33,559 bases of DNA. Source: Burkholderiales bacterium. Its GTDB lineage: Bacteria > Pseudomonadota > Gammaproteobacteria > Burkholderiales > Burkholderiaceae_C. Under the pieces are notes generated by a model. The model ran no database searches. It had not been told where the DNA came from and worked only from the letters and a program-made list of their open reading frames with translations. The position numbers and the translations under genes were made by a program. The stretch is from NCBI GenBank assembly GCA_947377275.1, contig CANCFV010000025.1, positions 1-33,559 on the forward strand. Direction: 5' to 3'. Positions within the stretch are counted from its first letter, which is position 1. Every line of letters starts with the position of its first letter. Positions 1 through 33,559 of this stretch are shown one piece after another.

Positions 1-1080
1 GCCCAAACGGGCAGCAGCGACGGCAGCATCAGCAAATGCGACCGCGCGCTGGGCACCTTGGCGGTGGCCGAGCCGCAAAACGAAATCATCGCCCGCCTGA
101 CGCAGTACAAGCTGGGCTCGCCCTCCACGATGCTGCGCATGATCGCGCAAGAGTCCGGCTGCTTCCATGTGGTTGAACGCGGCGTGGCCATGCAAAACAT
201 CCAGCAAGAACGCGCCCTGGCAGCCGATGGCATGCTGCACGAAGACGCCAACGTGGGCGGCGGCCAGCTGCAAGCGGCCGACTTTGTGCTGACGCCCTCG
301 GTGCAGTTCTCAGACGACACGGGCGGCATGGGCGCGGCCGTGGGTGGCTTGCTCGGCCGCTTGCCAGGCGTGCTGGGCTCTTTGGGCGGACTGGCCGGTG
401 GCCTGACGTTCAAAGAAGCCGAAACCACCTTATTGCTGGCCGACGTGCGCTCGGGCATCCAGGTGGCCAGCGCCGAAGGTCAAGCCAAGAAGATGGACTT
501 CAGCGTGGGCGGTTGGGGCTGGGGTGGCATGGGATGGGCGGCTGCCGGCGGCTACTCCAAAACACCCGAAGGCAAACTGATCGCGGCCAGCTTGCTGGAC
601 AACTTCAACCGCATCGTGGCCACCATCCGCAACAAGCCCAGCCTGGTCCAAAACACATCGAAAGCCTCGCGCGTGAACGCGGCCGCCTCCACCAAAGCCA
701 CCCAGCCCATTGGCCGCGTGGCGCGGTTGGCACCACCTGCAGCCGGTCCCAGCAGCAATGGCCTGTTGCCATCGGGCTTGATCGGCAACTTCGCCGGCTC
801 GTTTGAGGGGCAAGACGAGGGCAACTTCAGCGCCGTCGTCGGCGCCAACGGCGTGGTCTCGGGCAGCGGTTACTCGAACAAGTACAACGTGGCCTTCGTG
901 GTCTCTGGCTTGGTCAGCGCCACCGGCGATGTGCAAATGACCGGCTCGGGCAAAGCCGGCTCGGCCACCTTCGTGGGGCAGATCGACCAAGGCAGCGGCG
1001 GCGTGATCGGCCAATGGCGTTGGGTGTCGGGCCCTGGCAAAGGCACGCCGGGCGGCAGCTTCCAAGGTCAGCGCGAGTGA
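1..1080 (+). CDS. CsgG-like outer-membrane-associated protein with glycine-rich C-terminal domain (5' truncated)
   Basis: The frame is open from base 1, so the true start lies left of the window; the first 359 visible residues end at a TGA at 1078-1080. The first half resembles the CsgG family of curli secretion channels and related lipoproteins: an ALGTLAVAE stretch, then a block reading MLRMIAQESGCFHVVERG, then a Gly-rich segment and KEAETTLLLADVRSGIQVASAEG, as in the CsgG barrel-forming region. A Ser/Ala/Pro-rich linker follows, and the last ~100 residues form a repetitive Gly/Ser/Val segment with F-x-G-x-D-x-G-x-F and G-x-VSG-x-G patterns, likely a beta-rich domain. The lipoprotein signal expected for CsgG cannot be seen because the N-terminus is missing. 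No csgE/csgF partner is visible. The family assignment is inferred from motif resemblance and the substrate is unknown. Confidence 0.65.
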   Translation, partial: AQTGSSDGSISKCDRALGTLAVAEPQNEIIARLTQYKLGSPSTMLRMIAQESGCFHVVERGVAMQNIQQERALAADGMLHEDANVGGGQLQAADFVLTPSVQFSDDTGGMGAAVGGLLGRLPGVLGSLGGLAGGLTFKEAETTLLLADVRSGIQVASAEGQAKKMDFSVGGWGWGGMGWAAAGGYSKTPEGKLIAASLLDNFNRIVATIRNKPSLVQNTSKASRVNAAASTKATQPIGRVARLAPPAAGPSSNGLLPSGLIGNFAGSFEGQDEGNFSAVVGANGVVSGSGYSNKYNVAFVVSGLVSATGDVQMTGSGKAGSATFVGQIDQGSGGVIGQWRWVSGPGKGTPGGSFQGQRE

Positions 1081-1084
1081 GGCT

Positions 1085-1102
1085 GGGGGCTCAAAGGCCC
1101 CC
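1085..1102. terminator. GC-rich hairpin between convergent genes
   Basis: GGGGGC (1085-1090) and GCCCCC (1097-1102) form a perfect 6-bp stem around a 6-nt loop, 5 bp after the CsgG-like stop and 35 bp beyond the cynS stop on the other strand. There is no T-run on either side, so it may be only a weak bidirectional terminator or an mRNA 3'-end stabiliser. Confidence 0.4.
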
Positions 1103-1136
1103 GCCCCATGAGCCCGCCTTAGCCCGATCAGACCCA

Positions 1137-1580
1137 TCAATACGTCTTGTAAGGCAAGAACTTGCCCGACATGACGATGCTGACACGGTCGCCCATGGGG
1201 TTGGGCTCGCGCTGCAGGTCCATCTTGAAGTCAATGGCGCTCATGATGCCGTCGCCGAATTCTTCGTGGATCAGCGCTTTGAAGGTGGTGCCGTACACGC
1301 TGATCAGCTCATAGAAGCGGTAGATCAGCGGGTCGGTGGGCACGCTGGTTGGCAGGCTGCCTTTGTAAGGCACCTCTTGCAACCACAGCATCGCTTCTTC
1401 GGGCAGGTCAAACACCTTGCCCAAGATGGCGGCCTGCTCGGCCGTGAGCGTCATCTGGCCCAGGCAAGCGGCCGTGACCCACTCTTTGCTCAGGCCCACT
1501 TGGGTGGCCACGTCGGCCCATTTGATGCCCTTCTTGACCTTGGCTTGGATGATGAGGTCGGTGACGTCTTCGCGGTTCAT
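1137..1580 (-). CDS. cynS: Cyanate hydratase (cyanase)
   Basis: This 147-aa protein matches cyanase over its full length (the E. coli enzyme is 156 aa). Cyanase converts cyanate plus bicarbonate to carbamate and CO2, and carbamate decays to ammonia and CO2. The N-terminal part is the helical domain (KKGIKWADVATQVGLSKEWV). The C-terminal catalytic domain holds PLIYRFYELISVYG, carrying the Arg and Glu of the active site, and GIMSAIDF, carrying the active-site Ser. The protein ends in the family-typical SGKFLPYKTY-like tail. The start at 1580 is supported by GAAGGAG 7 nt upstream; the frame stays open further upstream but that extension has no similarity. It is the last gene of the putative cynABD-DUF1348-cynS operon and implies use of cyanate as a nitrogen source or its detoxification in the cytoplasm. 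Confidence 0.95.
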   Translation of the reverse strand: MNREDVTDLIIQAKVKKGIKWADVATQVGLSKEWVTAACLGQMTLTAEQAAILGKVFDLPEEAMLWLQEVPYKGSLPTSVPTDPLIYRFYELISVYGTTFKALIHEEFGDGIMSAIDFKMDLQREPNPMGDRVSIVMSGKFLPYKTY

Positions 1581-1644
1581 GGTGTGCTCCTTCAGCGTGG
1601 ATGCGGGTGATGAGGGGATGGTCAGGGGGGAGTGAGTGTCCGCC

Positions 1645-2070
1645 TCAGCGAAGGCAGCGCTCGGCCTCGGTGATAGCGACGTCGTTGATGCTTGCCTCGC
1701 GGCGGGCCATGAAGCCGTGGGCGTCGAAGGTCCAGTTCTCGTTTCCATAGGCGCGGAACCACTGGCCTGCGTCGTCGTGGTACTCGTACTCAAAGCACAC
1801 GGCGATCTTGTCGTCGGTGAAGGCAAACAGGCGCTTCTTGAGCTTGTACTGGTGTTCCTTGGCCCACTTGCGCTCCAGGAAAGCCACGATGGCTTCACGG
1901 CCTTGCAAGAACTCGCTGCGGTTGCGCCACCACGAGTCGGGCGTGTAGGCCAGCGAACAGCGCACGGGGTCTTTGCTGTTCCAGGCGTCTTCGGCCATCT
2001 GCACCTTCAAGCGCGCGGTCTCTTCGGTGAAAGGCGGCAGCGGCGGGCGGCTGGTGGGGGTTGTGCTCAT
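1645..2070 (-). CDS. DUF1348 / NTF2-like (SnoaL-fold) protein
   Basis: This 141-aa protein belongs by recognition to the DUF1348 family of the NTF2-like superfamily, small alpha+beta barrel proteins that bind or act on small molecules. Visible hallmarks are the N-terminal helix [11 protein letters not shown], the conserved [24 protein letters not shown] block, the strand [15 protein letters not shown] and the closing [23 protein letters not shown]. No catalytic role has been assigned to the family as far as I know. It lies 23 bp after cynD and 64 bp before cynS on the same strand, so it is probably cotranscribed and may have an accessory role in cyanate metabolism; that role is inference. The ribosome-binding site is weak (only a GAGA upstream of the ATG). 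Confidence 0.85.
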
Positions 2071-2093
2071 GGGGGTCTCAGCGGGTGAAGGGT

Positions 2094-2957
2094 TCAGGCG
2101 GCCAGGCCGGGGCGAACCTCGGGGGGTGTCATGGGTGCGCGGCCATGGCTCAGGTCTTTGGCGCGGCTCACCAAAAAGTCGACCAAGTGGTTGCGCAAGG
2201 CATAGAACTGCGGCTCGTGGTGCAGGCCAGCCCGCTGACGGTCACGCGGCAAGGTGTTGACCACGATCTCGGCGATGCGTGCGCGCGGGCCGTTGCCCAT
2301 CAGCAAGATCTTGTCGGCCAACAAGATGGCCTCGTCCACATCGTGCGTGATCATGAACACCGTCTGCTTGGTCTGTGCGCAAATGCGCAGCAGCTCGTCT
2401 TGGATGGTGCCGCGCGTGAGCGCATCGAGCGCACCAAAAGGCTCGTCGAGCAAGAGCATCTTGGGCTCGATGGCAAAGGCGCGGGCAATGCCCACACGTT
2501 GCTTCATGCCGCCCGACAGCTGCGAGGGCTTCTTGTCCAGCGCTGCACCCAAGCCCACCATCTGCACATAGGTTTCGACCTGCGCATTGACATCGGCGCG
2601 GCTTTTGGCGGGCCACTTCGAGCGCACCGCAAAGGCGATGTTTTCACGCACCGTGAGCCAGGGCATCAAGGCGTGACCCTGAAAGACCACACCGCGCTCC
2701 AGCCCCGGTGCGACCACCTCGCGGCCGTCCATGAACACATGCCCGGCGCTGGCGTGCTCCAAGCCCGCCAAGGCGTTGAGGATGGTGGTCTTGCCGCAAC
2801 CCGAGTGCCCAATGATGCAGACGAACTCACCACGCTGAATGCGAAAGTGCACGCCCTCGAACACAGCCTCGGTGGCGCCTGGGTAGGTCTTGCCCAAGCC
2901 TTCGACTTGCAGGAAGGGGCGCCCGTCTGGCGTTGACTTTGAAGGATCAGTCTGCAT
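2094..2957 (-). CDS. cynD: Cyanate/nitrate-type ABC transporter ATP-binding protein
   Basis: This 287-aa ABC ATPase energises import through the CynB-like permease. It shows Walker [10 protein letters not shown], a Q-loop region [17 protein letters not shown], the signature [14 protein letters not shown], Walker [17 protein letters not shown] and the switch histidine in MITHDVDEA. The sequence is of the NrtD/CynD/SsuB/TauB type. Assignment to cyanate rests on cynS in the same operon; a nitrate or taurine system would look similar in sequence. Its start overlaps the 3' end of the permease gene by 11 bp, indicating translational coupling, with AAGGCGGTGAG just before the ATG. The C-terminal tail after the ATPase core contains the LPRDR segment typical of the NrtD/CynD group. 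Confidence 0.9.
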
Positions 2958-3834
2958 AGCTCACCGCCTTTTGCAAGCGGGCAAAGGCCGCGTCCAAAAT
3001 CATGCCCACCACGCCAATGCACAAGATCGCAAAGATCACGTCGGGCAGAGACAGGTTGTTCCACTCGTTCCAGACAAAGTAGCCGATGCCTGTGCCGCCC
3101 ACCAGCATCTCGGCCGCCACGATCACCAGCCACGCAATGCCCATGCTGATGCGCATGCCCGTGACGATGGTGGGGGCCGCTGCGGGCAAGATCACTTCAC
3201 GGGCTGTGCGCCAGGCCGAGACCTCCAGCGTGCGGGCCACGTTGAGCCACTCTTTGCGCACGTTGGCCACGCCAAAGGCGGTGTTGATCAGCATGGGCCA
3301 GATCGAGCAAATGAAGATCACGAAGATGCCCGAGATGGCCGAGTCCTTGATGGTGTAAAGCGCCAGCGGCATCCACGCCAAAGGCGAGATGGGCTTGAGC
3401 ACCTGGATGAACGGGTCAACGGCCCGGTGCAGCAGCGGCGACATGCCAATGGCAAAGCCCAGCGGGATGGCCACCAGCGCGGCGATCAAGTAGCCCAAGG
3501 CGACGCGGCCCAGTGAATAAGCCACCTGGATGCCCACGCCCTTGTCGTTGGGGCCGTTGTCGTAGAACGGGTCGCTCAGGTGGTGCGCCACCACGCGCCC
3601 CATCTGCGCCAGCGTGGGGAAGCTCGACGCGCCACCGGGCTCGCCCGGCGCAGCCGCTGGGTCTTTGCCCATGAGCTTCATGTACTCGATCTGCTCGGCA
3701 GAAAGCTTGGGTGCTGCCACCTGCTTGGGCAGCGTCGCCAGGTACCAAATGCCCAGCAGCACCGCCAGGATCAAGGCCGAGAGCAGGGCCGCTCGGGCCC
3801 GCTCGCTGCGCCACCATGTTGACTGCACGTTCAT
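2947..3834 (-). CDS. cynB: Cyanate/nitrate-type ABC transporter permease
   Basis: This 295-aa inner-membrane permease belongs to the NrtB/CynB/CmpB group. The N-terminus has a short cytoplasmic stretch and a first membrane segment (ALLSALILAVLLGIWYLA). A polar periplasmic stretch follows, then the BPD_transp_1 core with several hydrophobic helices. The EAA-type loop that contacts the ATPase reads EWLNVARTLEVSAWRTAREVI, followed by PAAAPTIVTGMR, and this is highly characteristic of the family. It lies 9 bp after cynA and overlaps cynD by 11 bp. GAGG 8 nt before the ATG supports the start. The substrate is inferred to be cyanate from cynS. Confidence 0.9.
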   Translation of the reverse strand: MNVQSTWWRSERARAALLSALILAVLLGIWYLATLPKQVAAPKLSAEQIEYMKLMGKDPAAAPGEPGGASSFPTLAQMGRVVAHHLSDPFYDNGPNDKGVGIQVAYSLGRVALGYLIAALVAIPLGFAIGMSPLLHRAVDPFIQVLKPISPLAWMPLALYTIKDSAISGIFVIFICSIWPMLINTAFGVANVRKEWLNVARTLEVSAWRTAREVILPAAAPTIVTGMRISMGIAWLVIVAAEMLVGGTGIGYFVWNEWNNLSLPDVIFAILCIGVVGMILDAAFARLQKAVSYAD

Positions 3835-3843
3835 GCGAAGGCC

Positions 3844-5259
3844 TCAGGTGCGCTTGATCGCAAAGCTGTTGATGTAAGGCTCGGGCTTCATGGGGTCGAA
3901 CGCCTTGCCCATGACCTTGAAGCCTGGGTAGGCCGTGCCGGTGGGTGGCGTCTCACCCAAGGCCTTCATGTGCTTCTTGGCATCGGTCAGCAAGAAGACC
4001 TTCTCGGCCAGTTGCTGGTAGTTGACCTCGCCCTTCACATAGCCCCAGCGCTTCATCTGCGTGAGCATCCACACCGCCATCGATTGCCACGGGATGGGGT
4101 TGAAGTCGGCGCGGTCAGGCACGTTGCGCACATTGCCCAGGCCGTCGGCGAACTTGCCGGTCAGCACCTGGGTCAGCACGGCTTCGGGCTGGTTGAGGTA
4201 TTCCTTGGGCGCAATCACCTTGGCGATCAGCTCACGGTTCTTGGCCTGGCGGGCCATGGCGGCCGAGGTCAGCACCGCGCGGTACAGGGCCGCGAAGGTG
4301 TTGGGGTTTTGTTCGATGAACTCGCCGCTGGTGCCAAAGGCGCAGCAAGGGTGGCCATCCCAAATGTCTTTGGTGAGGATGTGGATGAAGCCCACTTCGT
4401 CATAGACGGCGCGCTGGTTGAAGGGGTCGGGGCCGAGGTAGCCGTCGATGTTGCCGGCGCGCAGGTTGGCTACCATCTCGGGCGGCGGCACCACGCGGAT
4501 CTGGATGTCCTTGTCGGGGTCCAGGCCCGCCTCCGCCACGTAGTAGCGCAGCAAGAAGTTGTGCATCGAATACTCAAAGGGCACCGCGAACTTGAAGCCC
4601 TTCCAGTCTTTGGGGTCGCGCTTGTCTTTGTGCTTGAGGGCCAGCGTGATCGCTTGTCCATTGGTGTTCTGGATGGTGGCCACGTGCATGGGCTTGGCCA
4701 CCGAGCCCAGCCCCATGCTGATCGACAAAGGCATGGGCGACAAGAAATGCGTGGCGTCGTATTCCTTGTTGATCATCTTGTCTCGGATCAGGGCCCAGCC
4801 GGCCGTCTTGACCACGCTCACGTCCAGCCCCTGCTTTTTGTAAAAGCCCAAGGGGTGCGCCATGATCAAGGGGGTGGCGCAGGTGATGGGGATGAAGCCG
4901 ATCTTGAGCTGCTTCTTTTCCAGCGGCGCCGACTCTTCGGCCATGGCCTGCAGGCTGGCCGTGGGCAACACGCTGCCGATGGCCGCCATGGCCGTGCCCT
5001 TGCCCACCGCGCGCAAGAAGCGGCGACGCACCTCGTCTTGCGGGAACAGGGCTTTGACCAAGCTGGCCTGGATGAACTCGCGCGAATAGGCCTCGAAGTC
5101 GGCGCTCTCGCTGCGCTGCACCAGCGTCTGCACGGCGGCGTCACGTCCGGCCTGGGCGGCCAGCGCGGCGTCGTGCTCTTCGGGGGCGTGGTCTTGCCCG
5201 CAGGCACAGCCCAGGCGCAAAGGGCGATCGGGGTCGAAGGGGTTGAAGTAGCGGCTCAT
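3844..5259 (-). CDS. cynA: CynA/NrtA-like substrate-binding protein with long N-terminal leader and Tat-like motif
   Basis: This 471-aa protein is the binding component of the CmpA/NrtA/CynA family. Family blocks include IGFIPITCATPLIMAHPLGF, MINKEYDATHFLSPMP, the NTNGQAITLALK region and YLGPDPFNQRAVY. A twin-arginine-like motif RRRFLRAVG is at residues 78-86, followed by a modest hydrophobic stretch and ASLQAMA. Unusually, about 77 residues precede it, beginning MSRYFNPFDPDRPLRLGCACG with a Cys-x-Cys pair at 18/20. The start at 5259 is preferred over an upstream ATG because CTGGAG precedes it at good spacing and the further upstream residues look random. It is the first gene of the cyn operon, 117 bp downstream of the response-regulator gene. 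Whether the leader is cleaved, or whether export is truly Tat-dependent, cannot be decided from sequence. Confidence 0.88.
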   Translation of the reverse strand: MSRYFNPFDPDRPLRLGCACGQDHAPEEHDAALAAQAGRDAAVQTLVQRSESADFEAYSREFIQASLVKALFPQDEVRRRFLRAVGKGTAMAAIGSVLPTASLQAMAEESAPLEKKQLKIGFIPITCATPLIMAHPLGFYKKQGLDVSVVKTAGWALIRDKMINKEYDATHFLSPMPLSISMGLGSVAKPMHVATIQNTNGQAITLALKHKDKRDPKDWKGFKFAVPFEYSMHNFLLRYYVAEAGLDPDKDIQIRVVPPPEMVANLRAGNIDGYLGPDPFNQRAVYDEVGFIHILTKDIWDGHPCCAFGTSGEFIEQNPNTFAALYRAVLTSAAMARQAKNRELIAKVIAPKEYLNQPEAVLTQVLTGKFADGLGNVRNVPDRADFNPIPWQSMAVWMLTQMKRWGYVKGEVNYQQLAEKVFLLTDAKKHMKALGETPPTGTAYPGFKVMGKAFDPMKPEPYINSFAIKRT

Positions 5260-5334
5260 CGGTGGCTCCAGCACAGGCGATGAGCCACTGTAGGCAGCGG
5301 ACGGCGCGGGCGCCATCGCGGAATTTGGGTTTCG

Positions 5335-5356
5335 CTTGTAGGGCTGGCCCCACAAG
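5335..5356. promoter_or_regulatory. Imperfect inverted repeat between response-regulator gene and cynA
   Basis: CTTGTAGGG (5335-5343) and CCCCACAAG (5348-5356) are inverted with one mismatch and a 4-nt loop. It lies 20 bp after the response-regulator stop and about 75 bp upstream of cynA. It may be a weak terminator or an operator for a dimeric regulator; neither can be proven here. Confidence 0.3.
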
Positions 5357-5376
5357 CCACCCTGCACGCAGTGGGG

Positions 5377-6075
5377 TCAGACCTGAACGAGCTGCTGCCG
5401 CACGGCGTACAGCGCCAGCTCCACGTCGTTGCGGGTGCCGGTTTTCTCGAGGACGCGTGCGCGGTAGGTGGACACGGTGTTGGACGACAAGCTCAGTGCC
5501 TGCGCGATCTGGCCCACCGACTGCCCTTGCGCCAGCAGGCGAAACACCTGGTGCTCGCGCTGTGACAGGGCCTCGTGGCCGGGCTTGTCGCGCAGCTCGT
5601 GCAAGGCGCCCGCCATGGCCTCGGCCACACTGGCCGTGAGGTAAACGCCGCCGGCCGCGGCCTTTCGGATGGCGGCCGTGAGCTCGTCCGGGTCCACCGT
5701 TTTATTCAGGTAGCTGGAGGCACCCGCACGCAGGCAACGCACGGCAAATTGTTTGTCGGGATAGGTGCTGAGCATGAGCACCGCCAGGCGCGGGAACTCG
5801 CCCTTGAGCTGGCGCAACACATCGATGCCATCGCGTCCGGGCAAGGCGATGTCCAGCAAGACCACGTCCAGCCCCGTGCCCCCTTCGGCCATCAAGGCGC
5901 GCACGGCTTGCACCGCTTCGTGCGCGTCGGCGGCCTCGCCCACCACCTGCACCCCGGCCACGTCAGAGAGCAACTGGCGCAGGCCTCGGCGCACCACCAG
6001 GTGGTCATCGACCAGCAAGATGCGGGTCGCGGCGGGCATCGCCAAGGGCGCCGTTGCGTGCGCCGTATGTGACAT
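5377..6075 (-). CDS. NarL/LuxR-family response regulator
   Basis: This 232-aa protein has two domains. Residues ~17-135 form a receiver with the acidic pair D23/D24, the phosphoacceptor D75 in VVLLDIALPG, the conserved Ser/Thr in MLST and K125. Residues ~168-228 form a LuxR-type helix-turn-helix with LSQREHQVFRLLAQGQSVGQIAQAL, LSSNTVSTYRARVLEKTG. This is the architecture of NarL-family transcription factors activated by phosphorylation. Its ATG shares one base with the TGA of the upstream kinase gene, so the two are translationally coupled and are almost certainly partners. Position directly before cynA on the same strand makes control of the cyn genes a reasonable inference. The target sites are not identified. 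Confidence 0.92.
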   Translation of the reverse strand: MSHTAHATAPLAMPAATRILLVDDHLVVRRGLRQLLSDVAGVQVVGEAADAHEAVQAVRALMAEGGTGLDVVLLDIALPGRDGIDVLRQLKGEFPRLAVLMLSTYPDKQFAVRCLRAGASSYLNKTVDPDELTAAIRKAAAGGVYLTASVAEAMAGALHELRDKPGHEALSQREHQVFRLLAQGQSVGQIAQALSLSSNTVSTYRARVLEKTGTRNDVELALYAVRQQLVQV

Positions 6076-7307
6076 CAGGCGGCACCGCGTTGCAGCAGGC
6101 GGCTTTGCGCACCGGCTTGGTACAGCGGCATGCTCAAGATCAGCTGCGTGCCTTGGCCAGGTTGGCTGTCCACGTGCAGCCAGCCGCCGAAGTGGCTGGC
6201 ACGCTCGCGCATGCCCAACATGCCCCAGGCGTCGGGCCGATCAAAGGCGCTGGGCGGCGCGCCGCGGCCGTTGTCTTTCACGCGCAAGGTGATGTCCGAG
6301 GGGGTGGCGCAGATGCGCACGTCCAACTCGGTGGCGCGTGCGTGGCGGGCCACGTTGCTCAGCATCTCTTGGAAGATGCGGAACACCGCGGTGGCGAGCG
6401 GGCCATCTGGGGCCTGCAAGCCCGGGGCGATGTCGATCGCCCACTGGCAGGCAAGCTCGCTGGTGTCGGCAAAGTCACGCACCTGCCACTCCAGCGTGGC
6501 CCACAGGCCTTGGTGGTCCAAGATGGCGGGGCGCAGGTCGGTGATGAGCCGGCCCACGTTGTCCACAGCCTGGTCGATCAGGCCGCGCATGTCTTGGCAT
6601 TTGCAGCGCAAGGCGGGCTCTGCGATCAGCCGCTTTTCAAGCCAGCTCACCTCCATCTTGAGGCCCACCAGCAGGCTGCCAAATTCGTCGTGGATCTCGC
6701 GAGCGATGCGCGTGCGCTCGGCCTCGCGCACCTGTTCGATGTGGGTTTGCAGATCGCGCAACTGCGTTAACGCTTGGGTGAGGTCGGCGGTGCGCTCGGA
6801 AACGCGCTGCTCCAGCAGGTCACGCGCCTCTCGCAAAGCATCCTGCTGGCGTTTGCGCTCGCTGATGTCGACAAAGGTGACGACCGCACCCAGCACCTCT
6901 TCGCCATCCAAAATGGGGTAAGACGAGTACTCGGCGGCAAACGGGCGGCCATCGCGGCGCCACAGCGCCTCGGTGTCGATGCGGCACGACACACCGGCGC
7001 GGAAGGCGTTGTAGATCGGGCATTGGCCGACCGGGTAGGCGCGCCCGTCGGCGTGCGTGTGGTGCGCCAGCTCGTGCATGTTGAGCCCCAGCACCTCTTC
7101 GGGCTCATAGCCCAGCATGCGGGCACCGGCACGGTTGATGAAGGTGCACCGCCCGTCCATGTCGATGCCATAAACGCCCTCGCCGGTCGATTCGAGCAGC
7201 AAGCCCAGGCGGTCACGCCAGACGGCGGCTGCGCGAGAGTGCGAGGCGTCGCGCTGGGGCGACTCCTCGGCAAAGGCGGCGAATGGGGTAGGCACCGGGA
7301 TGGACAT
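6075..7307 (-). CDS. Soluble PAS-domain sensor histidine kinase, NarX-type (HPK7)
   Basis: This protein is 410 aa from the preferred ATG at 7307; an ATG at 7352 would add 15 residues, and neither has a strong ribosome-binding site. A PAS domain spans ~35-150 (GVYGIDMDGRCTFINRAGARMLGY) and includes the segment HHTHADGRAYPVGQCPI, a His/Cys-containing signature seen in many PAS kinases. A coiled coil runs ~152-205. The HisKA_3 box REIHDEFGSLLVGLKMEV places the phospho-His at 206, and a HATPase domain has FQEMLSNVARHA (N-box), DNGRG and GMLGMRERA. I see no membrane segment, so it should act in the cytoplasm. It phosphorylates the coupled NarL-type regulator. The signal is unknown; cyanate or nitrogen status is a guess from the neighbourhood. 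Confidence 0.9.
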   Translation of the reverse strand: MSIPVPTPFAAFAEESPQRDASHSRAAAVWRDRLGLLLESTGEGVYGIDMDGRCTFINRAGARMLGYEPEEVLGLNMHELAHHTHADGRAYPVGQCPIYNAFRAGVSCRIDTEALWRRDGRPFAAEYSSYPILDGEEVLGAVVTFVDISERKRQQDALREARDLLEQRVSERTADLTQALTQLRDLQTHIEQVREAERTRIAREIHDEFGSLLVGLKMEVSWLEKRLIAEPALRCKCQDMRGLIDQAVDNVGRLITDLRPAILDHQGLWATLEWQVRDFADTSELACQWAIDIAPGLQAPDGPLATAVFRIFQEMLSNVARHARATELDVRICATPSDITLRVKDNGRGAPPSAFDRPDAWGMLGMRERASHFGGWLHVDSQPGQGTQLILSMPLYQAGAQSRLLQRGAA

Positions 7308-7388
7308 GGTGCCAACACAGGTGCAAGCCGCGTGCCACCGGGCCACATGCAAACCCGCGGCAAAACCACTGCACGCGCTGGAGCGCCC

Positions 7389-8324
7389 TCAGGCGGCGAA
7401 AGCCTGCTTCAAAGCCTGTGCAAGATCGGCGTGGGCCTGGGCGGCTTCGGGCAGAAAGCGCCCCATGTTGATGAAGTCGTGGATCACCCCAGGCCAGACC
7501 TTGACCGTGGCCGGCACGCCCGCATCGCGCAGGGCCTGGGCGTACTGGTGGCCCTCGTCGGTCAAGGGGTCGCATTGGGCCAGGCAGATCCAGGCGGGCG
7601 CCAAGTCAGCGTGGTCAGGCGCGTGCAGCGGTTCGCGATGCCAGGCGTGGTCCAACTGGCCGCCACGGGCGTTTTGTTCGAACCAGGCCATCAGCTCGGC
7701 ACTCAACAAGGTGTTGCGCGAAAACGTTTTGTACGACTCGGTGTGGCTGCGCGTTTGCACCGAGGGGTAGAACAAAGCCTGCAGGGCCAGCTTGATGCCG
7801 GCGTCGCGGGCCAGCAAGGCCGTGGTGGCAGCCAAGGTGCCACCGGCGCTGTCGCCACCCACCGCGATGCGGCTGGGGTCCAGGCCCAGGCTGGCGCCAT
7901 TTGCCACCAGCCACTGCAAAGCGGCCCAGCTGTCTTGCAAGCCGGCGGGGTATTTGTGTTCAGGCGCCAAGCGGTAGTCGATGGCCACCACCGCGGCCCC
8001 GCTTTGCAGCGCCAGCTGACGGCACATCGACTCGCAGGTCTCGATGCTGCCGATCACGAAGCCGCCACCGTGCAGGTACAGCAGCACGGGCAGGCCGGCG
8101 CCGGTGGTGGGCGCCCACAGACGGGCGCGGAGGTCGCCGGCCGGGCCCGGGATCTGGAAGTTCTCGACGCGGGGCAAGGCCACGTGCGGCACCTCCATCG
8201 AACCCACGGCGGCGCGGTAGGCCGCACGGGCCTGCTCCAGGGGCAACTGGTAGACCGGCGGGAAGCCCGCGCGCTTGACGTTGTCCAGCAAAGCCTGGGT
8301 CAGGGCCGAAAAGGGTGAGCTCAT
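7389..8324 (-). CDS. Alpha/beta-hydrolase, hormone-sensitive-lipase (HSL) family esterase
   Basis: This 311-aa protein is of the usual size for bacterial HSL/family IV carboxylesterases. It has the oxyanion-hole motif HGGGFVIGS (85-93), the nucleophile elbow GGDSAGG with Ser159, and DYRLAPEHKYPA, all diagnostic. Asp252 (CDPLTDEG) and His282 (VIHDFINM) complete the likely triad. It probably hydrolyses short- to medium-chain esters in the cytoplasm, as no signal peptide is visible. The start at 8324 (MSSPFSALTQ) has GGAGA upstream; the open frame further upstream is antisense to the next gene and not similar to anything. It follows the secretin-like gene by 67 bp on the same strand, but a functional link is not evident. 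Confidence 0.92.
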   Translation of the reverse strand: MSSPFSALTQALLDNVKRAGFPPVYQLPLEQARAAYRAAVGSMEVPHVALPRVENFQIPGPAGDLRARLWAPTTGAGLPVLLYLHGGGFVIGSIETCESMCRQLALQSGAAVVAIDYRLAPEHKYPAGLQDSWAALQWLVANGASLGLDPSRIAVGGDSAGGTLAATTALLARDAGIKLALQALFYPSVQTRSHTESYKTFSRNTLLSAELMAWFEQNARGGQLDHAWHREPLHAPDHADLAPAWICLAQCDPLTDEGHQYAQALRDAGVPATVKVWPGVIHDFINMGRFLPEAAQAHADLAQALKQAFAA

Positions 8325-8391
8325 GGGGTCTGGTCTCCGTGTGGGTGATCTGAGTGCCGGTGATCTGAAAACGAGCGATGAATGCAAAGGC

Positions 8392-9207
8392 TCAAGGTGC
8401 GGTGATGCGGATTTCCAGCTGCTCGGACTGTTCGTCGTCCAGCTCGCGGGTGGACAGGGTGCCGCTGCGCTGCTGTTCGCTGCGGCCGCCGCTGCGCGCC
8501 ACCACCACCCATTGTCCCAAAGGCAAAGACAGCGTGCTGGCCAGCTCGCTGCGGCGGGTCTGGCCATCGGGGTCGACACGGCCCAGCAGTCGCCCGCCCG
8601 GGCTGGCGCTTTGGCGAGACTGGGCTTCGAGCTCCACGACCACCGGGGCGCGACCACCCGGCCAGCGAGGGCTCACGCTCAGGCCTTGTCCCAGGTCGAT
8701 CCAGACGGTTTGGGGCGCGGCCTGGCCGCCTTGGTAGGCACCTTGAGTGGCGCCGTTGCCCACGTGACCGCCACTGCTGGGGCCATAGCCACCCAGGCTG
8801 CCACCGCCCCCCACCGGCCCGGCCCACTGCCACACCGTCAAGGGCTGGCTGGTGCCGACGTACAAGCGGGCACGTCCGCCATTGAGCACCTGCACCTGCT
8901 GGGTGCTGTCCTGGCGGGACTCGGTTTGCACGGTGCCGGCTTGCAGCGTGCCCGTGGCCCACACGCCACGGGTGTCCACCGTGACCTGGCCCTGGCGCAA
9001 GCCTGTGCTGCGCTCTTGCTGGCTGCGCTCGCCAGAGGTGCGCCACTCGACCAGCAAATTGCGCGCTGGCAGGGCCTCGTCGCGGCCGGCGGCATGCACC
9101 ACTTGGGGCCACGCGAAGACCCCCGCCACCACCCCGGTGCACAAAGCGTGCAACAAGACCGGGGCACGCCGCTTATTCCACGGGTCGAAAAAAAGTGATT
9201 GCGCCAT
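8392..9207 (-). CDS. Secreted protein with distant similarity to the secretin core (hypothetical)
   Basis: This protein is 271 aa from the ATG at 9207; an ATG 12 bp upstream at 9219 is equally possible because both have weak GAG-type sites. The N-terminus has a charged start (NKRR), a hydrophobic stretch and a VHAAG cleavage-like site, so export is likely. The mature part begins RNLLVEWR and contains VLNGGRARLYVGTSQPL, then a Gly-rich insert, then VWIDLGQGLSVSPRWPGGRAPVVVELEAQS and LSLPLGQWVVVA. This order (an 'x-G-x-A-x-I-x-V-G' strand, a 'D-x-G-x-G-x-x-V-x-P' strand, then a closing strand pair) resembles secretin-like domains found in small periplasmic proteins. It is too short to be a channel. 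The similarity is by eye and function is unknown. It diverges from the HDOD gene. Confidence 0.6.
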   Translation of the reverse strand: MAQSLFFDPWNKRRAPVLLHALCTGVVAGVFAWPQVVHAAGRDEALPARNLLVEWRTSGERSQQERSTGLRQGQVTVDTRGVWATGTLQAGTVQTESRQDSTQQVQVLNGGRARLYVGTSQPLTVWQWAGPVGGGGSLGGYGPSSGGHVGNGATQGAYQGGQAAPQTVWIDLGQGLSVSPRWPGGRAPVVVELEAQSRQSASPGGRLLGRVDPDGQTRRSELASTLSLPLGQWVVVARSGGRSEQQRSGTLSTRELDDEQSEQLEIRITAP

Positions 9208-9323
9208 GCTCAAGTCCATGACCTCAAGGTCGATAAGTGATGAATCTGCCACAGACTGTGTGCCACCTGACACATGGCTGGAGCAGGGTGTTTGGTTCCC
9301 AATCGAGATGGAGGCTGTCACAC

Positions 9324-10151
9324 ATGCAGCTCGAAGCACTTTTCAAACAACCCCAGGCCCTGCCTGCCGTGCCCAAGATCGTCCACGAACTGATCGACAG
9401 TTTCAACAGCGATGATGTCTCGATTGACGACATCGCCAAGAAACTGGCGGCAGATCCTGTGTTGTCTGCACGCTTGCTGCGCCTGGCCAACTCAGCCTAC
9501 TACCATGTCTCGCGCAGCGTTGGCACCGTCAATGACGCCCTGACCATGCTGGGCTTTGTCACGGTGCGCACGCTGGTGATCAGCTCGGGCCTGACCGGCG
9601 GCTACAAGTCGATGCCGGGCATGGACCTCAAGCAGTTCTGGCGCTACAGCCTGCACACGGCTGCGGTGGCGGGCTGGCTGGCCAAGAAGGCGGGCGTCAA
9701 TGCAGACCAAGCCTTCACCGTGGGCCTGATGCACGGCATCGGTCAGCTGGTGATGCACGCCGGCATGCCCGAACAGATGCTGGCCCTGGACAAACTGGCC
9801 TCGCCGCTGGACGCCCGCCGCATCGACATGGAACGCACCTCGTTCGGCTACAGCTTCGCCACCGTCGGTGGCGAGTTGGCCAAACAGTGGCGCTTCCCGC
9901 TGACGTTTGTGGACACGATCAAGCATTTCCCTGATCCGTTGGCCCATGAGCCCTTTGACGCGGTCTCGGGCGTGATCCACTTGGCCGCCTGGCGCAGCCG
10001 TGGCGAGCACAACGGCCTGACACCCGAAGAGCTCGAATCCACCCTGCCCAGGGACGTGTGCGTCAAGCTGGGCCTCAAACCCGACGAGCTGCTCAAGGAC
10101 ATGCCCCCGATCAGCGAACTGGCCGACGGACTGGACGCCCTGCTCGGCTGA
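9324..10151 (+). CDS. HDOD-domain protein
   Basis: This 275-aa protein starts MQLEALFKQPQALPAVPKIV, a typical HDOD opening. The HDOD domain (~10-205) contains DDVSIDDIAKKLAADPVLSARLLRLANSAYY, TVNDALTMLGFVTVRTLVISSGL and a GLMHGIGQLVM block corresponding to the degenerate HD site. HDOD domains are HD-related but lack phosphohydrolase metal ligands and usually work in signalling and chemotaxis-linked control. No output domain is fused. The start at 9324 is chosen for GGAGG upstream; an upstream in-frame ATG at 9237 would add 29 residues unlike the family. It is a lone plus-strand gene between the secretin-like gene (116 bp, divergent) and priA (convergent). Confidence 0.9.
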   Translation: MQLEALFKQPQALPAVPKIVHELIDSFNSDDVSIDDIAKKLAADPVLSARLLRLANSAYYHVSRSVGTVNDALTMLGFVTVRTLVISSGLTGGYKSMPGMDLKQFWRYSLHTAAVAGWLAKKAGVNADQAFTVGLMHGIGQLVMHAGMPEQMLALDKLASPLDARRIDMERTSFGYSFATVGGELAKQWRFPLTFVDTIKHFPDPLAHEPFDAVSGVIHLAAWRSRGEHNGLTPEELESTLPRDVCVKLGLKPDELLKDMPPISELADGLDALLG

Positions 10152-10164
10152 GCCTTTTGAGCCC

Positions 10165-10180
10165 GGGGCCCACGAGCCCC
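10165..10180. terminator. Short GC hairpin after the HDOD gene
   Basis: GGGGC (10165-10169) and GCCCC (10176-10180) can pair around a 6-nt loop, 13 bp after the HDOD stop. There is no T-run. It may act together with the larger hairpin at 10193-10217. Confidence 0.3.
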
Positions 10181-10192
10181 ATGGCCATGGCA

Positions 10193-10217
10193 CCGCTGGC
10201 GATCAGATCGCCAGCGG
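10193..10217. terminator. Perfect 11-bp hairpin overlapping the priA stop codon
   Basis: CCGCTGGCGAT (10193-10203) and ATCGCCAGCGG (10207-10217) are perfectly complementary around a 3-nt CAG. The priA stop (complement of 10203-10205) lies in the loop, so one arm encodes the last PriA residues. It sits between convergent genes and could end or protect both transcripts, but lacks a T-run on either side. Confidence 0.45.
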
Positions 10218-12356
10218 GTCCACATCGACCGCCCAACGGATCAAACCGTTGCGGCGGTTTTTTTGCGCCAGCGCCAGCCAGATGGGCTGCGCCGCCACCA
10301 ACAGGCGTTGCAAGGCGGCGCGTTGGCTGGCCTCGATCATGAGCTGAGCGCGCTCCACATTGGCCACGCGCTGCACCGGCGTGGGCACCGGCGGGTACAA
10401 GCTGACCAGCCCGGTGGCGTCGGCCAGGTGCTGCACGGCTTGCGCGGCTTCGAGTAAGAAGGCTTGTGCGGCTTCTTGCGTTTTGCCCTCGGCGCGCAGC
10501 ATGGCGAGGCTGGCGTACGGCGGCAGACCGGCCATCGCGCGCTCTTTGAGCTGCTGCGCGGCAAAGTCAGCGTAGTCGTAGCGGCGCAGCGCGTCGTAGA
10601 GCGGGTGAACAGGGTGGTGGGTCTGCACCCACATCTCGCTGCCCGCCGCCACGCCGGCATCGCGACCGGCCCGGCCTGCGGCCTGCAGCAGCAGCGCAAA
10701 CTGCCGCTCGGCCGCGCGGAAGTCGCTGGCGAACAAGGCCGCGTCCGGGTTGACGGCAGCCACCAAAGTGATGCGCCGGAAGTCGTGTCCCTTGGCCACC
10801 ATTTGCGTGCCCACCAGCACATCGACCTCACCCGCATGCACGCTGGCCAGTTGCGCCTCCAGCGCGCCTTTGTGCTTGGTGACGTCGGCATCGATGCGGC
10901 CCACGCGGGCGCCGGGCAAGGCCTCGGCCAGTTGCTCTTCCAGGCGCTCGGTGCCCCGACCCACCGATGAAATGTCGGTGTTGCCGCAGTCGGGGCAGGC
11001 GCGCGGCACGCGCTCTGACAGGCCGCAGTGGTGACAACGCAAAGTGCGGTCGACTTTGTGGAATACCCGCCAGGCGCTGCAATGCGGGCAGCCGCTCTTC
11101 CAGCCACAGTCGCTGCAATGCAGCACGGGCGCATAGCCACGACGGTTGAGCAGCACCAGGCTTTGCTCGCCGCGCTCGACGCGCTGGGTGATGGCCTGCA
11201 ACAGTTCGCGCGCCAAGGGCGGCGGCTCCTGGCCGTGGGCCCCACGCGGTGCCCGCGACAGGTCAACCACCTTGACCTGCGGCATGGCCCCGTCGCCCAC
11301 GCGCGCTGGCATGTCCAGGCGCACGTAGCGGCCCACGCCGCCCTCGCTGACGGGCAAGGCGTTGTACCAGCTCTCCAAGCTGGGCGTGGCCGAGCCCAGG
11401 ATCACAGGCACCTTTTCCAGGCGCGCGCGGTACACGGCCAGGTCGCGCGCCGAGTAGCGGGCGCCGTCTTGCTGCTTGTAGCTGGGGTCGTGTTCTTCGT
11501 CGACCACGATCAGGCCCAGACGCGGCAAGGGCGTGAACACCGACAAGCGTGTGCCCAGCACCACGTCGGCATGCCCACCTTGCGCCATGAGCCAGTTGCG
11601 CAGGCGCTGTGCGGGCGTCAAACCGCTGTGCAGCGACACGATCCGGCGGCCCGCGAAGCGCTCGGCCACGCGGGCCTCCAACTGCGGTGTCAGGTTGATC
11701 TCAGGCACCATCATCAGCACCTGCTGACCCGCGTCCATGGCACGCTGGGCCTGGCGCAGGTAGACCTCGGTCTTGCCGCTGCCGGTGCTGCCCCACAGCA
11801 AGAAGGGCTTGTCGCATCCTTGCTGGCTGTCGGCCATGGCGGCGATCTGCGCCAAGGCCTGGCTTTGTTGTTCGGTCAGCTCGGGCAAGCGAGGCGGCTC
11901 GGCGTCGAGCGCGGCGCCTTCGTCGGTGCTGCGCGCGTCGCCACCGAGCGTCTTGTCGCGGCGCTTGATGCGACGCGCCCACTGCACCGCGTCAAGCTGG
12001 CGCAACTCAGGCGGCAACACCATCAAGGCCATCTCGCCCAAGCTGCGCTGGTAATAGCTGGCGGCGAACTGCACCAGTTGGCGCCACGCTGCCGACAGCG
12101 GTGGCAAGCCATCGAGCACCTCGGTCACGGCCTTGAGCTGGCTGGCATCAAAGGCCTGTGCCTCGTCCCCCACGGCTTCTTCACTGCCGCGCCACACCAC
12201 CCCCGTGACCACGCGCTTGCCCAAAGGCACGCGCACCAAATCGCCAGCCACCAAGGGCCGATCGCACAGGTAGTCCAGTGGGCCCCACAAGCCACTGTGC
12301 TGGGGCGCATCGACCACCACACCCACACGGTGCAGGGCCTGAGCGGCGTCGAACAT
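10203..12356 (-). CDS. priA: Primosomal replication restart helicase PriA
   Basis: This 717-aa protein has the size and layout of PriA, the 3'-to-5' DNA helicase that reloads replication machinery at stalled forks. The N-terminal DNA-binding part contains VVVDAP...LDYLCDR, VRVPLGKRVVTGVVW and FAASYYQRSLGEMALMVLPPELR. The helicase core has Walker A GSTGSGKTEVY, MVPEINLTPQL, the DEEH box VVDEEHDPSYKQQ and GSATPSLES. The zinc-binding insert has eight cysteines, beginning CSDCGWKSGCPHC and continuing CHHCG and CPDCG. Motif VI reads QAAGRAGRD. The start at 12356 is supported by AAAGGAGA 10 bp upstream; the in-frame extension to 12665 runs through the DnaA-box region and is rejected. A non-conserved ~35-residue linker precedes the helicase core. 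DnaA boxes 89 bp upstream could link its expression to DnaA. Confidence 0.96.
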   Translation of the reverse strand: MFDAAQALHRVGVVVDAPQHSGLWGPLDYLCDRPLVAGDLVRVPLGKRVVTGVVWRGSEEAVGDEAQAFDASQLKAVTEVLDGLPPLSAAWRQLVQFAASYYQRSLGEMALMVLPPELRQLDAVQWARRIKRRDKTLGGDARSTDEGAALDAEPPRLPELTEQQSQALAQIAAMADSQQGCDKPFLLWGSTGSGKTEVYLRQAQRAMDAGQQVLMMVPEINLTPQLEARVAERFAGRRIVSLHSGLTPAQRLRNWLMAQGGHADVVLGTRLSVFTPLPRLGLIVVDEEHDPSYKQQDGARYSARDLAVYRARLEKVPVILGSATPSLESWYNALPVSEGGVGRYVRLDMPARVGDGAMPQVKVVDLSRAPRGAHGQEPPPLARELLQAITQRVERGEQSLVLLNRRGYAPVLHCSDCGWKSGCPHCSAWRVFHKVDRTLRCHHCGLSERVPRACPDCGNTDISSVGRGTERLEEQLAEALPGARVGRIDADVTKHKGALEAQLASVHAGEVDVLVGTQMVAKGHDFRRITLVAAVNPDAALFASDFRAAERQFALLLQAAGRAGRDAGVAAGSEMWVQTHHPVHPLYDALRRYDYADFAAQQLKERAMAGLPPYASLAMLRAEGKTQEAAQAFLLEAAQAVQHLADATGLVSLYPPVPTPVQRVANVERAQLMIEASQRAALQRLLVAAQPIWLALAQKNRRNGLIRWAVDVDPLAI

Positions 12357-12444
12357 GAAAACGTGTCTCCTTTTTTCTGACAAGGTGCCCAAAATGCGGC
12401 GCAGGCGCCCGATTGTGCTAGGCAGAACCCTTATCCCCCGGGGC

Positions 12445-12453
12445 TGTGGATAA
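12445..12453 (-). promoter_or_regulatory. Consensus DnaA box (module A)
   Basis: TGTGGATAA, i.e. TTATCCACA on the minus strand, a perfect match to the high-affinity DnaA box. On the minus strand it is preceded by TTTCCCACA in a tandem arrangement 12 bp apart. A partial mirror, TTATCC, lies at 12431-12436. Confidence 0.8.
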
Positions 12454-12551
12454 CTTTGTGGGAAAGCTTTGCAAACGCGCGCTAACTGCTTGTCAGCACT
12501 CAGGATGCGACAGATTGCCACAAGATGAGGCACTCGCTCACGCTCTATATG

Positions 12552-12564
12552 AATCAACAACTTA
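12552..12564 (+). promoter_or_regulatory. IHF-binding consensus (module A)
   Basis: AATCAACAACTTA matches the IHF consensus WATCAANNNNTTR at every defined position. It lies between the two DnaA boxes of the module. Confidence 0.65.
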
Positions 12565-12634
12565 GCGCTTTTTGGCGGGCGTATCACCTTTGCAAGCACG
12601 GCGCCCCAACGCAGTGCGCCATGGGTCCGGATTG

Positions 12635-12643
12635 TGGGGATAA
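12635..12643 (-). promoter_or_regulatory. Near-consensus DnaA box (module A, second)
   Basis: TGGGGATAA is TTATCCCCA on the minus strand, one mismatch from TTATCCACA, exactly 190 bp after the consensus box. Confidence 0.55.
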
Positions 12644-12865
12644 GTGCGTTGCGCTCGTTCGGCAACGAGGGTTTCCCCTAGTTGCTCATTGTCTGACACG
12701 GCTTGTCAGCCAACCGTGAACTGTTTCACGAAAACCGTTGGATTGTTTCACACGGGTGCATGGGTCGGGTCAACGCACGAGCACTTGCCGCAACCTCTCA
12801 AGGTGCCTGCGCACAAAGCTGCGCTAAGTGCTTGATTTTGCGTCCTCCACAAGCTGTGCTGTGCC

Positions 12866-12874
12866 TGTGGATAA
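12866..12874 (-). promoter_or_regulatory. Consensus DnaA box (module B)
   Basis: TGTGGATAA is TTATCCACA on the minus strand. The flanking ACTTTGTGGGAAA is identical to copy A. Confidence 0.8.
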
Positions 12875-12972
12875 CTTTGTGGGAAACCTATGCACAGGCG
12901 ACTGGTCAGCATCCGATTTGGGGATTTCCCTTGTTCTGCCCCAAGATGCAGCACATCGAAAAAGTTCATATG

Positions 12973-12985
12973 AATCAAACACTTG
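12973..12985 (+). promoter_or_regulatory. IHF-binding consensus (module B)
   Basis: AATCAAACACTTG matches WATCAANNNNTTR at every defined position, at the same offset from the DnaA box as in copy A, although its variable four bases differ. Confidence 0.65.
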
Positions 12986-13055
12986 CCACACAAACGCTGG
13001 GCGGGAGAGGCAGGGGGCACCGTCTCTGTTCAAGGGCACGCCGCTCGCCCTTTTT

Positions 13056-13064
13056 TGGGGATAA
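13056..13064 (-). promoter_or_regulatory. Near-consensus DnaA box (module B, second)
   Basis: TGGGGATAA, one mismatch from the DnaA consensus on the minus strand, exactly 190 bp after the module B consensus box. Confidence 0.55.
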
Positions 13065-13311
13065 GTCTGAGGCGTTATCATAAAAATAGGCGTGGATCGC
13101 ACAGAGCGGTGCCGAGAATATGTGATAAGCCGCAACGCCCGGTACAGCGCCAAACCACGGTCAGCACACCAGAACCCCCGCGAAACGCACAGGGGGCTGG
13201 CAAACACCCGTTTGAAGCGGGTATGCTTGGGCCTGCGCCCAGGGCAGGTCGCCTCTTGACGTGTGAATGGGTGCGCTTTTCACATAACCCATCATTTTCT
13301 GAGAGACATCC

Positions 13312-13521
13312 ATGAGCTTCTCGATCGAATCCAAACTCGGCGACCTGCTGGACAACGACACCACCAAGGCCATCTTGGAAAAGCACCTGCCCGGCATCTC
13401 GACCCACCCCCAAATCGCCATGGGCAAGGGCTTCGCCCTGTCGATGGTGGCCAAGTTCTCCGGTGGCCTGATCACCGACGACCTGCTGGCCAAGGTGAAC
13501 ACCGACCTGGCTGCGCTGTGA
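13312..13521 (+). CDS. Small conserved-looking 69-aa protein of unknown function
   Basis: A compact 69-residue protein, MSFSIESKLGDLLDNDTTKA at the start, then a KHLPG motif, a HPQIAMGKG segment and a closing ITDDLLAKVNTDL. The pattern LGDLLD-x-AxL-KHLPG-PQI-x-G-ITDD-L resembles a short helical module that I recall as a C-terminal appendage in some bacterial esterases and glycoside hydrolases; here it stands alone. No signal peptide or membrane segment is visible. GC-rich third positions, a GAGAG ribosome-binding-like site and a textbook terminator 50 bp downstream support a real gene. An upstream TTGACG (13256-13261) could be part of its promoter, but the -10 is unclear. Its neighbours give no function. 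Confidence 0.75.
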   Translation: MSFSIESKLGDLLDNDTTKAILEKHLPGISTHPQIAMGKGFALSMVAKFSGGLITDDLLAKVNTDLAAL

Positions 13522-13570
13522 TCGCTTGACCGCGATGTCGCCCGCACCAGCGGGTGACGCCCAAAGAAAA

Positions 13571-13593
13571 GCCGCTCCTCGGAGCGGCTTTTT
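13571..13593. terminator. Bidirectional rho-independent terminator
   Basis: GCCGCTCC (13571-13578) and GGAGCGGC (13581-13588) form a perfect 8-bp stem, followed by TTTTT and preceded by AAAGAAAA. It therefore works on both strands, ending the 69-aa gene and the convergent AdeT-like gene. Confidence 0.92.
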
Positions 13594-13628
13594 CATGTCC
13601 GAGCCACTGATCCAGTGGCCGGTCAAAC

Positions 13629-14666
13629 TCACTGCCACGTTTCAGTGGGCTGGCTGCAATCGGGCGCAGACGGATTCACATCACAGCGCACGCGCTTGAT
13701 GATCTTGAGCCCCTTCTTGTCGTAGAAGCCCTTTTCGGCCATGTCGATGCGGCCGTCGCGCATCAAGGTGATGTAGCGCTCGGCATCGGCGCCGCTGGGG
13801 TCCATCCAGTACTTGGCCGGGATGGTGGCGTCGGCACGGCGGGTCAGCTCGATCACGCTCTCGTAACGGCTCAGCCAGACTTCGCGCGATTTTTGGCCAT
13901 AGCCCTCAGGGAAGCGGTCGCGCTTGAAGATCATCTGGTAGGTCAAGATGGTCATCGGGAAGCGGTGCACTGCGCCCTTGGTGCCCAAGCCCTTTTGCAG
14001 CTCCAGCGGCTTGTAGGCAATGGCCGGGGCCATGATGACGTCGACGTTGCCATTGTTGAACATGGTGCCAAAGTTGGTCACGTCGGCCACCACAGGGCGC
14101 GCGCCCACGCGCTGGATGAGCTGGGCCTGGGCCTTGTCGTGGTCAAAGGCGGCCACTCGCTTGCCCGATGCAGCTTCGAGGTTGCTGATCTGGCGGTCGT
14201 TCACGAAGGCATATGCAGCCCCCAAGGGCACGATGCCACCGACCTCGTAGGCGCCTTGCACCATCAACGGTGCGGCCTTGGGCGACGAAAACGTCTGGAT
14301 GACCTTGCGCACCACTTCGTAGCTCGCCGCCATGTCGAGCTTGCCGTTGTGGACGACGGTCGAGGCGCCGACCGAGTCGATCGCTGCGGTCAGGCTGTTG
14401 AAAGCGCGCGTGCGCAAGGCCGTGGCCATCACGGCGTCGCACTGGCCGGTGCGGAAGTCTTCGACGGCGACGTGCTCGTCGATGTAGGCCTTGAGCTCAA
14501 GGTCGCCGCCGTACTTTTGCATCTCGATGGCGTAGTCCTTGGCGGCATTGAAGCCATCGCCACTGGTGCCCAAGATGTCGAACACACACACTTTTTGTTT
14601 GGCCGCCATCACGGGGCTGCACACGATCAAAGCCGCCACGGCGGCGCACTGCCAAGTCTTCTTCAC
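13629..14666 (-). CDS. AdeT-like putative solute-binding periplasmic protein
   Basis: This 345-aa protein has a signal peptide (KKTWQCAAVAALIVCSPVMA, cut before AKQK). The mature start KVCVFDILGTSGDGFNAAKDYAIEMQKYG, the segment YIDEHVAVEDFRTGQCDAVMATALRTRAFN and the PAKYWMDPSGADAERYI region match the AdeT1/2 'putative solute-binding protein' family. Its fold resembles TRAP/ABC binding proteins, and some members were reported in connection with drug efflux. GTG at 14666 is preferred as start because GGAG lies 7 nt upstream; another GTG at 14681 lies in or before that site. No transporter genes adjoin it, so its partner and ligand are unknown. Confidence 0.85.
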   Translation of the reverse strand: MKKTWQCAAVAALIVCSPVMAAKQKVCVFDILGTSGDGFNAAKDYAIEMQKYGGDLELKAYIDEHVAVEDFRTGQCDAVMATALRTRAFNSLTAAIDSVGASTVVHNGKLDMAASYEVVRKVIQTFSSPKAAPLMVQGAYEVGGIVPLGAAYAFVNDRQISNLEAASGKRVAAFDHDKAQAQLIQRVGARPVVADVTNFGTMFNNGNVDVIMAPAIAYKPLELQKGLGTKGAVHRFPMTILTYQMIFKRDRFPEGYGQKSREVWLSRYESVIELTRRADATIPAKYWMDPSGADAERYITLMRDGRIDMAEKGFYDKKGLKIIKRVRCDVNPSAPDCSQPTETWQ

Positions 14667-14757
14667 TGTCTGTCTCCGCACTTGTTTGCACCCTCATCAA
14701 GGGGACGAGGTCGGGCGATTGTGGGGCCGATCAGCGCCCGCCTGCAACCCGATGTTT

Positions 14758-14771
14758 CACGCACATGCGTG
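14758..14771. other. Short palindromic hairpin after the SET-domain gene
   Basis: CACGCA (14758-14763) and TGCGTG (14766-14771) pair around two bases, next to the palindrome GGCATGCC (14771-14778). The stop of the SET gene is 9 bp away. There is no T-run, so termination is uncertain. Confidence 0.25.
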
Positions 14772-14780
14772 GCATGCCGC

Positions 14781-15311
14781 TCACAGCGTCCCTTGGCATT
14801 GGGGCGCACCGCAGGCACAGCGCAGGCGGCCAGCGTGGTGTGTGGCACCGTAGCGCACGGTGATCTCTTGGCCTGCAGCGATGTCATCAAGGGCGTAGAA
14901 CGCGACGCGGCCCTGCTGTACCTTGAGCACTGCGTTGGGGTTGCACGCGTGGTTGGTGAAGCGCAAGGGGTCGCTGGACGAGGTCGCGTCAACGGCCCGT
15001 TTGTCTGAGATGGCGACCATGAAGATGCGCCCGGTGAGGCGCTCGGCTTCGCGGGCACGGGCGCGGGCCTGTTTCATGTCGACGAACTCGCCACGGACCT
15101 CGCCGATCTTGGCGCGCGCGGGGATGGGCTCGGCCGCGAAAGCGCCTTGCCCATCGATGGGGCTGGGGCCCACGCTCACCTTGAACTTTTGCGGATCAGC
15201 GATGCGGCGCGCCACGGCCTGGTCACCGGACTGCTCACCGGCTGGCACAGGCTCAGCGGCGGTGGGGGCATCGGCCAGCGTGGGGGCTATGAGGGGGCGC
15301 AGCGTGGGCAT
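14781..15311 (-). CDS. SET-domain protein lysine methyltransferase
   Basis: This 176-aa protein has an Ala/Pro-rich N-terminal ~40 residues and then a complete small SET domain. It shows GQGAFAAEPIPA (54-65), IGEVRGEF, RFTNHACNPNA (117-127, the N-H-x-C substrate/SAM motif), Tyr154 in EITVRYG, and a post-SET cysteine cluster (C165, C167, C172) completing a zinc site with the SET cysteine. SET proteins transfer a methyl group from SAM to protein lysines. It follows the SAM methyltransferase gene by 18 bp on the same strand, in a set that also includes proQ and an HU with a Lys-rich tail, making basic nucleic-acid-binding proteins possible substrates (inference). The ribosome-binding site is weak. 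Confidence 0.9.
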   Translation of the reverse strand: MPTLRPLIAPTLADAPTAAEPVPAGEQSGDQAVARRIADPQKFKVSVGPSPIDGQGAFAAEPIPARAKIGEVRGEFVDMKQARARAREAERLTGRIFMVAISDKRAVDATSSSDPLRFTNHACNPNAVLKVQQGRVAFYALDDIAAGQEITVRYGATHHAGRLRCACGAPQCQGTL

Positions 15312-15329
15312 GAGCAGCAGGCAAACGCC

Positions 15330-16652
15330 TCAAGCGGGCAACAGGCCATCGGCCTTGAGCAAGGATTCCAGGCATTGGTCCTGGATGCCATAGAAGGCCT
15401 TGATGTCGTCGATCTGCTTGAGCACCGTTTGCGCCGACGTGGGCTGCTTGCGCTTGACCGCCAAGATCATCTTGTTCTTGTTGGTGTGCTCTAGTGAGAT
15501 GAACTCGAACACCTGCGTGTCGTAGCCGGCCGCCTCAAGCAGCATGGCGCGCAGGCCGTCGGTCAGCATCTCGGCCTGCTGGCCCAGGTGAATGCCGTGC
15601 TGCAAGATGGGCTTGAGCGGGTGTGGGCTGAGCAGCTGTGGCCTGATTTGCTTGTGGCAGCAGGGCGAGCACATGATGATCTCGGCACCGGCGCGGATGC
15701 CCAGGTGGATGGCGTAGTCGGTGGCCACGTCACAGGCGTGCAGCGCGATCATCACGTTGAGCGCGGCTGGGTGGTAGTCGCGCACATCGCCCTGCTCGTA
15801 GCCCATGCCTTGCAGGTGCAGCTTGTCGATGACGCGCTGGCAGAGCTTGACCAGGTCGTCGCGCAGCTCAACGCCGGTGACGTGGGCATCGCGCTGCAAA
15901 GTCTCACGCAACCAATCGTGGATGGCAAAGGTCAAATAGCCTTTGCCCGAGCCAAAGTCGACCACATGCAATGCATGCTGGTCTTGCAGGCCAGAACGCT
16001 CGAGGGCGTGCGAGAACACCTCGACGAACTTGTTGATCTGCTTCCATTTGCGCGACATGGCCGGAACCAGTTGGCCATTGGCATCGGTCACGCCCAGCTC
16101 GTGCAAGAAGGGGCGCGACAGGCTCAAGAAGCGGTGTTTGTCTCGGTTGTGGCCCGCGGCCGCATCGACAGGCTTGCCATGTGGCGATGCGATGGCGAGC
16201 GCGGTGGCCGTGTCGCCTTGGGGCTCGGCCTTGGCGTTCGATGGCTTGCCCACACGCAGGCTGGCCTTGCCCTTTTTGCTCATGGCCAACTGCACCTCTT
16301 CGGTGGGCGTGTGCAGGTGCACGTTGCGGAACGCGCCTGCGGCCATCCAGGCCATGAGCAAGCCCAGGCCGTCGGCCAAGGGCCAATTTTTGGTGATGTC
16401 GCGGGTGGGGTAGCGCAACAGCACGCTCAGGTGCGGCTCGTCGCGCAGGCTGATGGCGCGCACGATGATGCGCTGCACATCGGGGCCTTGCGCATCGATC
16501 AGCTCTTGTCCACCTTGGTAATGGACCAGCACGAGCTTGAGCAAGCGGCCAGCCTCGATGGCTTCGCGCAACAAGCGCTCAAAGCGCGACAAGGCCGCAG
16601 CGTTGCCCTCGGGGGGCGGTGTCGCTGCGGCGGACGCCACAAGCGCGTTCAT
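15330..16652 (-). CDS. Class I SAM-dependent methyltransferase (Methyltransf_32/GSTCD-like)
   Basis: This 440-aa protein has an N-terminal half of unknown fold containing a low-complexity linker (~130-170). The C-terminal half is a Rossmann methyltransferase with motif I VVDFGSGKGYLTFAI (230-244), the acidic ribose-binding segment VTGVELRDDLV, ALHACDVATDYAI (303-315) and a CSPCCHKQ cysteine/histidine motif (328-335). The last two are typical of the Methyltransf_32 group, including eukaryotic GSTCD/METTL25-like proteins, whose characterised members suggest RNA or protein substrates. The ATG overlaps the stop of the proQ-like gene by 4 bp, so translation is coupled to an RNA chaperone gene, and an RNA-related substrate is a reasonable inference. 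The substrate itself is not identifiable. Confidence 0.88.
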   Translation of the reverse strand: MNALVASAAATPPPEGNAAALSRFERLLREAIEAGRLLKLVLVHYQGGQELIDAQGPDVQRIIVRAISLRDEPHLSVLLRYPTRDITKNWPLADGLGLLMAWMAAGAFRNVHLHTPTEEVQLAMSKKGKASLRVGKPSNAKAEPQGDTATALAIASPHGKPVDAAAGHNRDKHRFLSLSRPFLHELGVTDANGQLVPAMSRKWKQINKFVEVFSHALERSGLQDQHALHVVDFGSGKGYLTFAIHDWLRETLQRDAHVTGVELRDDLVKLCQRVIDKLHLQGMGYEQGDVRDYHPAALNVMIALHACDVATDYAIHLGIRAGAEIIMCSPCCHKQIRPQLLSPHPLKPILQHGIHLGQQAEMLTDGLRAMLLEAAGYDTQVFEFISLEHTNKNKMILAVKRKQPTSAQTVLKQIDDIKAFYGIQDQCLESLLKADGLLPA

Positions 16653-17554
16653 GGGCGACGCGGTGGGCGCTTGCCCTGGCCTTCACGCGGGGCGCGGTCG
16701 CCTTCGGGACGTGGGCCGCGAGGACCTTGGCCGGGGCCGTTGCGGGCGGCATCACGGGGGCCATTGCGGCCGTCACCGCGACCAGGGCCACGGCCCTCAG
16801 GGCGAGGACCATCGCCACGCACGCCCTCGGGACGGCGCGGACGCAGCGCGTCTTCTTTGGCGTCTTCGCGGGCCAAAGCCAAGAGGCCATCCAAGGCCTC
16901 AACGGGCAAGCCCTTGAGCGCGCAGAAGTTGGCCGTGGTCAGCTTGGTGGTCTCGAAATCACGCAGCAAAGCGGCGCGGTTGCGGCGCTGTTGGACTTCG
17001 AGCTCGAGCTTGGCGCCTTCAGCCTCGCGCTTGGCATTGACGGTGGTGCGGCGACGGGCCAGCTCATCCGTTGCCAGTTGGCGGTGCTCGTCGCTGAGCT
17101 CGCCCGCAGGCTGACCGTCCAGGTCAAAGCGCTGCTTGCCCTTGCTGACGGCCATCAAGTAAGACGTGGTACCGGTGTGGCGACGGAAGTAGGCCGACAG
17201 GGCCTGCTTGCTGAACACGCCAGGGGCGCGCTCTTGGATGTCGACCTGGATGCGCAGCTTGAAGGGCTTGGCTGGACCGGCGAACAGCGCAGGGAAGAAC
17301 TCGGCCAGACGGGCGGCGGTGGCAGCGGGCGACTCGGTGGGCTTGGCCGCAGCGGCGGCTGTGGCAGGTGCTGCGTCAGCGTCGCCGGCGTCCACGGGGT
17401 CGGTGCCATCGGCTTGGGCCACGTCGGAGGCCTCCACGGCTTCAGGGGTGGCGGGCGCGCTGTCTGGCACGTGAGCGCTCGCGTGGTCTGGCGCCGCTTC
17501 AGGCGCTGAGGTGGGAGCAGCTTGTTCGGCAGGCGCCGGAGAGGTCGAGGACAT
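16649..17554 (-). CDS. proQ: ProQ/FinO-family RNA chaperone
   Basis: This 301-aa protein has three parts. Residues 1-75 are Ala/Pro/Asp-rich and acidic, likely disordered. Residues ~76-170 are the ProQ/FinO domain: LAEFFPALFAGPAKPFKLRIQ, DIQERAPGVFSKQALSAYFRRHTGT, SYLMAVSKGKQRFDLDGQ and LSDEHRQLATDELARRR. Residues ~235-301 are an Arg/Gly/Pro-rich tail with repeated RPEG/GRGDGR-type motifs. ProQ proteins bind structured RNAs and sRNA-mRNA pairs; the RG tail is likely an additional RNA-binding region. The gene overlaps the downstream methyltransferase gene by 4 bp. Whether it is the orthologue of E. coli proQ or a paralogue cannot be told from sequence alone. Confidence 0.9.
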   Translation of the reverse strand: MSSTSPAPAEQAAPTSAPEAAPDHASAHVPDSAPATPEAVEASDVAQADGTDPVDAGDADAAPATAAAAAKPTESPAATAARLAEFFPALFAGPAKPFKLRIQVDIQERAPGVFSKQALSAYFRRHTGTTSYLMAVSKGKQRFDLDGQPAGELSDEHRQLATDELARRRTTVNAKREAEGAKLELEVQQRRNRAALLRDFETTKLTTANFCALKGLPVEALDGLLALAREDAKEDALRPRRPEGVRGDGPRPEGRGPGRGDGRNGPRDAARNGPGQGPRGPRPEGDRAPREGQGKRPPRRP

Positions 17555-17647
17555 GGGTCAATCGTTTGGAGACAGAACCCCCGATTGTCACCCCGACTGG
17601 GCTGTTGCGCAGCAAGAGATTGCGTTGGGCAACTCACAGAAAGGCAA

Positions 17648-17670
17648 ACGGCACCACGAAGGTGCCGTTG
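17648..17670 (-). terminator. Terminator-like hairpin after the HU gene
   Basis: AACGGCACC (17648-17656) and GGTGCCGTT (17662-17670) form a perfect 9-bp stem with a 5-nt loop. On the minus strand it is followed by TGCCTTTCTG, a modest T-rich stretch. It is about 30 bp past the HU stop and upstream of proQ. Confidence 0.65.
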
Positions 17671-17679
17671 CGAACTCAC

Positions 17680-17695
17680 AGGCCCTTGGGCCTGA
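17680..17695. other. Second hairpin directly after the HU stop
   Basis: CAGGCCC (17680-17686) and GGGCCTG (17689-17695) pair with a 2-bp loop, 5 bp beyond the HU stop. With the terminator at 17648-17670 it makes a two-hairpin 3' UTR that could stabilise an abundant mRNA. Confidence 0.45.
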
Positions 17696-17700
17696 AGCGA

Positions 17701-18120
17701 TCACTTCTTCTTGGCAGCGGCCTTCTTGGCGGCGGGCTTGGCAGCAGGCTTTGCTGCTGGCTTGGCGGCCTTCTTGTCTGCCTTTTTGTCAGCTGGCTTA
17801 GCGACAGGCTTGGCGGCCTTGGCAGCGGCCTTCTTGGCGGCGGCCTTGGGGTCCACGGCGGCCTTGAAGGTGGCGCCTGGGGTGAACTTGGGCAGCTTGG
17901 CGGCAGCGATCTTGATCTTGTCGCCGGTGCTGGGGTTCACGCCGTTGCGGGCAGCGCGTGCGTGCAGCTTGAACGAACCAAAGCCGGGGATGACCAAGCC
18001 GTCGCCCTTTTTCACCGTCGACACGACGGTGTCAAGCAAGGTGTCGAGGATGCGGCCAGCTTCGGCCTTGGTCAGGGAATGCTTGTCAGCCAGATGCTGG
18101 ATCAGTTCGGTCTTGTTCAT
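17701..18120 (-). CDS. HU-family DNA-binding protein with histone-H1-like Lys/Ala tail
   Basis: This 139-aa protein has an HU domain at residues 1-90: MNKTELIQHLADKHSLTKAE, the arm strand VIPGFGSFKLHARAARNGVNPSTG and IKIAAAKLPKFTPG. A tail at 91-139 is made almost only of Lys, Ala and Pro in KAAAKKAAAK and KPAAKPAAK repeats, like eukaryotic linker-histone tails. Such two-part HU proteins are known from Burkholderiales and some other proteobacteria, and act in nucleoid compaction. The start at 18120 is the natural HU start; the frame continues upstream without similarity. The tail codons form a low-complexity repetitive DNA stretch prone to length variation. It is a separate transcript from proQ, judging by the hairpins between them. 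Confidence 0.93.
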   Translation of the reverse strand: MNKTELIQHLADKHSLTKAEAGRILDTLLDTVVSTVKKGDGLVIPGFGSFKLHARAARNGVNPSTGDKIKIAAAKLPKFTPGATFKAAVDPKAAAKKAAAKAAKPVAKPADKKADKKAAKPAAKPAAKPAAKKAAAKKK

Positions 18121-18313
18121 GAGGCGATGGTTGTTGGGTTGCACCCGCAAACGTCGGGCAGGGCCATTGTGCAGTAACTGCCGCCGTTTTTGCCAGCCCT
18201 GAAAGCCACCAAATGCTTGCATCGTGCGTGTTCATGGGGGCTCTGAGGCATTGGCGCATCGTTTGAGGTGGGTGACCCAATGCGGGCAGACCCTGATCAA
18301 GGCTTGCGCCAAC

Positions 18314-21076
18314 TCAAAACGACAGCCGCGCTTCCAGCACCACGGTGCGGCCACGCGGGTCGAAATAGCGCTCGTCGTAGCCCACCATGTTGGCCTTGAG
18401 ACCCCCGCCGGTGTTGATGGACAAGGGAGGTGGGGTGTCGAGCACATTGAGGACACCCACGTTGAGGAGCAAGCCGCCGCTGGCCTGCCAGGTGCTGAGC
18501 CAGTCCCACGTGAGGAAGGTGGGCACCTTCAAGCGCAGCTTGGCCGTGTCGCCCGTGGGCTGGCCTTGGGCATCGAGCGCCTGCACCGTTTGCTCGGCCT
18601 CTCGGTAGCCTGACTGGAAGGCCAACGTGAGCGTGTGCCACCACGCTCGCGTTGGCTGCAAGGTGGCCGACCAGCGGCCGCGCCAGCGCAAGGTGGCACC
18701 GCCGCCAGTGTCATTGGCCAAGGTGCTTTCACGCGGCCCGCCCGGATAAAGCTGCGAACTTTGGCTGACCAAGGCCGTGGCCATGAGCCGTGTGGACAGC
18801 GCACCCAAGGGCGTGGGGTGGCGTGTGGCCACGTCAAAGTCGATGCCGCTGCTGCGCAAGGTGCCCAGGTTGCGCGGCTGCTGCAGCAAGGCCGCATCGC
18901 CATTGGCGTTGGTGGTGAAGGCCTCAGTGTGGGCCAGCGGATCGGCGAACACGGTCGATTCGGGCAACACACCCACGCGCTGGCGGATGGCCACGGCCCA
19001 GGCATCCACGTCCAGGGTCAAGCCAGGCGCAGGCTCGATGCGCAAGCCCACGGAGGCGTGCACCGAGCGCTCGGGCGAGAGCTGCGGGTTGCCCTTGGCC
19101 ACGATGGGGAAGTAGACGTCGGTGCCCAAAGTGCAGGTTTGGCCCTGTGCCGCCAAGGCGGCTTGCAAGGCCGCGTCGCAGCGGTGGTACTGCGTGTCGC
19201 CTTGGTTTTGCTGTGTGGCGGCGGCTTGTGCCAAGGCCGGTGCCTTGAAGCCGGTGCCCACGGATGCACGCCAGGTCACGGTGGGCGATGCGCGCCAGCG
19301 CGCGTGCGTTTGCCCGGTAAGCGCCGAGCCACCCAGGCTGTCGTGGTCGGCACGCAAGGCGGCACCCAGCTCCCAAGCGGGCGTCACGGGCGCTTGCCAT
19401 TCGGTGAACAGGCCGATGCGGTGGCGCCGGACCAAAAAAGGCGTGCTGCCAAAGGTGTCGCCCACGCGAGCGAAGTAGGCATCGGGCGTGTCGGCGACTT
19501 CGCCGGTGGCGACGTTGGCGAGCCGGGCCTCGGCGAGCGCGCTGGTCATGCGCTTGAGCGACTCGCTCAGCACATCGGCCCCCACCGACCAGCGCAAGGG
19601 CCCGCCGTCGAGCTGCGCCACGTCGCGTGAAGCCAGGGCCTGCCATTGCCACAGCGTGGCGCGACTGCGCTGCCAGTCGCCGTCGTAGGCGATGTCGCGC
19701 AGGCTTTGCAAGGCCTGGGCCGATTGCTGGCTGGTGGGCAGCCAGGGCTTGTATTCGCCCGCCGCAATCAAGTCGTAGACCGCGGCGTTGGTGGTGACGC
19801 CTTTGACGCGTCCTTCAACGGTGTTGACAGAATGGCCCAAGCCAGTGGACCACTGCCAGCCTTGGTGGCGGCCGTCGAAGCGCAAGGCCAGGTCAATCAA
19901 GGTGGACGTGTCGGTGGTGACGCGCGGGCCCAGGCCTTCCAGACGCAGGTTGCCGTAGGCCAGGCCCCCGTAGTCGTTGAAGCTTTGGCCTTGCAGGCCG
20001 TTGCTGGCGTCTGGCGTAACAGACCAATAGCCAAAGGCGGTGGCGGCCGGCGCCTGCTGCACGGTGCTGCGGCTGCGCGAGAGCAGCACATCGAACTGCC
20101 ATTGCTGGCCCGGTGCAACCTGCCGGGTGTAGCTGGCCATGGTGTGCTGGTCGTCGCGCTGGGGCACCAGGTCGGCCTGCGCGGCGTAGTCGTACCAACA
20201 GGCTTGGTCAACGGCCACTTGGCCTGAAGGGCACTGGCCATTGGCCGCGAGGTAGGGGTTGTACAAACCGCCGCCGTCCACCGCGAAGTTGGCGGGGTTG
20301 CTAACGGTGCTCAGGCCATTGATCAGGCGGTAGCGCTGGCCACCCTCGGTGAAATCGATCTGGCCCGATTTGGCAAAACTGCGGTCAGCCGCGCGCAGGG
20401 CCGAGCGCCGAGCCGCACCGGCGCTCAGGGTGAGGTTGTGGCCGTCTTGGTCGACATCGCCCAGGCCCTTGAAGGCGCTTATGCGCCACTCGCGGCCGCC
20501 GCCACGGGGCAGCGTCAAGCTCAACGTGCCTTCGCTGACGTCGGTGCCGCGGCGGGCAATGACGTTGATGACGCCCCCGATGGCATCGGCTCCGTAGACC
20601 GCCGAAGCGCCGGTGCTGAGCAGCTCGATGCGGTCGATCGCGGCCAGCGGCAGGGTGTTGAGGTCAACGCCGTTCATGGCCCCCAGCAGGGTCTGGCCCG
20701 CAAACGAGACCACACGGTGGCCATTGAGCAGCACCAGCGTGTAGGCCTCGCCCAGGTCGTGGATGGACACGCCCGCAAAGCCCTGGGTTTCAGGCCCCAC
20801 GGCCGTGGCCTGGCGCGTGACACCTTGCACCATGGGCAGGTTCTGTAGCAGCTCGGTGGTGCTGCGCGCGCCGCTGCGTTCGATGTCCGCGCGGGTGAGC
20901 CCGGTCAAGGGCAAGGCGCTGTCGGTGCTGACGCGTGGCAAGGCACTGCCGGTGACGCGCACTTCGGGCAGGGACTGCAAGGGGGGCTGGGCCTGCGCAT
21001 GGGCGGCCACAGGGCAGCACACAGCGGCAGCCCAAGCCACCGCCTTCAGCACCCTTGGGGGCTGGGGTCGGGTCAT
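18314..21076 (-). CDS. TonB-dependent outer-membrane receptor
   Basis: This 920-aa protein has a signal peptide (VLKAVAWAAAVCCPVAAHAQA). The plug domain follows with LPEVRVTGSALPRVSTDSALP, IERSGARSTTELLQNLPMVQG, YTLVLLNGHRVV and IDRIELLSTGASAVYGADAIGGVINVIARR, the strongest TonB-receptor signature. A ~700-residue beta-barrel follows and ends RTVVLEARLSF, with the terminal Phe expected for BAM insertion. GAGGA 8 nt before the ATG supports the start at 21076. The substrate is unknown: no siderophore or cobalamin gene is nearby, and the architecture (two extracellular-loop cysteine pairs) does not decide it. It follows the small secreted protein and the kinase/ECF genes on the same strand, so it may be in their regulon. 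Confidence 0.95.
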   Translation of the reverse strand: MTRPQPPRVLKAVAWAAAVCCPVAAHAQAQPPLQSLPEVRVTGSALPRVSTDSALPLTGLTRADIERSGARSTTELLQNLPMVQGVTRQATAVGPETQGFAGVSIHDLGEAYTLVLLNGHRVVSFAGQTLLGAMNGVDLNTLPLAAIDRIELLSTGASAVYGADAIGGVINVIARRGTDVSEGTLSLTLPRGGGREWRISAFKGLGDVDQDGHNLTLSAGAARRSALRAADRSFAKSGQIDFTEGGQRYRLINGLSTVSNPANFAVDGGGLYNPYLAANGQCPSGQVAVDQACWYDYAAQADLVPQRDDQHTMASYTRQVAPGQQWQFDVLLSRSRSTVQQAPAATAFGYWSVTPDASNGLQGQSFNDYGGLAYGNLRLEGLGPRVTTDTSTLIDLALRFDGRHQGWQWSTGLGHSVNTVEGRVKGVTTNAAVYDLIAAGEYKPWLPTSQQSAQALQSLRDIAYDGDWQRSRATLWQWQALASRDVAQLDGGPLRWSVGADVLSESLKRMTSALAEARLANVATGEVADTPDAYFARVGDTFGSTPFLVRRHRIGLFTEWQAPVTPAWELGAALRADHDSLGGSALTGQTHARWRASPTVTWRASVGTGFKAPALAQAAATQQNQGDTQYHRCDAALQAALAAQGQTCTLGTDVYFPIVAKGNPQLSPERSVHASVGLRIEPAPGLTLDVDAWAVAIRQRVGVLPESTVFADPLAHTEAFTTNANGDAALLQQPRNLGTLRSSGIDFDVATRHPTPLGALSTRLMATALVSQSSQLYPGGPRESTLANDTGGGATLRWRGRWSATLQPTRAWWHTLTLAFQSGYREAEQTVQALDAQGQPTGDTAKLRLKVPTFLTWDWLSTWQASGGLLLNVGVLNVLDTPPPLSINTGGGLKANMVGYDERYFDPRGRTVVLEARLSF

Positions 21077-21153
21077 GGGCGGGGTCCTCGGGGAGGTGAG
21101 ACGAAGCAAGGGCGGCAACCATGAGCGGTCAGGCTGCCGCCAAAAGACTCATC

Positions 21154-21468
21154 TCAATGCCCGACAGCTTTGTTGCCGAGCTTTTCTTGGAGGTCGCCAG
21201 GCATGCGGGGAGGCACAGGTGGGCGGGGGTTTGGCGCGGGAAACTGGCGATCCTGACCTGGACTGACCGATGCGCCTTTGGCCTCTTCCAAAGGCTTATT
21301 GGCATTGCGCACGCCCGCTGCGACCTCGGCCGATGGGGCAGACGCTTTGGCGGCAACGGCCTTGGGGGACTTGGCCTTGGCGGGTGGCTCAGCGTGGCTC
21401 ATGCCCATCGCCAGCAGGCCCAAGATGGCGGCGATCAGCGCGCGGGTGGGGACAAGGGAAGCTTTCAT
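21154..21468 (-). CDS. Small proline-rich secreted protein of unknown function
   Basis: This 104-aa protein has a clear signal peptide (PTRALIAAILGLLAMGMSHA, cut before EPPAK). The mature ~78 residues are rich in Pro, Ala and Lys and likely extended or disordered (PPAKAKSPKAVAAKASAPSAEV, PAPNPRPPVPPRMPG). I do not recognise a family. GGAG 8 nt before the ATG supports the start. It lies between the kinase gene and the TonB receptor gene, all on the same strand. A periplasmic accessory for TonB-linked transport, or a kinase-regulon product, is possible but speculative. The codon use matches its neighbours. Confidence 0.7.
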   Translation of the reverse strand: MKASLVPTRALIAAILGLLAMGMSHAEPPAKAKSPKAVAAKASAPSAEVAAGVRNANKPLEEAKGASVSPGQDRQFPAPNPRPPVPPRMPGDLQEKLGNKAVGH

Positions 21469-21570
21469 GCGGTGACTCCTGTGTGTAGGTGGTGTGGACG
21501 CGGTGTTGGGTGGCGCCCCCTTGAAGTAAACGCGTTTTGCCTGACGAAAGCGACGGGGCCTTGCACATGG

Positions 21571-24500
21571 TTACATTTTGCTGCTACCAAGTCGCCCCGC
21601 AGGAGCCCGGGCCAACTCGGCCAAAAAGTCCACGCACGGCTGGCGAAGCTGTTGGCTGAGGAGCCCATTGGCCTCGAGCGCCCGCTTGACCCACTGGGCC
21701 TGCTCTCGGGCCGGGCCTGACCGGCCTTGCTGCAAAAGGCAGCGCCCGTAGCGCGCACGCGTGAGGGCCAGGCGGGGATTCACCGGGCTGCTCGCGCTCA
21801 TCAAGGCCAAGGCCTCCTCGAAGTAAGGCAAGGCTTGATCGCATCGGTCCAAGGCGCTGTACAGCCGCCCCACCTGCTCGGTGGCCGCGAAGCGCGCCGA
21901 CAGATACTGCTCTGCCGCTGGCGTTTTGTGCATGGCACGGTACTGCGCGAGCACGGTGGCTTGGGCTTGCGCGGCATCACCTCGAGCGATGAGCACGGCG
22001 GCCTCGGCCGTGCTGAGGTAGTGCTTGTAGGAGCCGAACTCAGACTCACGCTCGTCTTGCGAGCCTCGGGCCTTGGACAGCAAGGTCCAGGCATGTTCAA
22101 GCTCACCTTCGGCCAAGGCCACGCCGGCCTGGGCCTCGGCCAGGTAGGCCAAGCTGGGGTGATCGAGCGGCAGGGTGCGGCGCAAGCGGGTCTGGGCCTG
22201 GTGAAGCAAGCGCCTGGCCTCATCGTATTGGGCGGTGTCTTGCAGGTACCAGGCCATTTGCGCCTCCGGGATGCCATCGTCGGTCATCTGCTGGCGAACG
22301 CCTTCAGACAAAGCCAAGGCGCGGCGCAGGTGGGGCTGGGCATCGGCCAGTCGACCGTCGTACAGAGCCGCCTCGCCTTGCGCGGACTCGATCCAAAACA
22401 CCGTGCGAGGGTCAAGCTCGGCCTCGCGGGCACGCAGTGCTTTGGCGGCGTGTTCAATGTGGTCATGGCCCTCGGCACTGTTGCTGCGCAAGACCATGAG
22501 GCGGCCCATTTGCAACTCGATCACCAGGGTATTGGTGTGATCGGGCCCCAAAGCCTGGCCCATGGTGCGCCACGCTTGGGTGAACTGCTCGGCCGCCTGG
22601 GTCAAGCGACGCTGGGACCACAGGCCATAGGCCAAAAGGTAGCGGTCGCGCGCCAAACGCACCGACTTGGGTCCCCACAGGGTGGCGCGCAAAGCCAAGG
22701 CCTCTTGGTAGCAGGCGTAGGCATCGTCTGACTGGTTCTGCACGGTGAGCACATCACCCCGGGCCACCAGCGCCTCGGCCAGCGCTTCGCTGCGCGGGGC
22801 CACCTGGCGCAACACCGCCACCGCCTGGTCGACCTCGGCCAACGCGTCTTTCAAACGCCGAGCCAAAAGCCACACCCCCGCCTGCTTGATGCGCAAACTG
22901 TGGCACGCCAGCACCTGCGGCGCAGCGCCCCGGCACAAAGCCAGCCCTTGGTCCAGGCTGCGCTGCACACCAGTGGTGTCGCCGCGCTGGTCCTGGCTTT
23001 CGGCCAGGTCGCGCCAGGCCTGCGCCTGCTCGGCCAGCGGCGCGCCCATGGCCTGCAGTTGCTTGACACGGTCTTGGCGCACGGCAATGGCCGCGTCGCC
23101 AATTGACAGGTTGTGCAACAAGCCGCCCAGTACCCCCTGCAGGTCGGCGCGCACAGCAGGCTGGTCTTGCAATTCGGTGGACAAGGCCTGCGCGCTGTGG
23201 GCCAGCAGCTGCTCCACCGTTTGCTGGCGCTTGAGCAAAGCATCGGGCTGCTCGACGTCGCCGTTCTCGAACAGGCCGATCAAGAAGTCTTTGATGGCGT
23301 TGGCTTTGGCGGCCTCGTGGCGGGCGGCCTGGGCTTGCCACAGCGCCAGGCCCAGGCCCACGCTCAGCGCGGTCACCACGGCGGCCACGGCCGTCAAGGC
23401 CCAGGCGTGGCGCTGCACGTACTTGCGGGTGCGGTACCAGCGGCTGTCGGGTTGAGCGGCAATCGGCTCATGGACCAGGTGGTGCCTGATGTCTTGCGCA
23501 AAGGCCTCGGCGGTGGCGTAGCGGCGCTGCGGCTGCTTTTGCAGGGCCGTGGCCACGATGACATCGAGGTCGCCGCGCAAAGCCTGGTGCAAGCGGCGCG
23601 GGTTGCTGCCAAAGGCCTCGGCCAAGTCACCCATGGTGACCGGGGCCACGTGGTGGGTCTGCACATCGGCTTCGAGCCAGACCTGGCTGGGTCGGCGCGG
23701 GTCGGTGGCCAAAATGGCCTCTTCCAAGGCACCACGGGTGCCCCGGGGCAGGCGGTAAGGGCGCTGACCGGTGAGCAGCTCAAACAGAATCACGCCCAAG
23801 GCATAGACGTCGCTGGCGGTGGTCAAGGGCGAGCCGGCGATTTGCTCGGGCGCAGCGTAGTCGGGCGTGAGCACGTGGCCGTGGTGCTGCGTGAGCTCGG
23901 TGGACGAGGCCGCGCCCGTGCCATCGCCCTGCAGCAGCTTGGCAATGCCAAAGTCCAGCAGCTTGACCTCGCCTTGCGCGTTGACCAGGATGTTGCCGGG
24001 CTTGAGGTCGCGGTGCAGCACCAGTTGCGTGTGCGCATGCTGCACGGCCGAGAGCACTTGCAAGAAGAGCTTGAGGCGGTCGCGCAGACCCAGGCGGTGG
24101 CTTTCGCAGTGGGCCAGCAAGGTCTGGCCTTCGATGTATTCGAGCGCCAAAAAGGGCAGGCCTTGGGGCGTCACGCCCACGTCGTACAGGCGCGCGATGT
24201 GCGGGTGGGCCAGCCCGGCGAGGATGTCGCGCTCGCGTTTGAGGCGCTCGGCCAGTGCGGCTTGCCCTGGCCCGGCGTGTGGCACCTTCAGCGCCACGCG
24301 GCGCCGCAACTGGCCGTCGTGGCGCTCGGCCAACCAGACCACGCTCATGCCGCCTTGGCCCAGCTCGCGCAGCAGGCGGTAGGGGCCCAGCAGGTCACCC
24401 GCGAAAAAGCCCAGTTGTTCGGCACCGCCGCCTGAGGTGGGCGCCTGAGCATCGTCGCCCTGGGGCAACAGAGCAGGCACATCGCTCAAGGCCGGGCCTT

Positions 24501-24690
24501 GCGCCATGAAGCCATCGGCATCCAGCGCTTCGCGCTCGGCCACGAGCTGCTGCAAAGCGGCCAGCGTGTCGCCATCGACCTCTTGCAGGGTCGACAGCCA
24601 TTGCGTGCGCTCAGACGGGGGCAGGTCCAGGGCCTTGTCCAGCAAAGGCATCAGGCGCGGCCACAGGCCCAGGGGGATGCGCGGCGCCAT
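21571..24690 (-). CDS. Membrane Ser/Thr protein kinase with C-terminal TPR-like repeats
   Basis: This 1039-aa protein is a PknB-type kinase. After an N-terminal ~100 residues comes the kinase domain: Gly-rich loop GQGGMSVVW (111-119), Lys135 in VALKVP, HRDLKPGNIL (226-235), DFGIAK (246-251), APEQ (280-283) and DVYALGVILFELLTG. A membrane segment follows at ~431-451 (ALTAVAAVVTALSVGLGLALW), placing the kinase in the cytoplasm and the ~580-residue C-terminal helical region on the periplasmic side. This region reads as TPR-like repeats (e.g. YACYQEALALRATLWGP, YFEEALALM). It starts 12 bp after the ECF sigma gene; this kinase-plus-ECF pairing is a known arrangement in which the kinase is thought to control the sigma factor. 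No catalytic residue is missing. Substrates are unknown. Confidence 0.93.
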   Translation of the reverse strand: MAPRIPLGLWPRLMPLLDKALDLPPSERTQWLSTLQEVDGDTLAALQQLVAEREALDADGFMAQGPALSDVPALLPQGDDAQAPTSGGGAEQLGFFAGDLLGPYRLLRELGQGGMSVVWLAERHDGQLRRRVALKVPHAGPGQAALAERLKRERDILAGLAHPHIARLYDVGVTPQGLPFLALEYIEGQTLLAHCESHRLGLRDRLKLFLQVLSAVQHAHTQLVLHRDLKPGNILVNAQGEVKLLDFGIAKLLQGDGTGAASSTELTQHHGHVLTPDYAAPEQIAGSPLTTASDVYALGVILFELLTGQRPYRLPRGTRGALEEAILATDPRRPSQVWLEADVQTHHVAPVTMGDLAEAFGSNPRRLHQALRGDLDVIVATALQKQPQRRYATAEAFAQDIRHHLVHEPIAAQPDSRWYRTRKYVQRHAWALTAVAAVVTALSVGLGLALWQAQAARHEAAKANAIKDFLIGLFENGDVEQPDALLKRQQTVEQLLAHSAQALSTELQDQPAVRADLQGVLGGLLHNLSIGDAAIAVRQDRVKQLQAMGAPLAEQAQAWRDLAESQDQRGDTTGVQRSLDQGLALCRGAAPQVLACHSLRIKQAGVWLLARRLKDALAEVDQAVAVLRQVAPRSEALAEALVARGDVLTVQNQSDDAYACYQEALALRATLWGPKSVRLARDRYLLAYGLWSQRRLTQAAEQFTQAWRTMGQALGPDHTNTLVIELQMGRLMVLRSNSAEGHDHIEHAAKALRAREAELDPRTVFWIESAQGEAALYDGRLADAQPHLRRALALSEGVRQQMTDDGIPEAQMAWYLQDTAQYDEARRLLHQAQTRLRRTLPLDHPSLAYLAEAQAGVALAEGELEHAWTLLSKARGSQDERESEFGSYKHYLSTAEAAVLIARGDAAQAQATVLAQYRAMHKTPAAEQYLSARFAATEQVGRLYSALDRCDQALPYFEEALALMSASSPVNPRLALTRARYGRCLLQQGRSGPAREQAQWVKRALEANGLLSQQLRQPCVDFLAELARAPAGRLGSSKM

Positions 24691-24702
24691 GCGGTGTGTG
24701 CC

Positions 24703-25269
24703 TCAGCCTTGCTGCAAGGCGCTGTAGAGGAAGCTGCGCGCGCGCTCCCAATCGCGCTCCACCGTGCGGGTGCTGATGTCCAGCGCCTGGGCGATCTCGC
24801 TGTTGTCCAGGCCCACGAAGTAGCGCATCTCCACCACCTGCACCAGGCGCGGATCGACCTCGCCCAAGGCTTGCAAAGCCTCGTGCACCAGTAGCACCTC
24901 GGCCTCACCCGTGGGCAGGGCGTGCGCGGCGGCCGTGTCCAAGGTGACAAAGGCCTGGTCGCCCCCACGGCGCTGCGCTTGCTGCTCGCGCGCCAGGTCG
25001 ACCACCACCGAGCGCATCACCTTGGCCGAATAGGCCAGGAAGTGCTTGCGGTCGTTGAGCGCCAACGCGTCTTGCTTGAGCAGGCGCAGATAGCACTCGT
25101 GCACCAAGGCCGTGGTGTCGAGCAGCAGGCGCTGGTCGGTTTGGCGCATGCGGCTGGCGGCGATGCGGCGCAGCTCGGGGTAGAGCATGGCGAACAGGCG
25201 GTCGAGGGCCTGGGCCTCCCCTTGTTGGGCGGCGGCCAGCAGTTGGGTGACTTCTCCGACGTGGCCCAT
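24703..25269 (-). CDS. ECF RNA polymerase sigma factor (TIGR02999 type)
   Basis: This 188-aa sigma factor has region 2 (LDRLFAMLYPELRRIAASRMRQ, then LLLDTTALVHECYLRLLKQ and FLAYSAKVMRSVVVDLAREQ) and region 4 (VEMRYFVGLDNSEIAQALDISTRTVERDWERARSFLYSAL). These match the ECF group I recall as TIGR02999, whose members lie beside Ser/Thr kinases with extended C-termini and usually lack a classical anti-sigma gene; none is visible here. It is the first gene of the kinase operon (12-bp gap). The ribosome-binding site before the ATG is weak. Target promoters are not identifiable; the downstream secreted protein and TonB receptor are plausible candidates. Confidence 0.93.
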   Translation of the reverse strand: MGHVGEVTQLLAAAQQGEAQALDRLFAMLYPELRRIAASRMRQTDQRLLLDTTALVHECYLRLLKQDALALNDRKHFLAYSAKVMRSVVVDLAREQQAQRRGGDQAFVTLDTAAAHALPTGEAEVLLVHEALQALGEVDPRLVQVVEMRYFVGLDNSEIAQALDISTRTVERDWERARSFLYSALQQG

Positions 25270-25364
25270 GGGTGTGGTGCGCCTGCGTGTGTATGTGCGT
25301 GGTCAGGGGTGGCCGTGTGAGCGGCAGGTGTCCCAAATTCTAGGGGCTGATCTCGCCCCCGCGT

Positions 25365-26273
25365 TCAACGCGTGGCGACCCAGGCATCGCCCTCGCGCAC
25401 GGCGGCACCGGCCCGCAACAGTTGCTCGCCCATGGCGACGGCAATGGCCTCGGGCGGCATGGGGTAGTGGGCGCGCATGGCGGCATTGCGGCTCAGGCTG
25501 GCTTCGACCAAGGCGGTGAGCTCGGCTTGCGTCATGCGGCGGGCTTCGAGCAGCTTGAAAGCCAGCAGCACCTTGAGCGCGTTGTCGGTGTTGCGGCGCG
25601 GCTCTTCGCTGAGCCAGTCGATGCGCGAGCGGGCCACTTGCAAGGCCGCGTCCACCGTCTGAAAAGGCTTGCCATGGCCCGGGATGACCCAGTGCGGCTG
25701 CAGCTGGGCGATGAGGTCGAGCGTGTCACGTTGTTGCGCAAAGCCAGGGATGCCCGCCAGCTCCGGGAAGATCACGCCAAAGCCTTTTTCCCACAGCGCA
25801 TCGGCCGAGATCAGGGTGCCCAGGCGCTCGCACCACAGCATGACCATGGCGTGGTCGTGGCCCGGTGCGGGCAGCACGAGCCAGTCTTCGTCGGCCATGT
25901 GCAAGGTATCGTGCGGCGCAAACACATGGTCGTACGTGAAGCGTGGGCACTGCTGGCTGGTGTGGCGGTAGCTCAGGCGCTCTTCGTCCCAGGTGTCGAC
26001 CAGTTCGCGCTCACCCGGCGGGATCCACACGGCGCAAGCATGGCGCGCTTGCAGGGCGGCATTGCCACCGGCGTGGTCAGAGTGCAGATGGGTGTTGACG
26101 ATGCGCACCAAGGGGGCATCGCCACGGGCCTGGTCGATCAGGCGCAGGGTGTCGTCCACATCGGTCACATAGGCGGTGTCGACCACGGTGGCGCCTTCGG
26201 CCCCCAGCATGACGACGTTGTTGGACGAAAGCCAGCCGCGTTCCAGCACCTTGATCTTGTCGTGAGCCCACAT
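25365..26273 (-). CDS. Metallo-beta-lactamase-fold hydrolase
   Basis: This 302-aa protein (from 26273) has the MBL zinc motif THLHSDHAGGN (H62, H64, D66, H67), then PAPGHDHAMVMLWC, SADALWEKGFG and PGHGKPF, as in the MBL superfamily. The N-terminal IKVLERGWLSSNNVVMLG and VVDTAYV strands are typical. Start: an ATG at 26273 has GAGG 10 nt upstream and is preferred; an in-frame ATG at 26393 would add 40 residues (MEKRTQNLSS...) but has no visible ribosome-binding site and poorer codon bias. The likely action is hydrolysis of an ester, thioester or similar; the substrate is unknown. It diverges from the chemoreceptor gene, and its C-terminal helical region (DNALKVLLAFKLLEARR) is a regular MBL extension. 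Confidence 0.88.
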   Translation of the reverse strand: MWAHDKIKVLERGWLSSNNVVMLGAEGATVVDTAYVTDVDDTLRLIDQARGDAPLVRIVNTHLHSDHAGGNAALQARHACAVWIPPGERELVDTWDEERLSYRHTSQQCPRFTYDHVFAPHDTLHMADEDWLVLPAPGHDHAMVMLWCERLGTLISADALWEKGFGVIFPELAGIPGFAQQRDTLDLIAQLQPHWVIPGHGKPFQTVDAALQVARSRIDWLSEEPRRNTDNALKVLLAFKLLEARRMTQAELTALVEASLSRNAAMRAHYPMPPEAIAVAMGEQLLRAGAAVREGDAWVATR

Positions 26274-26481
26274 GCCTTGACCACCTCGCACCGTGTGGTG
26301 GTGCGCTGCCTGATGGTATGCGAGGCCTGTGGGCGTCGCGCCATGGCCCCAGGGTTTGACCAAAGATGACAGGTTTTGCGTCCGCTTTTCCATGTCACGT
26401 TGAAAGTGAAATGGGGAAAGATGGACACAAGGGATCGCTCGGGCTGTGGCGACCCTCCAACGTGCCCTCAGAAAGACCAAG

Positions 26482-28500
26482 ATGCACGCACCAACGACGT
26501 ACAACACGGCCCATCCAGACACCGACCGTGCAGGCCTCTCAGAGGCCCGCCGCACAAGGCTGGGCGAGTTCTTCAAGTACCACGGGCTCTGGGCCCCTGG
26601 GGTGCGCCTGTTCAGGCGCATCACATTCCGCAGCAAAGCGCTGATCCTGTCCTTTGTGTTCATGTTGCCGATCGCGCTGCTGTCGTGGCAGTACTTTGGC
26701 GACAAGGCCGATGCCATCGACTTCGTGGCGCGCGAACGCCATGGGGTTGTGGCCATGCAGGACTTTGCCCAGGTGCTGCATGGGGTGATCCAGACGCGCA
26801 ACGCCACGCGGGCCATGGCCGCAGGCTTTGACGCCAAAGCCGCCTACGCCAGCGCACGCCAACACACCGACAAGGCCTTGGCCCAGATGGCGGCCCACAC
26901 ACAAAGTGGCGGCGACCCGCTCGGTGTGAGCGGCCCACTGGCCAATCTGCAGAAAGCTTGGAGCCAAACCGCTTCGAGCGTGCAAGGCCTGGACGCCCAG
27001 GGCCGCACTGTGTATGGCCCTGTGGCACAGGCTGCGGTGGCACTGCTGCAGCGCATCGGTGACGACTCTGGGCTGGTGCTCGACCCCGACATCGACAGCT
27101 TTTATCTGGTCAACGCCTTGGTGCTGACCTTGCCGCAAACGCTGGACGACCTGGGACAGCTCTGGGGTTGGGGCACCTATGCCATTGCCAAAAATGGCAT
27201 CGGCGCAGACCATGTCAAGCGCTGGAACGTGTGGGACGCCAACGTCGAAACAGGCGTGCAGGAAACGCGGCGCTACTTTGACCGCGCCATCCAAGGCAAC
27301 CCCAGCCTCAAGGCCCGCTTGAACACCCAAGGTCTCGACGCTGCCATGGCCTTGCGGGCACAGGCCGCCGAGGCCGTGTTTGGCAATGCCACAGTGCCCG
27401 CCACCACCTACTTCATGCAGGGCCAGGAAGCCGTGGCGCAACTCGCGGGGGTCTTCACGCAGACCTTGCCGGTGTTGGACGAATTGCTGCAAGCGCGCGA
27501 GACCAAGCTGCGTTGGGCCCGCGACTTCACGGCATTGGTGCTGGTGCTGAGCTTGATGGCGGTGATCTACCTGTTCTTGTCGTTCCGCAAAGTGCTCGAA
27601 GGGGGCTTGCGCGAGGTGGCCTTCCACATCGACGCCATGCGCGACGGCAACCTCACCACGCGCCCCCGCGCTTGGGGCGGCGACGAAGCCGCCACCTTGA
27701 TGCACACCTTGGTCGACATGCAAACGGCTTTGCGGCGCATCGTCAGCGAGGTGCGGCAAGCCTCAGACCAGATCGTGCACGCCAGCGGCGAGATCGCCAG
27801 TGGCTCGGTCGACCTGTCTGCGCGCACCGAGGCTTCGGCAGCCAACTTGCAGCAATCGGCGCACACCATGGGCCACATCGCCCAGACGGTCGACAACACC
27901 GCAGGCGTGGCCGGCCAGGCCTCGACACTGGCCTCGGCCAACGCGCAACTCGCCGAGCGGGGCGGGCACATCATGACCACCATGGTGGACACGATGGAGG
28001 GGATCCAGGAGTCGTCGCGCAAGATCAGCGACATCATTGGGGCCATCGACGGCATCGCCTTCCAGACCAACATCCTGGCGCTCAATGCGGCCGTGGAGGC
28101 GGCGCGCGCCGGTGAGTCTGGGCGGGGCTTTGCGGTGGTGGCCTCTGAGGTGCGGGCCTTGGCACAGCGCTCATCGGGTGCAGCGCGCGAGATCAAGGCT
28201 TTGATCACCGACAGCGTGACCCGCGTGGCCTCGGGCACCGACGTGGTCAAAAACGCTGGCCACACCATCGCCGAAATCGTCACCCAGGCACAACGGGTCA
28301 ACGACATGCTCTCGCACATCGCCACCAGCGCGCGTGAGCAAGCCGATCAGGTCCAGCAAACCACCGAAGCCGTGTCCGCCATGGACACGGTGACGCAGCA
28401 AAACGCTGCGCTGGTTGAGCAAACAGCCGCGGCGGCCGCTTCACTCAAAGACCAGGCCTTGTCCTTGTCCGCCGGTGTCGCTGCGTTCAAGCTGGCCTGA
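26482..28500 (+). CDS. Methyl-accepting chemotaxis protein
   Basis: This is a 672-aa chemoreceptor from the ATG at 26482; a GTG at 26446 is an alternative start with no better site. Membrane segments are at ~53-71 ([19 protein letters not shown]) and ~349-368. Between them is a ~275-residue periplasmic sensor domain that includes [20 protein letters not shown], a conserved 'PD-x-DSYYL'-type helix of related chemoreceptors. A HAMP domain follows, then the signalling hairpin with [50 protein letters not shown]. The C-terminus is [17 protein letters not shown], lacking the NWETF-like CheR tether. The signal is unknown. It converges on the downstream kinase gene with a 60-bp overlap (28441-28500). 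Confidence 0.95.
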
Positions 28501-30378
28501 GTCACTCAACAAGCCCACCTCATCGTCGCGCAAGGGCAGCCACAGGGTGACCGTGGTGCCCTCGCCCAAGGTGCTGTCGATCTGCATGTGGCCGCCCATC
28601 AGGTTCATCAGCTCCTTGACGATGCTCACGCCCAGGCCCGTGCCGGGGATGTTGCCGGACTTGTCGGCCCGAAAGAAGCGCTCGCCCACGCGCTGCAGGT
28701 GCTCGGTCGTCAAGCCCATGCCGTGATCGCGCACGGCCAGGCCCACGCGTGAGCCGCCATCGTCCGTGCGCTCGCGCCACAGACGCAGCACCACCTCGCC
28801 GCCATCGGGCGAGTATTTGTAGGCGTTCGACAAGATGTTGAGGATGGCCTGCTGCATCTTGTGGGTGTCCACGCGCACGCGCAAAGGCCCTTCGCTCAAC
28901 ACCAGCGTGGGCGGCTCGCGTCCTGCCGGTGGCTTGAAGTCGACCACCACGCTGCGGGCCACCTCGGCCAGGTCCTGGTCTTGCAAGCTGAAGTCTTGAC
29001 CACGCCTGGCCTCGATGCGCGCCAAATCGAGCAGCTCGTTGAGGATCAACACCATCGACTGGCTGTGGCGGTAGATGCGCCCCAACAAGTCCTGCCTTTG
29101 TTCGGCCGGCATCTCGCGTTTGAGCATCAGCTCGGTGAAGCCAAAGATGCTGACCATGGGCGTGCGCAGCTCGTGCGCGGCCATCGACAAGAACTCGGAC
29201 TTCATTTGATCCAGGTGGTGCTGCTGGGTCACGTCACACACATACAAAACCTCGCTGACCGACGCGGCCGCATTGCGCTGGCCATGCAGGGTCACCACAC
29301 GCAGGCTGGGCGTGGTGCGCACGAGCGTTTGAGGCAAGGCCTCGCCCAGCGGCTCAAAGCACCCATCCAGCCCAGTGAAGACCGACCCAACGCAAGCCAT
29401 TGCTTTGAGGCGGGCGTCCAGATCGTGACGGGTGTGGCCCAGCACCAAAGCGGCGTCCAGCCCAGTCAGCTGAAAGAAGGCCTGATTGGCGAACTGGACA
29501 CGGCCCTCGCGGTTGAAGGTGACCAGGCCATCGGGACACAGCGCAAACAAGGCATTGAGCTGGTCGTTTTGCAAGGCCAGTTGCGCCTCGTGGCGCTGGA
29601 AATGGCGCATGCTGTCTTCGATCATCAAGGTCTGTTGCCGCAACAGCACCGAGGTCTCATTGAGCGAGGCATTGAGCTCTTGCACCTCGATGGGGCCTGG
29701 CTGAAAGGGCATTTGCTCGCCTCCGGCATTGGGCAAACGGTGCGCGAACTGACGGGCCCGGTTGAGCGCTTGCATCGGCCCCTTGAGGAACAGCGCCAGC
29801 AAGGCGGCACTCAGGCTCACAGCCAGCACGGCCACCACCACCGTGTTGCGCCAGATGCGCAGCCGCATGTCGTGCAAAGCCGCCACGCTGTACCGCACGC
29901 ACACCCAAGCGATGAGCTCGTTGGCCAGCACAGGCTGCCAGGCCACGATGATCCCAGTGTCAGGGTCACTGAGCAATTGGGCTTGCGCGCCTGCAGGCAT
30001 GGCCTGACGGACGGTGGGCGAATCAAACACCAAACGCGGCGGGCCACCGCCTTGCCGGGTGACGTGGCTGAGGCTGCGCCCGTCGGGCGTGAACACCTGC
30101 AGGCTTTGCACCTCGTCGAAATCACTGGTGTGCACGACCAGGGCTTCAAGCTGGTCGAGGCTGTCGGTCACGATGGCGTTGGCCCCGGCCACCGCGACGT
30201 TGCGAGCCAAGGCGCTGGCTTGGCTTTCAAAGCCATGCAGCGCCACGCGCGTTTGCTCAGAGGCCGTGTAGCCGCCCAGCAAGCCCAAGGCCAGCACCAG
30301 GCACGCCGACACCACCAGCGCCAGCTGCTGGTGCAAGCGCTGGGGCCAGGGCAAACCACGGCGGGCGGGCGGCTTCAT
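28441..30378 (-). CDS. Membrane PAS sensor histidine kinase
   Basis: This 645-aa protein has membrane segments ~19-37 and ~178-198, bounding a ~140-residue periplasmic sensor with the CHASE8-like segment [32 protein letters not shown] domain spans ~275-385 ([30 protein letters not shown]). HisKA has [20 protein letters not shown] with phospho-His402. HATPase_c has the N-box [19 protein letters not shown] (551-556) and [18 protein letters not shown]. The last ~25 residues are antisense to the chemoreceptor gene. It starts 9 bp after the PhnD-like binding-protein gene, so the two are probably cotranscribed. No response regulator lies in the window; either an unlinked regulator is used or the gene is part of a phosphorelay. 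Start at 30378 is the first ATG and has a weak Shine-Dalgarno. Confidence 0.92.
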
Positions 30379-30387
30379 AGGGCGCGC

Positions 30388-31257
30388 TTATTCCACGTAA
30401 CGCTCAAGCTTGAACCGCGCCAAGGGTTGGTAGTCGCGCTGCTGGTCGGCGCGCACCGGGCGTGGCATGGGGATGTCTTGGTACGACTCTTTGAGCGCGG
30501 CTTCATTGGCCAAGCGCATGAAGGCCGTGGCCACGGCCTGCTGCACCGCCGCTGGCACACGAGGGTGAGCGCTCAAAGGGTGCGCGGCCACCCCGGGTGT
30601 CTCAAACAAGATGCGCAGGCCCTGCTCGACTTCATCGGGCTCGCGTTGGAGCGTGGCACGCAGCCCGCCGCTGGCCGCTGTCTTGCCCATCAAGGTCTGG
30701 CGATAGGCGTTGGTGTGCGTCTTGGCGTAAACGGCCGTGATGTCGATGTGATCGACCTCGGCCAGGTGGCTGCGGATCAAAAGCGAAGCCCCCAGGGCAT
30801 TGGGTGCCGGGAAGGCCAGCGTTTTGCCTTGCAGCTCTTTCACGCTGCGGATCGGGTCGTCGCGCCGCACCACCAAGATCCCCGTCAAGGGCGTGGCATC
30901 GCGCACCAAGGGCACATAGCCTTGCGCCTTGTGGGCCATCAGCTGGTGGTAGGGGTTGAGGTAGGCAAAGTCGGGCTGCCCGGCTTGCAGATCGGCCTCG
31001 AAAGTCGGGATGTCTTTGGCGACCTTGAGCTTGAGCGTCGCGCCGCTCTCTTGGGCCAAGCGGGCCAAAATGGGCGACCACACGCGGCTGATGTCCACCG
31101 CCTGGAACTGCGGCACCACCGACAAGGTGTAGGTGGGCGCCTCGGCGTGGGCATTCAAGGCCAGCCAAGGCAGCGCGCACAGCCAGGCCAAGCGAAGGCG
31201 CCAACGCAGCCGCAAACCCAGACGTTCAAAAGGCGATGAGCCAGAGCCAATCGACAT
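30388..31257 (-). CDS. PhnD-like periplasmic phosphate/phosphonate-type binding protein
   Basis: This 289-aa protein has a signal peptide (positively charged LRLRWRLRLAWLCALPWLALNAHA, cut before EA). The mature domain shows LSVVPQFQAVDISRVWSPILARLAQESG, DFAYLNPYHQLMAHKAQGYVPLVRD, VVRRDDPIRSVKELQGKTLAFPAPNALGASLLIRSHLA and VYAKTHTNAYRQTLMGK, which fit the PhnD/PtxB-like family that binds phosphonate, phosphite and related small anions. No ABC permease or ATPase genes adjoin it. Instead it is followed after 9 bp by a membrane histidine kinase, which suggests it presents a ligand to the kinase's periplasmic sensor. AAGGAG 7 nt before the ATG gives a strong start. Confidence 0.9.
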   Translation of the reverse strand: MSIGSGSSPFERLGLRLRWRLRLAWLCALPWLALNAHAEAPTYTLSVVPQFQAVDISRVWSPILARLAQESGATLKLKVAKDIPTFEADLQAGQPDFAYLNPYHQLMAHKAQGYVPLVRDATPLTGILVVRRDDPIRSVKELQGKTLAFPAPNALGASLLIRSHLAEVDHIDITAVYAKTHTNAYRQTLMGKTAASGGLRATLQREPDEVEQGLRILFETPGVAAHPLSAHPRVPAAVQQAVATAFMRLANEAALKESYQDIPMPRPVRADQQRDYQPLARFKLERYVE

Positions 31258-31315
31258 GGTGCGCTCCTTGGAGAGAGATCACCTTGATTGTCGGCAGACA
31301 CGGGCACCAAGAGCA

Positions 31316-31347
31316 GCGGGCCTTCGTCACAGGGAGCGAAGGCCCGC
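31316..31347 (-). terminator. Terminator hairpin between ahpF and the PhnD-like gene
   Basis: CGGGCCTTCG (31317-31326) and CGAAGGCCCG (31337-31346) form a perfect 10-bp stem, extended by one G-C pair, with a 10-nt loop. On the minus strand it follows ahpF by about 45 bp and has TGCTCTT after it. A second structure, GCGCA/TGCGC (31356-31371), is followed by TTTTTT on the plus strand, but no plus-strand gene precedes it. Confidence 0.65.
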
Positions 31348-31391
31348 GCACAACTGCGCACTTTCATGCGCGTTTTTTCATTTCGCCAGCT

Positions 31392-32951
31392 TCAGCCGTG
31401 GCGAATCAGGTGGTCGAAGGCGCTCAAGGCGGCCTTGGCACCGTCGCCAGCGGCGATCACGATCTGCTTGAAAGGCACCGTGGTGGCGTCGCCAGCAGCG
31501 AACACACCGGGCACATTGGTGGCGCCCTTGGCGTCGATGATGATCTCGCCGTGCTTGCTCAGCTCGACCGTGCCACGCAAGAACTCGGTGTTGGGCACCA
31601 AACCGATCTGCACGAACACGCCTTCCAGCGGCAAGAGCGTCTCGGTGCCACTGACGCGGTCTTTCACGCGCAGGCCGTTGACCTTGCCTTCGGCGCCCGT
31701 GATCTCGGTGGTTTGCGCATTCACATGGATGCTCACGTTGGGCAGGCTCTTGAGCTTGTTGACCAGCACGGCATCGGCCTTGAGCTGGTCAGCGAACTCG
31801 ACCAAGTCAACGTGGGCCACGATGCCGGCGAGGTCAATGGCCGCTTCCACGCCCGAGTTGCCACCACCGATCACGGCCGTGCGCTTGCCCTTGAACAGCG
31901 GGCCGTCGCAGTGCGGGCAGTAAGCCACACCTTTGTTCTTGTACTCGGCCTCGCCGGGCACGTTCACATTGCGCCAGCGCGCGCCGGTGCTCAAGATCAC
32001 GGTCTTGGCCTTGAGGCTGCCACCGTTGGCCAGCTTCACCTCGATCAAGCCACCCGGCTGCGCCGCGGGCACGAGGCTGTCGGCGCGCTGCAGGTTCATG
32101 ATGTCAACGTCGTAGGTGCGGGCGTGCGCTTCGAGTGCTGCAGCGAACTTGGGGCCGTCGGTCTCTAACACCGAGATGTAGTTCTCGATGCCCAGGGTGT
32201 CGTTGGTCTGGCCACCAAAACGCTCGGCCACGATGCCGGTGCGGATGCCCTTGCGAGCGGCGTACACGCCAGCTGCGGCACCGGCCGGGCCGCCGCCCAC
32301 GATCAGCACGTCATAGGCTTCTTTGGCCGACAACTTGGCGGCATCCTTGGCTGCGGCATTGGTGTCGAGCTTGGCCACGATCTCTTCCACCGACATGCGG
32401 CCCGAGCCAAACACCTTGCCGTTCAAGAACACCATGGGCACGGCCATGATCTCGCGTTTTTCAACTTCTTCCTGGAAGGCGCCGCCCTCGATCACCACGG
32501 TCTTGACCTTGGGGTTGACGATGGCCATGAGCGAGAGCGCCTGCACCACGTCCGGGCAGTTGTGGCAGCTCAAGGACATGTAGACCTCAAACGCGTAATC
32601 ACCGTCCAAGGCCTTGATGGACTCGATCACCTCGGGCTCGACCTTGGGTGGGTGGCCACCGGTCCACAGCAAGGCCAGCACCAGCGAGGTGAACTCGTGG
32701 CCCAGCGGCAGGCCGGCAAAACGCAAAGCCGTGTCGGTGCCCGCACGCTGCAGCGTGAACGAGGGCTTGCGGGCGTCTTGCCCGTCGGTGCGCAGGGTGA
32801 TCTTGTCGCTGCGCAGGCTCTGGATGGTCTGCAGCAGCGAGAGGGTGTCCCGCGAGTTCTCATCATCGCTCAGGGAGGCCACCATCTCAAAGGGTTGGGT
32901 CACGCGCTCCAGGTAGGCTGCGAGTTGGGCTTTGAGGTTGTCGTCAAGCAT
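31392..32951 (-). CDS. ahpF: Alkyl hydroperoxide reductase subunit F
   Basis: This 519-aa flavoprotein transfers electrons from NADH through FAD and two disulfide centres to AhpC. The N-terminal redox centre is CHNC at C129/C132 and the second is CPHC at C345/C348, the same positions as in E. coli AhpF. The FAD-binding motif is GGGPAG (219-224); [13 protein letters not shown], a NADH-binding [10 protein letters not shown] and the C-terminal [10 protein letters not shown] are all present. GAAGGA upstream supports the start at 32951. It lies 149 bp after ahpC, with a hairpin between, so its expression may be lower than that of ahpC. The product acts in the cytoplasm in peroxide detoxification. 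Confidence 0.97.
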
Positions 32952-33023
32952 GGTGTACGTCCTTCAATTCAAGCGATGGTGAGAGCCGGCCTCCCTTGAT
33001 GTTGGGCAGGCCAGGGGCATCCC

Positions 33024-33046
33024 CGGCGGTCCTCTTGAGACCGCCG
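33024..33046 (-). promoter_or_regulatory. Hairpin in the ahpC-ahpF spacer
   Basis: CGGCGGTC (33024-33031) and GACCGCCG (33039-33046) form a perfect 8-bp stem with a 7-nt loop. No T-run follows on the minus strand, so it may act as a partial terminator or RNA processing/stability element between ahpC and ahpF. Confidence 0.45.
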
Positions 33047-33100
33047 AGCATGTGTCAACGAGGTGGTGAGGGCTGGCCTCAACACGCGAGCTGACAAAAC

Positions 33101-33559
33101 TTAGATCTTGCCGACCAGGTCCAGCGAAGGGGCCAAGGTCTTGGCGCCTTCCTTCCACTTGGCTGGGCAGACTTGAACGGGGTTGGCGGCGGTGTACTGC
33201 GCAGCCTTGAGCTTGCGCAGGGTCTCCGACACGTCACGGGCGATTTCGTTGCTGTGCACTTCGACGGTCTTGATGATGCCGTCGGGGTTGATCACGAAGG
33301 TGCCGCGCAGGGCCAGGCCTTCTTCTTCGATGTGCACGCCGAAAGCGCGGGTCAGTTTGTGGGTGGGGTCGCCCACCAGAGGGAACTTGGCCTTGCCCAC
33401 GGCAGGCGACGTTTCGTGCCACACCTTGTGCGAGAAGTGCGTGTCGGTGGTGACGATGTAGACCTCGGCGCCAGCGGCTTGGAAGGCGGCGTAGTTGTCA
33501 GCAGCGTCTTCGATCTCGGTGGGGCAGTTGAAGGTGAAAGCGGCGGGCATGAAAATCAG
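33101..33559 (-). CDS. ahpC: Alkyl hydroperoxide reductase subunit C, peroxiredoxin (5' truncated)
   Basis: The gene runs off the right edge; codons continue through base 33559, so the first ~35 residues of AhpC are missing. The visible part opens at LIFMPAAFTFNCPTEIED, where the Cys of FNCPTE is the peroxidatic cysteine. It continues TTDTHFSHKVWH, FPLVGDPTHKLTRAFGV, LALRGTFVINPDG and AAQYTAANPVQVCPAKWKEG, where the Cys of VCPAKW is the resolving cysteine, ending APSLDLVGKI exactly as in typical AhpC. It reduces H2O2 and organic peroxides with AhpF as electron donor. It is upstream of ahpF on the same strand. Any promoter or OxyR site is outside the window. Confidence 0.96.
   Translation of the reverse strand: MIFMPAAFTFNCPTEIEDAADNYAAFQAAGAEVYIVTTDTHFSHKVWHETSPAVGKAKFPLVGDPTHKLTRAFGVHIEEEGLALRGTFVINPDGIIKTVEVHSNEIARDVSETLRKLKAAQYTAANPVQVCPAKWKEGAKTLAPSLDLVGKI

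Follow-up and report, generated by a model that had tools for sequence, protein, structure and literature searches.

The window, the whole 33,559-nucleotide stretch of DNA that was analysed, contains a gene-free intergenic region upstream of priA in which two modules with DnaA boxes and predicted IHF sites lie 421 bp apart. The features are as follows (offsets with a plus sign are counted from the start of box II).

10203..12356, minus strand: priA, 717 aa, start codon separated from copy 1 box I by 74 bp
12357..13311: gene-free intergenic region housing both modules, 955 bp
12431..12439, plus strand: copy 1 DnaA box I, TTATCCCCC, in the opposite orientation to box II and ending 5 bp before it
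12445..12453, minus strand: copy 1 DnaA box II, TGTGGATAA, a perfect box
12457..12465, minus strand: copy 1 DnaA box III, TGTGGGAAA, weak, 3 bp past box II
12515..12532: copy 1 TTGCC...GGCA block, at +70, its TGCC starting at 12516
12552..12564, plus strand: copy 1 IHF consensus site (predicted), AATCAACAACTTA, at +107
12635..12643, minus strand: copy 1 distal DnaA box, TGGGGATAA, at +190
12852..12860: copy 2, place of box I, AGCTGTGCT, 2/9 matches to TTATCCACA, box I absent
12866..12874, minus strand: copy 2 DnaA box II, TGTGGATAA, a perfect box
12878..12886, minus strand: copy 2 DnaA box III, TGTGGGAAA, weak, 3 bp past box II
12937..12953: copy 2 TGCC...AGCA block, at +71
12973..12985, plus strand: copy 2 IHF consensus site (predicted), AATCAAACACTTG, at +107
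13056..13064, minus strand: copy 2 distal DnaA box, TGGGGATAA, at +190

Opposite priA, the gap is bounded by a 69-aa ORF (13312-13521, plus strand) that matches no Pfam family and is 86-96% identical in 23 Aquabacterium-like loci. A 173-aa HU/IHF-family protein, extended at both ends, is encoded 5 kb from the element (17701-18222, minus strand). No RNA families or tRNAs were found in the window.

Within 12357-13311, the sequences CTGTGGATAACTTTGTGGGAAA, TGCC-x-CAAGATG, ATATGAATCAA and TGGGGATAAGT recur at an offset of 421. This diagonal holds 27 shared 7-mers, compared with no more than 11 on any diagonal in 2000 dinucleotide-shuffled versions, and with block 1 excluded 83 of 210 positions are still identical between the modules (shuffle mean 53.5, maximum 75, with 0/2000 reaching 83). 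The IHF block AATCAANNNNTTR at 12552 and 12973 has zero mismatches to WATCAANNNNTTR in both copies, and the distal box TGGGGATAA at 12635 and 13056 differs by one mismatch from TGTGGATAA, the perfect box at 12445 and 12866. On these points (two modules in a gene-free stretch, a perfect IHF consensus in each, and a perfect and a one-mismatch DnaA box per module) the first-pass annotation was right. The four blocks it described are also real, but it overlooked the inverted box I of copy 1 (TTATCCCCC, 7/9 matches to TTATCCACA) and the weak box III of both copies. Copy 1 is made up of a core of three boxes in the arrangement I-5-II-3-III (5-bp and 3-bp spacers), the TTGCC...GGCA block, the IHF site and the distal DnaA box, all at nearly fixed spacings; copy 2 retains every one of these parts except box I. 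The CAAGATG block, described as conserved, is indeed shared by the two copies, but in relatives it is the flanks TTGCC and GGCA that are kept while the middle varies. Fis was considered as a candidate binder of this block, which contains no perfect Fis match. Neither module contains a perfect Fis consensus, only one-mismatch matches, and the one perfect match lies outside the modules, at 13116.

Searching for close relatives of PriA yielded 61 named loci, 57 of which carry at least one module upstream of priA, with two in 29 of these 57 (exact pattern). The arrangement is thus conserved in the upstream regions of priA in relatives, where the first-pass annotation had proposed that it be sought, and the lack of conservation that it had named as a refuting result was not seen. 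The loci with no module were L060, L063, L095 and L089, of which the last is not judgeable because its contig begins inside priA. Copy number at priA varies naturally from one to three: the exact pattern occurs twice in 21 of the 23 Aquabacterium-like loci and once in the other 2, and L014 stacks three, reaching far upstream. Mean linker identity (26 + 23 sequences) is 68% among first copies and 56% among second copies, compared with 50% for first versus second, indicating that the tandem duplication is older than these species. The IHF site, at +107 in both window copies, lies at +105 to +109 in relatives. Across the family, the combined box and IHF pattern is present in 326 of 399 genomes, with no reversed control pattern among the matches listed, and it is present in 90 of the 369 genomes of the class sample.

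The module is also found away from priA. An additional module in the window's own genome sits at C120:6709, with exbB on one side and xseA on the other, and both of these genes flank every one of the 19 modules assigned to xseA (L033 and L115 being from the same genome). Among 30 loci taken from the class genomes matched by model R1 (see below), PriA was the commonest neighbour found, adjoining 10 of the 29 non-own loci. No constant neighbour other than priA was seen in the wider class among the 20 flanking ORFs of 11 loci scanned, out of 40 ORFs at 20 loci; these neighbours vary.

For the position of the modules in the chromosome we used 14 genomes with a large or single contig to locate dnaA, and neighbours were assigned by tblastn. 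With dnaA as the proxy for oriC, the priA module lies 3.4-12.2% of the chromosome (contig) from dnaA in 13/13 genomes checked, and the xseA module 35.3-47.1% away in 8/8. In G007, another module lies 34.9% from dnaA, with none of priA, xseA and exbB adjoining. An E. coli-like dif pattern was looked for as a terminus marker and found in 0/14 genomes, so that "far from origin" here means distance from dnaA.

DnaA recharging via DARS has been worked out in E. coli. DARS1 and DARS2 are described as having three DnaA boxes in one common arrangement with box I reversed (PMC5742627, PMC8682772), and the DARS1 core read from E. coli DNA is TTATCCACT, 5 bp, TGTGGATAA, 3 bp, TGTGTATTA. We looked at the core in relatives, using modules collected by the pattern of box II and IHF site only (171 found, of which 159 were distinct with enough flank and were used) and scoring an inverted box, out of 8, at each gap of 0-15 bp before box II. 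The 5-bp gap alone stands out: the mean at this gap is 5.56/8 in the 85 modules nearest priA, 4.44/8 in 34 further copies at priA, 5.28/8 in 18 xseA modules and 5.50/8 in 22 modules elsewhere, and the highest mean at any other gap is 3.68/8, for sequences that are related rather than independent events and include some loci repeating one genome.

A sequence-only model, R1, was built from 51 family modules, including window copy 1 and the C120 module, with zero E. coli sequence. R1 matches 106 of 115 class genomes at E <= 0.01 (the own genome and one family member included), with exactly two matches in 57 of the 106, one in 27 and three to five in 22, and it matches 92 of the 120 genomes of a phylum sample, many of them outside the class. 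R1 thereby yields candidate sites in most gammaproteobacterial families sampled. The negatives, which include the listed families f190 (4 genomes), f203 (5), f200 (2) and f197 (2) as well as 8 further genomes outside the listing, would speak for the specificity of R1. One genome of f191, a family of another class, stood out: G796 has as many as nine R1 matches, compared with the usual one or two. In the window's own genome, a fourth DARS-type core lacking the IHF part (C17:27285-27385, 35.6 bits) lies near a cold-shock-type ORF.

Collectively, these data suggest that the region is probably a tandem DARS-type, that is DnaA-reactivating, element. By its core of three DnaA boxes, with box I opposed and 5-bp and 3-bp spacing, copy 1 qualifies as a DARS. 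As looked for in a DARS, the element is intergenic and away from oriC (the 955-bp gap, 3.4-12.2% from dnaA as proxy), and as looked for in a DARS2-type element, an IHF site stands beside the core at a set spacing, here the predicted WATCAANNNNTTR match, which both copies have at +107. With 2/9 matches at the place of box I, the second copy in this genome would not by itself be a DARS and may act as a helper or DnaA-binding site. Several observations count against a DARS-type reading: box I of copy 1 has only 7/9 matches, box III is weak, the modules lack a perfect Fis consensus, R1 also gives a score to the E. coli datA region (with box I absent from the match), and box I is missing in 7 of the 21 second copies of the genus-level set of near relatives (kept with at least 6/9 matches in the other 14; the window's copy 2 is counted among the 21).

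The proteins expected for such an element are encoded in the window's own genome: DnaA, Hda (202.0 bits, cut-off 194.8) and IHF-alpha (121.8 bits, cut-off 120.25), together with an 80-aa ORF that is the best Fis-type HTH_8 match, as expected of Fis, and is a candidate only. Given that Hda is encoded, ADP-DnaA would be made and would have to be recharged. ADP-DnaA may assemble on boxes I-III and lose its ADP there, the molecules on boxes I and II facing each other head to head in the manner described for the E. coli system. IHF would bend the DNA and carry the distal box with its DnaA to the core, making the reaction switchable, and the apo-DnaA set free could bind ATP and initiate at an origin elsewhere, probably near dnaA. 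With one site near dnaA at priA and another far away at xseA, the cell may receive DARS doses that differ by replication stage.

A DnaA-inactivating site like datA would have the opposite effect: boxes around an IHF site would form a loop in which DnaA hydrolyses ATP, so that DnaA is switched off rather than on. E. coli datA consists of DnaA boxes 2, 3 and 7 around one IHF site and stimulates ATP hydrolysis. Each module here similarly has DnaA boxes flanking a consensus IHF site at near-fixed spacing, and in the excerpted literature datA depends on boxes 2 and 3, the IHF site and their spacing (PMC4585315, PMC10380432); the place at priA, 3-12% from dnaA, likewise resembles that of datA, given in excerpt as ~10% from oriC (PMC4585315). 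However, what marks a DARS is the inverted core with its 5-bp gap and box III, and the sole inverted pair found in datA is spaced by 3 bp and lacks a box III. Within the 20.5 kb of E. coli examined, R1 scores the datA region 12.1 bits with box I absent from the match, and the module is found again far from dnaA, at xseA. The first-pass annotation's reading as a datA/DARS-like control site is thus well supported; of the two, DARS is the better fit, given the exact I-5-II-3-III core, and we regard a datA-like function as improbable.

A DnaA/IHF-controlled priA promoter, or a plain DnaA titration site, in either case with no nucleotide exchange, is less likely still. The priA start codon is no more than 300 bp from copy 1, and no gene was found next to the module more often in the class sample than priA, in line with such a role, but the same module occurs at exbB/xseA and beside unrelated genes, and up to three copies are stacked far upstream (L014). 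This weakens the purely regulatory form of the priA control region that had been suggested. Titration alone, moreover, needs neither a 5-bp inverted core nor an IHF site at a fixed distance.

That the locus is a secondary or true replication origin is hardly credible, even with DnaA boxes and IHF sites in an intergenic region poorer in G+C than the DNA around it and a window GC skew that changes sign near 13.5 kb, as this change is local, the module is found again at xseA, a long way from dnaA, and GC skew and distance from dnaA led us to reject the priA site. The window's genome is in 221 contigs (86.9% complete, 6.2% contamination), and the skew check that had been proposed for a true oriC was run in G159 and G129 instead. 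In G159, which belongs to the same genus as the window, the 400-kb cumulative skew curve bottoms out at 2.706 Mb, with dnaA at 2.59 Mb on one side and the priA modules at 2.86 Mb, ~270 kb from dnaA, on the other; the minimum sits in a broad basin starting near dnaA, and at the priA modules the curve is well above it and still rising. G129 has a weak and noisy skew, with a negative value in the sample containing priA and the main sign change around dnaA. This makes it unlikely that the priA site serves as the replication origin. Separately, the dnaA-dnaN spacer of the own genome (L004, G000:C10) has four one-mismatch DnaA boxes of the TTGTCCACA type and is a candidate oriC, with a perfect DnaA box just outside the 5´ end of dnaA.

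Conservation of DARS as such is not new, as reviews already mention it: DARS-similar sequences are said to occur in many proteobacteria (PMC10380432) and are placed in beta- or gamma-species proximal to E. coli (PMC5742627). DARS itself is already known, and the priA-linked tandem form appears to be new; in the portions of the literature searched, which for the comparison also included PMC12371093 and PMC4948915 in excerpt, we found no description of a DARS at priA or xseA, or of any in Burkholderiales. A module of near-fixed spacing that varies naturally in copy number and loses box I offers ready-made comparisons of the role of each part, and the retention of the priA site at the same place in relatives suggests how these bacteria time chromosome copying.

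Of the E. coli elements, DARS1, in the bioD-uvrB intergenic region, has an I-5-II-3-III core identical in arrangement to that of copy 1 and, within the 20.5 kb of E. coli sequence examined, is matched by R1 with 16.1 bits. It also has TTG at +70, as in copy 1, and TGGGGATAA downstream, at +209 there compared with +190 here. Unlike the modules at priA, it has a single core and other gene neighbours, and no IHF consensus was found in the DARS1 stretch.

The rppH-mutH intergenic region, which contains DARS2, holds two core-like arrangements 316 bp apart. Excerpts of PMC4245941 describe DARS2 as having two IHF sites 3 bp apart and essential Fis sites FBS2-3; the paired IHF sites fit L164:1729-1741 and 1745-1757, which points to L164:1636 as the likely known DARS2 core, and L164:1952 was dropped for that role. 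This second core-like arrangement of E. coli K-12 (L164:1949-2082) reads TTATCCCAG-5-TGTGGATAA-3-GGTGTAAGA with an IHF-like site at +105, and R1 scores it above the putative known core (20.0 vs 14.3 bits). With the core so placed, DARS2 shares the core spacing of copy 1 and has its IHF sites on the box III side. These would lie at +79 and +95 compared with +107 here, a difference that counts against the DARS-type reading; the modules lack a perfect Fis consensus, in contrast to the essential FBS2-3 of the excerpted account (PMC4245941), and DARS2 is not located at priA. We call the element a variant because its IHF spacing and Fis sites differ from those of DARS2 and because its copies stack at priA.

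On the E. coli map, as excerpted from PMC4585315, datA lies ~10%, DARS2 ~21% and DARS1 ~33% from oriC. We tentatively raise the possibility that DARS are ancestral and near-universal in gamma- (including beta-) proteobacterial chromosomes. The Burkholderiaceae might then have one origin-near site at priA, where tandem copies can arise, and a second, distant site at xseA, the dose ratio of the two reporting replication progress, with E. coli DARS1 and DARS2 as diverged members and the DARS2 region keeping a second core.
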